A stretch of 64,000 nucleotides of DNA from Vallitaleaceae bacterium (GTDB taxonomy: Bacteria > Bacillota > Clostridia > Lachnospirales > Vallitaleaceae): NCBI GenBank assembly GCA_028277605.1, contig JANQFZ010000068.1, positions 1 to 64,000 of the forward strand. The letters run 5' to 3'. The translations under genes and the position numbers were made by a program. The notes beneath the pieces were generated by a model. That model ran no database searches, was not told the origin of the DNA, and worked only from the letters and a program-made list of their open reading frames with translations. How positions within the stretch are numbered: the first letter of the stretch is position 1; every line of letters starts with the position of its first letter. Of this stretch, positions 1 to 64,000 are shown piece after piece.

Positions 1-1
1 G

Positions 2-40
2 GAGTGTTTTATGAATAAATATATAGAAGTAATCCTATGA
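2..40 (+). CDS. possible 3' tail of an upstream gene (partial)
   Basis: An open frame enters from the left edge and ends at a TGA at 38-40, giving about a dozen residues that end YIEVIL. It lies 25 bases before cinA, so it could be the C-terminus of the preceding gene of the operon (pgsA or rimO often precede cinA in Clostridia). It could also be chance, because it is too short to identify. An internal ATG at 11 after GGAG would give only nine codons. Confidence 0.25.
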   Translation, partial: ECFMNKYIEVIL

Positions 41-65
41 TAGTATGAAAGGATTAAAGGGTGAG

Positions 66-1313
66 ATGAAAGCAGAAATAATAGCAGTAGGAACAGAAAT
101 ACTTTTAGGCAATATCGTTAATACAAATGCAAAATATATAGCAGAGCAGTTAGCCCATTTAGGATTGTCAGTTTACTATCAATCCGTGGTGGGTGATAAT
201 GAACATCGAATTATGGATACTGTTTTACTTGCATTATCAAGAGCTGATATACTCATTATAACAGGTGGCTTAGGTCCTACCTCTGATGATTTAACTAAGG
301 AAGCTGTGGCTAAGGCTCTTAATCTACCATTAGTATTGCATGAAGAGACAAAAGAAAAACTTATCCAATTCTTCAAAAAGAGTCAATGCACTATGCCCAG
401 TACTAATTTAAAGCAGGCATATATACCTAAGGACTCAAAAGTATTGGACAATGCTAATGGAACAGCACCAGGATTAATGATCTCAAGGCATAACCAATGC
501 ATATTTTTATTACCTGGTCCCCCGAATGAATTACAACCTTTGTTTAAGAGGTATGTTGCTAAGGTATTAAAAGGATTGGATGAAGGAATCATTCATTCTA
601 AAGTTTTAAAGCTCTGTGGTATTGGAGAAAGTAAGGTAGAATCAATATTAGCACCCCTTTTATTAAAGCAGACCAATCCAACACTTGCTCCCTATGCAAA
701 AGAAGGTGAGGTTCATCTAAGAATAACCGCTAAAGCTCAGTCATTAGATTTAGCTAAGACTTTAATTTGTGGATTAGAAGAGCAAGTACGGGAGAAACTG
801 AACCCTTATATTTATACAGATGACGAACGAGCATTAGAGTCAGTCATACTAGACGAAATCAAGCAAAGAAACCTTACGCTGTGTACTGCTGAATCCTGTA
901 CGGGAGGATTATTAAGTGGACGATTGATTAATTGTTCAGGCGTCTCCGAGATTTTTAAAGAAGGGTATATCACTTACTCTAATGCATCTAAGGTAAGGCT
1001 ACTAGGCGTGTTAGACCGTACCTTGGAGCAACATGGTGCCGTCAGTAAGGAAACTGCTTATGAGATGGCTAAGGGAGCAGCAAGTGCATCAGAAACTGAT
1101 ATTGCAGTAAGTATAACTGGTATTGCAGGACCTTCAGGAGGTAGTAAGGAAAAACCAGTTGGTCTTGTCTATATAGGCTTATACTATAAGGGAGCGATAA
1201 CGGTTAAGAGACGTTTATTCACTGGAAATAGACAAAAAATCCGTAACAGAACAGTGGTAGAAGCGTTGATTATGCTAAGAAACAGCCTCTTAGAAGATTC
1301 AATGAATAAATAA
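66..1313 (+). CDS. cinA: CinA family protein, nicotinamide-nucleotide amidase / ADP-ribose pyrophosphatase-like
   Basis: Two-domain competence/damage-inducible protein of about 415 residues, the usual CinA length. The N-terminal MoCF-like domain shows GTEILLGNIVNTNAKYIAEQ, TGGLGPTSDDLTKEAVA and LLPGPPNE, typical of the COG1058 ADP-ribose pyrophosphatase half. The C-terminal PncC domain shows TLCTAESCTGGLLSGRL and SITGIAGPSGG, the nicotinamide mononucleotide deamidase half. The family recycles NMN in pyridine nucleotide salvage. I prefer the ATG at 66, which starts at the conserved MKAEIIAVGTE, over the ATG at 45. A GGGTGAG sits just before it and an AAAGG 13 bases upstream. cinA-recA adjacency is common in Firmicutes. 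recA has its own promoter in the 78-base gap that follows. Confidence 0.95.
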   Translation: MKAEIIAVGTEILLGNIVNTNAKYIAEQLAHLGLSVYYQSVVGDNEHRIMDTVLLALSRADILIITGGLGPTSDDLTKEAVAKALNLPLVLHEETKEKLIQFFKKSQCTMPSTNLKQAYIPKDSKVLDNANGTAPGLMISRHNQCIFLLPGPPNELQPLFKRYVAKVLKGLDEGIIHSKVLKLCGIGESKVESILAPLLLKQTNPTLAPYAKEGEVHLRITAKAQSLDLAKTLICGLEEQVREKLNPYIYTDDERALESVILDEIKQRNLTLCTAESCTGGLLSGRLINCSGVSEIFKEGYITYSNASKVRLLGVLDRTLEQHGAVSKETAYEMAKGAASASETDIAVSITGIAGPSGGSKEKPVGLVYIGLYYKGAITVKRRLFTGNRQKIRNRTVVEALIMLRNSLLEDSMNK

Positions 1314-1317
1314 TAAG

Positions 1318-1346
1318 TTGACGAATAAGAGGTTATAGGCTATAAT
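1318..1346 (+). promoter_or_regulatory. SigmaA promoter of recA
   Basis: TTGACG at 1318-1323 and a perfect TATAAT at 1341-1346 are separated by exactly 17 bases. The -35 box overlaps the end of the spacer after cinA. Transcription would begin near 1353, inside the LexA box, about 40 bases before the recA start codon. Confidence 0.85.
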
Positions 1347-1351
1347 ATTAC

Positions 1352-1365
1352 CGAACATAAGTTCG
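1352..1365 (+). promoter_or_regulatory. LexA/SOS box of recA
   Basis: CGAACATAAGTTCG is an inverted repeat with perfect 5-base arms, matching the Gram-positive SOS operator pattern CGAAC-N4-GTTCG (Cheo box). It lies 6 bases downstream of the -10 box and so covers the transcription start. LexA bound here would block initiation. This agrees with the known SOS control of recA in Bacillus and Clostridia. Confidence 0.85.
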
Positions 1366-1391
1366 CTTTAATAAAAAAGGGGGATTCATTC

Positions 1392-2444
1392 ATGAAAGAC
1401 GAAAAACAAAGAGCATTAGAAGCCGCAGTTACACAAATTGAAAAACAGTATGGGAAAGGCGCTATTATGAAGCTTGGGGATTCCCGAAGAAACATTAACA
1501 TTGAGACGTTTCCAACCGGTTCTTTAAGCTTAGATATAGCTCTTGGTGCCGGTGGTATCCCTAGAGGTAGGATTGTTGAAATATATGGACCAGAATCAAG
1601 TGGTAAGACAACGGTTGCTCTACACATGGTTGCAGAGGCTCAAAAGAGAGGAAGTATTGCAGGATTTGTTGATGCAGAACACGCCTTAGATCCAGAATAT
1701 GCTAAAAAAATCGGTGTAGATACAGATAACTTATACATATCACAGCCCGACAATGGTGAGCAGGCTCTTGAAATAACAGAAACCATGGTAAGATCCGGTG
1801 CTATTGATATTGTTATTATTGATTCTGTTGCTGCCTTAGTACCACGTGCTGAGATTGAAGGAGACATGGGAGATTCTCATGTGGGACTTCAAGCTAGGCT
1901 GATGTCTCAAGCACTTAGAAAACTGACAGGTGTTATTAATAAATCGAACTGTATAGTTATTTTTATTAACCAGTTAAGGGAAAAGGTTGGCATTATGTTT
2001 GGTAACCCTGAAACGACAACAGGTGGTCGAGCTCTAAAGTTTTATTCCTCTATCCGCTTAGACGTAAGAAGAATTGAAACTTTAAAGCAAAGTAGTGAAC
2101 CTGTTGGTAATCGAGTACGTGTTAAAGTTGTTAAGAATAAGATTGCACCGCCGTTTAAAGATGCAGAGTTTGATATTATGTTTGGTCAAGGGATATCTAA
2201 AGAAGGTGATATTCTTGATCTAGCTGTTAAAGAGAACATTATCAATAAAAGTGGTGCATGGTACTCCTATAATGAAACACGATTAGGTCAAGGAAGAGAA
2301 AATGCTAAGAATTACTTAAAGGAAAATGAAGCCTTGCTGAATGAGATAGAAAATCTCGTAAGAACGGGTTACAAATTACCTTTGAAGGCTTTAAACAATC
2401 AGGTGGAGTCTAAAGAAAATAATAAAAAGACCAAAAAGGGGTAG
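1392..2444 (+). CDS. recA: recombinase RecA
   Basis: DNA strand-exchange ATPase and LexA co-protease of 350 residues, the normal length. The Walker A motif GPESSGKTT is near residue 65. Also visible are the MAW motif [13 protein letters not shown], the Walker B-like [19 protein letters not shown] and the loop-2 region [28 protein letters not shown]. The C-terminal tail is lysine-rich. A strong AAAAAAGGGGG ribosome site precedes the ATG. The gene has its own SigmaA promoter with an embedded LexA box, so it should be SOS-inducible. recX follows after 44 bases and is probably cotranscribed. Confidence 0.99.
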
Positions 2445-2488
2445 GTAAATATTTAATGGGGGCTTTGTAGCGAAAGGAATGTTATTAA

Positions 2489-3094
2489 ATGCTATTAACT
2501 CAAATCAATCAGCAGAAAAAAAACAAATGGTTTTACGATTGTTTTATTAATGATGCTTTTGCCTTTACACTAAGTCAATCTGAATTAAATCGGTTACAGC
2601 TTAAGGTAGGCATGACTCTCTCTCAAGAAGTATTGGAAAGTATTTATAATAAGTATGTTTTTAAACGTGCTAAAAAGAAGGCTGTAAGTCTACTAAAAAG
2701 AAAAGATAGAACCAAGTATGAAATAGAAAGCAAGCTAAAAGAAGCAAGATTTAATGATTATGTCATTCAAAGTGTTATTGATCATTTAAAAAGCAATCAC
2801 CTCATCAATGATAAAAAGTATTTTGAGAATTATGTATCATACTACAAGACCAAGAAAAGCTTAAAGAAAATTCAGTATGACCTAAGGCTTAAAGGTATAA
2901 AAAGAGAGTACTTAGAAATGATTGGTGATTTATATCAAAACGAAGAATCAACGGCTTATAAACTCTTAGATAAAAAGTACAACATAGAAGTTGATACCAA
3001 GGAAAAAATGATGGCATATCTTATTAGAAAGGGCTTTAAATATGACAGTGCTAAGAAAGTTGTTGAACAATGGTTGACAAGCAATGAAAAATAA
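2489..3094 (+). CDS. recX: regulatory protein RecX
   Basis: RecX binds RecA filaments and limits their growth and ATPase activity. The 201-residue product has the family layout of tandem three-helix units: residues near 65-100 (RAKKKAVSLLKRKDRTKYEIESKLKEA in two parts, with the typical R-(S/T)-x-x-E-(I/L)-x-x-K-L signature), then the segment with DLRLKGIKREYLEM, then the C-terminal RKGFKYDSAKKVVE. The N-terminal half resembles other clostridial RecX proteins, including the FALTQSEL-like stretch. The start follows a GCGAAAGGAA ribosome site. Position directly after recA supports the call. Confidence 0.9.
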   Translation: MLLTQINQQKKNKWFYDCFINDAFAFTLSQSELNRLQLKVGMTLSQEVLESIYNKYVFKRAKKKAVSLLKRKDRTKYEIESKLKEARFNDYVIQSVIDHLKSNHLINDKKYFENYVSYYKTKKSLKKIQYDLRLKGIKREYLEMIGDLYQNEESTAYKLLDKKYNIEVDTKEKMMAYLIRKGFKYDSAKKVVEQWLTSNEK

Positions 3095-3109
3095 ATCTTT
3101 AAGTCACTT

Positions 3110-3135
3110 GACAGCAGGTTTTTAAACCTGCTGTC
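3110..3135. terminator. 12-bp near-perfect hairpin after recX, no U-tract
   Basis: GACAGCAGGTTT at 3110-3121 pairs with AAACCTGCTGTC at 3124-3135 around a 2-base gap (4-base loop in practice). It lies 16 bases after the recX stop. No run of T follows on either strand, so it is not a textbook Rho-independent terminator. It may end the recA-recX transcript, stabilise its 3' end or act as an operator. Confidence 0.5.
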
Positions 3136-3190
3136 TGTACGTAGGGATTAGACAATATGTCCATAATAAAAAAAACAATAAGATATAAAC

Positions 3191-3219
3191 TTGACATAAT
3201 GTATAAAAAGTTATAAAAT
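3191..3219 (+). promoter_or_regulatory. SigmaA promoter of rny
   Basis: A perfect TTGACA at 3191-3196 and TAAAAT (5/6) at 3214-3219 are separated by 17 bases, about 60 bases before the probable translation start of rny. Confidence 0.75.
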
Positions 3220-3263
3220 TTATATGTTGTATTAATTATGCCATTGTACAATGAAAATTTAAT

Positions 3264-3282
3264 AAGGGAGGTGTCAACTATA
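3264..3282 (+). promoter_or_regulatory. strong ribosome binding site pointing to an ATA start codon for rny
   Basis: AAGGGAGGTG at 3264-3273 is nearly the full anti-Shine-Dalgarno complement. With GGAGG at 3267-3271, the codon at ideal spacing (8 bases) is ATA at 3280-3282, in frame with RNase Y. The in-frame GTG at 3271 overlaps the site itself. The in-frame ATG at 3238 has no ribosome site in front of it. Confidence 0.55.
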
Positions 3283-4836
3283 GATATAACAATAATAATA
3301 ATAATTATCGGAGTTATCGTATGCATTGCGGTTGGTTTTGTTGCTTTTTCTCTTGGTGTTTCGTATAGAAAAAAAGTTGCTGAAGCTCAATATGGATCGG
3401 CTGAGCATAAGGCAAGAAAAATTGTTGATGATGCAATTAAAGAAGCTGAATCTATCAAAAAAGAAGCTCGCTTTGAGATAAAAGAGGAAACATATAAAAT
3501 CAAAAATGATTTAGATAAAGAAGTTAAAGACCGTAGAAACGAATTACAGCGCCTTGAAAGGAGACTTCTTCAGAAAGAGGAAGCGCTTGATAAGAAAGCA
3601 GAATCCTTTGAAAGAAAAGAATCCTATTTTAATTCAAAAGAACAAGAAATTAAAAAGAATATGGAGCATATCTCTAAGCTTCAAAAACAACAAATAGTAG
3701 AATTAGAGAAAATTTCTGGTCTCACCTCCGATCAAGCCAAAGAATTCCTTTTGAAATCTGTAGAAAGTGAAATTAAACATGAAACAGCGAAATTAATTAA
3801 GGATTATGAAACCAAATTAAAGGGAGAGTCTTATAAAAAAGCTAGAGAAATATTATCTACTGCCATTCAAAAATGTGCAGCAGATCATGTTGCTGAAACA
3901 ACAGTTTCAGTCGTGCCTCTTCCAAGTGATGAAATGAAAGGTAGAATAATAGGTAGAGAAGGTCGTAATATACGAACGCTCGAAACCTTAACTGGTATAG
4001 ATCTTATTATTGATGATACACCAGAAGCGGTTATTTTATCTGGATTTGACCCTATCAGACGTGAAGTAGCAAGAATAGCTCTTGAAAAACTGATCGTTGA
4101 TGGTAGAATTCACCCAGCAAGAATTGAAGAAATGGTTGAAAAAGCTAAGCGTGAAGTTGAGAATATTATGCGTGAAGAAGGCGAAGCGGCTACATTTGAA
4201 ACTGGTGTTCATGGTTTACATCCTGAACTTATTCGACTGCTTGGTAAAATGAAATATAGAACAAGCTATGGACAAAATATTCTAAAGCATTCTATAGAAG
4301 TTGCTCATTTATGTGGTTTAATAGCAGGTGAAATAGGTGATGATATTCGATTAGCTAAACGTGCTGGTTTACTTCATGATATTGGTAAGGCTTTAGATCA
4401 TGAATTAGAAGGCGGTCATGTCGTTATCGGTACCAATCTCTGTAAAAAATACAAAGAATCACCGATTATTGTAAATGCTGTTGAAGCCCATCATGGAGAC
4501 GTAGAACCTAAAAGCACCATAGCTGCTATAGTACAAGCCGCTGATACAATATCTGCAGCTCGACCAGGTGCAAGAAGAGAAACACTAGAGACATATATTA
4601 AGAGATTGCAAAATCTTGAAAACATAGCCCAAGGCTTTGACGGTGTCGATAAAACATTCGCTATACAAGCAGGTAGAGAAGTTAGAATTATGGTTATTCC
4701 TGATCATATTAATGATGATGAAATGGTATTACTGGCTAGAGATGTTTCTAAGAAAATAGAAAGTGAGCTTGAATACCCAGGACAGATAAAAGTAAACGTA
4801 ATCAGAGAGACAAGAGCAATAGATTATGCAAAATAA
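3280..4836 (+). CDS. rny: ribonuclease Y
   Basis: Membrane-anchored endoribonuclease that starts bulk mRNA decay in Firmicutes. The layout is classical: an N-terminal transmembrane segment (the isoleucine-rich stretch through VAFSLGVSY), a long charged coiled coil rich in K/E, a KH RNA-binding domain ([21 protein letters not shown]), and an HD domain with [10 protein letters not shown] and EAHHGDVEP. Length is about 519 residues from the ATA at 3280, normal for the family. From that codon the protein begins (M)DITII, like other RNase Y N-termini. The ATG at 3238 or GTG at 3271 are the alternatives. An ATA/AAT trinucleotide run encodes the first membrane residues. It has its own promoter and terminator, so it is monocistronic. 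Confidence 0.97.
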
Positions 4837-4861
4837 GCGTGATAAACATCACGCTTTTTTT
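4837..4861 (+). terminator. Rho-independent terminator of rny
   Basis: GCGTGAT (4837-4843) pairs with ATCACGC (4848-4854) around an AAAC loop, followed by a run of seven T. It begins directly after the rny stop codon. Confidence 0.9.
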
Positions 4862-5089
4862 GTATTTATACTGTAATTACATCACTAATAAATATAATTA
4901 TTGATGAAAGCGCTAGAAATAGTATTTCATAAAAGTACTAATGACTTTTCATACGCAATATAATGGTGTATATGTGCTTTATTACTAATATATGTAGTAT
5001 ATGTGACTCTTGTTGTAATTGCTTTAAAAGATTAATCTTGAAATAGGAATATTAACTCTTATTAAATATAAGAAAAAATAAAAATAAAA

Positions 5090-5118
5090 AAAGGAATTAT
5101 TGTGTTTTTATAGAATTA
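5090..5118 (+). promoter_or_regulatory. SigmaH-type promoter of spoVS
   Basis: AAAGGAATT at 5090-5098 matches the SigmaH -35 consensus RWAGGAWWW throughout. AGAATTA at 5112-5118 matches the -10 core HGAATWW. The spacer is 13 bases. It ends 35 bases before the spoVS start. spoVS of B. subtilis is known to depend on SigmaH, so sequence and biology agree. The rest of the 316-base gap 4838-5153 is AT-rich with nothing else recognised. Confidence 0.7.
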
Positions 5119-5153
5119 TTTAACTATAATGTTCTAAAAGGGGGTCTTTAAGA

Positions 5154-5417
5154 GTGGAAGTTTTAAAAGTTGCTGCAAGTTCTAATCCTAATTCAGTTGC
5201 AGGTGCGTTAGCAAATACCATTCGTGAAAAAGGCGGGGCAGAGCTCCAAGCGATTGGTGCAGGTGCATTAAATCAAGCAATAAAAGCAGTAATAATTGCA
5301 AGAGGTTATGTGGCACCTTCAGGCTATGACCTAGTATGTACACCAGCTTTCACTGATATTGATATTAATGGAGAAGAGAGAACGGCAATTAAGTTAATTG
5401 TCCAATCAAGACAATAG
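5154..5417 (+). CDS. spoVS: stage V sporulation protein S
   Basis: An 87-residue Alba-like protein, the standard SpoVS length, with the near-invariant core MEVLKVAASSNPNSVAGALA, IREKGGAELQAIGAGALNQA and RGYVAPSG. SpoVS affects septation, coat assembly and the progress of sporulation, and is thought to bind nucleic acid. It starts at a GTG, 8 bases after AGGGGGTC, so the first residue is read as Met. It has a SigmaH-like promoter in front and a large hairpin terminator behind, so it is transcribed alone. In B. subtilis the gene also lies just downstream of rny (ymdA), so this is conserved synteny. Confidence 0.97.
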   Translation: MEVLKVAASSNPNSVAGALANTIREKGGAELQAIGAGALNQAIKAVIIARGYVAPSGYDLVCTPAFTDIDINGEERTAIKLIVQSRQ

Positions 5418-5466
5418 TAGAGTTAACAAGAAGGTTGTAAGCAAAACTTTAACTAACGCATAATAG

Positions 5467-5535
5467 AGCTATATATTATATAAATGGTATTTTGCCTAAA
5501 GGCAAACCCCTAATTTATATTATATGTAGCTTTTT
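5467..5535 (+). terminator. two-tier hairpin terminator of spoVS
   Basis: An outer arm at 5467-5485 (AGCTATATATTATATAAAT) pairs with 5513-5531 (two mismatches or wobbles). Nested inside is a second hairpin, TTTGCC-taaa-GGCAAA at 5491-5506. A short T run follows. It sits 50 bases after spoVS. The rest of the gap to 5716 shows only the next promoter. Confidence 0.7.
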
Positions 5536-5656
5536 GCATAATAGGGACAGAAGGCTTGTATATGAATTAAAACCATTATAATAATTCATAATATGTAAAA
5601 GTAATGGGATATAATTAGATGAATACGTTATTAAATGAATTATTTTAAATAGAAAC

Positions 5657-5685
5657 TTGCAAATTTCTAAAAAATGTAATACAAT
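5657..5685 (+). promoter_or_regulatory. SigmaA promoter of the aminotransferase
   Basis: TTGCAA at 5657-5662 and TACAAT at 5680-5685 with a 17-base spacer, about 30 bases before the start codon at 5717. Confidence 0.7.
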
Positions 5686-5716
5686 ATAGTTAATAAAAAA
5701 AAGGTGGTGCTAATGG

Positions 5717-6907
5717 ATGTTATCAACTAAGGCAAGTGAAGTAAAACCTTCTTCTACACTAGCTATGACAGCTAAAGGAAAGCAAATGAAGGCAGAAGGT
5801 ATTGACGTAGTGGGCTTTACGGCAGGTCAACCCGATTTTGATACGCCCCAACATATTAAAAATGCAGCTATAGAGGCTATCAATAGTGGTTTTACAAAAT
5901 ATACACCAGCTGCAGGTATTAAAGAATTAAAAGAAGCTGTTTGTAAGAAATTATTAAATGAAAACAATGTGGCGTATCAACCCTCACAGATTGTTATTAG
6001 TAACGGTGCTAAGCATTCCTTGAACAATACATTTATGGCACTTTTAAATCCAGGAGATGAAGTTATCATACCTGCCCCTTATTGGTTAAGCTACCCACAG
6101 ATAGTAAAGATGGCAGATGGTGTACCAGTTATTGTTAAAGCAGACAAAGAAAACCAATATAAGGTAACGATAGAACAACTCAACGAGGCACTAACGGATA
6201 AGACAAAGGTTATTTTATTGAATACTCCAAGTAATCCTACGGGCATGTTTTATACTAAAAAAGAGTTAGAGGCTATTGCTTGTTTTGCTGTTGAGAATGA
6301 TTGCTATGTGGTGTCAGATGAAATTTATGAACATTTAGTGTACACTGATGAGAAGCCTGTAAGTATAGCATCACTTAATGATGATATCTATAAGAAAACA
6401 ATTATTATTAATGGAGTTTCTAAAAGCTATTCTATGACTGGGTGGAGAATTGGTTATGCTGCAGCCAGTGAGGAAATAGCTAAGCTTATGGGTAATGTTC
6501 AGAGTCATTGTACAGGCAACGCAAACTCTATTGCTCAAAAAGCTGCAGTAGCAGCAATAAGTGGTGACCAAGCATGTGTTGAAGAGATGCGACTTGCATT
6601 TGATGAAAGAAGACAATACATGTATGAGCGAATAAATAAAATGCCTTATGTTTCTGCACTTGAACCTCAGGGAGCTTTTTATTTCTTTATTGATTTAGGA
6701 GAAGTACTATCTAAATCTATAAAGGGAGAAAAAATAGGCACAGCAGATGTTTTTGCTAAGCATTTGCTGCAAGAGAAGCAAGTAATTGCTATTCCATGTA
6801 ATGATTTTGGTTTTGATACGCATATTCGCCTATCGTATGCTATAGGTTTAGAAGATATTAAAAAGGGATTGGATAGAATAGAAGCGTTTATCGGTTTATT
6901 AAAATAA
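5717..6907 (+). CDS. pyridoxal-phosphate aspartate/aromatic aminotransferase (class I/II)
   Basis: A fold-type I aminotransferase of 396 residues. The PLP Schiff-base lysine is K236 in NGVSKSYSMTGWRIGYAA. Other family marks are GQPDFDTPQHI, KYTPAAGI, the PAPYWLSYP substrate loop, LNTPSNPTG and the C-terminal IRLSYA arginine that binds the alpha-carboxylate. It most resembles the Ib-subgroup aspartate aminotransferases (AspB/AspC) interconverting aspartate and glutamate via oxaloacetate and 2-oxoglutarate. Prephenate or aromatic substrates cannot be excluded. The start at 5717 lies 9 bases after AGGTGG. An overlapping ATG at 5713 opens only a five-codon frame. It has its own promoter and terminator. 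Confidence 0.93.
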   Translation: MLSTKASEVKPSSTLAMTAKGKQMKAEGIDVVGFTAGQPDFDTPQHIKNAAIEAINSGFTKYTPAAGIKELKEAVCKKLLNENNVAYQPSQIVISNGAKHSLNNTFMALLNPGDEVIIPAPYWLSYPQIVKMADGVPVIVKADKENQYKVTIEQLNEALTDKTKVILLNTPSNPTGMFYTKKELEAIACFAVENDCYVVSDEIYEHLVYTDEKPVSIASLNDDIYKKTIIINGVSKSYSMTGWRIGYAAASEEIAKLMGNVQSHCTGNANSIAQKAAVAAISGDQACVEEMRLAFDERRQYMYERINKMPYVSALEPQGAFYFFIDLGEVLSKSIKGEKIGTADVFAKHLLQEKQVIAIPCNDFGFDTHIRLSYAIGLEDIKKGLDRIEAFIGLLK

Positions 6908-6913
6908 TTTTCT

Positions 6914-6954
6914 CTGCATTCGCTATGCTTTTTGTTGGTGAATGCAGTTTTTTT
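6914..6954 (+). terminator. terminator of the aminotransferase gene
   Basis: CTGCATTC (6914-6921) pairs with GAATGCAG (6940-6947) around an 18-base loop, followed by seven T. Confidence 0.8.
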
Positions 6955-6973
6955 ATACTCTAATCACCTTATA

Positions 6974-7001
6974 TTTACTTTACCAAAGGATATGATATAA
7001 T
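6974..7001 (+). promoter_or_regulatory. extended -10 SigmaA promoter of purB
   Basis: TGATATAAT (6993-7001) is an extended -10 element (TGn before TATAAT). A weak -35, TTTACT, lies at 6974-6979 with a 16-base spacer. It ends 31 bases before the purB start. Confidence 0.7.
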
Positions 7002-7032
7002 ACTTATAGTACCATTTGAAAGGATGAAAAAA

Positions 7033-8463
7033 ATGAACGACATCTATGAATCACCGTTAGCAACACGATATGCTAGTAAAGAAATGCTGTACTTATTTTC
7101 AGCAGATATGAAATTTAAGACTTGGAGAAAGCTTTGGATAGCTCTTGCTGAGAGCGAGAAAGAATTAGGCTTAGATATATCACAAGAGCAGATAGATGAG
7201 TTAAAACAATTTAAAGATACAATTAATTATGATGTAGCAAAGGCACGTGAAAAAGAAGTTCGTCATGATGTGATGGCACATGTCTATGCATATGGTGTTC
7301 AAGCAGCTAAAGCTAAGCCCATTATTCATTTGGGTGCAACGAGCTGCTATGTAGGAGATAATACAGACATTGTTATAATGGATCAAGCCATCGAGCTAAT
7401 CAAAGGTAAAATACTTAATGTCATGGATAAGTTAGCATCCTTTGCAATACAATATAAATCAATGCCGACATTAGGATTTACACATTACCAGCCTGCTCAG
7501 CTAACAACAGTAGGGAAAAGAGCCTGCTTATGGTTAGAGGATTTGTGGATGGATATGATGGATGTTGAGCATTTAATAAGTAAAAAGCGGTTAAGAGGGG
7601 TTAAAGGCACAACTGGAACTCAGGCTAGTTTCCTTAATCTTTTTGATGGGAATCATGAAAAAGTACTAGCACTGGATGAACTGGTAGCTGAGAAGATGGG
7701 ATATCAAAAAACTTATCCAATTACGGGACAAACCTATCCAAGAAAACTGGACGCTCAGATGCTTGGTGTACTGAGTGGTATTGCTCAATCTGCTTATAAG
7801 TTTAGCAATGATATTCGTTTATTACAAAATCTAAAAGAAATTGAAGAGCCGTTCGGAAAGCATCAAATTGGTTCCTCTGCAATGGCATATAAGAGAAACC
7901 CAATGAGAAGTGAAAGGATATCAGCTTTAGCACGTTATGTCATTACTACGTCCCTAAATCCTGCAATAACTGCATCAACTCAATGGTTTGAAAGAACACT
8001 AGACGATAGTGCTAATAAAAGAATCGCGGTATCAGAAGCTTTTCTTGCTGTAGATGCTATATTGAATATATATATGAACGTTATGGATGGGCTAGTTGTA
8101 TATCCTAATGTCATTCATCAGAGAATTATGAGTGAGCTGCCTTTTATGGCTACGGAAACCATTCTAATGGAGGGAGTTAAACGTGGCGGTGATCGTCAAG
8201 AACTACATGAGAGAATTAGAATTCACTCTATGGCGGCAGGGAAACAGGTTAAAATGGAAGGTAAACCCAATGATTTAATTGAACGTATTATTGAAGATGA
8301 TTGCTTTAAAATAACAGAGGAAGAAATAAATGAACTGTTAAAACCTGAGAATTTTATTGGGCGTTGTGTTGAGCAGGTAGAGGCATTTATTGAAGAGCAT
8401 ATTTCTCAATTACTTAAAGATAATGAAGAGATTCTTGGAAAGAGTGCAAAGCTTGAGGTTTAA
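7033..8463 (+). CDS. purB: adenylosuccinate lyase
   Basis: PurB removes fumarate from adenylosuccinate and from SAICAR in purine synthesis. The 476-residue protein has the fumarase/aspartase superfamily marks: YESPLATRYAS at the N-terminus, HDVMAHVYAYG, LGATSCYVGDNTD, TLGFTHYQPAQLTTVGKR with the catalytic His, and the signature loop GSSAMAYKRNPMRSE. I choose the ATG at 7033 because AAAGG lies 9 bases before it but directly abuts the ATG at 7024. The downstream gap of about 210 bases contains only a weak ACAGGA/TCCTGT hairpin after the stop. Confidence 0.97.
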   Translation: MNDIYESPLATRYASKEMLYLFSADMKFKTWRKLWIALAESEKELGLDISQEQIDELKQFKDTINYDVAKAREKEVRHDVMAHVYAYGVQAAKAKPIIHLGATSCYVGDNTDIVIMDQAIELIKGKILNVMDKLASFAIQYKSMPTLGFTHYQPAQLTTVGKRACLWLEDLWMDMMDVEHLISKKRLRGVKGTTGTQASFLNLFDGNHEKVLALDELVAEKMGYQKTYPITGQTYPRKLDAQMLGVLSGIAQSAYKFSNDIRLLQNLKEIEEPFGKHQIGSSAMAYKRNPMRSERISALARYVITTSLNPAITASTQWFERTLDDSANKRIAVSEAFLAVDAILNIYMNVMDGLVVYPNVIHQRIMSELPFMATETILMEGVKRGGDRQELHERIRIHSMAAGKQVKMEGKPNDLIERIIEDDCFKITEEEINELLKPENFIGRCVEQVEAFIEEHISQLLKDNEEILGKSAKLEV

Positions 8464-8677
8464 CAGGATTACGCTTCACTCCTGTTTCGCTGTGTAGCTA
8501 ATACTAGTTACCCTTTCTTACGTACATCATGGGATGCTAAAATTTTTCGATGCGAATATCATAGAGTGATTTTGGTATTGACGGATGAATAATGAAAGTT
8601 AAAGCTGATATTTTTTATGGATAAATCTAAATCCTTAGTAATTTAGTAGTTAGGCAAAATAAAGGTTGGTGAGAAAA

Positions 8678-9481
8678 ATGAAAAACTTTGGGTTGATTGG
8701 TGTAGGCAATATGGGTTATGCTATGTTAAAAGGTGCTGTAAGTACTTTTGCTAGTGACCAGATTGTGTATACTGATATTAGTCGGAAGCGGTTGGAAATG
8801 GTTAAAGTGAAGATCGGTTTAAACTTTTGTTTAACTAATGTAGAGGTTGTAAAGAAGGCAAAATATATTGTTTTAGCTATTAAACCACAATATATAGGAC
8901 AGGTATTAGAGGAAATTAAAGATGAGTTAACAACGGATCATATCATAATTTCTGTATCACCCGGGCTGACTATAGATTCTTTTAAACAGCAGATTGGAAA
9001 TGAAATGAGGGTTGTTAGAGCTATGCCTAATACACCAGCGCTAGTTGGTGAAGGGATGAGTGTTATTTGTTTTTCTATTGATACTTTTTTAGATTGTGAA
9101 AAAAAAGACGTTATAAATTTCTTTGAATCTTTTGGAGATGTTCTTGAATTAAAAGAGGCATTAATGGATGCAGTTGTACCCGTTTCAGGAAGTTCTCCTG
9201 CCTATGTCTATATGTTTATTGAAGCAATGGCAGATGCTGGTGTCAGATTGGGGCTTTTAAGAGCAGACGCTTATCATCTAGCTGCTAAGACCGTTTTAGG
9301 AGCAGCGTGTATGGTTCTAGATACAGGTGAACATCCAGCTGTATTAAAGGATCAGGTCTGTTCTCCGGGTGGAACAACTATAGAAGCGGTTGCTGAGCTC
9401 GAAAAAAATGGATTTAGAAGTGCTGTTATGGAAGCTATGCAGGCATGTTATGATAAATCAAAGACCATTGGAAAGCGTTAA
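8678..9481 (+). CDS. proC: pyrroline-5-carboxylate reductase
   Basis: Last step of proline synthesis: NAD(P)H-dependent reduction of pyrroline-5-carboxylate. The 267-residue enzyme opens with the Rossmann dinucleotide motif FGLIGVGNMGYAMLKG. It carries VRAMPNTPALVGEGMSV, the PVSGSSPAYVYMFIEAM segment and the C-terminal signature DQVCSPGGTTIEAVAELE. The ATG at 8678 is preferred over the in-frame TTG at 8666, because the purine-rich AAAGGTTGGTGAG lies just in front of it. It is followed after 40 bases by the Nudix gene. Confidence 0.96.
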   Translation: MKNFGLIGVGNMGYAMLKGAVSTFASDQIVYTDISRKRLEMVKVKIGLNFCLTNVEVVKKAKYIVLAIKPQYIGQVLEEIKDELTTDHIIISVSPGLTIDSFKQQIGNEMRVVRAMPNTPALVGEGMSVICFSIDTFLDCEKKDVINFFESFGDVLELKEALMDAVVPVSGSSPAYVYMFIEAMADAGVRLGLLRADAYHLAAKTVLGAACMVLDTGEHPAVLKDQVCSPGGTTIEAVAELEKNGFRSAVMEAMQACYDKSKTIGKR

Positions 9482-9520
9482 TCAATGAATAATAATTACT
9501 AATGAAAGGATAATAAATAG

Positions 9521-10066
9521 ATGGAAAAGATGATTCAAATTGATAGAAGAGAGGTTTATAATGGAAAGAGAGTACACTTAGTTATTGACAAGTTAAAAAC
9601 ACCAGATGATAAGTATGTCGATTGGGAGCTAATTGTCCATCCTGGTGCAGCAGCAGTTATACCCATTGATAATGACGGTAAAATCATTATGGTAAGGCAA
9701 TATAGAAATGCAGTGGATGATTATGTACTAGAAATCCCAGCAGGTATTCTTGAAGATGGTGAAGATCCTAAGTTGTGTGCTTACAGAGAGTTACAAGAAG
9801 AAACAGGTTATCGCTCCGATAATATGCAGTATTTCTATAAGTTCTATTCATGTATTGGTATTTGTGATGAAGTAATTCATATATTCGTAGCAAATGGATT
9901 GTCGAAAGGAAAGCAAAACCTAGATGAAGATGAATATGTTACTGTAGAAAAGTATGATTTAGATACGCTTATTAATATGATATTTAAAGGGGAAATTGTG
10001 GATAACAAAACCATATCTGCTTTACTTGCATTTAAAAATCAACACTCTAGATTTATAAATGCTTAA
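9521..10066 (+). CDS. nudF: Nudix hydrolase, ADP-ribose pyrophosphatase type
   Basis: A 181-residue Nudix protein. The box GX5EX7REUXEEXGU is intact from GILEDGE to RELQEETGY (residues about 75-97), with the NudF-type DYVLEIPAG lead-in. The family hydrolyses ADP-ribose to AMP and ribose-5-phosphate. The gene sits directly before spoIIM and xerD, the same neighbourhood as B. subtilis nudF (yqkG), spoIIM and xerD. That supports this subgroup over other Nudix specificities. Confidence 0.9.
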   Translation: MEKMIQIDRREVYNGKRVHLVIDKLKTPDDKYVDWELIVHPGAAAVIPIDNDGKIIMVRQYRNAVDDYVLEIPAGILEDGEDPKLCAYRELQEETGYRSDNMQYFYKFYSCIGICDEVIHIFVANGLSKGKQNLDEDEYVTVEKYDLDTLINMIFKGEIVDNKTISALLAFKNQHSRFINA

Positions 10067-10080
10067 GTTCGTACAAGCAC

Positions 10081-10109
10081 TCATATTTTATTATATCTCA
10101 TCATATATA
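10081..10109 (+). promoter_or_regulatory. SigmaE-type promoter of spoIIM
   Basis: TCATATT at 10081-10087 is a 7/7 match to the SigmaE -35 consensus KMATATT. After a 14-base spacer, CATATATA at 10102-10109 keeps the conserved CATA of the -10 consensus CATACAMT. B. subtilis spoIIM is a SigmaE gene, so this fits its known control. Confidence 0.55.
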
Positions 10110-10146
10110 TAGATAGGGTGATAAGATAATAAAAGGAGAGATATGA

Positions 10147-10764
10147 GTGTATGCAGTATTAAAACGCTATAATCTAGGTATTTTTAAACTTCAATTTATA
10201 CTATTTGGTACTTTTTTATTAATAGGTACTATTCTTGCCAATCGTTTAGATGCTAATCGAATAGATGAATATAAGCTTTTATCTGGCTATTTCATTAATA
10301 AATTTCCAGATACAGCTTTCTTAAATATGGATCTTTTTAAGCATATTATATGGGAAAGATTTAGATTGTTCTTAATCATATGGGTATTTGGTTTTACTTT
10401 TTTTGAAGTAGTGACTAATACATTGTTCGTTATGTATTTTGGATTTAGCATTGGGTATCTTTTTTCAGTTGGTTTAATAACCAATGGATTTAAGGGATAT
10501 TTTTTTAACTTAATCCTTCTATTGCCTCATTACTTAATCTATATTCCCATTATGCTTTATCTATTAAAGAAGAGTCTGGATTTTTCAAAAAAAGTCTACG
10601 GAAATAAAAGTAGATTAAGAGGGATAAAGATTCATAAGCAAATGCTAATGGAATATATACTTGTTTTGATTTTATGTGCATTGTTTGTAATTATAGGTTG
10701 TTTTTTTGAAGCGTATATTAATCCTCAGTTAGTTAATTGGTATATATCTACCATAAATTTGTAA
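10147..10764 (+). CDS. spoIIM: stage II sporulation protein M
   Basis: Membrane protein of the SpoIIDMP complex, which drives engulfment of the forespore by remodelling septal peptidoglycan. The 205-residue product has several hydrophobic segments (about residues 13-28, 75-100, 115-145 and 170-195), typical of the SpoIIM/DUF95 family. The family-like stretch VMYFGFSIGYLFSVGLITNG is present. It begins at a GTG at 10147, 8 bases after GGAG; the ATG at 10143 is out of frame. Synteny with nudF and xerD matches B. subtilis, but fur is absent from between spoIIM and xerD. Confidence 0.9.
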   Translation: MYAVLKRYNLGIFKLQFILFGTFLLIGTILANRLDANRIDEYKLLSGYFINKFPDTAFLNMDLFKHIIWERFRLFLIIWVFGFTFFEVVTNTLFVMYFGFSIGYLFSVGLITNGFKGYFFNLILLLPHYLIYIPIMLYLLKKSLDFSKKVYGNKSRLRGIKIHKQMLMEYILVLILCALFVIIGCFFEAYINPQLVNWYISTINL

Positions 10765-10771
10765 AAACTAT

Positions 10772-10800
10772 TCGACTTTTGTAGTTACTTATATTATAAT
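10772..10800 (+). promoter_or_regulatory. SigmaA promoter of xerD
   Basis: TCGACT at 10772-10777 (4/6) and a perfect TATAAT at 10795-10800 with a 17-base spacer, about 50 bases before the xerD start. Confidence 0.6.
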
Positions 10801-10849
10801 AAGGGTATTCGTTTAATCTACAAGAGAACATAAGAAAAGGAAGAATGTT

Positions 10850-11734
10850 ATGGGTGACATAGTATTGAAGTTTTTAGAATATTTGAATACCGTTAAAGGA
10901 GCATCCAAGAATACTATAACATCCTATAGAAGAGATTTAAATAATTTAACCAAGTATTTTATGCTTCATAATATTACGCTTATTAACAAGGTAACTAGTA
11001 CACACTTAAGCGCTTACCTTATATACTTAGAGAAAATAGGTCGAGCACCTTCAACTATTTCTAGAAATGTAGCATCTATTCATGCGTTTTTTCAGTATCT
11101 TTTAAAAATGGGTTATATTAAAGAAAATCCATCTGAAAAATTAACAGCACCTAGAATAGAGAAAAAAATTCCCGAAGTTCTAACGCTCTATGAAATCGAT
11201 TTGTTACTTGAACAGCCTTGTAATACGTCATGCAAGGGTATTCGTGATAAAGCAATGTTAGAACTGCTTTATGCAACAGGCATTAGAGTGTCTGAGCTTA
11301 TACATCTGCAAACTTCAGATATTAATATGAATTTAGGATTCATTAAATGCAGTGATACGAAAAAGGAAAGAATAATACCCATTGGTGAAGCTGCAAAAGA
11401 TGCACTGAACCAATATGTCATGAGTGCCAGAAATGTCATGATAAAAAATCCTAATGATGAAGTTCTATTTGTTAACTGCTTAGGGCAGGCTATGAGTCGT
11501 CAAGGGTTTTGGAAGATTATTAAATTTTATGCCAACAAGGCAAATATCAGTAAAAAGATAACACCACATATTTTAAGGCATTCTTTTGCGATGCATTTAG
11601 TAGAAAACGGTGCTGATTTAAGATCAGTACAAGAGATGTTAGGTCATTCTGATATTTCAACCACTCAAATCTATGCTAAAATGTCCAATAATAAATTAAA
11701 AGAAGTCTATAAGAAAGCTCACCCAAGAGCCTAA
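10850..11734 (+). CDS. xerD: site-specific tyrosine recombinase XerD
   Basis: Resolves chromosome dimers at dif together with XerC. The 294-residue length is standard. The N-terminal SAM-like core-binding domain includes VKGASKNTITSYRRDL. The catalytic domain carries R146 (ATGIRVSEL), H240 and R243 (HILRHSFAMHL), H266 (LGHSDISTTQIY) and the nucleophile Y275. Location after spoIIM, as in B. subtilis, favours the chromosomal XerD over a mobile-element integrase. A convergent Spo0E-like gene ends 15 bases downstream. Confidence 0.95.
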   Translation: MGDIVLKFLEYLNTVKGASKNTITSYRRDLNNLTKYFMLHNITLINKVTSTHLSAYLIYLEKIGRAPSTISRNVASIHAFFQYLLKMGYIKENPSEKLTAPRIEKKIPEVLTLYEIDLLLEQPCNTSCKGIRDKAMLELLYATGIRVSELIHLQTSDINMNLGFIKCSDTKKERIIPIGEAAKDALNQYVMSARNVMIKNPNDEVLFVNCLGQAMSRQGFWKIIKFYANKANISKKITPHILRHSFAMHLVENGADLRSVQEMLGHSDISTTQIYAKMSNNKLKEVYKKAHPRA

Positions 11735-11749
11735 CGGCTAAAGGTGGCT

Positions 11750-11935
11750 TTACTTGTTGTTCTTTTTTTTCTTTTCATATTTTTTTATGTTCACCATGTA
11801 TTTATATATCAGTTCATCAAGTTCAATGCTTAGTCGATAAACATCACGATTTAATAAGTTGGAGTTATTACTTAGAAGATTGTATATTTCTTCTCTTATC
11901 TGTGAAATTCTATACAGTAAACGATTCGTATTCAT
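11750..11935 (-). CDS. Spo0E-like aspartyl-phosphate phosphatase
   Basis: A 61-residue helical protein with the Spo0E family signature SIELDELIYKY near its middle and a preceding helix, RISQIREEIYNLL. Family members dephosphorylate Spo0A~P and so delay or prevent sporulation. The aspartate in SxELDxLI is the key residue in characterised members. The C-terminal tail is very lysine-rich. GGGGG lies 7 bases before the ATG. The gene is convergent with xerD. A minus-strand hairpin with a T run lies about 20 bases upstream of the start codon. A second Spo0E-like gene lies at 42823. Confidence 0.85.
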   Translation of the reverse strand: MNTNRLLYRISQIREEIYNLLSNNSNLLNRDVYRLSIELDELIYKYMVNIKKYEKKKKNNK

Positions 11936-11953
11936 GATGATACCCCCAAATAT

Positions 11954-11994
11954 AAAAAAAACAGCATGAAATACCTATGCCTTTTCATGTTGTT
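11954..11994 (-). terminator. minus-strand hairpin with T run, upstream of the Spo0E-like gene
   Basis: AACAGCATGAAA (11960-11971) pairs over 12 bases with TTTCATGTTGTT (11983-11994). On the minus strand it is followed by seven T. It could end read-through from pgsA, or act as an attenuator in the Spo0E-like leader, since the start codon is only about 20 bases beyond. Confidence 0.65.
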
Positions 11995-12253
11995 TAGCTA
12001 CTAGTTAATATGGTTTCTCTTTACAAAATCATAATAATATCCTTTATATGCATTGTTTTAGATGCTTATTAGTTTACTATATGTTTACTACACGTACAAA
12101 TAATTCTATCATACTCATAATTGAATATCAATATGAATCTAATGTGAATTCCCTATTTTTTAGTGTGGAATTGCTGTCATACGGATTATAACTCGGTTTA
12201 TGCGGAGTTTAGCTCGTTAGGAGCGAAAGTTTTAGCTTTGTTTGACTTAGAGA

Positions 12254-12302
12254 AAGGGTTAATAGTTTTAGATAAAACAATTAACTATAACTATTAACCC
12301 TT
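12254..12302 (-). terminator. 14-bp inverted repeat downstream of pgsA
   Basis: AAGGGTTAATAGTT (12254-12267) is the exact reverse complement of 12289-12302, with a 21-base loop. It lies 45 bases after the pgsA stop on the minus strand and is the likely end of that transcript, though only a short pyrimidine run follows. The rest of the 411-base gap 11936-12346 holds the other hairpin and a stretch at about 12175-12250 (tgcggagtttagctcgttag...) that looks non-random but is not assigned. Confidence 0.5.
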
Positions 12303-12346
12303 AATAAGTAGATATAACTAAATAAAATTATAATAGTCCAATTATG

Positions 12347-12871
12347 TTACTTCAAATTTTTAAAATAATGTCTGACGTAGCTAGATAATGCAATAAATTC
12401 TAGAATAATAGCTATCACTAAACATGAAATGGTCAATGGATGATAAGGTAATAAAATAAGCAAAAAAATCGTTACATTAAAGATAACCGAAGCTACCTTA
12501 CCAAACATATTTGAAGGAATGATTGTTTTTGTCTTTCTTAAATAGAGTACCATACCGCATATAACCATGCTAACTTCTTTTACTAATACAATGATTAATA
12601 CGTACAATGGTATATACGCAGATATATAGAGGCAGCTCAATGCTGTTAACAACATAAGCTTATCAGCCAGTGGGTCAATAATAATTCCAAAAGTAGATAT
12701 CACTTGGAATTTCCTTGCTAGATAGCCATCTAGAAAATCAGTAACACCAGCGACTAAATAGATAAGTAAGGCATAAGTATGAGCATTTTGCATTGATGAA
12801 AAATACAATATTGGAAAGACTGGTACTAGGCATAAACGTATAAATGTAAGAATATTAGGTACATGTTTCAT
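12347..12871 (-). CDS. pgsA: CDP-diacylglycerol-glycerol-3-phosphate 3-phosphatidyltransferase
   Basis: First committed step of phosphatidylglycerol synthesis in the membrane. The 174-residue integral membrane protein carries the complete CDP-alcohol phosphotransferase motif DGX2ARX8GX3DX3D, from DGYLARKF to GIIIDPLADKL (residues about 48-70). It starts MKHVPNILTFIRLCLVP, as PgsA proteins do, and has about five hydrophobic helices. It is transcribed alone on the minus strand. pgsA often lies next to cinA; here it is displaced by about 11 kb, so a second paralogue outside the left edge is possible. Confidence 0.9.
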   Translation of the reverse strand: MKHVPNILTFIRLCLVPVFPILYFSSMQNAHTYALLIYLVAGVTDFLDGYLARKFQVISTFGIIIDPLADKLMLLTALSCLYISAYIPLYVLIIVLVKEVSMVICGMVLYLRKTKTIIPSNMFGKVASVIFNVTIFLLILLPYHPLTISCLVIAIILEFIALSSYVRHYFKNLK

Positions 12872-13083
12872 TGTAATACCTCCAATTTTTTAGAGAGAAC
12901 ATCTAAACCTATTATATATAAATCAACATTTGAAGTCCATAGTTAAAGTATTTTTTTTAAAGAAACCAGTGTTATTGATTATGCTAATAATATTAATTCT
13001 GAATTTTATAATGTATTGCCTTATGTTTTTATCAAAAATTCCGATATATAATCTAGAAACCTTGTATGAAAGGAGTAATAGTC

Positions 13084-14226
13084 ATGAAAATAAATGTCTC
13101 CAATACTAATATGCAAAACTTAAACCCGATAGTTAAGAATAATAACTATACTTATGGTAATGAGGAAAAAGTAGATCCTCAGAAATTTCACGTAAGAGTT
13201 AATATATCTACTAGTGGACAGAAAGCCTACTATAGTGGAGTTTTATCTGAGACATCAAGTAATAATGATAAAAAAGTGAGTGTTGATGGCACAGATTGGG
13301 ATGAGTACTTTGATGGAAATGAAGTAGATACCATGGACACGTTAAATAATTATGGAAAAAAATATGCGAAAGCCTATCATGATATTAAAGAACAAATTCC
13401 ATTAAAAGAACAAGAAAAATATTTAAAACAACTGGATGAAGCTTATGAAGAAGCAGTTAGTAGTTTAGCTGATAATGCAAGTACTCGTATTAAAGAGTTT
13501 CTAAATAAAGGAACTAACAATGAGGTTAGCTTTGATACAGAGAATTTTAAAGATTTTTTTAATCATATAGCCAAAGGGGTCAAAGAATTCTATATTGATA
13601 ACTATGATAATACTGTATCAAATGATGCGTTGATAGATTATCTGGATCAACACTATAGTTATGATAGAGGGGATATTACATCAGCCTCGGACTTGTCGCT
13701 TGTACTCAATATAACTGAACAATCGGATAGAATTCTTGCCAAAATAAGGAATCTGGCGGGAAGTCTATTAAATATGGATATTGATAACTTATCGGATGTA
13801 GCCCTTGATAAGATGGGTAATCAAGTAGATGGACTTAATGACTTGATTAATGAATTTGATGCCTTTAAAGACGAAATTGAAAACTCTGGATTGTCAGAGG
13901 AAATGAAGGAAAAAGTTATGAGTTCTTTTGAAAAAACATCCCAATCAAACCATGATATGGGCAGTAAGATTACTAGGTATCAGGAGTATTTAGAGGAATA
14001 CGATGAACTAATGGATAAGATTGAAAAATTGGAAGCAAAGATGGAAAAATACAATACTCAAGCAGACTTGTATGCAAAAGAAGAGAATATTTCTAAATCT
14101 ACTAAATTTCTTAAGCTAGCATCTAAAGTTCAAGCAGATATAGCTGCAACCAATGCAAAAGCAGAACAAGTCCAAGCTAAAATATCAAAGTTAGCCAAGG
14201 AGATAGGCGGCGCACTAGAGATGTAG
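13084..14226 (+). CDS. hypothetical coiled-coil protein
   Basis: Not recognised. A 380-residue soluble, acidic, lysine/glutamate-rich protein without signal peptide or membrane segments. Its N-terminal 45 residues are asparagine-rich, ending VRVNISTSGQKAYYSG, a pattern seen at the start of various clostridial helical proteins. Residues about 95-130 and 275-375 are strongly heptad-like and predict coiled coil. The ATG at 13084 has AAAGGAG 7 bases upstream, better than the in-frame ATG at 13066. CCGATATA at 13041 resembles a SigmaD (flagellar) -10 box, but no convincing TAAA -35 is placed, so that link is weak. It stands alone between pgsA (divergent) and a MATE gene, with a terminator after it. 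Confidence 0.8.
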   Translation: MKINVSNTNMQNLNPIVKNNNYTYGNEEKVDPQKFHVRVNISTSGQKAYYSGVLSETSSNNDKKVSVDGTDWDEYFDGNEVDTMDTLNNYGKKYAKAYHDIKEQIPLKEQEKYLKQLDEAYEEAVSSLADNASTRIKEFLNKGTNNEVSFDTENFKDFFNHIAKGVKEFYIDNYDNTVSNDALIDYLDQHYSYDRGDITSASDLSLVLNITEQSDRILAKIRNLAGSLLNMDIDNLSDVALDKMGNQVDGLNDLINEFDAFKDEIENSGLSEEMKEKVMSSFEKTSQSNHDMGSKITRYQEYLEEYDELMDKIEKLEAKMEKYNTQADLYAKEENISKSTKFLKLASKVQADIAATNAKAEQVQAKISKLAKEIGGALEM

Positions 14227-14292
14227 GTACTATAGTATAACTTTAGTGAAACTGAACGGTACTTAAAAAATAAATAGTAATCCAAATAGGCT

Positions 14293-14330
14293 AAGGTCAT
14301 AAGGTAATTACTTTATGATCTTCTTTTTTA
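14293..14330 (+). terminator. terminator after the coiled-coil protein gene
   Basis: AAGGTCATAAGG (14293-14304) pairs with CTTTATGATCTT (14311-14322), allowing G-U pairs, followed by CTTTTTTA. Confidence 0.75.
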
Positions 14331-14416
14331 ATATCAGAATACTACTTGACCAATTCAAGCATTTATATTAAGATTGAATACATTATACACTGCTAGGACA
14401 TACGAAAGGATAACTA

Positions 14417-15811
14417 ATGAACAAAAAGACTAATTTAGATACAACAAAGGGTGACCTTAGAAAGCATTTATGGTTTCTTTCATGGCCCATCATGATAAAT
14501 AATTTATTTCAAGTATTTTATAATATGGCAGATACATTCTGGGTTGGACGTTTGGAGAATAGTACAGAAGCTTTAGCGGCTGTTACCGTTACTTTTTCTG
14601 TTGTCTTTCTATTAGTATCCTTAGCGGCTGGATTGGGAGTAGGTTCAGCGACTCTTGCTGCACAGTATTATGGTGCAGGAGAATATAAGAAAGTCGATGA
14701 AGTAACTTATACTTCTATCATTGTTATTGCCCTTGTAGCTTTGGTGTTTATTGTCCCAGGTATTATTTTTTACAAGCAGATATTTCAACTGCTTCAAACA
14801 CCATTACATATCGTGCCCATAGCAAGAGAATATTTTACTATTATTATGGTTGGTATGGTGTTTATGTTTCTATTCTTTATTATGGGGGGAATTCTTAGAG
14901 GTGTTGGAGATACAACAACGCCTATGGTTGCAGGTGTTCTTTCAGGTATAGTGAATATTATCATAGATCCTATCTTGATTTTTGGGTGGGGTATAATTCC
15001 AGAGCTAGGTGTTGCTGGTGCAGCCTATGCAACTGTGTTTTCAAGGATTTTTGCTTCAGCCTATATTTTCTACGTGGTTTACAGGGGTAAGACTTTTCTT
15101 AGATTGAACCTCAAGAATTTTAAGGTAGATTTGAGTATCACCAAACAACTGTTTAAAATTGGGATTCCATCTAGTATATCTCAGGTTGTTGTTAGTTTAG
15201 GTAATACGGTTATTATGGGACGAGTCAATATGTTTGGTGATGTTGCTGCCGCTGTTCACGGTATAGGCTCAAGGCTTCAATCTCTATTATTTATGCCGAC
15301 ATTGGGGCTAGCAGAAGCTGCCAATTCGATCGTTGGTCAAAACCTTGGTTCTAATAAAAAAGAGCGTGCATATCAATGCGGGAAATATGCTATGAAATCT
15401 GTTTTTATTATTCTCCTAATCTTAGGCGTTGCTCTTGCAGTGTTTCCTGAGCCCTTTTTCAGATTATTTTCAAAGGATATAGAGGTTATAGAGATGGGGC
15501 GATACTATATATATGGAATACCCTTATTTTTTGCTTTTGTTGGATGTAGAATTATAATGTCAAATGTATTTCAAGGTGCTGGTGCAGCAACCTTTACAAT
15601 GTGGCTTAGTTTAATATGTTTATGGGGATTTAGAGTGCCTCTTTCTTATATACTCTCCTATACACAATTAGGAATCAAGGGATTATGGTTAGGGGTAGGT
15701 TTATCCTTTATCATCAGCTTCTTTTTTATGTACTACTTTTATAAAAAGGGACGGTGGATGGATAAAGCGGTTATTTTTAATAATAAGGTATCAAGTTCGA
15801 CGTCGTCATAG
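14417..15811 (+). CDS. MATE family efflux transporter
   Basis: Twelve-helix cation-coupled exporter of 464 residues, the family's usual size. Typical features are the N-terminal LSWPIMINNLFQVFYNMAD with the conserved polar residues of helix 1, AAGLGVGSATLAAQYYGAG, the repeat-related GIPSSISQVVVSLGNT in the second half, and GLAEAANSIVGQNLG. MATE proteins of this NorM/DinF-like branch export drugs, dyes or metabolites in exchange for Na+ or H+; the substrate cannot be told from sequence. It is monocistronic, with a strong terminator. Confidence 0.92.
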   Translation: MNKKTNLDTTKGDLRKHLWFLSWPIMINNLFQVFYNMADTFWVGRLENSTEALAAVTVTFSVVFLLVSLAAGLGVGSATLAAQYYGAGEYKKVDEVTYTSIIVIALVALVFIVPGIIFYKQIFQLLQTPLHIVPIAREYFTIIMVGMVFMFLFFIMGGILRGVGDTTTPMVAGVLSGIVNIIIDPILIFGWGIIPELGVAGAAYATVFSRIFASAYIFYVVYRGKTFLRLNLKNFKVDLSITKQLFKIGIPSSISQVVVSLGNTVIMGRVNMFGDVAAAVHGIGSRLQSLLFMPTLGLAEAANSIVGQNLGSNKKERAYQCGKYAMKSVFIILLILGVALAVFPEPFFRLFSKDIEVIEMGRYYIYGIPLFFAFVGCRIIMSNVFQGAGAATFTMWLSLICLWGFRVPLSYILSYTQLGIKGLWLGVGLSFIISFFFMYYFYKKGRWMDKAVIFNNKVSSSTSS

Positions 15812-15859
15812 CTTACTGGATAACTAATAAAAAAGTATATAATAATTGATATTTAGCTT

Positions 15860-15904
15860 AGAACCTTTAATGAGGTATGTTTTCCTCTCGTAAAGGTTCT
15901 TTTT
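15860..15904 (+). terminator. terminator of the MATE gene
   Basis: AGAACCTTTA (15860-15869) pairs perfectly with TAAAGGTTCT (15891-15900). An inner GAGG/CCTC hairpin is nested inside, and TTTT follows. Confidence 0.85.
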
Positions 15905-16043
15905 AGTCGAATAAAATAGGAAAATAGTATTTTAATAAATAGTAACTTGAAATATATGGAAAAAAGTGTATACTAATTGATAAGGCATGATGTTGTTTGT
16001 AAGGGTTAAAAGTATTGGCGTATTTAGTTAAGGAGCAATAGCA

Positions 16044-16946
16044 ATGAAGATTAAGACAATAAAATCCATGAAAAATACCATTATATTTGGAGGATTAGGA
16101 CTAATAATTAGCTTTATGACTACAATCGCTTTAATACTTCAATACGATTATTTTTTCTTTTCATTTCATTTTCTGTTTATTCTTCCAGTAGGCTCGTTGC
16201 TTTTAGGTTATTTTATTTTCTATGGTATAGGATTTGGGATAAAAAAAGATAATCGATTGATTTATTGGATCTTCAAAGATATATTTATTATATCCTTACT
16301 ATTTTATATAGGAATATTTTTAGTTTCCTATAGATTTGCTGTTGTGGATTATAACGGTGAGATTAAATATGATTTAACAGGTAATCATGTAAGTAACTAT
16401 GTAGATAAGAGTTACGGAAAAATGAATATAATTAATTATTATAAATTTTTAATTAATAATACTACAAGGGAAAGATATATAGCTATTAATGGTTTAGTCG
16501 TTGAAGAAAAGAGTTCTGACTATGGGTTAAGAATCTTTAGCGTTAGGTCAGAGAATATTATATTTTTTATTATAGATTTTTTGGGATTATTTATAGGTGG
16601 TTATATTTGTGTTTACAGAGCTAAAAATGCTGAATACTGCCATAACTGTAAGCTCTATTATAAGAAAAAAACTCTCATACGAATCAGAACGAAAAACTTC
16701 AAGTCACTCTACTATCATAGAATATTAGATTGTATGTATAACGAAAATAGGATTCCATTAAATAATATTAATCATTATAAAAAAAATGTATTTAGCAAAG
16801 AGCCCTATGTAGAAATACAAAGCTTTTATTGTCCTAAATGCAGTAATTCAATAGTCTATTTCAAATATTTCACTAAGAGTTTATTTAAATATGAACTATC
16901 TAAGCTTGAACAATTTGATGGAATTACTTTATTATTTTTTGATTAG
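16044..16946 (+). CDS. hypothetical membrane protein with paired CxxC motifs
   Basis: Not recognised. A 300-residue protein with an N-terminal membrane hairpin region (about residues 12-35, 40-65 and 75-100), an extracytoplasmic-looking loop of about 80 residues, a further membrane segment (about 172-195), and a C-terminal domain with CHNC (near 198) and CPKC (near 270). The two CxxC pairs could bind zinc as a split ribbon, but about 70 residues separate them. The sequence is very rich in Ile, Tyr, Phe and Asn and notably AT-rich at the DNA level. The start follows AAGGAGC. A second small membrane protein follows after 77 bases, so the two may be cotranscribed. Confidence 0.75.
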   Translation: MKIKTIKSMKNTIIFGGLGLIISFMTTIALILQYDYFFFSFHFLFILPVGSLLLGYFIFYGIGFGIKKDNRLIYWIFKDIFIISLLFYIGIFLVSYRFAVVDYNGEIKYDLTGNHVSNYVDKSYGKMNIINYYKFLINNTTRERYIAINGLVVEEKSSDYGLRIFSVRSENIIFFIIDFLGLFIGGYICVYRAKNAEYCHNCKLYYKKKTLIRIRTKNFKSLYYHRILDCMYNENRIPLNNINHYKKNVFSKEPYVEIQSFYCPKCSNSIVYFKYFTKSLFKYELSKLEQFDGITLLFFD

Positions 16947-17023
16947 AGGTGATATTAGAGAATTAAGTAATTAACGAATCGGGTTTTTAAAGACTAATAA
17001 AAAAAGTTAGGAGTATATTGCTT

Positions 17024-17545
17024 ATGAGAAAAACATTAGCATTAAAGTCAAGAAGTAAAATATTATGCAATACGACATTTAAGCAAGCTCATAGAGATAA
17101 ACAAGGCAATCTTATTCTAAAGAAACAATTGTCTAAAATCTATGGCTCAATGATACTAGGAGTATTGAGTTGTCTCTTTTTATTATTTGTAGACCAATAT
17201 GTAGAAAGATTTCTTAATGAGGGCACAATACTAATACCCCTAGGTTTGATTGTTTACTTTATTCTTATGACTGTTCTAGTAAGTAGAGAAAAAGTTATAG
17301 TTAGTAGTAAAGGATTTACTTGCTATTATAGACTAGGTAAAAAGCATATGGATTTTATAGAGGTAAATTCAATAGACTATAAATTAATTAGTGAAAAAAT
17401 AGTTATCAAAAGCAATACAGAACAATTATCTATGCCAATTGATTTTATAGGTTTTGAGGAATTTTATAAAATTTTAATCAAAAAAACCAATGGAAAATCA
17501 TGTAAGCAGTTGGAAACATTTCTTAATAATATGAAAATGATATGA
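17024..17545 (+). CDS. hypothetical small membrane protein, possible bacterial PH-like domain
   Basis: Not recognised with certainty. 173 residues with a basic N-terminus, two transmembrane helices in a hairpin (about residues 42-60 and 70-88), then a beta-rich stretch (REKVIVSSKGFTCYYRLG... IDYKLISEKIVIKS) and a final helix. This is the layout of membrane-anchored YcxB-like/bPH proteins. ATG at 17024 is 10 bases after TAGGAG and preferred to the in-frame TTG at 17018. It follows another unknown membrane protein and is followed by a long gene-free stretch. Confidence 0.7.
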   Translation: MRKTLALKSRSKILCNTTFKQAHRDKQGNLILKKQLSKIYGSMILGVLSCLFLLFVDQYVERFLNEGTILIPLGLIVYFILMTVLVSREKVIVSSKGFTCYYRLGKKHMDFIEVNSIDYKLISEKIVIKSNTEQLSMPIDFIGFEEFYKILIKKTNGKSCKQLETFLNNMKMI

Positions 17546-17569
17546 TCACCGATAATAAGAAAATATTAA

Positions 17570-17592
17570 TTCCCATGTATCATGCATGGGAA
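17570..17592. terminator. hairpin after the small membrane protein gene
   Basis: TTCCCATG (17570-17577) pairs with CATGGGAA (17585-17592). Flanking A/T-rich arms extend the pairing partly, but there is no clean T run. It probably marks the 3' end of the 17024 transcript. Confidence 0.5.
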
Positions 17593-17715
17593 CTTCGTTA
17601 TTTTGTTATCCTGCAGAAACATGAGTACGTAACGATAGCTTATTATAAATACTTATATAGAGCATATAATATGAAATTAAATTTCAGTTTTGATTAGATG
17701 CAACTATTATAATGC

Positions 17716-17757
17716 AATAACAAATAACTAATAACAAATAACTAGTAACAAATAACT
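17716..17757 (+). repeat. three tandem copies of a 14-base unit
   Basis: AATAACAAATAACT is repeated head to tail three times (17716-17729, 17730-17743, 17744-17757, the last with one change). Degenerate continuation reaches about 17785. The copies have no spacers, so this is a simple tandem repeat, not a CRISPR. Confidence 0.85.
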
Positions 17758-18278
17758 AATAAAATTAACAAATAAATAACAAATTGCTTTGATTCATTTA
17801 AACTTTACAAATGCTAAAAATCATGTTAAAATTATAGTAATACATAAATTATTATTAGAATTAGCTTAATTTTTTACTATACACTAAAGTAAATCATACT
17901 TTTTAAAAGCATTTACAGAACACAAAAATCTTATAACACTCACTATGACAGAATTAAACTTAAATCCCTATCCAATTATTACTCTCTTTCTCTATTTACT
18001 CACTTCCAACTTTTCAATAAAACGGCTCTCTTAAGATAACTTCTATCTTAACTCATACAATAACTTAGAACTGGTCAGTATGTGGCAATCGTGTAGACAG
18101 TGATAATACAGTGTCTTACTAGTGCTGACTTAAATATAGATGTACTAACTTACTAAACATTTATATACATATTCTAGATGTCTTAGACTTAAACTGATAT
18201 GGAAGATTACTGGTGGAAGTAGAAACGTATTTATTAGGGATAGATATTAACTATATTGAGATGAAAGGGGATTAACAA
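17758..18278. other. gene-free region before the GH26 gene
   Basis: Part of a 733-base non-coding stretch (17546-18278). After the hairpin and tandem repeat I see no convincing reading frame in it. It is AT-rich with a pyrimidine-rich patch near 17970-18020. The ribosome site AAAGGGG lies before the GH26 gene. I could not place a confident promoter or a known riboswitch. Confidence 0.5.
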
Positions 18279-19787
18279 ATGATTAAGAATAAAGCGAAAC
18301 AAAAGCTGGCTGTTTTCGTATTAATGACTGTACTTTTAGTAGGTATGAGTAGAGGGATGATACATGCTGTAACTACGAGTGATTATAAAGAACGCTGCGA
18401 ATTCATCAGCAGCAATACAGCAAAAATATCTTTTACATCTTATTGTCATTCTACCTATGTTTATGTTCATTATGAGGTTAATGGTGGACAAGATATGAAC
18501 TATCTAATGAATAATAATGGGGATACTTGGACGTGGTCGATAGATGGACTAAATAAGGGTGATGTTATAGCCTATTGGTTTACCTATCAGAAAGGTACAA
18601 CACAATATGATACGGAATGGTACCATTATATGCATGACGGTAGTGATCCTACTCCTGATCCAAATCCAAATCCAAACCCAGATCCCAATCTAATATCTGG
18701 AAAAGGGTGTCCTAAGGATGGTAGCACACTATTAATCTTGGGGCAAGATTTACAGTCCGTGTATAATTATGTAATAAGTGGTTATTTTCCAACACCAGGG
18801 GGTGTCACATCTTATGTTAACTTGTATGGTTTGAGAGACCAAAATCTTGGTTATGGTGGATTAGGAGAAGATCCAAGTGGTGGTGTTGTGTCTGATGTTG
18901 ATTGGGGGGCGGGTCCTATACATACACATAATGCAGCATTTGGATATCCTGATTCAGCTCTTTCTATTGGGATTTATATGACAGAAGAATATAATCCTGG
19001 AGGACTTACTAATATAGCTAACGGAGTCTATGATGCAGAGATAGATAGACTTGGTACTTTTATAAATTCTGTACAGGGGCCTGTTTTTGTTAGAATTGGA
19101 TATGAATTTGATGGTACATGGAACATGGGCTATAATAACACCACTAGTTACAAAAATGCTTATAAAAGGGTCATCAATAGGTTAAGAGCTAAGGCTGATA
19201 ATGTGATTTCTGTATGGCAGGCTTGCACCTCTCCTGTTGATGATATTGTAGAAGGGTATCATGAAAATATTGAGAATTGGTATCCGGGGGATAGCTATGT
19301 GGACTGGGTTGGTTATTCATGGTTTCTATCTCATCATGATTTACAATACTCTTTAACGGATGAGGTTATAGCTTTTGCAAAAAATCATAATAAACCTGTG
19401 CTCTTATCTGAATCAGCACCACAAGGCTATGATTTAAGTGATTTAACAAAAAAAGCAATTAATACAGGAGGCTTCTATACTTCAGATCCTTTTTATGGAA
19501 TCCCTGGAAGTAATACCAGCAGTTACTCTGCTAATAGAATATGGAATGACTGGTTTGTTCCTTTCTTTGACTATATTCATAGTCATTCGGATGTCATTAG
19601 GGGAGTATCTTATATAAATGCCAATTGGGATTCACAACCGAAATGGGCACCTCCATATAATGAAGGTTATTGGGGCGATAGTAGAGTTGAGAGTCAATCC
19701 AGTATACGACAAAAATGGTTAGATGAAATCAACAGTTCTTTTTGGAAGCATGGTTCATCTAATCTCTTTAATGAATTACAACCATAA
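18279..19787 (+). CDS. secreted glycoside hydrolase, GH26-like, with N-terminal carbohydrate-binding module
   Basis: A 502-residue secreted enzyme. Residues 1-30 are a signal peptide ending near IHA. Residues about 35-125 form a beta-sandwich module (TAKISFTSY, YVHYEVNGG, YWFTYQKGTTQYDTEW) resembling CBM56-type beta-1,3-glucan-binding modules. A Pro-Asp-Asn linker (PDPNPNPNPDPN) follows. The catalytic domain has FVRIGYEFDG with likely acid/base E276 and LLSESAPQ with likely nucleophile E378, about 100 residues apart as in GH26. The IGYEFDG form resembles beta-1,3-xylanase-type GH26 enzymes more than classical beta-mannanases, so the exact substrate is uncertain. It has its own terminator and no sugar transporter neighbours. 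Confidence 0.8.
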   Translation: MIKNKAKQKLAVFVLMTVLLVGMSRGMIHAVTTSDYKERCEFISSNTAKISFTSYCHSTYVYVHYEVNGGQDMNYLMNNNGDTWTWSIDGLNKGDVIAYWFTYQKGTTQYDTEWYHYMHDGSDPTPDPNPNPNPDPNLISGKGCPKDGSTLLILGQDLQSVYNYVISGYFPTPGGVTSYVNLYGLRDQNLGYGGLGEDPSGGVVSDVDWGAGPIHTHNAAFGYPDSALSIGIYMTEEYNPGGLTNIANGVYDAEIDRLGTFINSVQGPVFVRIGYEFDGTWNMGYNNTTSYKNAYKRVINRLRAKADNVISVWQACTSPVDDIVEGYHENIENWYPGDSYVDWVGYSWFLSHHDLQYSLTDEVIAFAKNHNKPVLLSESAPQGYDLSDLTKKAINTGGFYTSDPFYGIPGSNTSSYSANRIWNDWFVPFFDYIHSHSDVIRGVSYINANWDSQPKWAPPYNEGYWGDSRVESQSSIRQKWLDEINSSFWKHGSSNLFNELQP

Positions 19788-19799
19788 GTATCATTCACG

Positions 19800-19833
19800 C
19801 ACCTCTATACTTTGTTTATAGGGGTGTTTTTTT
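19800..19833 (+). terminator. terminator of the GH26 gene
   Basis: CACCTCTATA (19800-19809) pairs with TATAGGGGTG (19817-19826, one G-U) and seven T follow. Confidence 0.9.
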
Positions 19834-19903
19834 ATTCCTATTTTTCATAACGTAAATGATAGATGAAAATTAAGTGCTTAATTGTAAAGATTTATGATAA
19901 TAA

Positions 19904-19933
19904 TTGACAGGTTTTAAAAAGACATATTATAAT
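19904..19933 (+). promoter_or_regulatory. consensus SigmaA promoter before the YibE/F gene
   Basis: Perfect TTGACA at 19904-19909 and perfect TATAAT at 19928-19933, spacer 18 bases. It lies about 125 bases before the next start codon, so the transcript would have a long leader. A second TATAAT-like element near 20010 may be a closer promoter. Confidence 0.65.
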
Positions 19934-20062
19934 ATTCAATGGACGGTTTAATGAGATTTTTTCATGATTAAATGTGAAATATATCTTGCTATTTATTTTT
20001 ACTATAAAGTATAATAATAGTATGCGTGTTTTAAAAAGTCAAACTCTAAGGGAGATTCTACT

Positions 20063-21205
20063 ATGTTGTCTAAGTTAAAGAATAATAGTTTACTGATTGT
20101 TGTGTTATGTTTAATCCCCGTTATTATTTACTTTTCACCTGTGGTGGGTGGTAAAAACAATGTACCTAAATACTTTGATCAGGTATTTGAAAAGGGCAGA
20201 GTGGTATCTATTATCGAGGAAGACTTAGAGCAAGATGAAATAGTTCCTAATCAAATGAGCGGTAAGCAGGTTTTAGAAATTGAGGTGATGAGTGGAAAGT
20301 ATAAGGGTAATGTCTACGAGTCAACTAATCTATTAACTTTAAATCATAATGTTTTAGCGAAAAAAGGCATGAATATTGTTATTGGTATTCGTGAAGATGG
20401 AGAAGAACCTCAAGTTTGGGTATATAGTTATAGACGTGAAACGATTGTTTATTGGGTAATGGCTGTTTTCTTAGTATTGCTTGTTATTCTAGGAGGAATG
20501 AAAGGTTTTCGTTCTGCTATTTCTCTCTTATTCACTGGTGTTGTCATTCTATTCATATTGATTCCCCAGTTGTTTAGTGGTAAAAGCGCTATAGCAACAA
20601 CCATAGTACTCATGTCTCTAACCGTAGTGATTTCCTTTATTTTAATTAGTGAGTGGAGCAAAAAAACTTTATCCGCTATTATCGGTACAATCGGTGGTAT
20701 TATAATAGCTGGTATTGTTTCATACATTGTTGGGCAGTTAACCCATTTATCAGGAGTTAACATGGAGCAGGGTGAAGAGATAGCCTATATGGCACAAGAT
20801 TATGGTATAGATATTGCAGGACTTATGTTTGCGGCGATATTAATCTCATCCATAGGTGCAGTTATGGATGTTGCCATGAGTATATCGTCTTCTATCTGTG
20901 AAATACATGCACATCGACCAGATTTAAGTAAGAAAGCCTTGTTTATTTCTGGAATGAATGTTGGTAAAGACATTATGGGTACTATGTCTAACACATTAAT
21001 CTTAGCTTTTGCTGGTGGTTCCTTAACAACCATGATGCTTATTTATGGTTATCAATTGCAGCCCCTGCAATTTTTAAATCTTCAAGAAATAGCCATTGAG
21101 ATGATACAGGGATTTGCAGGAAGTATAGGTATAGTACTGACAGTTCCATTAACAGCTTTAGCGATGTCTCGTATGCTTTCTATCAAAAAAGAGGTTAAAG
21201 AATAA
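20063..21205 (+). CDS. YibE/F family membrane protein
   Basis: A 380-residue integral membrane protein of the YibE/F family (PF07907). One N-terminal helix is followed by an extracytoplasmic domain of about 100 residues (VLEIEVMSGKYKGNVYESTN) and then seven or so helices. The conserved core includes LISSIGAVMDVAMSISSSI, ELxxxHPDLSKKALFISG-like and MNVGKDIMGTMSNTLILAF. The molecular function is not established for the family; lactococcal members were described as induced regulators or transport-like proteins. It is convergent with the 5'-nucleotidase gene, and both share a hairpin. Confidence 0.88.
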   Translation: MLSKLKNNSLLIVVLCLIPVIIYFSPVVGGKNNVPKYFDQVFEKGRVVSIIEEDLEQDEIVPNQMSGKQVLEIEVMSGKYKGNVYESTNLLTLNHNVLAKKGMNIVIGIREDGEEPQVWVYSYRRETIVYWVMAVFLVLLVILGGMKGFRSAISLLFTGVVILFILIPQLFSGKSAIATTIVLMSLTVVISFILISEWSKKTLSAIIGTIGGIIIAGIVSYIVGQLTHLSGVNMEQGEEIAYMAQDYGIDIAGLMFAAILISSIGAVMDVAMSISSSICEIHAHRPDLSKKALFISGMNVGKDIMGTMSNTLILAFAGGSLTTMMLIYGYQLQPLQFLNLQEIAIEMIQGFAGSIGIVLTVPLTALAMSRMLSIKKEVKE

Positions 21206-21241
21206 TTAAAAAATAAATTAATGATGATATATAAATAAATA

Positions 21242-21285
21242 GGGCTGGCTACTACATCCATTGATGTATTAGACAGCCCATTTTT
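21242..21285. terminator. shared hairpin between convergent genes
   Basis: GGGCTG (21242-21247) pairs with CAGCCC (21274-21279). Inside it TACATC-catt-GATGTA (21253-21268) forms a second hairpin. T-rich sequence follows on the plus strand and A-rich sequence precedes it, so it can serve YibE/F and possibly the opposing gene. Confidence 0.75.
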
Positions 21286-21294
21286 TAGTTTAAT

Positions 21295-23340
21295 TTAGTT
21301 TGATACTTCAGGAATTCTTAGCTTCTGACCTACAGTCAGTTTGTTTGGATTCTTAAGCTGATTTAGATCAGCGAGTGTTTTCCAATCTAACCCAAACTTC
21401 TCAGCAATTTTCCATAACATATCTCCTGATTTTACAGTATATATCTTATCATCAACACTACTGTCAAATTGAATTACGATATCATCTTTTGTGGTTATAG
21501 TTTTATCAAAGCCATCTGTTATTTTTTCTTTTATGACACCTTGCTTAATGAGTTCCTGTACATTAAGTGCCTTAACATTTAAAGTTCTTCCGTCTTCTGA
21601 AGTAGGGATACTAATCTTACCTTCTCTAATCATACGGTAGATTTCATCCTTGTATGGACTATCTATATCAACACCTACTATATTCCAGTTATTGTCTACC
21701 GTTGGAACTAAGGAGCCATTTTTAACTTCTTGAGTATATCTAATAATTAAATCTCTAATTCTTCCATCATCTTGGAATTTTTTATAGGAATCATAATAGA
21801 TATCTTCACTGGTTATAAGCTCTAAACCTTTTAGAGTACCGTAACGATAATTGTTAACAGCAAGCTTGTAAGTCTTTTTAGGATCGATAGATTGCCCTTT
21901 AATTTTAACATTTTTTATTCTGCTACCAGCAGGTTGACTCAAATCAATTTCATAAGTCATACCTGAGAACATATCATAATTATAGCCTCTAACCTCTGGA
22001 TCAAAACTAATGGTTATATCACCTTTTTTAAATGTATTGTAATAGCTAACTGACCATTCCATATACTTTAATAGGTTCTCACCACTGATTTTTACACCCA
22101 TTAAGGTATTATCATATTTATAAATATACGCTACATCTTTTTTCTTGAAATTACCTGCCTTTAAATTAGAGCCAAAGTTAAAGAGTGCAGCTGCACTTAC
22201 TTCAGCTTCTGCATAATACTGTTGAACCTCATTGATTAAATCAATAACAGGTGTATCTTGTATTTGAGCTGTTGGCATTGTTGTTATTTCGTCTTTTCCA
22301 GTTATGTAGTCTGGTGATTCAATAAAATCTTTAGTTATAACACCAACAACCTTATTTGCCTCATCTACTGATTTGTCATGAACATATTTGTACTCTTCTA
22401 GTATACTTTTGTTTTCATCAACGGGCTTAGTTTCAATATTTTCACCAGTAACTTCTTTAACAACCCATTCATCGTACTGCTTGTCCAGCTTGACTTGTAC
22501 TTTAGATAATGCCCAGCCGTATTTCTTAGGTTCTATGATTCTAACGCCATTGACATCTTCATTGACTGCCATATGAGCATGACCTGCCAATATGGCATCA
22601 AACTCTGGGCAAGCATTGGCGACTTCTCTAACACCTTCATAACCATGTTCTCCGTCTGGTCCGATGTGATATGCGCCAATTAATACATCATACTGTCCTT
22701 CTAATTCTTTAATACACTTCTTTGTTTCAGCTAAAACAGGAGTAAATTCTAGACCTTTAAAGTGAGATGGTGTACTGGCTTCCCATACAGGAATATAAGG
22801 TGGTACCATGCCTATAACAGCAACTCTCACGCCGTCGATATTAAAAACTTTATGTCCATCAACGTATCTTTCGTTGGTTCCTTCTTTATAGATATTTGCT
22901 GATAGAACTGTACCGTTGAAACCTTTAACATTTTTTTCTACTATATCTAATCCAAAGTTGAATTCATGGTTGCCTAGCGTCCAGACATCATACTCCATTT
23001 CGTTAAGTATTTGAATCATAGGGTGAACTGGTAGGTTATGAAATAGGGAAGCACTGTTATCTTGAATGGTATCACCACAGTCAATTAAAAGTGCGTTTGG
23101 ATCTTTTTTGCGTTCTTCTGCAACAATAGTTTTGATTTTAGCAAGCCCTGCGTCACTATCAACGGCATCTGTTGCATAATCGTATGCATAGATACGACCG
23201 TGTAAGTCCGCTGTCTGTAGAATTGTAATTGTTTTTTCCTGTGTATCTGCGTTTGTCGCTAATACATTATTTTTTGGAGCTAAGATTAAAGTGACTAAAG
23301 CTAACAAAAGCATTAGTTTTGTTACAAAGTTTCTTTTCAT
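21295..23340 (-). CDS. secreted 5'-nucleotidase / 2',3'-cyclic phosphodiesterase with C-terminal LysM
   Basis: A 681-residue exported enzyme that salvages phosphate and nucleosides from extracellular nucleotides. Signal peptide residues 1-28. The metallophosphatase domain has the metal-binding motifs TADLHGRIY, DCGDTIQDN, GNHEFNFG and GAYHIG/AGHAHMAV. The 5'-nucleotidase C-terminal domain includes LFNFGSNLKAGNF and the NNYRYGTLKG substrate region. Residues 633-681 are one LysM (YTVKSGDMLWKIAEKF ... LTVGQKLRIPE) that should anchor the enzyme to peptidoglycan. This organisation resembles the YfkN/CpdB group, with LysM in place of a sortase signal. Its own minus-strand promoter precedes it. Confidence 0.93.
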   Translation of the reverse strand: MKRNFVTKLMLLLALVTLILAPKNNVLATNADTQEKTITILQTADLHGRIYAYDYATDAVDSDAGLAKIKTIVAEERKKDPNALLIDCGDTIQDNSASLFHNLPVHPMIQILNEMEYDVWTLGNHEFNFGLDIVEKNVKGFNGTVLSANIYKEGTNERYVDGHKVFNIDGVRVAVIGMVPPYIPVWEASTPSHFKGLEFTPVLAETKKCIKELEGQYDVLIGAYHIGPDGEHGYEGVREVANACPEFDAILAGHAHMAVNEDVNGVRIIEPKKYGWALSKVQVKLDKQYDEWVVKEVTGENIETKPVDENKSILEEYKYVHDKSVDEANKVVGVITKDFIESPDYITGKDEITTMPTAQIQDTPVIDLINEVQQYYAEAEVSAAALFNFGSNLKAGNFKKKDVAYIYKYDNTLMGVKISGENLLKYMEWSVSYYNTFKKGDITISFDPEVRGYNYDMFSGMTYEIDLSQPAGSRIKNVKIKGQSIDPKKTYKLAVNNYRYGTLKGLELITSEDIYYDSYKKFQDDGRIRDLIIRYTQEVKNGSLVPTVDNNWNIVGVDIDSPYKDEIYRMIREGKISIPTSEDGRTLNVKALNVQELIKQGVIKEKITDGFDKTITTKDDIVIQFDSSVDDKIYTVKSGDMLWKIAEKFGLDWKTLADLNQLKNPNKLTVGQKLRIPEVSN

Positions 23341-23377
23341 AATTGTACACTCCTTATTGTTAATAATTTCCTATTTA

Positions 23378-23406
23378 ATTATAATATTTTAAATGAGTTT
23401 GTACAA
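23378..23406 (-). promoter_or_regulatory. SigmaA promoter of the 5'-nucleotidase gene
   Basis: On the minus strand TTGTAC (23406-23401) and a perfect TATAAT (23383-23378) are separated by 17 bases, about 38 bases before the start codon. Confidence 0.65.
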
Positions 23407-23583
23407 GTTCTTTACTTATTAATAACATTCTATTTCATTAGAATATTACTTAGCGAATGTATCAATAGTCATTTGATTGCTAAATGATAACCACTTGTAA
23501 CTGTTTTACTACGTTTTAAGCAAAAATTGTTTATCATTAACAGAACATCCTGTATACTAAACCTAGAAAGGATGAAGTTAGTT

Positions 23584-23763
23584 ATGAAAATTAAGATCGA
23601 GGTTTATCATGATTGGGAAACTGAAGTCATCATTAAAGGTGATACGACGAAAAGTGATGTCAAAAATCTTATTGAATATCTCTACGACTACAATTTAGAT
23701 ATGACACCTAACAAGATAATATTAAAAGACAAGGATAAGAGGGATTTTTTCCATCCTATTTAG
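23584..23763 (+). CDS. hypothetical small protein
   Basis: Not recognised. About 59 residues from the ATG at 23584 (beginning MKIKIEVYHDWETEVI), acidic and lysine-rich, predicted beta-alpha. An in-frame ATG at 23572 would add four residues but directly abuts the AAAGG ribosome site. No membrane segment or signal. It stands alone between the divergent 5'-nucleotidase gene and an oxidoreductase. The 295 bases that follow show no clear gene. Confidence 0.6.
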   Translation: MKIKIEVYHDWETEVIIKGDTTKSDVKNLIEYLYDYNLDMTPNKIILKDKDKRDFFHPI

Positions 23764-24022
23764 GTATCTTTATCCTTATCTATATCATTTTTCAATGGAG
23801 CATTTATTACTTTATTCAAAAAAAATGAATAGATTGAATCAAAAGTTAAAAGAAAACATAATAAATAGAGAATGAACCTATTACCTGAAATTGCATAGAA
23901 GTCTATCAATGTATAAGAGATAGATATGATTTGCCTGTAAAACCTTTATAGTAACTGTATGGAAGTAGGATTTTTTCATTTAACAATTGAATCTTTTTTT
24001 TACATATGATAGGATATACATA

Positions 24023-24036
24023 AGAACATATGTTCT
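24023..24036. promoter_or_regulatory. perfect 14-bp palindrome, LexA-like (Cheo box) or other operator
   Basis: AGAACATATGTTCT is its own reverse complement and contains GAAC-N4-GTTC, the core of the Gram-positive SOS operator. It lies 22 bases before the start codon of the oxidoreductase gene, just downstream of AT-rich -10-like sequence. The outer bases are A/T instead of the usual C/G, so it may belong to another dimeric repressor. Confidence 0.5.
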
Positions 24037-24058
24037 ATCATTTGACAGGAGGTTGACA

Positions 24059-24997
24059 ATGATTAAAGTAGGTATCTTAGGGACGGGGTATGGAAAAATA
24101 CATGCTGAACGATACAGCAAGATGAAAAATGTTGAAATTGTAGGTATTTTTGGTCGTAATGAGGATAAGCTGAATAAAATAAAAAACGAGTTAGGCCTAT
24201 CTGTAACAACAGATATTAATAAGCTGCTATTGAATCCTGATATACAGGTGATGGATATTTGTTTACCTACAGAGCTACATGCGAAATATGTGATAGAATC
24301 ATTAAAGCAGAATAAACATGTTTTCTGTGAAACCCCAGTCACTTATTCAGTCAATGAAGCTGAGCAAATAAAGACCTATGCTATGAAATACAATAAAAAT
24401 GTATTTGTTGATTTGTTTTATAAGTTTTCAGCTCCACACAAATATACATATAATCTAATTCAAACAGGCGAATTAGGTAAACCCCTATCCATAATAACTT
24501 ATAATAGGACACCTGCACTATGGGGGGATTTGGGATTACCTAATATTGTAATGGATTTTATGATACATAATGTGGATTTTATAAAAGAAATATTTGAGAA
24601 TCCAGAAAAAATTATAGCTCAAGGTATGGGTGATAATAAAAAAGCACTTGTATATGCGTCAATACACTTTAACAATGGATTTTCTTCAATAGAAAGCTCT
24701 TCCATATTACCAGATGGATCTCCGTTTTGCATTGGATACCATATGGTCTGTGAGGAAGGTATGATAACTTATGATGCACAATTTGGTAAGCAAACGAACG
24801 AAACGCTTATTATGCATTATAATGATAAGGTTAAAGAGGTTAATTTTAAGAATGTAGATGAATTAGATGAAGTCATAAAGCATGTCTTACAATGTGTTAA
24901 TACCCAAACCAAGTCATCCCTTATAGACATAGATAATGCTATTGATTCATTAAGAATAGTTGAGGGGATTAACTCATCTATGAAATCATTTCAATAG
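24059..24997 (+). CDS. Gfo/Idh/MocA family oxidoreductase
   Basis: NAD(P)-dependent dehydrogenase of 312 residues. The N-terminal Rossmann fold opens with VGILGTGYGKIHAERYSKM. The family motif (E-K-P in most members) appears as HVFCETPVTYSVNEAEQ, with Thr replacing the usual catalytic-loop Lys. The C-terminal alpha/beta domain has DFMIHNVDFIKEIF, where the HxxD-type residues normally lie. Loss of the EKP lysine could mean altered or no dehydrogenase activity. The start at 24059 follows AGGAGG by 6 bases; the longer frame from 23987 is unlikely. The CAT-like gene follows after 57 bases and is probably cotranscribed. Confidence 0.88.
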   Translation: MIKVGILGTGYGKIHAERYSKMKNVEIVGIFGRNEDKLNKIKNELGLSVTTDINKLLLNPDIQVMDICLPTELHAKYVIESLKQNKHVFCETPVTYSVNEAEQIKTYAMKYNKNVFVDLFYKFSAPHKYTYNLIQTGELGKPLSIITYNRTPALWGDLGLPNIVMDFMIHNVDFIKEIFENPEKIIAQGMGDNKKALVYASIHFNNGFSSIESSSILPDGSPFCIGYHMVCEEGMITYDAQFGKQTNETLIMHYNDKVKEVNFKNVDELDEVIKHVLQCVNTQTKSSLIDIDNAIDSLRIVEGINSSMKSFQ

Positions 24998-25054
24998 TTT
25001 TTGAAGCAAACGAAACAAATATCAATAAGTATTATGTAAAAGGAGACATATCCA

Positions 25055-25678
25055 TTGGAGATTATTAATTTAAAAACATGGGAAAGAACAACACATTACA
25101 ATTTCTTTAGACAGATGGATTATCCTCAATACTCAATATGTAGCAATATAGATATAACTAACTTCTTAACACAAGTGAAGAAAAGAAATATTTCATTTTA
25201 TTATGCCATGATTTATGCTGCAACTTATTGTTTAAACCAAATTAAGGCATTTAAATATCGTATAGAAGGAGACAAGGTTATTTTACATCATACAATACAT
25301 CCATCATTTACGGATATGTCAGAGGGATCAGAATTGTTTAAAATAGTAACGGTAGATATGGAAGATACTATTAATAGTTTTGTTGTAAAAGCAAAAAAGA
25401 AAGCAAACAATCAAAAAGACTATTTTGGTATAGAAGAACCAAGACAAGATGTGACATATATCACTTGTATACCTTGGGTGTCATTTACTAATATGTCACA
25501 TACCATTACATTAAATAAAGACGATGCTATCCCACGTTTAGCTTGGGGGAAATACTTTAAGGAAAACGAAAAAATCCTAATGCCTTTTTCTTTACAGGCG
25601 CATCATGCATTTGTAGATGGTGTTCATATGGGCAAGTATTTTGATGTTTTACAACAGCATATGAATACATTTAAGTAA
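25055..25678 (+). CDS. chloramphenicol acetyltransferase-like (CatA family) O-acetyltransferase
   Basis: Acetyl-CoA-dependent acetyltransferase of 207 residues, close to the roughly 215 of type A CAT. Conserved features are PWVSFTNMSH (CAT: PWVSFTSF), LMPFSLQAHHAFVDGVHMG with the catalytic His in HHxxxDG at residues 183-189, and the N-terminal ITNFLTQVKKR stretch. Chromosomal clostridial members of this family are often not true resistance enzymes, so the acceptor is open. Start is a TTG at 25055, 10 bases after GGAG. Pairing with a Gfo/Idh-type enzyme suggests a small-molecule or sugar modification operon, as inference only. Confidence 0.8.
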   Translation: MEIINLKTWERTTHYNFFRQMDYPQYSICSNIDITNFLTQVKKRNISFYYAMIYAATYCLNQIKAFKYRIEGDKVILHHTIHPSFTDMSEGSELFKIVTVDMEDTINSFVVKAKKKANNQKDYFGIEEPRQDVTYITCIPWVSFTNMSHTITLNKDDAIPRLAWGKYFKENEKILMPFSLQAHHAFVDGVHMGKYFDVLQQHMNTFK

Positions 25679-25688
25679 CCATACTTAA

Positions 25689-25925
25689 TTATACACCACC
25701 TAAAGTTACAGTACCAAAGGCTAAAAATAACATGATGAGAAAATCTTGTACAAAATGTATCATCCAAGCCCAGAAAATGCCTTTTGTTTCAATAATACTT
25801 TTTCCGAGAAACCAACCTAAAAAATATGCCATCAGCACACCAGTAATACCATAAGGGGCACCATAATAATGTCCCATGGCAAAAACAAAGGTAGTTAAAT
25901 ATAAGACTTTTTTCACCGATAACAT
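25689..25925 (-). pseudogene. truncated CPBP-family intramembrane protease
   Basis: 78 residues resembling the C-terminal part of CPBP (Abi/CAAX-like) glutamic endopeptidases: motif 2 appears as FAMGHYYG and motif 3 as the HFVQD of WMIHFVQDFLI, with two membrane helices. The first catalytic motif, EExxxR, and the N-terminal half are absent, and no remnant is visible in the 150 bases upstream on the minus strand. It is therefore a decayed fragment. It ends 10 bases from the convergent CAT-like gene. Confidence 0.65.
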
Positions 25926-26078
25926 TATGGCTTATAGTATAGCGGTGGGTTATGAGTGACTCTTATAATTTAATCATACTCAATGTATAATAGCATGCAT
26001 ATGATATAATTAACTTTTAACATAGTAATTTAAGCAATACCAAAAAAGGGTGAATCATTTTTGAGAAAGGGGTTATAA

Positions 26079-27311
26079 ATGAAGACGTTTATTGTATACA
26101 TATTACTGGCCTTCCTTTTAATAGGGTGTCAACACACTAAAGCTATAGGTAACAATAGTTATGACGATGATAATTCTGAGGTAAATAAATCACCTCAAGT
26201 TGTAGTTAAAGATACGAACCATGTGCTTAAGGAAGGAATGGATAATTTATTAAATGAGGATAATTATTCGTTAAAAGTAAGGCTTATTGAAGGTGATTTC
26301 TATCAAGCCAGCGATTACTTTACATCCAGAATTATTGAATTGCTATCAAGAGATTTAGAACCTGTTTGGAAGGATAATACTATCAATGAGCATCAGGTAG
26401 AATTAAAGTTTGAAGGTTATCAAACGATATTTATTAATACAGAATTAGAAACCTATTGGTTTGAAGATTCTAGTGAGATTTTTAGTGCAAAGGGGATTGA
26501 AGAATTATGGAATAGATATATAGTGAAAATTATTAATCATCAACCAATTTTTCATGATTTTGAAAAAGCAATCCTTTCAAGAATTGATTACTATTATGAT
26601 GAGCATAATGTTAAACGGGATGCGCTATTATTTTATGATGGAGATATTCGGTTAAGAGTTGGTGAGGATGAAATTATATTACAAAAACATTCAAATATAA
26701 TGGAAAATTATGGAAATAACATACGATACAATAGCGATAACCTCAAAATCAATGCTAGTCTTGAATATATCGATTCATTAAGATTACTAATGTATATATA
26801 TTTAGATGGTTCTCATACTTATATTAAGTTCTACAGATATTTAGATAATCAAATTGTTGAAGTATTTTCAAGTGATGATATTAATATTGAGGTTGATATA
26901 AGCAGAATAAAGACAGGGATAGTGGATATGATATTTCCTTTTTCTGGAATAATAAAGGAGCTTAAATTAACTAATAAGGAAATAGAATTTTATAAGAAAA
27001 CAATTCAAGACTTTAGAGAGAGAGAAATAAATATTGATGAAGATAAATTAGAGTTGATTAAAGATAATATTGTGTTTATTGAACGTGAAGTAATGTTTCT
27101 GGATGTTGATGATGATGATGTGCTAGAGTTAATCCTAATCGGAGAACTTAAAACCTATGGTGCATTAACCCCGATTCATTTCAGTGATAATATTGTTTTT
27201 GTGTTTAGTTTATGTTCAGATGGATTAGAGTGTATAGATGTTATTCTTGAAAGAGATGATCATATACCTGGTGTAATTGAACTTTACCTAATGGGGTATA
27301 GTGACTATTAA
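26079..27311 (+). CDS. hypothetical lipoprotein
   Basis: Function not recognised. 410 residues with a type II signal peptide ending in the lipobox LLIGC (Cys17), so it should be attached to the outer face of the membrane by Lgt. The rest is acidic and Asp/Glu-rich. It has repeating beta-strand-like segments (RRDALLFYDGDIRLRVGEDE; LMYIYLDGSHTYIKFYRYL) and an aspartate run, LDVDDDDVLEL, that could bind metal as in VCBS/FG-GAP-like proteins. GAAAGGGG precedes the ATG. A second larger lipoprotein gene lies 1 kb downstream with decayed genes between, suggesting a variable surface-protein locus. Confidence 0.8.
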   Translation: MKTFIVYILLAFLLIGCQHTKAIGNNSYDDDNSEVNKSPQVVVKDTNHVLKEGMDNLLNEDNYSLKVRLIEGDFYQASDYFTSRIIELLSRDLEPVWKDNTINEHQVELKFEGYQTIFINTELETYWFEDSSEIFSAKGIEELWNRYIVKIINHQPIFHDFEKAILSRIDYYYDEHNVKRDALLFYDGDIRLRVGEDEIILQKHSNIMENYGNNIRYNSDNLKINASLEYIDSLRLLMYIYLDGSHTYIKFYRYLDNQIVEVFSSDDINIEVDISRIKTGIVDMIFPFSGIIKELKLTNKEIEFYKKTIQDFREREINIDEDKLELIKDNIVFIEREVMFLDVDDDDVLELILIGELKTYGALTPIHFSDNIVFVFSLCSDGLECIDVILERDDHIPGVIELYLMGYSDY

Positions 27312-27471
27312 ATAGGTTAGTACACTAATAAAAAAATTGCTTTACTGTTATGGTTAAAGAAAACAGAGGATACTTGAAGATGCTAATAGAAACATAAGTT
27401 TGGGGGAAAAATTGTGCATAATATTGTCTTGCATATACTAAAAAGAATTAGTAACAATCAGAATTATATAG

Positions 27472-27669
27472 TTTTTTGATTCTATTATTTATATTGAAGT
27501 AGAAAGAACAGAAAGACTAAATAGAGTAGATACTTATGTAGGTAATGGTAATCAAATTAAGGTAAAATTTAATCAAAGATATTTTATAGCAGAAGACTAC
27601 TATTTGAATGAATGTCAACCATTAGAAAAGGCGGATATAGTTTATAGGTATCATGACAAAGCCTTGTAA
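27472..27669 (+). pseudogene. start-less coding remnant
   Basis: A frame open for 65 codons after an in-frame TAG at 27469-27471, ending at TAA 27667-27669. The residue mix looks like real protein (IYIEVERTERLNRVD, KVKFNQRYFIAEDYY) but there is no ATG, GTG or TTG start near its beginning and no ribosome site. Probably the 3' part of a decayed gene in the 430-base gap between the lipoprotein and the next frame. Confidence 0.4.
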
Positions 27670-27739
27670 ACCAAAAAACTTTAACCTTTATTGAGGAAGC
27701 TAAGATGACTACATAGGTCAAAATGATAGGGAGAGTAAA

Positions 27740-28278
27740 ATGACTTATAGACAAAAAATGTTAAAATCATTAAAACAGCATGTAATACCCTTACTAAATC
27801 AACAAGGCTTTTATGGTAAGTTTCCTCATTATAAACGAACATTTGCCGATAGAATAGAATTACTTGTGTTTATGACCAATAAGTATGGTGGATCATTTAC
27901 CATTGAAGTATCCATCATTTTTCCTGATTTTGAAAAGAAACTTTCCAATTATATGACGCAAGCATTTGAAACAATTGATAAGGTTACAGTTTATTCTACA
28001 GACAAAAGATATAGATTAAAAGGTATGTTTGATGGTTGGTTTTATTATACAGATGTTTACAAAACCAAACTACCTCTATCAAGTTTGATTATTATGAATC
28101 GGTAGGGCAGCAAAAAAGTAAGCACTTTAAGCCCAATGAGAATCAAATTTTAGTACAAAAGGTTGATGATTCATTGTATGATAAAATCTCAATGGAAGTC
28201 AATAAGCAAATGCAAGGTGCTTATCAATGGTGGAATAAATACAATAATCCTAAAAAACTTAAAAAATATAAAAAGTAG
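27740..28278 (+). pseudogene. DUF4304-like protein gene broken by a frameshift
   Basis: Two overlapping frames together make one protein of about 178 residues. The 5' frame (27740-28105, ribosome site GGGAG) encodes a DUF4304-like N-terminus (KQHVIPLLNQQGFYGKF, FTIEVSIIFPDF). The downstream frame (usable from about 28060 to 28278) continues plausibly with KFDYYESVGQQKSKHFKP and a Lys-rich end. The frame change lies at about 28060-28090 and needs a one-base correction. It is either a genuine disabling mutation or a sequencing error. DUF4304 proteins have no established function; some sit in toxin-immunity loci. Confidence 0.65.
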
Positions 28279-28360
28279 ATATTAGAATAATCATTTATAC
28301 TGCTTTATGAATGATATCAATAAAACAATGTTCGTAGTAACAGGAAGGAAAGAATGTAAA

Positions 28361-30175
28361 ATGGATAGAAATCTTATAAAAATACTAATACTCTTTATTC
28401 TATTATCTGGTTGTAACTCAACTAGTAGTAAAGAAGATAAATCATTAGCTGATGAAAGCAGTAATATAGGTGCCTCTATTAATCATAACTTAGTAAGTAG
28501 TGATGCTGAGGGTGTTAATGAAATTGAGGAGCCTAATAGTAATACTATAAAGGATATACCTCATCAATTGTTAACATTACCATTTGGTGAAATAACAGAT
28601 CCGAATACACTAGATTTATTATGGCAGACTTATTTCCATCAAGCAATTCCAACTGTTCTCCATAATAGAAACTTTAGTCATCCATCAGAAATACTACTGG
28701 ATAATGTGGTAAGCTTTGCTGCTAGCAAATATGAAGAAGAAAATGGAATAGAACATTTAGAATTAATGGAGGATAGTAATATCAGAATTATTTCATTCTC
28801 GGAGATTGAACCTTATGTAAAAAAATATTTTAATATGGATAAAATTGATGTTGAGAGACTATCTAAGCACTTAAAAACTGGAGATTCTAAATATCTATTT
28901 AACTCATTAGATTTAGATGATAACGGTACAAGATCATATGGGGGATTTTCACTTGAAAATGTTAATTACCATCAAGATTATAGTATTACAGCAGATCTTG
29001 TAACCTATTACCCATTACATAATGAAGAGGTTAAAATGACACATTCATTAACACTAAAGTTATCAGAACTAAGCAATAGTTATTACTTTGCAAAAGGCAC
29101 GTATAAAACTAATCATCAGATGCAGATAGAAGGTGATTATGTAGATGTGGATAGCCTCAAGGAATATGCTCTACCAAAAACACTGTTAAAAGTTATCGGT
29201 GAAACAGATGACAAAATAATTATTTATGTTGATTTTAACAGTCGAGATAAAACGAATCAAATAGTTACGATTAATTCTAATACCTATTATAGGATAAAAG
29301 AATTAGAACTAGAAGCACATAATGAAAGTATTAACTTAGTTAAGTACCATGACAACAAAATTGTGGTTGAGAAGGATGATATGATCTCTATATACAATGA
29401 TGATTTAGATTGTATCCAACAAATTTCATTGCCAGAAATAATACGTCAGAAATCACCGCCTGAACTCTTAACAGATTTAAAAGAAAGAGAACGTTCGAAT
29501 GGTTTAATACACAATTATTATGACATATCCAGTGATTATAGCCGTATTGTCTATGTAGATCAAGAGGGTTTGAAATTGTATACGATCGATACTGGAATAG
29601 AGGAGTTAATTACTGAATCCCCTAATACAAAAGGTATTTTGTCTCCTCGTTTTGTTGGCAAAGATGATAATATAATGGCTACTATTCCAGGGACTCAGTG
29701 TAATAATGGATTTATGTTTTACAATACTGTAGATAAGAAATTAGATACCCACCATATTCATTCATATTATATGTATTTAGACAATCTATCTATAGGTGAT
29801 ACAATCGTTATGTCGGTAATGCTTTATGATAAAGACATCGATACGGATTTACGAGGTTATATTGTTTTTGATGTGAATACTGGACACTATTATATTCTAG
29901 ATAATAAGTATTTTGGGGAGAATGGTTTTACAAACCTTGCTAGTAATGGACGATATGAAGCAGCTTTTATTCAATCAAATCTGCAAAGAGATGATGATTA
30001 TTATCAAGTGATACATCAATACAATTTTGAAAATAGATCATTGAATAAAATGCCGATGAATATACCAGATGAAGCTGACTTAGATATTATAGGCATCTTA
30101 GAAGATGGACGAGTATTAATTAAGTATCATGATGATTATAATCATGAGGATTATGGGGTTTTTGTACCGAAATAG
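28361..30175 (+). CDS. hypothetical lipoprotein, possible beta-propeller
   Basis: Function not recognised. 604 residues from the ATG at 28361 (an in-frame ATG at 28307 lacks a ribosome site; GGAAGG lies before 28361). A lipobox, ILLSGC, follows a 14-residue hydrophobic stretch, so it is a surface lipoprotein. Residues about 240-600 contain repeating beta-rich blades of the form YDISSDYSRIVYVDQEGLKLYTIDT and AFIQSNLQRDDDYYQVIHQY, like seven-bladed WD40/TolB-like propellers. It shares its acidic composition and architecture class with the 26079 lipoprotein, but I cannot show homology by eye. Confidence 0.8.
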   Translation: MDRNLIKILILFILLSGCNSTSSKEDKSLADESSNIGASINHNLVSSDAEGVNEIEEPNSNTIKDIPHQLLTLPFGEITDPNTLDLLWQTYFHQAIPTVLHNRNFSHPSEILLDNVVSFAASKYEEENGIEHLELMEDSNIRIISFSEIEPYVKKYFNMDKIDVERLSKHLKTGDSKYLFNSLDLDDNGTRSYGGFSLENVNYHQDYSITADLVTYYPLHNEEVKMTHSLTLKLSELSNSYYFAKGTYKTNHQMQIEGDYVDVDSLKEYALPKTLLKVIGETDDKIIIYVDFNSRDKTNQIVTINSNTYYRIKELELEAHNESINLVKYHDNKIVVEKDDMISIYNDDLDCIQQISLPEIIRQKSPPELLTDLKERERSNGLIHNYYDISSDYSRIVYVDQEGLKLYTIDTGIEELITESPNTKGILSPRFVGKDDNIMATIPGTQCNNGFMFYNTVDKKLDTHHIHSYYMYLDNLSIGDTIVMSVMLYDKDIDTDLRGYIVFDVNTGHYYILDNKYFGENGFTNLASNGRYEAAFIQSNLQRDDDYYQVIHQYNFENRSLNKMPMNIPDEADLDIIGILEDGRVLIKYHDDYNHEDYGVFVPK

Positions 30176-30550
30176 ATATTCCATAAAAGCAGGTTGCATA
30201 TTTTTCAGACCAATATACAGTGATCATATGGGTTGTAAATTTACATGGCAATCACGACCTTATAGTTAATGTGAATAAGCGATTTTATCAGTAACATTTT
30301 ATAAAATTGGTTTAAAAAATCACAAAAACAGTATGAAAGTACTCTGTAAAAGGAAAAATAAGCTGGTATAAAGACAAACTATAGGAAAGCCTTGAATCAA
30401 TGTGTCGTATTCTTACAAGCATTGCCTTACATTTTAATGTAGGATAGACTTATCAACTTCCAAGATGAATAGAGAATTAAGGTGATTTAAGAATTATAGG
30501 GAGTTGAATTTAGCACAGGTTTCTTATAAAAATATCTAAAAAAAGGAGTT
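30176..30550. other. gene-free region with a possible coding remnant
   Basis: 375 bases without a supportable gene. A frame of 35 codons without a start codon (30187-30294, containing VIIWVVNLHGNHDLIVNVN) looks protein-like and may be a decayed fragment. No promoter stands out. The stretch ends in the AAAAAAGGAG ribosome site of the tautomerase gene. Confidence 0.4.
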
Positions 30551-30556
30551 ATGATT

Positions 30557-30748
30557 ATGCCAGTTGTAAGAATTGATATGGGGAAGACAACTAAGGAAAC
30601 AAAAAAAGAACTCATTGAGAAATTAACAGAGACTTTAAGTGAAACAACAAAAATTCCTAAGCAGTCATTTACTATCATTATTAGTGAAGAAAGCACTGAT
30701 AATTTTGGCATAGGCGGTGTTCAATTGTCGGAAATGGTAAAGCACTAG
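30557..30748 (+). CDS. 4-oxalocrotonate tautomerase family protein
   Basis: A 63-residue tautomerase subunit that forms hexamers in characterised members. The ATG at 30557 puts Pro directly after Met (MPVVRIDMGKTT), so removal of Met leaves the catalytic N-terminal Pro1. GGAG at 9 bases supports it over the ATG at 30551, which would bury the proline. Other family features are the helix KKELIEKLTETLSETT and PKQSFTIIISE with the beta strand. The physiological substrate is unknown; no aromatic degradation genes are nearby. It is divergent-to-convergent with an AraC regulator that may or may not control it. Confidence 0.9.
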   Translation: MPVVRIDMGKTTKETKKELIEKLTETLSETTKIPKQSFTIIISEESTDNFGIGGVQLSEMVKH

Positions 30749-30776
30749 TTAATATCATGAAAGAATTTTATAAAGA

Positions 30777-30816
30777 ATGGGCAGCAATTGTAGATCAAGT
30801 CGCTGCCCATTTTTTT
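30777..30816 (+). terminator. terminator of the tautomerase gene
   Basis: ATGGGCAGC (30777-30785) pairs perfectly with GCTGCCCAT (30802-30810) followed by a T run. Confidence 0.9.
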
Positions 30817-30862
30817 GGATTATAGCAAAAAATCAAAGTGATATGTGATACTTAGTCAAGAC

Positions 30863-31693
30863 TTAGTGTTTGTCTTGTTCATAATTATAATTGATATGTG
30901 ATTTCAAAGCTGGTTTATCAGACTGAAAATGCCTAGGGGAGTAATTGGTATAGTTTTTAAAGACTTTTCCAAAGTGAGATTGGTCATAAAATCCATGTTT
31001 GTATGAGATATCTGTTAAGCTGGATTCATTATTATAGAGTACATCTTTTGAGGATTCCTCAAACCGAATTACTTCCTTAAATCTCTTTGGGGAAATACCG
31101 ATATATTTTTCAAAAATACGTTCTAATTTTCTTAAAGAAATTTGATGAGATTTACAAAACTCCATTACATTTATATCTTTTACGCTCAAAAATTCCTCAA
31201 TTGTTCTACATTCATTATGCTCTTTCTCTGTAGGATTTAAGTGCTTTATTAAAGACTTTTCTATTGAAGTTACAAACTCAGATAACCCTAACCCATCAAA
31301 TCGTTCTAAACGATCAGATAAGTCTTTCCAAAGAGAATAATTGATATCACTCAAGTTTATAGTTTTATTAACAAACTGACTCATGGGTTGTTGGATAAAG
31401 AAGTAAAATCCCCAAGGGGTAAAGCTGATTCCTATTGATAGAAGTTTTCCTCTCTGGGTTACTTTTACTGATTTTTTTCTTATTCCATGAAAATGTATTC
31501 TTTCAGGATGACAATCTCTTCCGTTATTGTAAACGGTGTCACCTTTAATAGACATAATTAAATCAACGTGATCCATTGGTAGTAATATATTCTCGCCATA
31601 GAAATCTGTTCCTTTACTATTGACATGCCAATAATGGCGAATATACCTTTTTAATAGTGGAGAGACTTCATTATAAAATTTCATTTTTATCAA
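30863..31693 (-). CDS. AraC family transcriptional regulator
   Basis: 276 residues. The N-terminal domain (DUF6597-like; LLKRYIRHYWHV, MDHVDLIMSI, SIGISFTPWGFYFFI) precedes a C-terminal double helix-turn-helix. Its second HTH carries the family signature LTDISYKHGFYDQSHFGKVFKNYTNYSPRHF, shown here in part. It probably activates or represses a local operon; the ligand is unknown. Start is a TTG at 31693, nine bases after GGGAG; the in-frame ATG at 31684 is too far from it. The tautomerase gene converges on it. Confidence 0.9.
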   Translation of the reverse strand: MIKMKFYNEVSPLLKRYIRHYWHVNSKGTDFYGENILLPMDHVDLIMSIKGDTVYNNGRDCHPERIHFHGIRKKSVKVTQRGKLLSIGISFTPWGFYFFIQQPMSQFVNKTINLSDINYSLWKDLSDRLERFDGLGLSEFVTSIEKSLIKHLNPTEKEHNECRTIEEFLSVKDINVMEFCKSHQISLRKLERIFEKYIGISPKRFKEVIRFEESSKDVLYNNESSLTDISYKHGFYDQSHFGKVFKNYTNYSPRHFQSDKPALKSHINYNYEQDKH

Positions 31694-31783
31694 TCATATC
31701 AGCTCCCTAAAATTAGATAACAAAAAAAAGGAATACAATTGCGAGTTTTACGCCATACGTATAATATGTAAGCATGGTACTGA

Positions 31784-32881
31784 TTATACGTTAAACCTAA
31801 AAATAATCACGTCTCCATCCTGAACAACATAATCCTTACCCTCTAAACGAACCAGTCCTTTTTCTTTAGCTGTGCTATGGTTACCACAGGAAATTAAATC
31901 CTCGTAACTCACAGTCTCAGCTCTGATAAATCCCTTTTCAAAATCTGTATGGATTTTACCAGCTGCTCCTGGGGCTTTTGTACCTTTCTTGATGGTCCAA
32001 GCTCTAGTTTCTTGCTCTCCTGATGTTAAAAAACTAATTAATCCTAGGAGAGAGTAGCTTGCACCAATTAATTTATCAAGACCAGAATTAGTAATCCCTA
32101 AGTCTTCAAGGAATAGTTTTTTCTCTTCTTCGTCCAGTTCTGCAATTTCTTGTTCAATCTTAGCACAAACAACAAAAGCTGCTGAGCCTTCATTCTGAGC
32201 ATATTCCTTTACTGCTTGTACATAGTCATTACTTAATCCGTCATCTGCTAAGTCGTCTTCTGTGACATTAGAAGCATATATAACCGGCTTATAGGTTAAT
32301 AAATTTAAAGATTGAATGAATTCAATCTCTTCTTGCTGTTCAAACTCAATATTTCTTGCAACGATTTCATCTTCTAAGGAAGCTTTTATTTTTTTTAAAA
32401 TATCTAATTCTTTAGAGAGGCTCTTATCACCCTTTAATGACTTTGTGGTCTTAGAGATTCTTCGATCTAATACTTCCATATCGGCAAATATAAGTTCAAG
32501 GTTAATGGTCTCAATATCTCTAATAGGATCAACAGAACCTTCAACATGAACAACATTAGAATCTTCAAAACAGCGTACGGCATGAATAATAGCATCTACT
32601 TCTCTTATATTACCAAGGAACTGGTTTCCTAACCCTTCCCCTTTACTAGCGCCTTTTACTAAACCTGCAATATCGACAAACTCTATAGCAGCAGGTATTG
32701 TTTTTTTAGAAGCATTTAATTGTGTCAATACCTCTAGTCGTTCATCAGGAACAGTAACAATACCAACATTTGGAGCGATTGTACAGAATGGATAGTTAGC
32801 TGATTCTGCACCACCCTTTGTTAAACAGTTAAATAATGTGCTTTTACCCACATTAGGTAAACCAACAATACCTAGTTTCAT
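31784..32881 (-). CDS. ychF: redox-regulated ribosome-binding ATPase YchF (Obg-like)
   Basis: TRAFAC-class P-loop ATPase of 365 residues, the standard YchF length, binding ribosomes. G1 is GLPNVGKSTLFN; the Walker B/G3 region is DIAGLVKGASKGEGLGNQF; the G4 position reads YASNVTED in place of NKxD, explaining the ATP preference of the family. The C-terminal TGS domain includes TRAWTIKKGTKAPGAAGKIH. The start at 32881 follows GGAAGG; a longer frame to 32917 is unlikely. The 57-codon membrane protein gene lies upstream on the same strand. Confidence 0.97.
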   Translation of the reverse strand: MKLGIVGLPNVGKSTLFNCLTKGGAESANYPFCTIAPNVGIVTVPDERLEVLTQLNASKKTIPAAIEFVDIAGLVKGASKGEGLGNQFLGNIREVDAIIHAVRCFEDSNVVHVEGSVDPIRDIETINLELIFADMEVLDRRISKTTKSLKGDKSLSKELDILKKIKASLEDEIVARNIEFEQQEEIEFIQSLNLLTYKPVIYASNVTEDDLADDGLSNDYVQAVKEYAQNEGSAAFVVCAKIEQEIAELDEEEKKLFLEDLGITNSGLDKLIGASYSLLGLISFLTSGEQETRAWTIKKGTKAPGAAGKIHTDFEKGFIRAETVSYEDLISCGNHSTAKEKGLVRLEGKDYVVQDGDVIIFRFNV

Positions 32882-32923
32882 TTCGTTTCTTCCTTCCACA
32901 CACAAGTTTCTAGGCACACTATA

Positions 32924-32949
32924 AGCCTAGGCTTCTCATTTCCTAGGCT
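32924..32949. repeat. inverted repeat between the small membrane protein and ychF
   Basis: AGCCTAGG (32924-32931) and CCTAGGCT (32942-32949) form an 8-bp hairpin with a 10-base loop. Each arm contains the self-complementary CCTAGG. A third partial copy (TCTAGGCAC) lies at about 32910. No T run follows, so it may be an attenuator, processing site or operator in the ychF leader. Confidence 0.5.
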
Positions 32950-32979
32950 AATTATAACGATTAAACTATCGTTTGTCTA

Positions 32980-33153
32980 TTATTTTTTAATGAAACGACC
33001 AATCAATAAACCTTGTATTAAACAAATAAGACCAATAATAATCGTTGCTCTTGTAAAGTCTAGTTCAATTAAGCTTTTGCATTGTGTTGCACTTGCTTTT
33101 TGTGATTTATCACCAACTCTATAGTGTCTTCGCTCATATCTTCTATTTTTCAT
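32980..33153 (-). CDS. hypothetical 57-residue membrane protein
   Basis: A small gene with a strong AGGAGG ribosome site 7 bases before its ATG. The first 18 residues are very basic (MKNRRYERRHYRVGDK). Residues about 36-53 form one transmembrane helix (ATIIIGLICLIQGLLIG), followed by RFIKK. It is not recognised, but the clean translation signals argue that it is real. It lies 98 bases upstream of ychF on the same strand. Confidence 0.65.
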   Translation of the reverse strand: MKNRRYERRHYRVGDKSQKASATQCKSLIELDFTRATIIIGLICLIQGLLIGRFIKK

Positions 33154-33888
33154 TTAATATCCTCCTAAACTAATATAAGCTATTTTATCAATCTGTACTT
33201 AGTATATCACACTTAATTTATAATAATCAATTATTTATAGTAAGAGTTTTCACATTTTTTCAAGAACACACAATAAAAATTCCAATATATGGTACTTATA
33301 ATGCTAGTCAATCATCTATTTTAAAAAAGCATCACACATAAATTTTGGAGTATAATGGAAATTTTTGCAAATTTTGTTGAATTAAGCTGCAAAAAATGGT
33401 AAAATAGTACATTATATACTCTGATTATAGTATAGTAGTTTTAGTATAAGGTAAGGCAATAGATTCATAGTAGTTAAGACCTTTACTTAAGCTATTTAAA
33501 TTAAATTTTGTACTGATAAGATATACGTAAACTTTCGTTTTTCTGTTATTCTAAGTGAGTTAAAAACCTTTTGTTTTTATTGAATAATGCATATTTCTAA
33601 CTTCTTAAAGTCATATAAGTATTCTTCATTGTCATTCATCATGCAAGAACTATATCTATTCGATTTCGATTTTTAAAGTTGTTGATATAAGAAAGTAGAA
33701 GTACTTAGTTTTTTCTGTACATACTACATTAATCCTATTTTTGTCCAGAGTTTTATTAAATTATATAGTCTGAAATTGATAGGGAATAATTCAGGCTTTT
33801 ATATAGCTTATAGTCAATAGAGCTATAAGTACACAAGGGATAAGTATAAATATAATTCATAAGGAAAAAAACAGGAGGTATCAAGAGA
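33154..33888. other. long leader region of the SLH protein gene
   Basis: 735 bases without a gene between the divergent small membrane protein and the SLH protein. It is AT-rich. I see the promoter at 33377-33405 and no complete reading frame or known riboswitch. The last 30 bases hold the ribosome site ACAGGAGG. Confidence 0.5.
33377..33405 (+). promoter_or_regulatory. SigmaA promoter, probably for the SLH protein gene
   Basis: TTGAAT (5/6) at 33377-33382 and TAAAAT (5/6) at 33400-33405 with a 17-base spacer. If used, the mRNA leader is about 480 bases long. Confidence 0.5.
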
Positions 33889-36800
33889 ATGAAAAAAAGA
33901 AAACAGATTATTTCATTTTTTCTTACATTCATGATGGTTATGAATATTTTAGCACCATCTGTAAGTAAGGTATACGGTGCTGAGAACTCGGCAAATGATG
34001 CAAATGAAATATATGAAACAAATGAGAATAGTCAGGTTTATGAACTTCCTATTGAAGATGTAAGTACCATAGGGTTTAATGATAAAGTTGAAGTGACGTC
34101 TAAAGCGTGTGTAAACTTTGATTTTACTGACCCTAATACTACTACTACAACAAGTATAGAGTTAAATTTGTCTCTAGAAGATGAAATAGAGTTTGCAGAA
34201 AAATGTGGCATACCTATATATACCGTTATTGAGACACCATATAATACAGATTTAGAAGACTATTATAATGTTTGCGATACTTATTTTGGTGTGAAAATAA
34301 CTCAAGATGGTGAAAGCATTACATATAATGCAAATGATGAAAATGTTAATCTTATAATAGAAAACTCCATAGAACAAACAACAGACGCAGCTATATATTA
34401 CACGTTAATGACTATACCAGATCAAGAAATCCAAAGTGGAGACGCTAAAATTTCAATACAAGCCTATGACGTATTATCAGATGAATTATTATTTTCTACA
34501 CAAGATATCAGTATCAATTTTGCCAAAATACTTGGAGCTACGTATAATTGGCAAGAAGGCAATGTGCTATCAGAAGATGTATTTGATATTCATGTAGACA
34601 TTGAAGGCACAGAACTTGACATGGATATAGATCATATTGTCATTGAAGATCAAGAAGGTAATATTGTGTTTACAAGTAATGATAATGTAAAAGAACCTTT
34701 TGCTCATATAAAATATAGCAATTATACTCCATTTCAATATGAATATAGATATGGATGTATTGATGTTAATTTATTTAGAACATCACAAATTGATAGTTCA
34801 AAGAATTATGAACTAAAGGTAAAAAATGAAACTGAAGAATTGACTGTTGGAAAAATTAAATTTACAAGTGAACCAGTTATCAATGATATAGAAATGAAGC
34901 TTGTAAAAGGATTAGATAATGTTACTGTTTGGATTGAAGGACATAATATTAATAAAGATTTGTTGGAATTTAGTATGATAAATCAAGATAACCAAGTTAT
35001 AGCCAAACAAGAATCATCATCTGTAATTGAAGAGTTTAATGAACAAAACAGACACCTAAGATTAAAATATACACTTGAGGTTTATGAACCACTTAATGAA
35101 GATGATGATTATAAGATACAAGTAACTAATTTAGGTGACCAACAATTAATAATAAATCAAGAAGAAATATATGAAGATATAATAACCCAACTCTATATTA
35201 CAAATATAGATACATCTAACGCTGATAATGGAGATCTTATTATTTATACAGTTAATTTTGAGGAGGGTAAAGATTATAATATACGTCTACATAATAATTA
35301 TGTGGGTGATGCTTATACGATAGGTAAACCAGATGAAAATGGTAGATTTACAGTTCACTTTGATGATGGATTAATGAGTTATGAACATTATTCAATATAC
35401 ATTGGTGCAGACACAAAAGAAACATTTTTGTATATTAAAGATAAAGAACCGTACGATGAAGATGAAGAAGACATAGAAATATATGTAAAAAATCATATAC
35501 TTCCATCAAAAATTGAAGATTTTGAAGTTGCAATTGAGTCTTTTTTACCTATTAATACTGATGATTTTGAATTATTTTTAGTTAAGGTAAATAAAGAAAA
35601 TGATGATCATGAAACTTTAATTGGATCTGTAGATGCTAGCACTTGGATTAATACTAATGATGATATGTATGTTGGAATTATGAGCATAACTAATGATGAA
35701 CCCTTAGACGGAGAGAGCTATGATTATTATTTTAAGTTCAAATATGGTAGCACAGAAAATTATGATTGGATAAGTGTTCGTTCTGATCCAAATGTGGATA
35801 TACGTGTTACTGATAGCATCGAATACTATAATGGTTTAAAGTATTATGAAATCATTCCATACGGCTCAAAAGCGCTCAGTATTGAAATGAATGATGTTGT
35901 TAATGTTAGTACAGAAGATCTGAAAGTAGAAATTAGTAACGATGAGTATGCTCATACTTTAGACTTTAGTTCTATAGTAGAAGTACACGCCATACCTAAT
36001 AATAAAGACATACAGTCTTATACTTATAAAGGAATAATAGACATAAGTGCTATTCCACAGGGTGTCTATTGTATAGACGTTTTATATAATGGTGAATCCT
36101 TATTTTGTAAAGATCGTTACTTAATATCAGATGAAAAATATTTTGATAAAATTGATAATCCTTTGGACAATATTTATGATGGAAAATCCTCAGAATATGT
36201 ATACTTAAGTGGTGGTGTTAATGTGGATTCAGAGCCAATAACCATTACTTTTGATAATTATTTAAATCAATCATTTAGTGCTTTTACACAAGAACAAATA
36301 TCTGAAGAAAATAATGTTACAATTAAGTTTAATCAAACAAGCAGACTAGATGAAGGTTATTATTGTAATCTTAAATTTTGGCAGGATGATAAAGAAGTAC
36401 ATTCAGAGAACATGCACTATTTAAAATATTTTATTATAACACATAAACCTATTGTTTTAAATGGTGAAACAATCCTATCAGATTCGACGGAATCAATTTA
36501 TGCTAAATCTTATAATCTGCCACAAAATGCAGAGTATAAAGGATATATTTATGATGAGTTAAAAGAAATTCAAACGTTGGATGTAAGTCTTAATGATGAA
36601 GGAAATATATATGTGTTATGGGAAAGTCTCAAATCTCTTGATTATGGCAAGTACACTATGTATATTTCTATGGACGGTATTATCATTGGTAGTCTAAACC
36701 TTGATGTTGATGAAGACATTATCGGCGATAAAGAACCACCAATTAATTCTCCTGCTTTTACAATTAACAATAATAGTTTTTATACTAACAATGTAGATGT

Positions 36801-39800
36801 TCAATTACAAATCCAACCCAATAGCTATAGTCAAATGAAAATAGCTAACTCCCAAGAAGAATTAAAAATAGCGGAGTATATAAATGTAGTATCTGATATA
36901 TCATGGAAGTTATCTCAAGGTGATGAGAAAAAAACTGTTTACATGCAATTTAAAGCTGATGATGGTACGGAATCTATAGTAATATCAAAGAGCGTTTTAT
37001 TAGATACTGTAGCACCAGCTGTACCTGATACAGCTATTACAACTAATCCTTCAAAGGTTGTAGTAGATAAAGGATTTCACTTACAAGTTAGTTCTTATGA
37101 TAGTAATATTAATGCTAAAGCAGTTATTACCTATTATACAGATAATGTAAAGAAGAGCAAAACAGTAAACCTATCTTATGATAAAAAAATTAGCAATGAT
37201 ATCTACAGTTTTGGATCTTGGGTAAAATTACCATCTAATGCAGATCCCGAACAACCTATACAAGCAGAAGTTACATTAAAAGATTATGCAGGCAATACAA
37301 CAGAGATAAATCAAACGATAGAAATTGCCAAAAATTATGATTTTAATGTAACGGTTAAGGCAGGTCAAGGGACTGTAAAAGGACAATACGTAGAACTAAG
37401 AAGAAAAGTAGATGATAAAAATTGGTACTATGATTCTGATACAACAAGTAAATCTGGAAGCATATGGTTTGAAAACGTACCAGAAGGTTCTTATATCTTA
37501 AAAACCTACGGCTATGGTGAGTTTAAGGGTACTAATAAGGAAATAACAATAGATGGTACAGAATCAGAATATGAAATAATACTTGAGGATCGTTTTAAAG
37601 GTAGAGGACAATTGACTATTAATGTAAACAGTAGTACTGGAGAAAAGGTAGAACGTGCTTGGGTTAGTATTTCGAACTGGAAGCATTATTGCTATTATTA
37701 CATCCAGACAGATTCAAATGGTCAAGCCATATTGGATAATATACCAGTTGGTATCCATTATGATGTTCAAGTATGGCATGAAGGATTTAATAAAAATAGT
37801 AGTGTCCAATTAGCATCAGATGGAGAAGAAAAAACAATTTCAGTTAAGCTTCCAGCCATAGGACATATTACAGGTACATTAAAGCATAATAATTCTCTAA
37901 TAAAAAATGCTTGGGTTATTGCAAAGGAAGAAAAAGATAATGGTCGATGGCACTGGGCAAGAACAGATGTTAATGGTGCATTTGATTTGAAAGTAAAAGA
38001 TGATGGAACGACTTATACAATAGCTGTTGAAAACAGTTTAACAGGAATTGTATTACCCCAAAAAAATGTAACTGCCAATACACCTAATGTAAATTTAGTT
38101 TTCTATGAAGGTGTAAGTATTTATGGAAATGTGAAAAGTACAGAAGGTCAAAATCTAAAAGACGCAAATCTATACGGATATGGAGGCATTTATAACTGGG
38201 GAAACTCTACAACTAATGAACAAGGTAATTATAAGTTTGTTAAGAACTTTGGTCCGGGTACTCACTATATCCATGTTTGGAAGAAAGGACATTTTTATCA
38301 GCAAAAGACAATTACTATAACAGAAAATGAAGCAAAGAACTCAAATACTGCAAAAGGTGTAGACTTTATCCTAACACCATATAATGCAACGGATACTTTT
38401 ACTAACGGTCAGAATAGAGTTAGAGCTGATGTATCAACCACACAACAAGGTAAAACGTTTGGTGTGAAGGTAAATTATGAGAATACATCATCAGCATTAA
38501 TAGAAGACGTTACAATTAAGGCGGAGCTACCAGAAGGCGTATCCTTCGTTACAGGTGGAAATGAAAAAGATACCGTTATTGATGGTAATACCATTTTATT
38601 AGAGTTAGATAGTATTAAGCCTTTAGGTCAAATAGATAATAGTAATAAAGGGGATTTTGCGTTTGTTGTTAAAGTTGATGAGAGCTTTACAGGTGAGGCT
38701 ATAACCATACCAGCTTGGGCTGAGTATAACAACGTTAAAGCATCTATAGGGTATGCAGTTGTCAATGTTGTGGGGATAACATTAAATGCACCTGAAGAAG
38801 CAAAAACACATACAGCATTTAAACTATACGGAGAAGCTACAAAAGGTTCTACGATTAGTATTATTAATGAAAAGACTAATGAAGTATTGGCGGTAACAGA
38901 ACCAAAAGGGAAATGGTATACAGCTGAACTGTCAGTAGTTGAAGAAGGCGAATTGAAGCTTTTCGCAATAGCATCTACAGATGGCGTATCAGCGAAATCA
39001 GAAACTAAAACAATAGTATTGGATGATAATGCTGTTGTTGTAAAAGATGTTACCCTAAATCCAGCAGGAATGATGACAGCAAAGATGAACGCTAATACAG
39101 GAATTGCTTCATCGCAGGTATGGGTTGATTTGGATTTAAGTGGACCAGATATTGATGTAGAAGTAGAACTTGAAAATACAACGGCTCAAGTCGTAAAATT
39201 AGAGTTTTCAGGTAATACTTATGAAATGACAGACAAAGGTGATGGAATTTACTCAGGAACAGTCTCAGAATGGAGCGGATCTGGTACACTTGACTTAATA
39301 GCTAAAGTTGGAGATAAGTCATTTAAAATTGGTGAACTCCTTATTCTAATCGATCCAAGTGGCTATGTTTATGACAAATACCTTGGTGAAGATGTAAGAA
39401 TTGAAGATGCTACAGCTATTTGCGAGGAATGGGTGGATAGTGATGGTGATAATACTCAAGATGAAGATGAATGGATGATTTGGAACGCTGAAAATTACGG
39501 GCAAGTTAATCCACAAACTACTGATTCAGAAGGTAAATATGGCTGGATGGTGCCAGAGGGTGTCTATCGTGTCAAGGTTCAAAGAGAAGGGTATGAAGAT
39601 TACATCACTACCTATGATTCTGACTTCTCTATGGGTGGACAAAGCTCTATTATTATCCCACCACCAAGAGATGATGTTAACATTGGACTAGTGAGTACTG
39701 AACAGCCTATAGTAACAGAATTCAGGAATATTGATCAAAATGGACAATTGCCAGTTAATGGTGATATCAAAGTACTATTTAACAAACCTATAGATGCATC

Positions 39801-41484
39801 AACAATTGATGGTAACGTAATATTGACAAATTCAAATGGAGATGTAGTTCAAACTAACTTAACTATGGGAGAGAAGAACACTCAACTTATTGTAGAACCA
39901 GAAGCAGATTTAACCAATGGTGAAACTTACAGATTAGCACTTACGGACGTTAAAGATTATTCTGGCTGGAAGAGCTATGAATGTTTAAGTATCATATCAA
40001 CGTCTGTAACATTTACTGCAAATGAGGCAATAGAGATTGCGTTTTTATCAAATCCAACTATATCACCTGTGAATGGAACAGCTGATGTAGAGCTTGATAC
40101 AGCTATAACAGTTACATTTAGTGAAGCCATAGATAAAGCCGCTGTAGAAGATGGTGGAATTAGAATTCTTAGGAATACTGGTGAAGCTGTGTCTGTAAAC
40201 ATGAGCTATAATGAGGATAATAGTGAAGTTAATTTAATCCCAACTGGGTTGAATCCTTCAACAACGTATAAGATTGTTGTTGAATCATCCGTAAAATCAG
40301 CAGATGGTTTGAAATATCTTAAGGAAAGAATTGAAAGTATATTTACTACAACTGTTGATACAATAGATGAAAATCCAGATGATCCAAGTGAAAACCCAGA
40401 TGATCCAGGTGAAAATCCAGATGATCCAGACGACCCAGATGATAATACAAATAATCCAGGTGGCAGTAACAGTCCAAGTGGAGGCAGCCCCAGTGGAGGT
40501 AGCCCTAGTGGATCATCCACTAATAAAACAAGTACATCCTTAACACTTGAACAAGGAAAAAGTGGTAAGATACAATTGGATGAGGTTGTTGTTACAATAC
40601 CAAAAGATACATTTGATGATTCAACAAGAGTTACGATTGATGTATTGAAAAATACGCAATCCATTAAAAGATTACCAAAAGCCATGGAACTCCATGGGGA
40701 TATCTATGATATTCAATCCAGTACTATCCATCAATTTAATCATTATGTAGCCTTAACTCTACCTATACCTAAGGAAGTGGATACTAGTAAATTAGCTGTT
40801 TACTATTATAATGAGATTAAGGACAAGTGGATATATATTGGTGGTCAAGTTAAGAATGGTAAAATAACTGCGCAGGTTAAGCATTTCACTCAGTTTGCCG
40901 TATTCTCTAAAGAAGATATAATCACTTTTACGGATATTTCAAATATTTGGAGTGAGAGGTATATTACAAGATTGGCGGGTATGGAAGTGACCAATGGCTT
41001 CCGTCAAGCGGATGGTACATACCAATTCAAGCCATCCAATAAGGTAACAAGAGCAGAGTTTGCAGCATTCCTTGTACGTGCCTTAGATTTGAAACTAGAA
41101 CAAGTGGTTACATTACCATTTGATGATAAGGATTTGATTCCAAAATGGGCATTACCTTATGTAATGATACTCTATAAAGAGGGTATAACAGGAGGAAGAT
41201 TACAAGGCGATAAGTTATATTATCAGTCAGATGCTTATATTACAAGGGAAGAAGCTGTTGTTATGATTTCAAGAGCAGTCGGTAAGCGATGGAATCTTAA
41301 AGAAAATTTTGGTTTTAAAGACAAAGATACTATTTCAAGCTGGGCTGATGAAGCAGTAGCAAAAGCTGTTAAACAAGGTGTTATTAGTGGGTTTGACGAT
41401 AATACTTTTAGACCTGCTGATAATACGACAAGAGAACAGATGGCTGCTATGATTATCAAATTACTAGAATCATTAGGCATATAA
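33889..41484 (+). CDS. giant S-layer-anchored surface protein (SLH domains)
   Basis: 2531 residues. Signal peptide residues 1-30 (MKKRKQIISFFLTFMMVMNI start). Residues about 30-1150 are acidic, Asn/Asp-rich beta domains without an obvious family. About 1150-1500 hold four carboxypeptidase-regulatory-like beta domains (each with Y-x-Y-x2-G or GN-x-KF turns). About 1500-1630 is a DUF11-like domain. About 1825-1925 is another regulatory-like domain, and about 1938-2155 two Big_5-type Ig folds (VLFNKPIDASTI; VTFSEAIDKAAV). A DDP/GSP repeat linker (2160-2215) and a ZU5-like segment precede three SLH domains at about 2345-2400, 2408-2465 and 2470-2531 (TRAEFAAFLVRA, TREEAVVMISRA, TREQMAAMIIKL). It should bind pyruvylated wall polymer and project outward. 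It is monocistronic, with its own terminator. Confidence 0.93.
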   Translation: MKKRKQIISFFLTFMMVMNILAPSVSKVYGAENSANDANEIYETNENSQVYELPIEDVSTIGFNDKVEVTSKACVNFDFTDPNTTTTTSIELNLSLEDEIEFAEKCGIPIYTVIETPYNTDLEDYYNVCDTYFGVKITQDGESITYNANDENVNLIIENSIEQTTDAAIYYTLMTIPDQEIQSGDAKISIQAYDVLSDELLFSTQDISINFAKILGATYNWQEGNVLSEDVFDIHVDIEGTELDMDIDHIVIEDQEGNIVFTSNDNVKEPFAHIKYSNYTPFQYEYRYGCIDVNLFRTSQIDSSKNYELKVKNETEELTVGKIKFTSEPVINDIEMKLVKGLDNVTVWIEGHNINKDLLEFSMINQDNQVIAKQESSSVIEEFNEQNRHLRLKYTLEVYEPLNEDDDYKIQVTNLGDQQLIINQEEIYEDIITQLYITNIDTSNADNGDLIIYTVNFEEGKDYNIRLHNNYVGDAYTIGKPDENGRFTVHFDDGLMSYEHYSIYIGADTKETFLYIKDKEPYDEDEEDIEIYVKNHILPSKIEDFEVAIESFLPINTDDFELFLVKVNKENDDHETLIGSVDASTWINTNDDMYVGIMSITNDEPLDGESYDYYFKFKYGSTENYDWISVRSDPNVDIRVTDSIEYYNGLKYYEIIPYGSKALSIEMNDVVNVSTEDLKVEISNDEYAHTLDFSSIVEVHAIPNNKDIQSYTYKGIIDISAIPQGVYCIDVLYNGESLFCKDRYLISDEKYFDKIDNPLDNIYDGKSSEYVYLSGGVNVDSEPITITFDNYLNQSFSAFTQEQISEENNVTIKFNQTSRLDEGYYCNLKFWQDDKEVHSENMHYLKYFIITHKPIVLNGETILSDSTESIYAKSYNLPQNAEYKGYIYDELKEIQTLDVSLNDEGNIYVLWESLKSLDYGKYTMYISMDGIIIGSLNLDVDEDIIGDKEPPINSPAFTINNNSFYTNNVDVQLQIQPNSYSQMKIANSQEELKIAEYINVVSDISWKLSQGDEKKTVYMQFKADDGTESIVISKSVLLDTVAPAVPDTAITTNPSKVVVDKGFHLQVSSYDSNINAKAVITYYTDNVKKSKTVNLSYDKKISNDIYSFGSWVKLPSNADPEQPIQAEVTLKDYAGNTTEINQTIEIAKNYDFNVTVKAGQGTVKGQYVELRRKVDDKNWYYDSDTTSKSGSIWFENVPEGSYILKTYGYGEFKGTNKEITIDGTESEYEIILEDRFKGRGQLTINVNSSTGEKVERAWVSISNWKHYCYYYIQTDSNGQAILDNIPVGIHYDVQVWHEGFNKNSSVQLASDGEEKTISVKLPAIGHITGTLKHNNSLIKNAWVIAKEEKDNGRWHWARTDVNGAFDLKVKDDGTTYTIAVENSLTGIVLPQKNVTANTPNVNLVFYEGVSIYGNVKSTEGQNLKDANLYGYGGIYNWGNSTTNEQGNYKFVKNFGPGTHYIHVWKKGHFYQQKTITITENEAKNSNTAKGVDFILTPYNATDTFTNGQNRVRADVSTTQQGKTFGVKVNYENTSSALIEDVTIKAELPEGVSFVTGGNEKDTVIDGNTILLELDSIKPLGQIDNSNKGDFAFVVKVDESFTGEAITIPAWAEYNNVKASIGYAVVNVVGITLNAPEEAKTHTAFKLYGEATKGSTISIINEKTNEVLAVTEPKGKWYTAELSVVEEGELKLFAIASTDGVSAKSETKTIVLDDNAVVVKDVTLNPAGMMTAKMNANTGIASSQVWVDLDLSGPDIDVEVELENTTAQVVKLEFSGNTYEMTDKGDGIYSGTVSEWSGSGTLDLIAKVGDKSFKIGELLILIDPSGYVYDKYLGEDVRIEDATAICEEWVDSDGDNTQDEDEWMIWNAENYGQVNPQTTDSEGKYGWMVPEGVYRVKVQREGYEDYITTYDSDFSMGGQSSIIIPPPRDDVNIGLVSTEQPIVTEFRNIDQNGQLPVNGDIKVLFNKPIDASTIDGNVILTNSNGDVVQTNLTMGEKNTQLIVEPEADLTNGETYRLALTDVKDYSGWKSYECLSIISTSVTFTANEAIEIAFLSNPTISPVNGTADVELDTAITVTFSEAIDKAAVEDGGIRILRNTGEAVSVNMSYNEDNSEVNLIPTGLNPSTTYKIVVESSVKSADGLKYLKERIESIFTTTVDTIDENPDDPSENPDDPGENPDDPDDPDDNTNNPGGSNSPSGGSPSGGSPSGSSTNKTSTSLTLEQGKSGKIQLDEVVVTIPKDTFDDSTRVTIDVLKNTQSIKRLPKAMELHGDIYDIQSSTIHQFNHYVALTLPIPKEVDTSKLAVYYYNEIKDKWIYIGGQVKNGKITAQVKHFTQFAVFSKEDIITFTDISNIWSERYITRLAGMEVTNGFRQADGTYQFKPSNKVTRAEFAAFLVRALDLKLEQVVTLPFDDKDLIPKWALPYVMILYKEGITGGRLQGDKLYYQSDAYITREEAVVMISRAVGKRWNLKENFGFKDKDTISSWADEAVAKAVKQGVISGFDDNTFRPADNTTREQMAAMIIKLLESLGI

Positions 41485-41507
41485 AGAAGACATATCAATT
41501 AGTATGT

Positions 41508-41531
41508 AGGGAGACGCTAGTCTCCCTTTTT
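41508..41531 (+). terminator. terminator of the SLH protein gene
   Basis: AGGGAGAC (41508-41515) pairs with GTCTCCCT (41520-41527) around GCTA, followed by a T run. Confidence 0.9.
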
Positions 41532-41547
41532 CCTTTATATACCTGAT

Positions 41548-41573
41548 AAATAAATGCAAAATAACATTTATTT
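41548..41573. repeat. inverted repeat; first copy of a shared 17-base motif
   Basis: AAATAAATG (41548-41556) and CATTTATTT (41565-41573) are perfect 9-base arms around 8 bases. Inside, 41553-41569 reads AATGCAAAATAACATTT, which recurs 171 bases downstream with 15/17 identity. Confidence 0.55.
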
Positions 41574-41723
41574 ACATACAAGCAGTCAAAAGAATAAATA
41601 ATAGTTTGACATAACTTTAAATGATATTATAAAGTGTTAAAACCATCCAATTATTTACAAAAAAATGGGCATAAAAAAACTTTAAAAATGTTTGACAATG
41701 TCATAATTAATAACGTTTTGACG

Positions 41724-41745
41724 AATGCAACAAAACATTTGCATT
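41724..41745. repeat. second copy of the 17-base motif, with its own inverted repeat
   Basis: AATGCAACAAAACATTT (41724-41740) is the second copy. AATGCAA (41724-41730) also pairs with TTGCATT (41739-41745). A TGACAATGTCA palindrome lies at 41693-41703. The 384-base gap 41485-41868 contains no gene, so these look like regulator sites for lgt or marks of the SLH gene boundary. Confidence 0.5.
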
Positions 41746-41868
41746 TTCTATGTTTTTGTTTTATTATAGATAGAGGCTAGGTCGCAATACCACTATATAT
41801 GTAATATTAAGTCTCAAGTATTAACTATATATTGTGGTAAGCTCAATTAATGTGATGGAGGTACTAAT

Positions 41869-42720
41869 GTGAATGCAGCAGATATTATTTTCCCAAATAT
41901 AGGTTTAAAATTACAGAATATATCCCCTGTAGCCTTTTCTATTTTTGGTATTGAGGTTTACTGGTATGGAGTTATTATTGGTTTAGGTGTTATAGCTGGA
42001 CTATATGCAGCAATGAGTCTAGCAAAAAGATCTGGACAAGACCCTTCAGTCTATGTTGATTTTCTTATGTATGCCCTAATTTTTGCTATTATTGGTGCTA
42101 GGCTTTATTATGTGCTATTTACGTGGGAGGACTACAAAGACAATCTGTTAGGTATATTTAATACAAGGCAAGGAGGGCTAGCCATTTATGGTGGCGTTAT
42201 AGCTGCTGTTATAACATTGATCGTCTTTACCAGAAAAAGAAAATTAAAATTTGGCTTGTTAGCAGATACAGCAGCTCCAGGACTTATTTTAGGACAGGCA
42301 ATAGGTAGATGGGGAAATTTTATTAACATGGAAGCTTTTGGGGACTATACCAATAATTTATTGGCTATGATGCTAAAGAAATCGGAAGTTAAGTATATTC
42401 CAGTTCAAGTGCTGGATAAAATTCAAACTGTTGAAGGGGTTGAATACCTTCAGGTGCATCCAACGTTCTTATATGAATCCTTATGGAATTTAGGTGTCTT
42501 TATATTTTTGTTTCTTTATTATAAAAGAAAGAAATTTAATGGTGAAATATTCACTTTATATATATTAGGCTATGCTTTGGGCAGGGTATGGATTGAAGGA
42601 ATAAGAACTGACCAATTGTTAATTAGCGGCACATCTATCCCTATATCACAGTTAATCGCTGCCTTGTCTATTGTGATATCTCTTATATATCTTATTTACA
42701 TGAGAAGAAAAGTAAAATAA
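41869..42720 (+). CDS. lgt: prolipoprotein diacylglyceryl transferase
   Basis: Transfers diacylglycerol from phosphatidylglycerol to the lipobox cysteine of prolipoproteins. The 283-residue membrane protein has the Lgt signature GRWGNFINMEAFG, the upstream catalytic region GARLYYVLFTW and QGGLAIYGGVI, and about seven helices. Its insert between helices 4 and 5 (MMLKKSEVKYIPVQ...) is typical. Start is a GTG 7 bases after GGAGG. It acts on products such as the two lipoproteins in this window. No wall gene is directly cotranscribed with it. Confidence 0.96.
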   Translation: MNAADIIFPNIGLKLQNISPVAFSIFGIEVYWYGVIIGLGVIAGLYAAMSLAKRSGQDPSVYVDFLMYALIFAIIGARLYYVLFTWEDYKDNLLGIFNTRQGGLAIYGGVIAAVITLIVFTRKRKLKFGLLADTAAPGLILGQAIGRWGNFINMEAFGDYTNNLLAMMLKKSEVKYIPVQVLDKIQTVEGVEYLQVHPTFLYESLWNLGVFIFLFLYYKRKKFNGEIFTLYILGYALGRVWIEGIRTDQLLISGTSIPISQLIAALSIVISLIYLIYMRRKVK

Positions 42721-42822
42721 AGCACGAATGAGACCTAAGTAATGGATGATGTATAGTAATCATATAGCAACTATAAAGTATGAACAAAGCAAATTATTTA
42801 GGTTAGGTCAGGAGGTAACCCA

Positions 42823-42966
42823 TTGATTGATATTGAAGTATTAAGATCAAAATTAAATCAACTGATTGAAAGGAAAGCATCCATTGACAAAATTTACCAG
42901 ATTAGTACTGAACTGGATAAACTCATTGAAAATTACTATCTTGAATCAGGCTTGAATAAGGCATAA
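42823..42966 (+). CDS. second Spo0E-like aspartyl-phosphate phosphatase (47 residues)
   Basis: A short gene starting at TTG 42823, 7 bases after a strong GGAGG. The product is helical (IEVLRSKLNQLIERKAS) and carries the Spo0E signature ISTELDKLIENYY. The SxELDxLI motif is close to that of the gene at 11750. It would dephosphorylate Spo0A~P. It is just upstream of the mraZ promoter, ended by a strong terminator, so it is independent of the division cluster. The small size and TTG start make it easy to miss. Confidence 0.8.
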   Translation: MIDIEVLRSKLNQLIERKASIDKIYQISTELDKLIENYYLESGLNKA

Positions 42967-43029
42967 CTATAGGTTTATAAGAGATCATACCATAGTATCA
43001 GAATAAAAAAGATAATGTAGGACTTTAGA

Positions 43030-43058
43030 CAGATTTGTATAGACAAATCTGTTTTTTT
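43030..43058 (+). terminator. terminator of the Spo0E-like gene
   Basis: CAGATTTGT (43030-43038) pairs perfectly with ACAAATCTG (43043-43051) around ATAG, then seven T. Confidence 0.9.
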
Positions 43059-43070
43059 TATTGGATAAGC

Positions 43071-43099
43071 TTGAACTTTGATTTCAAATAGTCTATTAT
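43071..43099 (+). promoter_or_regulatory. SigmaA promoter of the division and cell wall cluster
   Basis: TTGAAC (43071-43076) and TATTAT (43094-43099) with a 17-base spacer, 70-75 bases before mraZ. It is the only clear promoter between the terminator and mraZ. Confidence 0.65.
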
Positions 43100-43172
43100 A
43101 TGGGTATGAGTGGTGATGAGTGGTTATTAGTGGGGGAATGTGGTAGAGCATATTCTCATGTGGGTGATGAAC

Positions 43173-43604
43173 ATGTTTTTAGGTGAATACAGACATTCTA
43201 TTGATGATAAAGGTAGATTAATTATACCTTCAAAACTAAGAGAGCAATTAGGGGATTCCTTTTTTATAACAAAGGGATTTGACCAGTGTCTATTTATTTA
43301 TACACAAGAAGAATGGTATAAATTCATTGAAAAGCTTGATACTAATCCTATGAAGAAAAAAGACGCTAGAAGGATACAGAGATTTTTCGTTGCTGCTGCT
43401 AATGAATGTACGTTGGACAAGCAGGGAAGGATTCTCATCGCATCACACTTAAGAGAGTATAGTGAATTAGATAAAGAAGTCGTGCTTATCGGTGTATCCA
43501 ATAGAATTGAGATATGGAGCAAAGAAAATTGGGATGCTTACAATAATGACGATGATTTTGATATTAGTGCATTAGCTGAAGAAATGGAAGATCTTAATAT
43601 CTAA
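43173..43604 (+). CDS. mraZ: transcriptional regulator MraZ
   Basis: DNA-binding repressor/activator of the dcw cluster, two AbrB-like SpoVT folds. 143 residues from the ATG at 43173, exactly the family length. The first half has [23 protein letters not shown] and the second half [20 protein letters not shown], the repeated DxKGR motif. The longer frame from GTG 43140 adds an atypical leader, though GGGGG lies before it. First gene of the cluster; rsmH follows after 22 bases. No clear repeated GTGGG box was assigned upstream, though GTGG motifs are plentiful at 43108-43142 (gtggtgatgagtgg). Confidence 0.95.
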
Positions 43605-43626
43605 ACTTCAGCACTGGAGGCAGGAA

Positions 43627-44568
43627 ATGGAATTTAAACATCATTCGGTACTACTTGACGCATCAATAGAAGGACTTAATATCAAAATGGATGGTATCTA
43701 TGTCGATGGAACCTTAGGCGGTGCAGGTCATGCTTATGAAATCTGTAAAAGAATCAATTCTAAAGGATTACTCATTGGTATAGATCAAGATCAGACTGCT
43801 ATAGAAGCCAGCTCTAATAGATTATCTGAGTTTAAGGACAAGATATCTCTACACCGTGCCAACTACTCTGAAATAAACCTTGTGCTAAAAGAACTAGGTA
43901 TACCTAGAGTAGACGGTATTTTACTAGATTTGGGTGTATCCTCTTATCAGCTAGACTGTGCAGATAGGGGTTTTTCATATAGACAAAACGCTGGGTTAGA
44001 TATGAGGATGGATCAGAGGAAAACCATAACAGCGAAAGACATTATTAATACTTATTCTCAGGATGCCTTAGCAAAAATGATAAGAAATTACAGTGAGGAA
44101 AAATGGGCATCTAGAATAGCACAGTTTATTATTAAAAACAGAAAGAGTAAACCGATAGAAACAACTTTTGAGCTGGTTGATATCATTAAGCAGGCGATAC
44201 CAGCAAAGGCAAGGCAAAAAGGTGGACATCCTGCTAAGAGAACCTTTCAAGCCATCAGAATCGAACTCAATGATGAACTTAATGTGTTAACAAACACTTT
44301 AAACACAATGATAGATTTACTTAACGATAATGGGAGATTATGCGTTATAACTTTTCACTCCTTAGAAGACCGAATCGTAAAGCGAAATTTTAAGCAAAAT
44401 GAAGATCCCTGTACATGTCCTAAAGATTTTCCAATATGTGTATGTGGTAAAAAATCTAAAGGTAAAATGATAACTAGAAAACCAATCATACCAAGTCAAG
44501 AAGAAAAGAATAACAATAGCAGGGCTAAAAGTGCTAAGCTGAGAATTTTCAAAAAAATAAGTGGGTGA
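43627..44568 (+). CDS. rsmH: 16S rRNA m4C1402 methyltransferase
   Basis: SAM-dependent methyltransferase of 313 residues (MraW) modifying N4 of C1402 in 16S rRNA. The start [13 protein letters not shown], the SAM-binding [13 protein letters not shown], the acidic [23 protein letters not shown] and [16 protein letters not shown] are all family hallmarks, as is [13 protein letters not shown] near the end. A GGAGG ribosome site lies before the ATG. It is the second gene of the cluster, and ftsL begins at its stop. Confidence 0.97.
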
Positions 44569-44573
44569 GAAAG

Positions 44574-45092
44574 ATGGGTCGTCAAAAATATACCGGACCT
44601 AACAGAATGTATGTGGTTGGAAACAATGCGGTTAAACTTAATGACTATGCGCGACCAGAACGTAACCATGATGAAAAACGTCATAAGAAACAAGGTCAAC
44701 AAAGAGGAATTATAAGAAAGCGTCGGAGTGTTTTTGTTACGCTTGCCTTTTATATGGCAGTCGTAGCCACACTATTTATATGTGCGCTTTTATTGAAGGA
44801 GCAGTTTGGTGTCTATGAAGTTTCTTCGACAATTGATGATATGAAAGTTTCATTAAAAGATTTACAGCATACAAATAATCAAATGGAGGCAAGTATGAAT
44901 CAATCCATCGATTATGAAGAGGTATATCGAGCTGCCACAGAGGATTTAGGGATGGTTCTACCAGACAGTAATCAAGTTCAATATATCTACAAAGACAAAG
45001 TAAGTTTTACAAACCAATATGTGGACATAAAACCTGTAGAAGATAATCAGTCAAAGGTAACGACTAATGTTTTAGGACTTATAGGTTGGTGA
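44574..45092 (+). CDS. ftsL: cell division protein FtsL
   Basis: Bitopic septal protein that bridges FtsQ/DivIC and FtsW/PBP. 172 residues: a basic cytoplasmic head of about 45 residues, one transmembrane helix near 50-68 (VTLAFYMAVVATLFICALLL), then a short coiled coil (DDMKVSLKDLQHTNNQMEAS) and an extracytoplasmic tail. FtsL diverges rapidly, so the call rests on topology and position between rsmH and a class B PBP. ATG at 44574 has GGGTGAG in front. The GTG at 44565 overlaps the rsmH stop and is the other option. Confidence 0.85.
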   Translation: MGRQKYTGPNRMYVVGNNAVKLNDYARPERNHDEKRHKKQGQQRGIIRKRRSVFVTLAFYMAVVATLFICALLLKEQFGVYEVSSTIDDMKVSLKDLQHTNNQMEASMNQSIDYEEVYRAATEDLGMVLPDSNQVQYIYKDKVSFTNQYVDIKPVEDNQSKVTTNVLGLIGW

Positions 45093-45096
45093 CAAT

Positions 45097-46890
45097 ATGA
45101 GAGAGCAGAAACAGCGAGCTAAATATCGAGCGAAAAGGAAATTATTATTCCTTTTCTTTATTTTTATTGGTATTTTTACATATTTATCAACACGAATTGT
45201 TCATATTAATCAGGTGATTGGAAAAGAAGATAGATACAAGCAGATTGTTATGAGTCAGCAATTATCAAAGACTTATGGATTGAATACATCCATTAAATCA
45301 AAAAGAGGATCCATACAAGATAGAAATGGCACTGTCTTTGCTGAGAGTATCCGAGTTTATCATGTTATTTTTGATCCAGGTGTTGTGTCTGTTTTGGAAA
45401 AAGAACAGAGAGAGCATACGATTAACTATGTCCATGAACAGCTAGGGTTTAGTAAGGAAGAACTCATTCGGATGGTGGATGAAAATTCTTCAAGTCATTA
45501 TAAGAAAATAATGTCTAACTTATCTTATGACGAAATCAAGCAGGTTTTAGATGATGTTGACAAAAAGCTTGTTAAAGGCATAAATATAGAAGAAGATTAT
45601 CAGAGGTACTATCCCAATCAAACATTAGCAAGTCATGTGGTAGGATTCTCATCTAAGGATAATGAGGGAAGATGGGGAATTGAAGCCTACTATAATAATG
45701 AATTACAAGGAATGGATGGTCGTCACTTCAGTGTTTTTGATGATGATATTAAACCAAAAGAAGAGGTTAAACAGCCTGTTTCTGGGCATGATATTGTCTT
45801 AACGCTGGATCAAACTGTTCAATATAATGTAGAAAAGGCTATTGATAATTTTTTAACAGAATATGATGCTTTGAGAGTATCTGCTATTGTTATGAATCCT
45901 AACAATGGGGAAGTATTAGCCATGGCCTCTTACCCTAATTATGATTTAAGCCAGCCTTATGATTTATCTAAGTATTATACCAAACAAGAGTTGGATCAAA
46001 TGACATTGCAAGAAAAAGATAAGATTAATAATTCCTTATGGAGAAATCCCGTTATTAGTGATACCTATGAACCTGGCTCTACCTTTAAACCCGTTACTTT
46101 AGCCATAGCATTAGAAGAAGGGCGGGTTAGCTTAGACGATACCTATTATTGTAGCGGGAGTAAACGGGTTTACGATTGGAATATAAAATGCTGGAAAGAA
46201 GAAGGGCATGGAGAACAAACGCTTTTTGAAAGCTTGGCCAACTCATGTAATGTTGCTTTTATGGAAATCATTGAAAAAATTGGAGTTGACCATTTTTATA
46301 ACTACTTGAAACTATTTGGATTTGGAACCCAGACGAACATCGATGCTTATGGTGAAGCGGTTGGTAAGTTATACGAAAAAAATAAAATTGGTCCTGTTGA
46401 ATTAGCTACGCACTCTTTTGGTCAAGCCTTTAATGTGACACCCATACAACTTGTCAGTGCATTTAATGCTTTGATTAACGGTGGATATCTTTATGAACCC
46501 TACTTGGTGAAAAAAGTGATAAGTGAAGATAACCAATTAGTCCATAATCATAATAAAACCTTAATTAGACAGGTAATATCATCTGAAACATCCGATCTAA
46601 TGAAGCAAGCCTTACGACAAGTTGTAGATAGTGGTACAGGTAAAACAGCACAGCTAGAAGGCTATATAACGGGGGGGAAAACTGGAGAGGCTGAGAAACT
46701 TCCTAGAGATGAAGATAAAACAATTATATCCTTTATAGGATTTGCTCCCTACGATAATCCTAAGGTGGTTACTTTTATTATGGTTGATGAGTTAGAGGTC
46801 GATAATCCTTATAGTGCCTATGCAGCTAAGATTTACGTTGAAATAATGAACAATATATTACCGTACATGAATATCTATCCCACAAGCTAA
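45097..46890 (+). CDS. class B penicillin-binding protein (PBP2B/FtsI type)
   Basis: Septal peptidoglycan transpeptidase of 597 residues. One N-terminal membrane helix, dimerisation domain (KRGSIQDRNGTVFAES), transpeptidase with S328-T-F-K in EPGSTFK, S383-C-N, and K528-T-G. The box after K528 reads KTGE where most PBPs have KTGT, an unusual replacement of the oxyanion-loop Thr. No PASTA domain. It starts 4 bases after ftsL and probably partners with FtsW in vegetative division. A SigmaE-like promoter lies between its stop and the next gene. Confidence 0.93.
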   Translation: MREQKQRAKYRAKRKLLFLFFIFIGIFTYLSTRIVHINQVIGKEDRYKQIVMSQQLSKTYGLNTSIKSKRGSIQDRNGTVFAESIRVYHVIFDPGVVSVLEKEQREHTINYVHEQLGFSKEELIRMVDENSSSHYKKIMSNLSYDEIKQVLDDVDKKLVKGINIEEDYQRYYPNQTLASHVVGFSSKDNEGRWGIEAYYNNELQGMDGRHFSVFDDDIKPKEEVKQPVSGHDIVLTLDQTVQYNVEKAIDNFLTEYDALRVSAIVMNPNNGEVLAMASYPNYDLSQPYDLSKYYTKQELDQMTLQEKDKINNSLWRNPVISDTYEPGSTFKPVTLAIALEEGRVSLDDTYYCSGSKRVYDWNIKCWKEEGHGEQTLFESLANSCNVAFMEIIEKIGVDHFYNYLKLFGFGTQTNIDAYGEAVGKLYEKNKIGPVELATHSFGQAFNVTPIQLVSAFNALINGGYLYEPYLVKKVISEDNQLVHNHNKTLIRQVISSETSDLMKQALRQVVDSGTGKTAQLEGYITGGKTGEAEKLPRDEDKTIISFIGFAPYDNPKVVTFIMVDELEVDNPYSAYAAKIYVEIMNNILPYMNIYPTS

Positions 46891-46895
46891 AAATT

Positions 46896-46924
46896 GGCAT
46901 ATATCAAGTATTGTCTCATAAAAT
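46896..46924 (+). promoter_or_regulatory. SigmaE-type promoter of the SpoVD-like gene
   Basis: GGCATATA at 46896-46903 matches the extended SigmaE -35 (GKMATATT) in 7/8. CATAAAAT at 46917-46924 matches the -10 CATACAMT in 7/8. Spacer 13 bases. The start codon is 28 bases further on. B. subtilis spoVD is transcribed by SigmaE from its own promoter, so this supports naming the downstream PBP SpoVD. Confidence 0.6.
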
Positions 46925-46951
46925 ATATCAATTAAAGCTTATGGTGTTTCT

Positions 46952-48877
46952 ATGATTCGTATTAAAACTCATAATAGAAGAAAAACATTTCTTATCAGTA
47001 TAATTTTTATTCTTTTACTAACTGTATTATGCTTTAGAGTAGGATATCTGATGATATTCAAGGCTGACTTTTTACAAGCTAAAGCACAAGAGCTCCATAA
47101 TAGAGAACGGAATATCAAACCTAAAAGAGGCAACATTTATGATAGAAATGGAATAGCAATAGCTGTCAACAACAATGTCACAACCATATCGGTGATTCAT
47201 AATCAAATATCGGACCCAGAGAAAGTCATTCAAATATTATCTCAGACATTAGATTTAGATGCTGAACTGGTTAGAAAAAAGGTTGAAAATGTTGTAGCTC
47301 TTGAAAGAATACAATCTAATGTACCCAAGGATCTAGCAGATGAAATAAGAGAATTTGGATTAGATGGTGTTATTATTGACGAAGATTTTAAAAGGATTTA
47401 TCCCTATGCTAGCCTCGCTTCTCATGTTATAGGCTTTACGGGAAAAGACAATCAGGGGATTATTGGTTTAGAAGTTAAATATGATGATTATTTAAAAGGT
47501 CAGCTAGGCAAGATATTAACACTCACCAATGCTAAAGGTATCGAAATAGAAGGTAAAGCTGAAAGTAGACTAGAACCAGTATCGGGGTATCATCTGGTTA
47601 CAAGTCTTGATACTAATATTCAGAAATATGCTGAGCAGGCCTTAGAGAAGGTTCTTATACAGAAACAGGCGAATAGAGGTTCGATCATTGTTATGGATCC
47701 TCAATCTGGAGAAATACTAGCAATGGCAAACAAGCCTGACTTTAATCTAAATGATCCATTTAATGATGATAGCATTATCTATTCTACAGAAGAAGAAAAG
47801 AATAAAAAATTAAATCAGATATGGAGAAACTATTGTATTAATGATACCTATGAACCAGGTTCAACATTTAAAATGATTACTGCGTCTGCAGGATTAGAAT
47901 CTAAAGCGGTCAGCTTAGAGGATACGTTCTTTTGTCCTGGTTATGCTATTGTTGCAGATCGAAGGATACGCTGTCATAAGGCAGGCGGACACGGCTCTGA
48001 AACTTTTTTAGAAGGTGTGCAGAACTCCTGTAACCCTGTTTTTATGGCAGTTGCAGAAAGAATGGGTGTAAAAACCTTCCTCAGCTACTTTGATAGATTT
48101 GGATTATTTGAAAAAACAGGTATTGATTTACCAGGTGAAGCTATTAGTATTATGCATAAAGAAGAAAACATTGGACCTGTAGAATTAGCAACGATGTCAT
48201 TTGGGCAATCTTTTCAGATAACTCCTTTACAGCTCATTAGAGCAGGTGCTGCAGTTATCAATGGTGGTAGACTGGTTACACCTCACCTGGGTTTAGAGGT
48301 TGTTGATGATGAAGGGAATCGTATAGAAACATTTAATTATGATAACAATCAACAAGCTATTAGTGAAGAGACATCACAATTAATGTCTAGTATCTTGGAG
48401 AGTGTTGTATCTGAAGGAACAGGCAAAAGATGTTATATTCCAGGTTTTCAGGTTGGAGGAAAGACAGCAACTTCAGAAAAACTACCTAGAAGTAGTAATA
48501 AATATATCTCATCATTTATAGGCTTTGCCCCATCAGAAAATCCAAGAGCTATTACACTGGTTTTGGTCGATGAACCCGTTGGTATTTATTATGGCGGTAC
48601 AGTAGCAGCTCCTGTCGTCAAAGAGCTGTATGAAAATATATTACCATATATGGGTATCATGCCAAAATATAAGGAATCTGATTTTGAAACCTATCAGGTT
48701 GGTGAAATTATTATACCAGATTTAATAGGCAAAAGTGTTCAAGATGCTAAAGCAGTATTAAAAGAGTATGAGCTGACGTGTGATTTTCAAGGAACTGGCG
48801 AAAACATTGTTGAACAATTCCCGCTTGCTGGAGAATCTGTGAATAGAGGAAGCAAAATAATACTCTATGCAGATTAG
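46952..48877 (+). CDS. spoVD: SpoVD-like class B penicillin-binding protein with PASTA domain
   Basis: Sporulation transpeptidase for spore cortex synthesis, judged by context and the SigmaE-like promoter. 641 residues: membrane helix, PBP dimerisation domain (RGNIYDRNGIAIAV), transpeptidase with S304-T-F-K, S359-C-N and K504-T-A, plus a C-terminal PASTA domain (about 582-641; IPDLIGKSVQDAKAVLKEY). The KTG box is KTA (K504-T505-A506-T507-S508), a Gly to Ala change at a nearly invariant residue. Whether the enzyme tolerates this is not known to me. It is the third of the tandem division genes; murE follows after 44 bases. Confidence 0.88.
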   Translation: MIRIKTHNRRKTFLISIIFILLLTVLCFRVGYLMIFKADFLQAKAQELHNRERNIKPKRGNIYDRNGIAIAVNNNVTTISVIHNQISDPEKVIQILSQTLDLDAELVRKKVENVVALERIQSNVPKDLADEIREFGLDGVIIDEDFKRIYPYASLASHVIGFTGKDNQGIIGLEVKYDDYLKGQLGKILTLTNAKGIEIEGKAESRLEPVSGYHLVTSLDTNIQKYAEQALEKVLIQKQANRGSIIVMDPQSGEILAMANKPDFNLNDPFNDDSIIYSTEEEKNKKLNQIWRNYCINDTYEPGSTFKMITASAGLESKAVSLEDTFFCPGYAIVADRRIRCHKAGGHGSETFLEGVQNSCNPVFMAVAERMGVKTFLSYFDRFGLFEKTGIDLPGEAISIMHKEENIGPVELATMSFGQSFQITPLQLIRAGAAVINGGRLVTPHLGLEVVDDEGNRIETFNYDNNQQAISEETSQLMSSILESVVSEGTGKRCYIPGFQVGGKTATSEKLPRSSNKYISSFIGFAPSENPRAITLVLVDEPVGIYYGGTVAAPVVKELYENILPYMGIMPKYKESDFETYQVGEIIIPDLIGKSVQDAKAVLKEYELTCDFQGTGENIVEQFPLAGESVNRGSKIILYAD

Positions 48878-48921
48878 AGGATCTATGTTAATATTTAGAA
48901 GAATAAATAGGAGGCGTGCGA

Positions 48922-50376
48922 ATGAAACTACAGGGCTTACTTGGACAATTAGAATATAAAATCCTTCAAGGTAATGTTGATATAAATATTAAAAACATAC
49001 AGTATGATTCAAGAAAAGTAACAGAAGGAAGCTTATTTATATGTGTCAAAGGTTTCCAAACGGATGGGCATCATTATGCCCAAAATGCTGTTAAAAAAGG
49101 TGCTATAGCACTACTTGTTCAAGATGAATTAAGTCAAATTGATGCAGATGTAACCGTAATAAAGCTAAACAATACGCGTCAAGCAATGGCATATCTAGCT
49201 GACAAATATTATGCCTATCCTTCTAAAAATTTTAAGCTTATTGGTGTTACTGGGACTAATGGAAAGACGACAACGACTTATCTAATTAAAAGTATATTAG
49301 ATAAGATAGGCAAAAAAACAGGACTTATCGGAACCAATGGAAACAAAATTGGGAATACAGTCTTACCTGCATCAAGGACGACACCCGAAGCTCTAGAACT
49401 TCAGAAACTTTTTTACGATATGTCAAATGAAAATGTAAGTCATGTGATTATGGAAGTATCGTCACATGCATTGGATTTGTATAGAGTCGATCGAGCGCGA
49501 TTTGATGTAGGGGTATTTACTAATCTATCATTAGATCATTTAGATTATCATAAAACCATGGAGAATTATCTCAATGCAAAGATTAAGCTATTTACGCTTT
49601 GCAAAATAGGAGTTATCAATATAGATGATGAAAACAGCCAAACTATACTAGATAAAGCGACTTGTAAAAAGCTATTAACCTATGGTATAGAAAATGATAA
49701 GGCAGACTTTAATGCTATAGATATCCATATGGATTTGAATGGTTCAACTTTTGATTTGAAATATAATGGTATTGATTATTTTATTCATTTAGCTACGCCT
49801 GGTAGATTTAGTGTCTATAATGCATTAGCTTCTATAGGGGCTGCTTGTGCACTTAATATACCTATTAATAAAATCATAGAGGGTTTAGAAAGTAATAAGG
49901 GCGTTGAAGGCAGGTTTCAAACTTTTGCAAGTAAAAAAGGTTATACAGCCATTGTTGACTATGCACATGCTCCTGACGGACTGCTCAATGTACTAAAATC
50001 TATCAATGACTTTGCTAAAGGGAAAGTCATCACTGTTTTTGGTTGTGGTGGTGATAGAGATAAAAGCAAACGCCCTGTCATGGGTAAAATTGCAGGTCAG
50101 AACTCGGATTACTGTGTCATCACATCTGACAATCCAAGAACAGAAGAACCCAACAGTATTATAGATCAGATTGAAATAGGCATCCAAGAAACGAATTGCC
50201 GCTATACCAAAATAACTGACAGAAAAGTAGGCATAGAATATGGTCTTAGTCTAGCACGAAAAAATGATATCATCTTAATTGCTGGCAAGGGTCATGAAGA
50301 TTATCAAATCATAGGGACTGAAAAAACACATTTTGATGATAGTGAGGTAGTTTTAGAATATTTTAATAACAACTAA
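48922..50376 (+). CDS. murE: UDP-N-acetylmuramoyl-tripeptide synthetase, meso-DAP type
   Basis: Adds the third stem residue to UDP-MurNAc-L-Ala-D-Glu. 485 residues. ATP site GVTGTNGKTTTTYLIKS; central ASHA-type segment MEVSSHALDLYRVD; the amino-acid specificity loop reads TSDNPRTEEP. The DNPR signature identifies meso-diaminopimelate as substrate (Lys enzymes differ here). Start is the ATG at 48922, 7 bases after GGAGG, not the GTG six bases earlier. It is cotranscribed with murF, mraY and murD. Confidence 0.96.
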   Translation: MKLQGLLGQLEYKILQGNVDINIKNIQYDSRKVTEGSLFICVKGFQTDGHHYAQNAVKKGAIALLVQDELSQIDADVTVIKLNNTRQAMAYLADKYYAYPSKNFKLIGVTGTNGKTTTTYLIKSILDKIGKKTGLIGTNGNKIGNTVLPASRTTPEALELQKLFYDMSNENVSHVIMEVSSHALDLYRVDRARFDVGVFTNLSLDHLDYHKTMENYLNAKIKLFTLCKIGVINIDDENSQTILDKATCKKLLTYGIENDKADFNAIDIHMDLNGSTFDLKYNGIDYFIHLATPGRFSVYNALASIGAACALNIPINKIIEGLESNKGVEGRFQTFASKKGYTAIVDYAHAPDGLLNVLKSINDFAKGKVITVFGCGGDRDKSKRPVMGKIAGQNSDYCVITSDNPRTEEPNSIIDQIEIGIQETNCRYTKITDRKVGIEYGLSLARKNDIILIAGKGHEDYQIIGTEKTHFDDSEVVLEYFNNN

Positions 50377-50443
50377 GACTACTATTGGACTCTTTTGTGC
50401 TCACATCATTTTGAACCTTATTGTTAATTGAAAGGAATCTATT

Positions 50444-51853
50444 ATGTTTAAACCGTTAACTTTACATCAAATAACAACCGCTGTTAGTGGACGTATTATC
50501 AATGAATGGGTGATTTCAGATACTATTAGATTTTCTGGAGTATCTACAGATACAAGAAGTATTGAGATGGATAATATTTTTATTCCTATTAAGGGAGAAC
50601 GATTTGATGGTCATCATTACATTGATAAAGCTTATAAGATGGGAGCGGCTATTTGTTTTACAGAATCTGAAGATTGGATACCTAAGAATTGTTGCGGTAT
50701 TTTGGTGAGGGACTCTAAGCAGGCCCTTATAGATTTTGCTAGTTATTATAGAGGTCTATTTAACATTCCTATGATTGCAATTACTGGAAGTGTTGGGAAA
50801 ACGACATGTAAGGAAATGATAGCTTCTGTACTGGCTTCAAAGCTTAAGGTTCATAAAACAGAAGGAAACTTAAATAATGACATTGGACTGCCGTTGACGA
50901 TATTTGGATTGAATGATGATCATGAGGTAGCTGTGATAGAAATGGGCATGAACCACTATGGGGAACTGCATGTCTTAAGTCACATTGCTAAGCCAGATAT
51001 TGCTGTTATTACGAATATTGGAATATCCCATATTGAAAATTTTGGTTCTAAGGATGGCATACTTAAAGCCAAAAGCGAAATATTAGATTATCTCAATAAG
51101 GATGGCATAGTTGTTCTCAATGGGGATGATGCATATTTACAAAAGCTTAAAGGAACACTAAATTTTGCTGTCAAAACTTTTGGTTTTCATGAGAGAAATA
51201 CGTACTCTGTTAAATCATATGAATCTCTTGGATGGAACGGTATGCAGGCTACTCTAAGCGGAGAATCGCATGATTTAGACATTACCTCAAAAGAACTGGG
51301 AAAACATATGCTGTTAAATATACTACCTGCAGTTGTAATTGGATACTATCTGCAGCTTGATGATAAATCTATTAGGCATGGAATTGCTCAATTTCAGAAT
51401 GCCAAAATGAGAATGCATCGATTGAAGTTAGGCTTAGGTATTACCGTGTTTAACGATAGCTATAATGCAAGCGTAGATTCTATGAAGAGCTCCCTGGATA
51501 CAGTGTCTGAGCTAAAGACAGAAGGGAGAAAAGTTGCTATTTTAGGAGATATGTTTGAAATGGGACAATTTGCTAAAGAGGCTCATGAAGAGGTTGGGAA
51601 ACTTGCTGCACATAGTGCCATTGATAACTTAATTTGCGTTGGTGAATATTCTAAATGGATTTATGATAGTGCCAAAAAAAATGGTTTTAATGAAGCTGGT
51701 ATTGCATATTATGAAGATAGAGGAAGATTAGAAAAACAAATTCATAATCTTATCCATGAAAAGGATACGGTTATCGTTAAGGCATCTAGGGGCATGTATT
51801 TGGAAAAACTTGTTGATAGAATGCTTTATATTTTTGGAAATAGTGTGAGGTGA
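50444..51853 (+). CDS. murF: UDP-N-acetylmuramoyl-tripeptide-D-alanyl-D-alanine ligase
   Basis: Adds D-Ala-D-Ala to finish UDP-MurNAc pentapeptide. 469 residues with ITGSVGKTTCKEMIASVL (P-loop; the usual GSNGKT is GSVGKT here), TEGNLNNDIGLPLTIF, EMGMNHYGELHVLS and the C-terminal ILGDMFEMGQFAKEAHEE. GAAAGGAA precedes the ATG. The gap to murE is 67 bases and to mraY 7 bases. Confidence 0.96.
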   Translation: MFKPLTLHQITTAVSGRIINEWVISDTIRFSGVSTDTRSIEMDNIFIPIKGERFDGHHYIDKAYKMGAAICFTESEDWIPKNCCGILVRDSKQALIDFASYYRGLFNIPMIAITGSVGKTTCKEMIASVLASKLKVHKTEGNLNNDIGLPLTIFGLNDDHEVAVIEMGMNHYGELHVLSHIAKPDIAVITNIGISHIENFGSKDGILKAKSEILDYLNKDGIVVLNGDDAYLQKLKGTLNFAVKTFGFHERNTYSVKSYESLGWNGMQATLSGESHDLDITSKELGKHMLLNILPAVVIGYYLQLDDKSIRHGIAQFQNAKMRMHRLKLGLGITVFNDSYNASVDSMKSSLDTVSELKTEGRKVAILGDMFEMGQFAKEAHEEVGKLAAHSAIDNLICVGEYSKWIYDSAKKNGFNEAGIAYYEDRGRLEKQIHNLIHEKDTVIVKASRGMYLEKLVDRMLYIFGNSVR

Positions 51854-51860
51854 ACACAAG

Positions 51861-52826
51861 ATGAAAACAGAGCTTATCTTTCCTATGCTGATAGCATTTA
51901 TAATTAGTGTTATTCTATGTCCAGTTATTATCCCATTCTTAGTGCGGTTAAAATTTGGGCAGTTTGTCAGGCATGATGGTCCTAAATCGCACTTAAAGAA
52001 AGCTGGAACGCCAACAATGGGTGGTGTTATAATTATTGCTGGTATCCTTATAACGGCTTTATTTTATTTTGATACCAATCCAGAAATTATACCCATACTT
52101 TTTGTAACATTGGCTTACGGTGCTATTGGGTTTTTAGATGATTTTATTAAAATTGTTATGAAACGTTCTTTAGGTCTAAAAGCGTATCAAAAAATTATTG
52201 CACAGTTCATCATTGCAGGTATTTACAGCTATTATCTTTTGCATTTTACGGATATTGGTACTGAGATCTTGATTCCATTTACGGATGGAAAAGTATTAGA
52301 CTTAGGTGCATTCTATATTCCCTTTGTGGTTTTCGTTATAGTTGGTACGGTGAACAGTGTGAACCTTACTGATGGCTTAGATGGATTAGCATCCGGAGTT
52401 ACAGTTCTTGTGGCTACATATTTTACAATTGTGTGTTTAGCCATTAATAGTCAAATTTATCCTATTACTGGTGCAGCGGTAGGAAGTTTGCTTGGGTTTT
52501 TATTGTTTAATACGTATCCAGCGAGAGTATTTATGGGTGATACTGGGTCACTTGGTTTAGGAGGATTCGTAGCAGCAACAGCAATTACCTTAAAAATTCC
52601 AATACTGCTTTTGGTTGTTGGATTAATTTATGTTGTTGAGGCTGTTTCTGTTATTTTACAGGTTGGGTACTATAAGCTGACAAAAAAACGAATATTTAAA
52701 ATGGCACCTATTCATCATCATTTTGAACTGATTGGCTGGAATGAAACTAAAGTTGTCGCTGTATTTGCTATTATTACTGCTATTATGTGCCTTGTTGGAT
52801 TTTTAGGACTGAATGGATTTTATTAA
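51861..52826 (+). CDS. mraY: phospho-N-acetylmuramoyl-pentapeptide transferase
   Basis: Makes lipid I by transferring phospho-MurNAc-pentapeptide to undecaprenyl phosphate. The 321-residue, ten-helix membrane enzyme has the conserved GTPTMGGV near residue 50, FLDDFIKI, the Asp-rich NSVNLTDGLDGLASG, MGDTGSLGLGG, and APIHHHFELIGWNETK. Starts 7 bases after murF; the murD ribosome site begins four bases after its stop. Confidence 0.97.
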   Translation: MKTELIFPMLIAFIISVILCPVIIPFLVRLKFGQFVRHDGPKSHLKKAGTPTMGGVIIIAGILITALFYFDTNPEIIPILFVTLAYGAIGFLDDFIKIVMKRSLGLKAYQKIIAQFIIAGIYSYYLLHFTDIGTEILIPFTDGKVLDLGAFYIPFVVFVIVGTVNSVNLTDGLDGLASGVTVLVATYFTIVCLAINSQIYPITGAAVGSLLGFLLFNTYPARVFMGDTGSLGLGGFVAATAITLKIPILLLVVGLIYVVEAVSVILQVGYYKLTKKRIFKMAPIHHHFELIGWNETKVVAVFAIITAIMCLVGFLGLNGFY

Positions 52827-52840
52827 ATTCGGAGGGGCTT

Positions 52841-54199
52841 ATGAAAGTCTATGGGAAGCATGTGCTGATTATAGGTATGGCAAAGAGTGGTATTAGTGCA
52901 GCTAAACTGTGTCATCGATTGGGTGCTGATGTTATGCTCTATGATAGTAAAGGGAAAGAGCAGTTATGTGATGTTTTACAAACACTTAAGAGTTTCCCTT
53001 TTACATATATGCTGAATGTTTTTGATATGACATGCCTAACTACAACTGATTTAATTATTATGAGTCCTGGTGTACCTCTTGATCTGCCATTTATTGAAGA
53101 AGCTAGAGCTTTAAACATACCGATTTGGAGTGAAATTGAGTTAGCCTATAGACAATGTAAGGTACCTATCATTGCCATAACTGGTACCAATGGCAAGACT
53201 ACAACAGCAACTCTTGTCGGTCAAATATTAGCCACGGTTTATAGCAAGGTGCATGTTGTAGGTAACATTGGAATTCCATTTTCAGAAATAGTATTGGATA
53301 TTAAAAAGCAGGATGCGATTGTTTTAGAAGTTAGTAGTTTTCAATTAGAAACTATAGAAACTTTTACTCCTCATATCAGTGCATTACTGAATATAACACC
53401 TGACCATCTGGATAGACATAAAACTTTTAAAAACTATATACATACGAAATGGAAAATTACTAAGAATCAGAAATTGAGAGATCTATGTGTTTTAAATTAT
53501 GATGATGAACAGTGTTATCAATTAAGTCATAAAATTTGTTGTCGAGTTATATTTTTTAGTCGGCATAAAAAATTAAAAAAGGGTGTTTTTATTTCTGATG
53601 GTCAAATTGTATCGACCTATAGAGGAGAGCTAGAAAAGATTGTGGATATTGATCAATTGATGCTTTTAGGTAACCACAACGTTGAAAACGTTATGGCAGC
53701 AGCTGCGTTATCTATGGCATTAAATGTTCCAATAAAGAAGATTAATCTTTCTATAAGAGCTTTTAAAGGAGTACCACATAGAATTGAGTATGTGACAAGT
53801 CTTAAGGGGGTTGTGTATTACAATGATTCTAAAGCCACCAACCCTTCAGCTGCTATAAAGGGTATAAAAGCAATGGTTAAGAGAACCATTTTAATTGGTG
53901 GAGGAATGGATAAGGGTAATTCCTTTATTGAGTGGATTAATGCTTTTGATAATAAAGTTAAGGCGTTAATCGTTTTTGGTGAAACATCCAATATGATTAA
54001 GCAGACTTGTGAGACATTAGATTTTTCTCCATGTATACAAGTTGAAGGTTTAAAAGAAGCTGTTTACAAAGCTTATCAGATCAGTGAACGAGGGGATAGT
54101 GTTCTATTATCTCCAGCTTGTGCAAGCTGGGATATGTTTGATAGCTTTGAAGAAAGGGGTCAATTATTCAAACAGTATGTATTCCAATTAAGGGAGTGA
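52841..54199 (+). CDS. murD: UDP-N-acetylmuramoyl-L-alanine-D-glutamate ligase
   Basis: Adds D-Glu to UDP-MurNAc-L-Ala. 452 residues: N-terminal Rossmann VLIIGMAKSGISAAKLCHRLG, P-loop IIAITGTNGKTTTATLVG, LEVSSFQLETIETF, ITPDHLDRHKTFKNYI, VYYNDSKATNPSAAIKGI and a final LSPACASWDMFDSFEERG. GGAGG lies 6 bases before the ATG at 52841. A longer frame from 52787 overlaps mraY and is rejected. Confidence 0.96.
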   Translation: MKVYGKHVLIIGMAKSGISAAKLCHRLGADVMLYDSKGKEQLCDVLQTLKSFPFTYMLNVFDMTCLTTTDLIIMSPGVPLDLPFIEEARALNIPIWSEIELAYRQCKVPIIAITGTNGKTTTATLVGQILATVYSKVHVVGNIGIPFSEIVLDIKKQDAIVLEVSSFQLETIETFTPHISALLNITPDHLDRHKTFKNYIHTKWKITKNQKLRDLCVLNYDDEQCYQLSHKICCRVIFFSRHKKLKKGVFISDGQIVSTYRGELEKIVDIDQLMLLGNHNVENVMAAAALSMALNVPIKKINLSIRAFKGVPHRIEYVTSLKGVVYYNDSKATNPSAAIKGIKAMVKRTILIGGGMDKGNSFIEWINAFDNKVKALIVFGETSNMIKQTCETLDFSPCIQVEGLKEAVYKAYQISERGDSVLLSPACASWDMFDSFEERGQLFKQYVFQLRE

Positions 54200-54202
54200 T
54201 TT

Positions 54203-55357
54203 ATGTTGTATAGCGTTGAAGATAATGTGCAACATAAACAAAAGAAAAGAAGAAAAACACAGCAGAATCAAACGGATATATCCCTTATTTTTATAGTTAT
54301 TTTTCTCATTGTTTTTGGCGTTATTATGATTTATAGCTCAAGTATTTATAAATCATTAGAGGATTATAATAACAGCACCTATTTCTTTAAAAGGCAGCTG
54401 GTATGGGGAGCCCTAGGGATTGTAGTCATGCTGATTGTTTCTAAGATAGATTATCATTTTTTTAATAAATTTGCAGGGCTTTTATACATCATATGTATAG
54501 GAACTCTAATTTTGGTTTTATTTGTTGGAAGAAATATCAATGGTGCAAAAAGATGGCTTGATATAGGTCCGCTTCGTTTACAACCTTCAGAATTAACAAA
54601 ATTGGCGATAGTTATTGTGGTGGCGTATTTATGTACGAGACTTATTGAACATCTCGATAAGATTAGAATGATTCTTTTAATACTAGCGGTTATGTGCTTA
54701 CCGACTGCATTGATAGGCATAGAAAATATGAGTACCGCTATTGTAGTTGCATGTATTAGTATAGCTATTCTCTTCGCTGCTGTTCCTAAGTTGAGTAAAT
54801 TACTGCTTGTAATAATTCCACCAGCTGCTATTGGGGCGATATTAGGTGTCGTACTTTTTTCTTATCGATCAGCTAGGATAAAAATATGGCTAGAAGGTCC
54901 ATGGACAGACCCATTAGATAAGGGTTACCAGACCATACAATCACTATATGCTATTGGTTCAGGAGGTTTATTTGGCATAGGTCTTGGTCAAAGCATGCAG
55001 AAAAATGGATTTATTCCTGAGGCACATAATGATATTATTTTCTCCATTGTTTGTGAAGAACTAGGTCTGTTTGGAGCTTTAATTTTAATATTGCTTTTTG
55101 TTTTGCTAATATGGCGATGCATGGTTATTGCAAGCAAAGCTGCAGACCTCAATGGTTTGTTAATTGTTATAGGTGTTATGTCACAAATAGCCATACAAGT
55201 TATCATCAACATAGCCGTGGTAACCAATTCCATACCAGCAACAGGCATGCCTCTGCCTTTTATAAGCTATGGAGGATCGTCTTTGCTTTTTCTACTAACA
55301 GAAATTGGTTTAGTTTTAAGTGTGGGTAGAGCATCTAAGATCAAAAAAACTGGCTAG
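54203..55357 (+). CDS. ftsW: SEDS peptidoglycan glycosyltransferase FtsW/SpoVE
   Basis: Ten-helix lipid II polymerase of the septum, 384 residues. It opens with a basic cytoplasmic tail, then IYSSSIYKS, INGAKRWLDIGPLRLQPSE with the conserved RWLxxGxxxxQPSE, the loop GPWTDPLDKGYQTIQS with the catalytic-site Asp region, and PLPFISYGGSSLL near the end. Three bases separate it from murD. In B. subtilis SpoVE occupies this slot and FtsW lies elsewhere, so the copy may serve division, sporulation or both. No murG gene follows. Confidence 0.92.
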   Translation: MLYSVEDNVQHKQKKRRKTQQNQTDISLIFIVIFLIVFGVIMIYSSSIYKSLEDYNNSTYFFKRQLVWGALGIVVMLIVSKIDYHFFNKFAGLLYIICIGTLILVLFVGRNINGAKRWLDIGPLRLQPSELTKLAIVIVVAYLCTRLIEHLDKIRMILLILAVMCLPTALIGIENMSTAIVVACISIAILFAAVPKLSKLLLVIIPPAAIGAILGVVLFSYRSARIKIWLEGPWTDPLDKGYQTIQSLYAIGSGGLFGIGLGQSMQKNGFIPEAHNDIIFSIVCEELGLFGALILILLFVLLIWRCMVIASKAADLNGLLIVIGVMSQIAIQVIINIAVVTNSIPATGMPLPFISYGGSSLLFLLTEIGLVLSVGRASKIKKTG

Positions 55358-55449
55358 ACTAAGATGCAGTTTACCCATCCAGTAACATATAGTTTTCGTA
55401 TGAATACAATAATTATATAGATTTACTGTTCATGCGGAGGTAACAGTAC

Positions 55450-56706
55450 ATGGGTAAATTTATTATTGAAGGTGGCTATAAGCTAAATGGTGAAATTAAA
55501 GTACAAGGTTCAAAAAATGCAGTTCTCCCCGTACTTGCAGCCGCAATATTAAATAAAGGAAAAACCGTTTTATATAACTGTCCTAAGATTATGGATGTCA
55601 ATAATATGTTAAAGATCATTGAATCCATAGGCTGCCAAGTTAAATGGGAAGAGGATACTTTGATTATTGATTCTACTATCATTGATACTCATATTATTCC
55701 TAAAAAATATGTGCAGATGATGAGATCCTCTATCATACTATTAGGATCTGTATTAGGTCGAACCAAGTACGTAAAAATTTCATTTCCAGGTGGATGTTCT
55801 ATTGGCTCTAGACCAATTGATTTACACTTAAAAGCATTAAAACAAATGAATATTACAATCGAAGATAAATATGGTTTTATAGAATGTAGTACTGACAAGA
55901 TAAAGGGTGCCAAGGTTACGTTGGATTACCCTAGTGTTGGAGCAACAGAGAATATTATGTTGGCAGCTGTACTTTCAGATGGTGTAACAACCATTCATAA
56001 TGCTGCAAAAGAACCTGAAATTAGTGAACTCCAGTATTTTCTAAATCAGATGGGGGCAATGATAGAAGGGGCAAGCACAGACACAATAACAATTAAAGGC
56101 GTCAAGGCGCTGCATGATGTAGAATATAGGATTATGCCAGATAGAATCATTGCAGGGACTTATATGTCTGCTGTAGCTTCTGTGGGTGGCGAACTTTATT
56201 TAAATGACGTTAAGTCGGATCATCTGGATGCTACCATAGCAAAAATGGTTGAGATGGGATGCTATGTCAAAACCTATGATGATAAACTATTTATAAGCGT
56301 ACCCCAAAGACTTCAATCCATTGATTTAATACGAACCCAACCTTATCCTGGATTTCCAACGGATATGCAGGCACAAATGATGAGTGATCTAGTGGTTGCA
56401 AATGGAACGAGTATTATCGTAGAAACCATCTTTGAGTCAAGATATAAACATGTACCTGAACTGGCTAAAATGGGAGCAGATATTATCACAGATGGTAGGA
56501 CAGCAGTGATCAAAGGTGTTAAGAGATTGAATGGTGCTGAAGTATTTGCTAAGGACTTAAGAGGGGGCGCAGCTCTTATTATTGCTGGGCTAAATGCGGA
56601 CGGTAGGACAGTCGTTAATAACGCTCATCATATTCTAAGAGGCTATGAGTCCATTGAAACTGATTTGAAAAAAATAGGTGCACAGCTAAGGTATTCCAAG
56701 GATTAA
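55450..56706 (+). CDS. murA: UDP-N-acetylglucosamine 1-carboxyvinyltransferase
   Basis: Catalyses the first committed peptidoglycan step, transferring enolpyruvate from PEP to UDP-GlcNAc. 418 residues. Fosfomycin-reactive C116 in FPGGCSIGSRP; start FIIEGGYKLNGEIKVQGSKNAVLP; FPTDMQAQMM and DLRGGAALIIAGL near the C-terminus. GCGGAGG precedes the ATG. It sits where murG normally lies in the cluster and immediately before ftsQ (10 bases). Confidence 0.97.
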   Translation: MGKFIIEGGYKLNGEIKVQGSKNAVLPVLAAAILNKGKTVLYNCPKIMDVNNMLKIIESIGCQVKWEEDTLIIDSTIIDTHIIPKKYVQMMRSSIILLGSVLGRTKYVKISFPGGCSIGSRPIDLHLKALKQMNITIEDKYGFIECSTDKIKGAKVTLDYPSVGATENIMLAAVLSDGVTTIHNAAKEPEISELQYFLNQMGAMIEGASTDTITIKGVKALHDVEYRIMPDRIIAGTYMSAVASVGGELYLNDVKSDHLDATIAKMVEMGCYVKTYDDKLFISVPQRLQSIDLIRTQPYPGFPTDMQAQMMSDLVVANGTSIIVETIFESRYKHVPELAKMGADIITDGRTAVIKGVKRLNGAEVFAKDLRGGAALIIAGLNADGRTVVNNAHHILRGYESIETDLKKIGAQLRYSKD

Positions 56707-56716
56707 AGGTGATTAT

Positions 56717-57463
56717 ATGTCCAAAATAGTACCTCTCAATACACAGGAAAAAGTTAAGCATAAGAATTATAGGTTTCTCGTAATTATAGGTATAGTCGTT
56801 ACTCTATTGCTTGTTATTCTATATCAGCTTTTTAAAATTGAAAATATATCGATAACAGGCAATATTTATTACTCCAATGAAGAGATTTTAGAAATGTTAG
56901 ATATTAACCATAACTTTAATTCCATACGCTATCGATGCTTTGGTGTGAAAAAAGAATGGCATAACTATCCATATATAGAATCCATTCAAATTGAGAATAC
57001 GACACTTAAAGAGATTCATATTAAGGTTGTTGAGAAAACCGTTGTTGGATATATTCCCTATATGGGTAAGTATATAAGTATTGATAAAGATGGTACTGTG
57101 ATTGGCTATGGTGATGTGAAGGCTGAAGGTATTCCCATTATAAAAGGGCTGTACTTTCAGAACTTTATCATTAGGGACAAGCTCTGTATCGATAATGACG
57201 ATGTGTTTGATGCAATTTACAAAATCTATCGATTAATTCATAAGCATCAGCTTCCAATTGATACGGTTCATTTTCATATGAATGCTATGGATAGAATTGA
57301 TCTTTACTTTGGTGAGATAGAGATTCATATAGGCGGTGTTGAGGATATCTATGAGAAGTTTGCAGTGCTTTCTGAAATACTATTAACTATGGATAAAAAC
57401 CAAAAAGGAGAGATGAATCTATCCAATATAAATGAAAAAATAGTCTTCAAGAAGAAAGAGTAA
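56717..57463 (+). CDS. ftsQ: cell division protein FtsQ/DivIB
   Basis: Bitopic divisome scaffold of 248 residues. Cytoplasmic basic stretch, membrane helix about 20-38 (FLVIIGIVVTLLLVILYQLF), POTRA domain (FKIENISITGNIYYSNEEIL) and beta domain (VVEKTVVGYIPYMGKYISIDKDG). It binds FtsL and the FtsB/DivIC partner. It ends the wall gene run; ftsZ follows after 319 bases with its own signals. Confidence 0.92.
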   Translation: MSKIVPLNTQEKVKHKNYRFLVIIGIVVTLLLVILYQLFKIENISITGNIYYSNEEILEMLDINHNFNSIRYRCFGVKKEWHNYPYIESIQIENTTLKEIHIKVVEKTVVGYIPYMGKYISIDKDGTVIGYGDVKAEGIPIIKGLYFQNFIIRDKLCIDNDDVFDAIYKIYRLIHKHQLPIDTVHFHMNAMDRIDLYFGEIEIHIGGVEDIYEKFAVLSEILLTMDKNQKGEMNLSNINEKIVFKKKE

Positions 57464-57600
57464 ATGCTGATAATTACTTATACCAGCCCTATAAAATATA
57501 GATAATTGAGCCTAGATAAATAAAATAATGATTGATTAATTTTCAAAATAAATATATTATTATACTAGAGTGTTACATTACTTAATCCACAAAAGCAAGA

Positions 57601-57630
57601 TTGACAAATTACTTAAGGCAGAGTTATCTT
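57601..57630 (+). promoter_or_regulatory. candidate SigmaA promoter before ftsZ
   Basis: Perfect TTGACA (57601-57606) followed after 18 bases by TATCTT (4/6, 57625-57630). The gap 57464-57782 is 319 bases long and otherwise has no gene. Additional -10-like TAATAT near 57694-57700 could form a second start. Confidence 0.4.
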
Positions 57631-57708
57631 AGAGATATCTTGTTAAGAAATAGTCAACAAATACTTTTATGGATCATCTTACATTACAATAGGATAATAT
57701 CTTGTAAA

Positions 57709-57726
57709 ACTTGTATTAGTACAAGT
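57709..57726. repeat. perfect inverted repeat in the ftsZ leader
   Basis: ACTTGTA (57709-57715) and TACAAGT (57720-57726) flank TTAG. It lies 57 bases before the ftsZ start and could be an operator or a leader hairpin. Confidence 0.5.
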
Positions 57727-57782
57727 TCATACAGTTAGCATAGTAAAGTATTAATATATATTTGCAGTTAGGAGGAAATGCT

Positions 57783-58895
57783 TTGCTTGAGATAAAGATG
57801 AATGAAAGCGAAAATGTGGCAAAAATCGTTGTTATAGGAGTTGGCGGCGGCGGTAATAATGCTGTCAACAGAATGATTGAAGACAGCCTTATTGGGGTTG
57901 AATTTGTCGCAGTTAATACAGATGTTCAAGCGTTACAGTCATCCAAAGCATCAACTAAAATTCAAATTGGAGAGAAACTAACAAGAGGCTTGGGAGCAGG
58001 TGCCAACCCTGAGGTTGGACTAAAAGCAGCTGAAGAAAGCAAAGATGAATTAGCAGAAACTATTCGTGATGCGGATATGGTTTTTGTGACCGCTGGTATG
58101 GGTGGTGGAACAGGAACTGGCGCAGCGCCTGTCATTGCGAGCATAGCAAAGGAAATGAATATATTAACCGTAGGAGTAGTGACAAAGCCATTTGATTTTG
58201 AAGGCAGAGTTAGAATGAAAAATGCAGATTCAGGTATTACAGAACTTAATAGTAATGTAGACACCTTGATTGTCATTCCAAACCAAAAGCTTTTATCCAT
58301 TATTGATAGGAGAACAACCGTAAGAGATGCGTTTAAGAAAGCGGATGAAGTCTTACAACAAGGTGTACAAGGGATTTCAGATTTGATTTATACACCTGGA
58401 ATTATCAATTTGGATTTTGCTGATGTAGAGACAGTTATGTCTAATAAAGGCATAGCACATATAGGAATTGGTAGAGCAAAAGGTGATGACAAAGCTGAAG
58501 AAGCTGCTAAAATGGCTATCTCAAGTCCACTTCTTGAAACAACAATTGATGGTGCTAAACATATCTTAATTAATATCAGTGGGGATTCTAATATGTCTAT
58601 GTTTGAAGCCAATGATGCGATACAGCTCATTCAGGATGCAACGGGCAATGATTCTAATATTATTTATGGACAAGTCATTGATGATAGTCTGCAAGATGAA
58701 TTAGTAGTTACAGTTATTGCAACTGGCTTTGAAAAACCACTTGAACAATCACTCAAGAATAGTTTTAGTGATATTGCAGCCACCAGACAGCCGTATACAC
58801 CGAATCCTATTCCCCAAAGAGAGCAAAATCTAGATCAAGCAGATCAAGATAAACCAATTGATATACCCCCATTTTTACAAAGAAGAAAAAGATAA
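57783..58895 (+). CDS. ftsZ: cell division GTPase FtsZ
   Basis: Tubulin homologue forming the Z ring. 371 residues from a TTG start at 57783, which lies 7 bases after GGAGG; the frame from TTG 57762 is inside the ribosome site region. GTP-binding [12 protein letters not shown], tubulin signature [16 protein letters not shown]7 loop [11 protein letters not shown], and the conserved C-terminal peptide [11 protein letters not shown] that binds FtsA/SepF/ZapA partners. An ATG at 57779 opens an out-of-frame five-codon frame overlapping the start. No ftsA precedes it. Confidence 0.98.
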
Positions 58896-58947
58896 AGGAT
58901 ACTTGACTATTGTACATAGAAGTAAATAGTGGATATGATTATAAATA

Positions 58948-58972
58948 AAAGTAGCTTAAAGCTGCTTTTTTT
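58948..58972 (+). terminator. terminator of ftsZ
   Basis: AAAGTAGC (58948-58955) pairs with GCTGCTTT (58961-58968, one G-U) and more T follow. Confidence 0.75.
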
Positions 58973-59062
58973 ATATGTAAAAATATGTAAATATACCACT
59001 GACATTAATATGCGTTATTTATGATAGATAAGGTATCTAAGAGTTATATTAAAAAACAAATT

Positions 59063-59069
59063 TGTAGAA
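59063..59069 (+). promoter_or_regulatory. upstream Spo0A box of spoIIG (candidate)
   Basis: TGTAGAA differs at one base from the 0A box TGTCGAA. It lies about 70 bases upstream of the spoIIG -10 box, close to site 1 of the B. subtilis spoIIG promoter. Confidence 0.45.
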
Positions 59070-59104
59070 ATATATTGGAAAAAAATTATTTTTTACAGAG
59101 AAGT

Positions 59105-59138
59105 TTTGACAAATTATTTGAGGTGGTTCAGGTATAAT
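59105..59138 (+). promoter_or_regulatory. Spo0A-type spoIIG promoter with 21-base spacer
   Basis: Perfect TTGACA (59106-59111) and perfect TATAAT (59133-59138) are 21 bases apart. Ordinary SigmaA promoters use about 17. B. subtilis spoIIG uses the same promoter type with a 22-base spacer and needs Spo0A~P bound over its -35. TTTGACA (59105-59111) is a 6/7 match to the inverted 0A box TTCGACA and overlaps the -35. Confidence 0.65.
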
Positions 59139-59245
59139 TAGCATAGCTTAATGATATAAGAATAAACTGTATTAAGAACACTTAAACCTAAACAGGGATA
59201 TTTAATATCTGCTCAGATATATTCAGGTTAGAAGAGGAGAAAGGC

Positions 59246-60151
59246 GTGGTTTTAGAAGTCTATATTGATGTTGTTTTTATCATTAATTTTATAATGGATT
59301 TTATCATTTTATGGCTTGTAAGAAAACTAGCTAAACAAAAAATAGTATTATCAAAAATAATCATGGGTGCTTTAATTGGTGCTATGATGATGTGTATTAT
59401 CGTTATACTTCCATTTAAAAATTATTTTTTCAATGTTATACTCGGCTATTTAATAACAAGCTTATTAATTATCTATATGACCTTTAGACCAAAAAGTGTT
59501 CGTGAGCTCATAAAATTAACCATCTTAATGTATCTGATTGCTGTTATGTTGGGTGGAATTATGTTTTCGTTATATTATTATTCATTTTTTGGTACAGCAC
59601 TCAGTGAAATAATAAAAGGGACATACTTAGGAAATATAAAGGTATCATTTCTAATACTTATAGGGTTTGTAGCTTTAATAATTTTTAAATTAGTTAGTAG
59701 AACGCTTTCTAGATCCGTAGCTGTTCATCAGAATGTGATGGATATACAAATTAGTATTAATCAAGCCACCATTCATGTGAATGGATTACTAGATACTGGA
59801 AATAATTTATATGATCCTATCACCAACAATCCAGTCATCATTGGGGAGTGTGACCTATTAAAACCAGTTCTAACTGAGAAGAATTTTACCCAGCTTATAG
59901 GTATGTCTAACAATCTATATGACATTAAGTTATTAAGTGAGTTTAGCAGCCTTAAACTACGATTAATACCCTATTCTTCTATAGGTAATGAAAATGGCAT
60001 GCTATTAGGTATTGTGACAGATTCCGTCAGCATAAAAAATGGAAATAATTATAGAAATTTTAAGGATGTGGTTATTGCTATTTATAACAAGAAATTATCC
60101 AAGGATAATAGCTATCAAGTGCTTATACATCCTGAATTGATAAAAGCCTAA
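59246..60151 (+). CDS. spoIIGA: pro-SigmaE processing protease SpoIIGA
   Basis: Membrane aspartic protease that removes the pro-sequence of SigmaE in the mother cell after septation. 301 residues, the usual length. Five hydrophobic segments (residues about 8-25, 35-55, 60-80, 95-118, 132-152) precede a protease domain with LLDTGNNLYDP, catalytic D183. Start GTG at 59246 follows GAGGAGAAAGG. sigE follows after 131 bases. Transcription starts from the Spo0A-type promoter. Confidence 0.95.
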   Translation: MVLEVYIDVVFIINFIMDFIILWLVRKLAKQKIVLSKIIMGALIGAMMMCIIVILPFKNYFFNVILGYLITSLLIIYMTFRPKSVRELIKLTILMYLIAVMLGGIMFSLYYYSFFGTALSEIIKGTYLGNIKVSFLILIGFVALIIFKLVSRTLSRSVAVHQNVMDIQISINQATIHVNGLLDTGNNLYDPITNNPVIIGECDLLKPVLTEKNFTQLIGMSNNLYDIKLLSEFSSLKLRLIPYSSIGNENGMLLGIVTDSVSIKNGNNYRNFKDVVIAIYNKKLSKDNSYQVLIHPELIKA

Positions 60152-60282
60152 TATAATAGCATATCAATTGCATATATCAAAGCATAGTTTGGTACTAAAG
60201 TATTCAATAATTCAATATAAGAACTATCATGCGGTCGAAAAAGATAAGATAAAGAAAATAATAATAGGTAGGGGGAATTACA

Positions 60283-61020
60283 TTGACCAATAAAATGCAT
60301 GTCATAGACCTGTTTCAAGTTAAAATTTTAAAAAAATTCAAGAAGATACTATGGTGGGATAGAGGAGATATCCATTATATTGGAGGAACAGAAGTGCTGC
60401 CAGCACCTCTTAACACTGAAGAAGAATCAAGGATCATTAGTATGCTAGGTTCTGAGAATGATTTCAAAATGAAGTCTAAGCTTATAGAACATAATCTAAG
60501 ATTAGTTGTGTACATAGCCAAAAAATTTGAAAATACAGGTATAGGTGTAGAAGATTTAATATCTATAGGAACCATAGGGCTTATCAAATCAATTAATACC
60601 TTTAAGCCTGATAAAAAAATAAAACTAGCTACCTATGCTTCAAGATGTATAGAGAATGAAATTCTAATGTACCTAAGAAGAAATAATAAGACAAAATTGG
60701 AAATATCTATTGATGAACCTCTCAATGTTGACTGGGATGGTAATGAGCTTTTACTGTCCGATATTTTAGGCACCGAAGAGGATACCATCTATAGAAACAT
60801 TGAAGAAGAAGTTGATAGAGACTTACTAAAAAGGGCATTACTTAAGCTAACTGAAAGAGAGAGAACCATTGTTCAATTAAGATTTGGATTGGGTATTCAT
60901 GGAGAAGAAAAAACCCAAAAGGAAGTAGCCGATTTATTAGGAATTTCACAATCTTATATATCTAGATTAGAGAAAAAAATCATAAAACGATTACAAAAGG
61001 AAATTATTAGAATGCAATAA
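60283..61020 (+). CDS. sigE: RNA polymerase sigma factor SigmaE (mother-cell)
   Basis: First mother-cell sigma factor. 245 residues: an N-terminal pro-sequence (about 1-30, amphipathic, [15 protein letters not shown]) cleaved by SpoIIGA upstream of the [17 protein letters not shown] stretch, then sigma regions 2 ([29 protein letters not shown]), 3 and 4 ([37 protein letters not shown]). Start TTG at 60283, 7 bases after GGGGG. It is the second gene of spoIIG. Confidence 0.97.
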
Positions 61021-61027
61021 AAAAAGA

Positions 61028-61056
61028 GTATAAATATAAATCCTCTGGTAATGATT
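61028..61056 (+). promoter_or_regulatory. candidate SigmaF/SigmaG promoter of sigG
   Basis: GTATA (61028-61032) matches the -35 GYATA. GGTAATGATT (61047-61056) matches the SigmaF -10 pattern GGNRANANTW at all but one defined position. Spacer 14 bases. It lies 34-60 bases before the sigG start. B. subtilis sigG is transcribed by SigmaF, so the position fits. Confidence 0.4.
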
Positions 61057-61089
61057 TTAATATACAAACTGATTACTGGAGGTATTATA

Positions 61090-61866
61090 ATGGCATTAAA
61101 TAAAGTCGTAATATGCGGCGTTAATACAGCTAACTTACCAACCTTAAAAAACAAAGAAAAAGAAGAGTTGTTTAGTAAAATACTAAAAGGCGATCTTAAA
61201 GCTAGAGAAGATTATATCAAAGGTAATCTAAGATTAGTATTAAGTGTGATTCAAAGGTTCAGTAATTCAGGGGAAATGGTAGACGATTTGTTTCAAGTTG
61301 GTTGTGTAGGTTTAATAAAGGCAATAGATAATTTTGATATTAGTCATAATGTTAAATTCTCAACTTATGCTGTACCCATGATTATAGGGGAAATTAGAAG
61401 ATATTTAAGAGATAATAATAGTATTCGGGTGAGTCGTTCCTTACGAGATACAGCCTATAAAGCCCTTCAAGCAAAAGAGAAGCTCTTAAGAGAAAATAAT
61501 AAGGAACCAACTATTAGTGAAATATCTAAGGAACTAGGTATTAACAAAGAAGATATTGTATTTGCGCTAGATGCAATTCAAGATCCTGTATCGTTATTTG
61601 AACCCGTCTATAATGATGGGGGAGATTCACTATATATTATGGATCAAGTCAGCGATAAAAAGAATAAAGAAGAACGGTGGGTTCGATCAATAGCGCTAAA
61701 AGAAGCAATGAAAAAACTTCCTGAAAGAGAGTTTGAGATACTAAAGCTCAGATTTTTTGAGGGTATGACTCAGATGGAGGTAGCCAATCAAATTCATATA
61801 TCACAAGCTCAAGTATCAAGGCTGGAAAAATCTGCTATACGTCATATGAAAAGATATTTAGGTTAA
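61090..61866 (+). CDS. sigG: RNA polymerase sigma factor SigmaG (forespore)
   Basis: Late forespore sigma factor of 258 residues. The N-terminus NKVVICGVNTANLPTLKN is the conserved SigmaG leader that binds inhibitors. Region 2 shows DLFQVGCVGLIKAIDNFD and NVKFSTYAVPMIIGEIRR; region 3 follows; region 4 has LPEREFEILKLRFFEGMTQ and EVANQIHISQAQVSRLEK. ATG at 61090 follows TGGAGGT; a longer frame from 61051 is less likely. It lies 69 bases after sigE. Confidence 0.97.
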   Translation: MALNKVVICGVNTANLPTLKNKEKEELFSKILKGDLKAREDYIKGNLRLVLSVIQRFSNSGEMVDDLFQVGCVGLIKAIDNFDISHNVKFSTYAVPMIIGEIRRYLRDNNSIRVSRSLRDTAYKALQAKEKLLRENNKEPTISEISKELGINKEDIVFALDAIQDPVSLFEPVYNDGGDSLYIMDQVSDKKNKEERWVRSIALKEAMKKLPEREFEILKLRFFEGMTQMEVANQIHISQAQVSRLEKSAIRHMKRYLG

Positions 61867-61898
61867 GCAAATCTATAGGGGGACTAGGGGGAAACTGA

Positions 61899-62162
61899 AT
61901 GGTAAGAATATATGATATGAAGCAAAAGGAAGTCATTAATACTAGTGATGGCATTCGATTAGGTTTTATTAGTGACATAGAGGTCGATCTAGAAGAAGGA
62001 AAACTCAATAAAATAATTATACCTGGACCAGCAAAGTTTCTCGGAATGTTTGGAAAGGGTAAAGAATATCAGATTCCATGGGATAGTATTAAAAAAATAG
62101 GAGAAGACATTATACTTGTTGATATTGATGTGAATAGTGCCTTAGTGGATTCTGATTATTAA
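61899..62162 (+). CDS. ymxH: YlmC/YmxH family sporulation protein (PRC-barrel)
   Basis: An 87-residue PRC-barrel protein of the YlmC/YmxH family: IRLGFISDIEVDLEEGKLN, KIIIPGPAKFLGMFGKG, YQIPWDSIKKIGEDIILVD. The family lies next to sigG in many spore-formers (ylmC in B. subtilis) and is linked to sporulation, though its role is not settled. GGGGG lies 7 bases before the ATG. It follows sigG by 32 bases and is probably cotranscribed. Confidence 0.92.
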   Translation: MVRIYDMKQKEVINTSDGIRLGFISDIEVDLEEGKLNKIIIPGPAKFLGMFGKGKEYQIPWDSIKKIGEDIILVDIDVNSALVDSDY

Positions 62163-62313
62163 TACTATTAGATTCAAAGACGTTAAAGCGATTAAATGAA
62201 GTTCAAAATAAAATAAGAGAATCGGGTTAAATATTAGTTTATCTAATTAATAATGACTATGTAGCTACCAATAAGATGAAGTTGTATTTAAGCGATTCCC
62301 ATTATAAAATAAC

Positions 62314-62354
62314 AAAAAGGAACTCTGAGTAATTAAAGGAGTTCCTTTTTTTTA
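62314..62354 (+). terminator. terminator of the sigG-ymxH transcript
   Basis: AAAAAGGAACTC (62314-62325) pairs perfectly with GAGTTCCTTTTT (62339-62350), and a T run continues. Confidence 0.9.
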
Positions 62355-62428
62355 CTAACCGTACAATCTTATGTTAAGTAATAATTAGAACAGTAAATAC
62401 AAGATAAGCAAAGTTAAAAAAGTCGGTA

Positions 62429-62457
62429 TTGACCAAATAACAGTTGTCTCTTATAAT
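62429..62457 (+). promoter_or_regulatory. SigmaA promoter of nrdR
   Basis: TTGACC (5/6, 62429-62434) and perfect TATAAT (62452-62457), spacer 17 bases, 44 bases before the start codon. Confidence 0.8.
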
Positions 62458-62501
62458 ATAGAAGAAAAAAATAAATATACAAAATGAGCTGGGGGAATTT
62501 G

Positions 62502-62954
62502 ATGAAATGTCCGTTTTGTAACCATGGTAATACCAAGGTTGTAGATTCAAGACCGTCGGATGATAATAATAGCATAAGAAGGAGAAGACAGTGTGAAGTC
62601 TGTGGGAAAAGGTTTACAACTTATGAAAAGATTGATACGATACCGTTAGTTGTCATAAAAAAAGATAAAACAAGAGAACCATACAGCAGAGATAAGCTTA
62701 TATCAGGTCTTGTGCGATCTTGTCATAAACGACCAGTTTCTTTACAAGAGCTAGATATACTGGTTGATGAAATAGAAAATACGCTCTATAATTCCATGCA
62801 GAGAGAAGTTGAGTCTCATGTAATTGGACAGATGGTTATGGATAAACTAAAAGAAGTCGATGAGGTGGCTTATGTTAGGTTTGCATCTGTATATAGAGAA
62901 TTTAAAGATATTAATACATTTATGGATGAGCTTAAGAAAATTCTTAATGAATAA
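62502..62954 (+). CDS. nrdR: transcriptional repressor NrdR
   Basis: ATP/dATP-sensing repressor of ribonucleotide reductase genes. 150 residues: an N-terminal zinc ribbon with [19 protein letters not shown] and [12 protein letters not shown], then an ATP-cone ([20 protein letters not shown]). ATG at 62502 is preferred to 62484, because GGGGG lies 7 bases before it. It is monocistronic. No NrdR box pair was placed upstream. Confidence 0.97.
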
Positions 62955-63004
62955 TTCAATTAGATATCATCAATAGATATAGAAAGTATAAAAGGTATCT
63001 GGTT

Positions 63005-63064
63005 AAAGCATCTAAGGAGTGCCATAGATGGGGTAACACCTATTCATTGGCACGACTGCTTTTA
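63005..63064 (+). terminator. terminator of nrdR
   Basis: AAAGCA (63005-63010) with TGCTTT (63057-63062) and, inside it, GTGCCA (63019-63024) with TGGCAC (63048-63053). A further GGGGT/ACACC pair nests inside. Several T follow. Confidence 0.6.
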
Positions 63065-63142
63065 CGAGATATTTTTTTAATTGTATACTTAAAGCAAAAA
63101 GAACCGTCCCCATTGCTTGGAGTAGTATTTGCATAAGCTGTA

Positions 63143-63151
63143 TGATATAAT
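63143..63151 (+). promoter_or_regulatory. extended -10 promoter of the ComM/YifB gene
   Basis: TGATATAAT is an extended -10 element 31 bases before the start codon. No good -35 is placed. AGAACCGTCCCCATT at about 63101 lies just upstream and resembles a short element common between clostridial genes. Confidence 0.55.
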
Positions 63152-63181
63152 GCAGAAAGGAGTTTTTAAGGGGGAAAAATA

Positions 63182-64000
63182 ATGTTTAATAAGGTTTTTA
63201 GTGCTTCGTTACTAGGAATTAACGGTTATATTATTACGGTAGAAGTAGATGTATCGGATGGTTTTCCTAAATTGGATTTAGTTGGATTGCCTGATTCAGC
63301 AGTTAAAGAATCGGCTCAAAGAGTAAGAACAGCTATTAAAAATTCAAATTTTACATTTCCATATAGAAGGATAACTGTAAATCTGGCACCAGCTCATCTA
63401 AGAAAAGAAGGCTCATCCTATGATTTGCCTATCGCTGTAGGGATTTTAACCTGCTCTAATCTTATTCCAAAAGAAGCTTTAAATAAAACACTTTTTGTAG
63501 GTGAGCTTTCACTCAATGGAGATGTAAGAGCTGTTCATGGAATATTACCAATTGTGGATAAAGCAAAGTCAGCTGGTTTTAGGCGATGTATCGTACCAAA
63601 GGCCAATGCTTCTGAAGGGGCCGTTATTAAAGATATTGATATTATTGGTATAGATAATTTATCAGAGCTTGTTCAGTATCTAAATCAGAAAACCACAATT
63701 CCACCGACAAAGATTGATGTCGATGGATTATTTTACGATCTAAAGGGTAAAGCTAATAATACACTTGATTTTAAAGATATAAAAGGGCAGGAAAACGTCA
63801 GAAGAGCATTAGAAATTGCTGCTGCTGGTATGCACAATATATTGATGATTGGTCCACCGGGATCTGGTAAAACCATGATGGCAAAACGCTTACCCACTAT
63901 TCTACCTGATCTCAGCATAGACGAAAGTATAGAAATAACCAAAATATACAGTGTAGCAGGTTTATTAAATGACAATCAATCCCTAGTTACTAAAAGACCC
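63182..64000 (+). CDS. YifB/ComM family Mg chelatase-like AAA+ ATPase (5' part)
   Basis: Runs off the right edge with 273 codons visible. The N-terminal ChlI-like domain reads [60 protein letters not shown] and [20 protein letters not shown]. Then comes the AAA+ module with [17 protein letters not shown] and the Walker [16 protein letters not shown]. In Gram-negative bacteria ComM aids branch migration during natural transformation; the function in Firmicutes is less clear. The start follows AAGGGGGA. Confidence 0.93.

Follow-up and report, generated by a model that had tools for sequence, protein, structure and literature searches.

The window, which is the whole stretch of 64,000 nucleotides analysed here from a Vallitaleaceae bacterium, contains a spoIIGA-sigE-sigG cluster downstream of ftsZ (Table 1), and SpoIIGA, SigE and SigG were identified with NCBIfam models. 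A 276-bp intergenic region precedes spoIIGA and holds the promoter described below, which lies directly upstream of spoIIGA-sigE as expected for a promoter of the spoIIG type. The hairpin 3' of ftsZ resembles a terminator and ends the upstream gene, and thus spoIIGA probably needs a promoter of its own, separate from the ftsZ unit. Between sigE and sigG we also noticed by eye the sequence GTATA (61028-61032) followed after 14 nt by GGTAATGATT (61047-61056), and this element (61028-61056) looks like a sigma-F/sigma-G-like promoter for sigG.

Table 1. Genes and promoter elements at the spoIIG locus (window coordinates).
Feature	Position	Strand	Remarks
ftsZ	57762-58895		gene 5' of the gap
Terminator-like hairpin 3' of ftsZ	58947-58969	+	scan: 10 pairs and T run; 0.1 expected in shuffles
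Upstream 0A box, direct, TGTAGAA	59063-59069	+	6/7 to TGTCGAA; at -43 relative to the hexamer
Weak inverted 0A-like box, TTTTACA	59091-59097	-	5/7; may form a tandem with the main box
Main 0A box, inverted, TTTGACA	59105-59111	-	6/7 to TTCGACA; sits where a -35 would be
A/T tract after the main box, AAATTA	59112-59117	+	AAATTTT-like in relatives
Sigma-A -10 element, TATAAT	59133-59138	+	0.89-0.99 conserved per position in the de novo motif
Predicted transcription start (A)	59145	+	inferred from distance to the -10 (7 nt past)
Leader, about 101 nt	59145-59245	+	first ~35 nt conserved in same family (alignment)
spoIIGA, pro-sigma-E processing peptidase, GTG start	59246-60151	+	TIGR02854, E 2.7e-62
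sigE, sporulation sigma factor E	60283-61020	+	NF006158, E 9.4e-118
sigG, sporulation sigma factor G, downstream in the cluster	61090-61866	+	NF006071, E 7e-138

The promoter consists of TTGACA (59106-59111) and TATAAT, both exact, separated by exactly 21 nt (59112-59132), as the initial annotation of this DNA had described. The TTGACA hexamer is contained in the main 0A box, so that an inverted Spo0A site covers the -35 region, and the direct TGTAGAA box starts 42 bases upstream of the start of the main box; both were also correctly noted there, each with six of seven positions matching. The naming of this site as the spoIIG promoter agrees with the genes found downstream, and the placement of Spo0A sites near -40 and -80 agrees with the positions of about -40 and -82 (the TGTAGAA at 59063) predicted from the inferred start. 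The A/T tract covers the position that a -35 normally occupies and has no -35 resemblance.

Downstream of the -10, the first ~35 transcribed bases (window 59139-59175, TAGCATAGCTT...GAATAAA) are kept in the same family, and this conserved early leader may act in initial transcription or in regulation. A search of the leader against Rfam returned no family at the gathering level; the sub-gathering matches, which were the only hint of a structured RNA, overlap the ftsZ terminator hairpin and were dismissed.

Among 20,000 shuffled versions of the 276-bp region (first-order Markov), the pair TTGACA-N21-TATAAT did not occur once, and the same gap has two 0A boxes matching at least 6/7 positions versus 0.30 per shuffled region. 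Genome-wide, exact TTGACA-N15..24-TATAAT gives 109 matches compared with 24 for a reversed control. Of the approximately 100 exact TTGACA/TATAAT matches listed, at least 5 have a 21-nt spacer. The hexamer pair alone is not rare in this genome, and the strong evidence is its conservation.

We gathered 212 spoIIGA upstream regions from the same family, order, class and phylum. A motif search with a random start and no consensus supplied returned a 48-nt motif, CA-N4-TTTTGACAAATTTTT...TATAAT, in 183 of the 212; removal of near-duplicates, by sequence identity rather than by tree, reduced these to 156 promoters and left the picture unchanged. A two-block model, started from the consensus and with the spacer free to vary from 12 to 27 nt, assigned 201 of the 212 regions, with 180 spacers at 21 nt, 18 at 22 nt, one at 20 nt and two at 12 nt. 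No spacer of 13-19 nt is present among the 201 assigned regions, including the 17-nt spacer that, in close relatives, the initial annotation would have counted against its reading. Its view that the layout is preserved is well founded, with 198 of 201 at 21-22 nt and the Spo0A boxes retained. Within a subset of 112 regions there are 63 high-scoring pairs at 21 nt, versus about 0.4 per spacer class in shuffles.

In a sister genus of the same family (L014 and L016) the spacer is 22 nt and the hexamer is GCGACA or ATGACA, and the switch between 21 and 22 nt thus occurs inside one family. Other genomes (G003, G005-G007, G009, G011, G012, G014-G016, G018 and G019) have no recognisable spoIIGA and either short or no SpoIIE matches, which suggests that sporulation has been lost within the family, in several genera.

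The identity of the hexamer was addressed by comparison with ordinary sigma-A promoters, using 219 upstream regions from about 400-460 kb of the same genome and the same kind of model. These have a 17-nt spacer in 64% of cases, 16 nt in 13% and 21 nt in 2%, and their -35 elements carry most information at the start of the hexamer (T1 0.92, T2 0.72 and G3 1.25 bits, then A4 0.47, C5 0.53 and A6 0.13). In the 156 non-redundant spoIIG promoters the corresponding values are 0.06, 0.76, 1.17, 1.30, 2.51 and 1.41 bits. ACA is near-invariant (intact in 146 of 156), GACA is usual and the first base is unconserved, the common hexamers being TTGACA, ATGACA, GTGACA, TTTACA, CTGACA and GCGACA. An unaltered TTG is seen in 36 of 156 (0.23) versus 0.54 expected from the genome's -35 matrix; the relatives thus lack the TTG conservation that would mark a stretched-spacer class with a true -35, although the window's own hexamer keeps TTG. 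At the canonical -35 position, 16-18 nt from the -10, the mean score is -4.65 bits compared with -2.24 at random positions, and a single promoter of the 156 exceeds the random 90th percentile there, unlike what an ordinary sigma-A promoter should show. Within the A/T tract of the relatives, two T positions are 0.78 and 0.69 conserved, which is explained neither by the 7-bp 0A box nor by a -35.

Spo0A contacts G2, C4 and G5 of the 0A box TGTCGAA (PMC3485338), and in the inverted orientation these bases correspond to hexamer positions 5, 3 and 2. Because ACA is kept and the first base is free, the reverse of the genome's own -35 elements, the most fitting reading of the hexamer is an inverted Spo0A box in place of a -35, set at constant spacing to a strong -10; the profile derives from the relatives and applies to the window through homology. 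The initial annotation's description of a -35 with an anomalous spacer finds no support in that form, since what is conserved is a Spo0A box, with GACA retained and the first T variable, and there is probably no stretched -35 from which polymerase would be repositioned.

Direct 0A boxes matching at least 6/7 positions concentrate at two distances from the hexamer that differ by one helical turn. They are found at -34 to -32 in 23 of 183 spoIIG and 26 of 40 spoIIE regions, and at -44 to -42 in 13 of 183 spoIIG regions, with 0-2 at control offsets, and 1-2 at those lying further upstream; an upstream box of this quality is thus present in a minority of spoIIG regions. The window's TGTAGAA lies exactly at -43, as does TGT(A/T)GAA in its relatives L006-L009, and the phasing of the second, direct box is thus either -33 or -43. 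Inverted boxes occur at -14 in 16 of 183 relatives, and the register of the window's TTTTACA, at -15, is not exact. A conserved CA at -6/-5 is the alternative in relatives, and many regions have one or the other of these as a weaker partner just 5' of the main box.

The genome encodes Spo0A, the master regulator of sporulation (PF08769, E 8.1e-47). Its DNA-binding domain matches the crystal structure of the Bacillus domain (1lq1, E 3.6e-51) over the full length, including RVERAIRHAIEVAW. The same promoter arrangement is found upstream of spoIIE, where the spoIIG-trained motif scores above the shuffle 99th percentile in 40 of 52 regions, and the free-spacer model places 39 of the 52 at 21 nt and nine at 22 nt. 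The spoIIE promoter of the window's genome is GTGACA-N21-TATAAT (L128), and the pattern GACAAA-N19-TATAAT occurs four times over 3.34 Mb, including once each at spoIIG and spoIIE. PMC12090719 gives both operons as Spo0A targets that depend on sigma-A in B. subtilis. It is rather probable that the promoters of spoIIG and spoIIE throughout the phylum sampled belong to a single class that lacks a -35, its place being taken by an inverted 0A box at a rigid 21 or 22 nt from the -10, and that this rule is precise enough to predict more direct Spo0A~P targets from sequence. The promoter type itself is already known from B. subtilis spoIIG and spoIIE, and what is new is its breadth and the spacing rule; a search for a paper stating such a rule across Clostridia found none among the literature covered, and an earlier description is possible.

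Another GACAAA-N19-TATAAT match (L307; G000:C78:166402-166432, minus strand) lies shortly upstream of a methyl-accepting-chemotaxis-like gene, named by eye, and is accompanied by a series of three inverted 0A-like boxes (TCGACA, ATGACA and ACGACA) with a spacing of exactly 10 bp. This chemoreceptor gene is predicted from its upstream sequence to be an extra direct Spo0A~P target. A further match to the class at G000:C66:27216, 5' of a PadR-like gene that follows pilus-like genes (by eye), is probably a chance occurrence.

The B. subtilis spoIIG promoter has the same gene order, a -35-like hexamer over a 0A box, a long spacer, boxes near -40 and -80 and a strong -10, and differs in having a 22-nt spacer rather than 21 nt and in the register of the upstream box, which is at -43 here. 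For that long-spacer promoter, repositioning of the sigma-A polymerase by Spo0A~P has been described. MerR-type activators also make over-long sigma-70 spacers usable, and these proteins occupy a site within the spacer and work with a genuine -35, whereas in the spoIIG promoters described here the box appears to take the place of the -35. An experimental parallel is C. difficile, for which PMC3789822 reports a spoIIGA start mapped to GTGACA/TATAAT and a 240-fold drop in sigE without spo0A, and the Spo0A DNA-binding domain binds the spoIIGA region in vitro (PMC3485338). That promoter thus shares the two hexamer elements, the Spo0A dependence of sigE and the Spo0A binding, and its hexamer begins with G, which fits a 0A box rather than a -35. 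B. subtilis spoIIE, a sigma-A and Spo0A~P promoter (York et al. 1992, as cited in PMC12090719), is of the same class although in a different operon, and across spoIIE regions a good upstream box is more frequent (at -34 to -32 in 26 of 40).

We regard it as likely, with good confidence, that the window carries a Spo0A~P-activated, sigma-A-dependent spoIIG promoter of the B. subtilis spoIIG/spoIIE type. The layout, spacing, conservation, phased boxes, presence of Spo0A and sharing with spoIIE were computed here, and for Spo0A~P binding, the sigma contact and the off/on behaviour we draw on the B. subtilis and C. difficile work. The sigma-A polymerase would read the strong TATAAT of a promoter without a -35 at the right distance, and Spo0A~P would bind the inverted box at about -40, 21 or sometimes 22 nt from the -10, presumably assisted by a second upstream site (about -82 in the window). 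Bound there, Spo0A~P would contact sigma-A region 4 and stand in for the missing -35, with 21-22 nt being the distance at which this contact works, and the operon would stay off until Spo0A~P is high. At spoIIG, Spo0A needs contact with the sigma subunit, according to the title of Schyns 1997 as cited in PMC12090719, and it acts after closed complex formation (PMC12090719).

A caveat is that the window and its closest relatives have a perfect TTGACA, and a double role is possible in which the hexamer serves as both Spo0A box and -35 in these close relatives and does the Spo0A job alone elsewhere. TTGACA is kept in all seven aligned family members with 21-nt spacing, but this may reflect descent only, and the sister genus has departed from it within the same family (GCGACA or ATGACA, with the 22-nt spacer); we give this reading a lower probability. 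Replacement of the -35 is preferred also to the view that an over-long spacer separates a genuine sigma-A -35 from the -10, with polymerase docking first on the hexamer and Spo0A~P then moving or bending the complex until the -10 is reached too. That view, which we consider unlikely, follows the repositioning cited for B. subtilis by the initial annotation and familiar from the literature, and it gains from the perfect hexamer in the window and from the average of +3.71 bits that the relatives' hexamers score on the genome's own -35 matrix. Yet positions 1-2 matter in the genome's -35 elements and include the freest position here, and a true -35 is disfavoured because one that had been kept should show the opposite conservation; the conservation profile, as a feature of sequence, favours 'replaces' over 'repositions'. 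Finally, a chance pairing of hexamers, with the true promoter at another place in the 276-bp gap or ahead of ftsZ, is highly improbable: the pair at 21 nt is not rare genome-wide and weaker 16-18-nt pairs number 6 in the region versus 3.8 expected, but conservation in relatives rejects chance, the ftsZ terminator intervenes, and a normal 16-18-nt promoter nearby is represented by weak candidates only, the canonical -35 position being anti-consensus in relatives.

The spoIIG promoter, the on-switch for the genes of the first mother-cell sporulation factor, is a textbook example of how an activator can rescue a promoter with poor spacing, and has been studied mainly in one species. Approximately 200 natural variants now show which bases matter, with rigid spacing and the supposed -35 kept as a Spo0A site, and they allow a direct test of whether Spo0A repositions polymerase or replaces the -35. 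The sequence rule could be used to find direct Spo0A~P targets in organisms without genetics.
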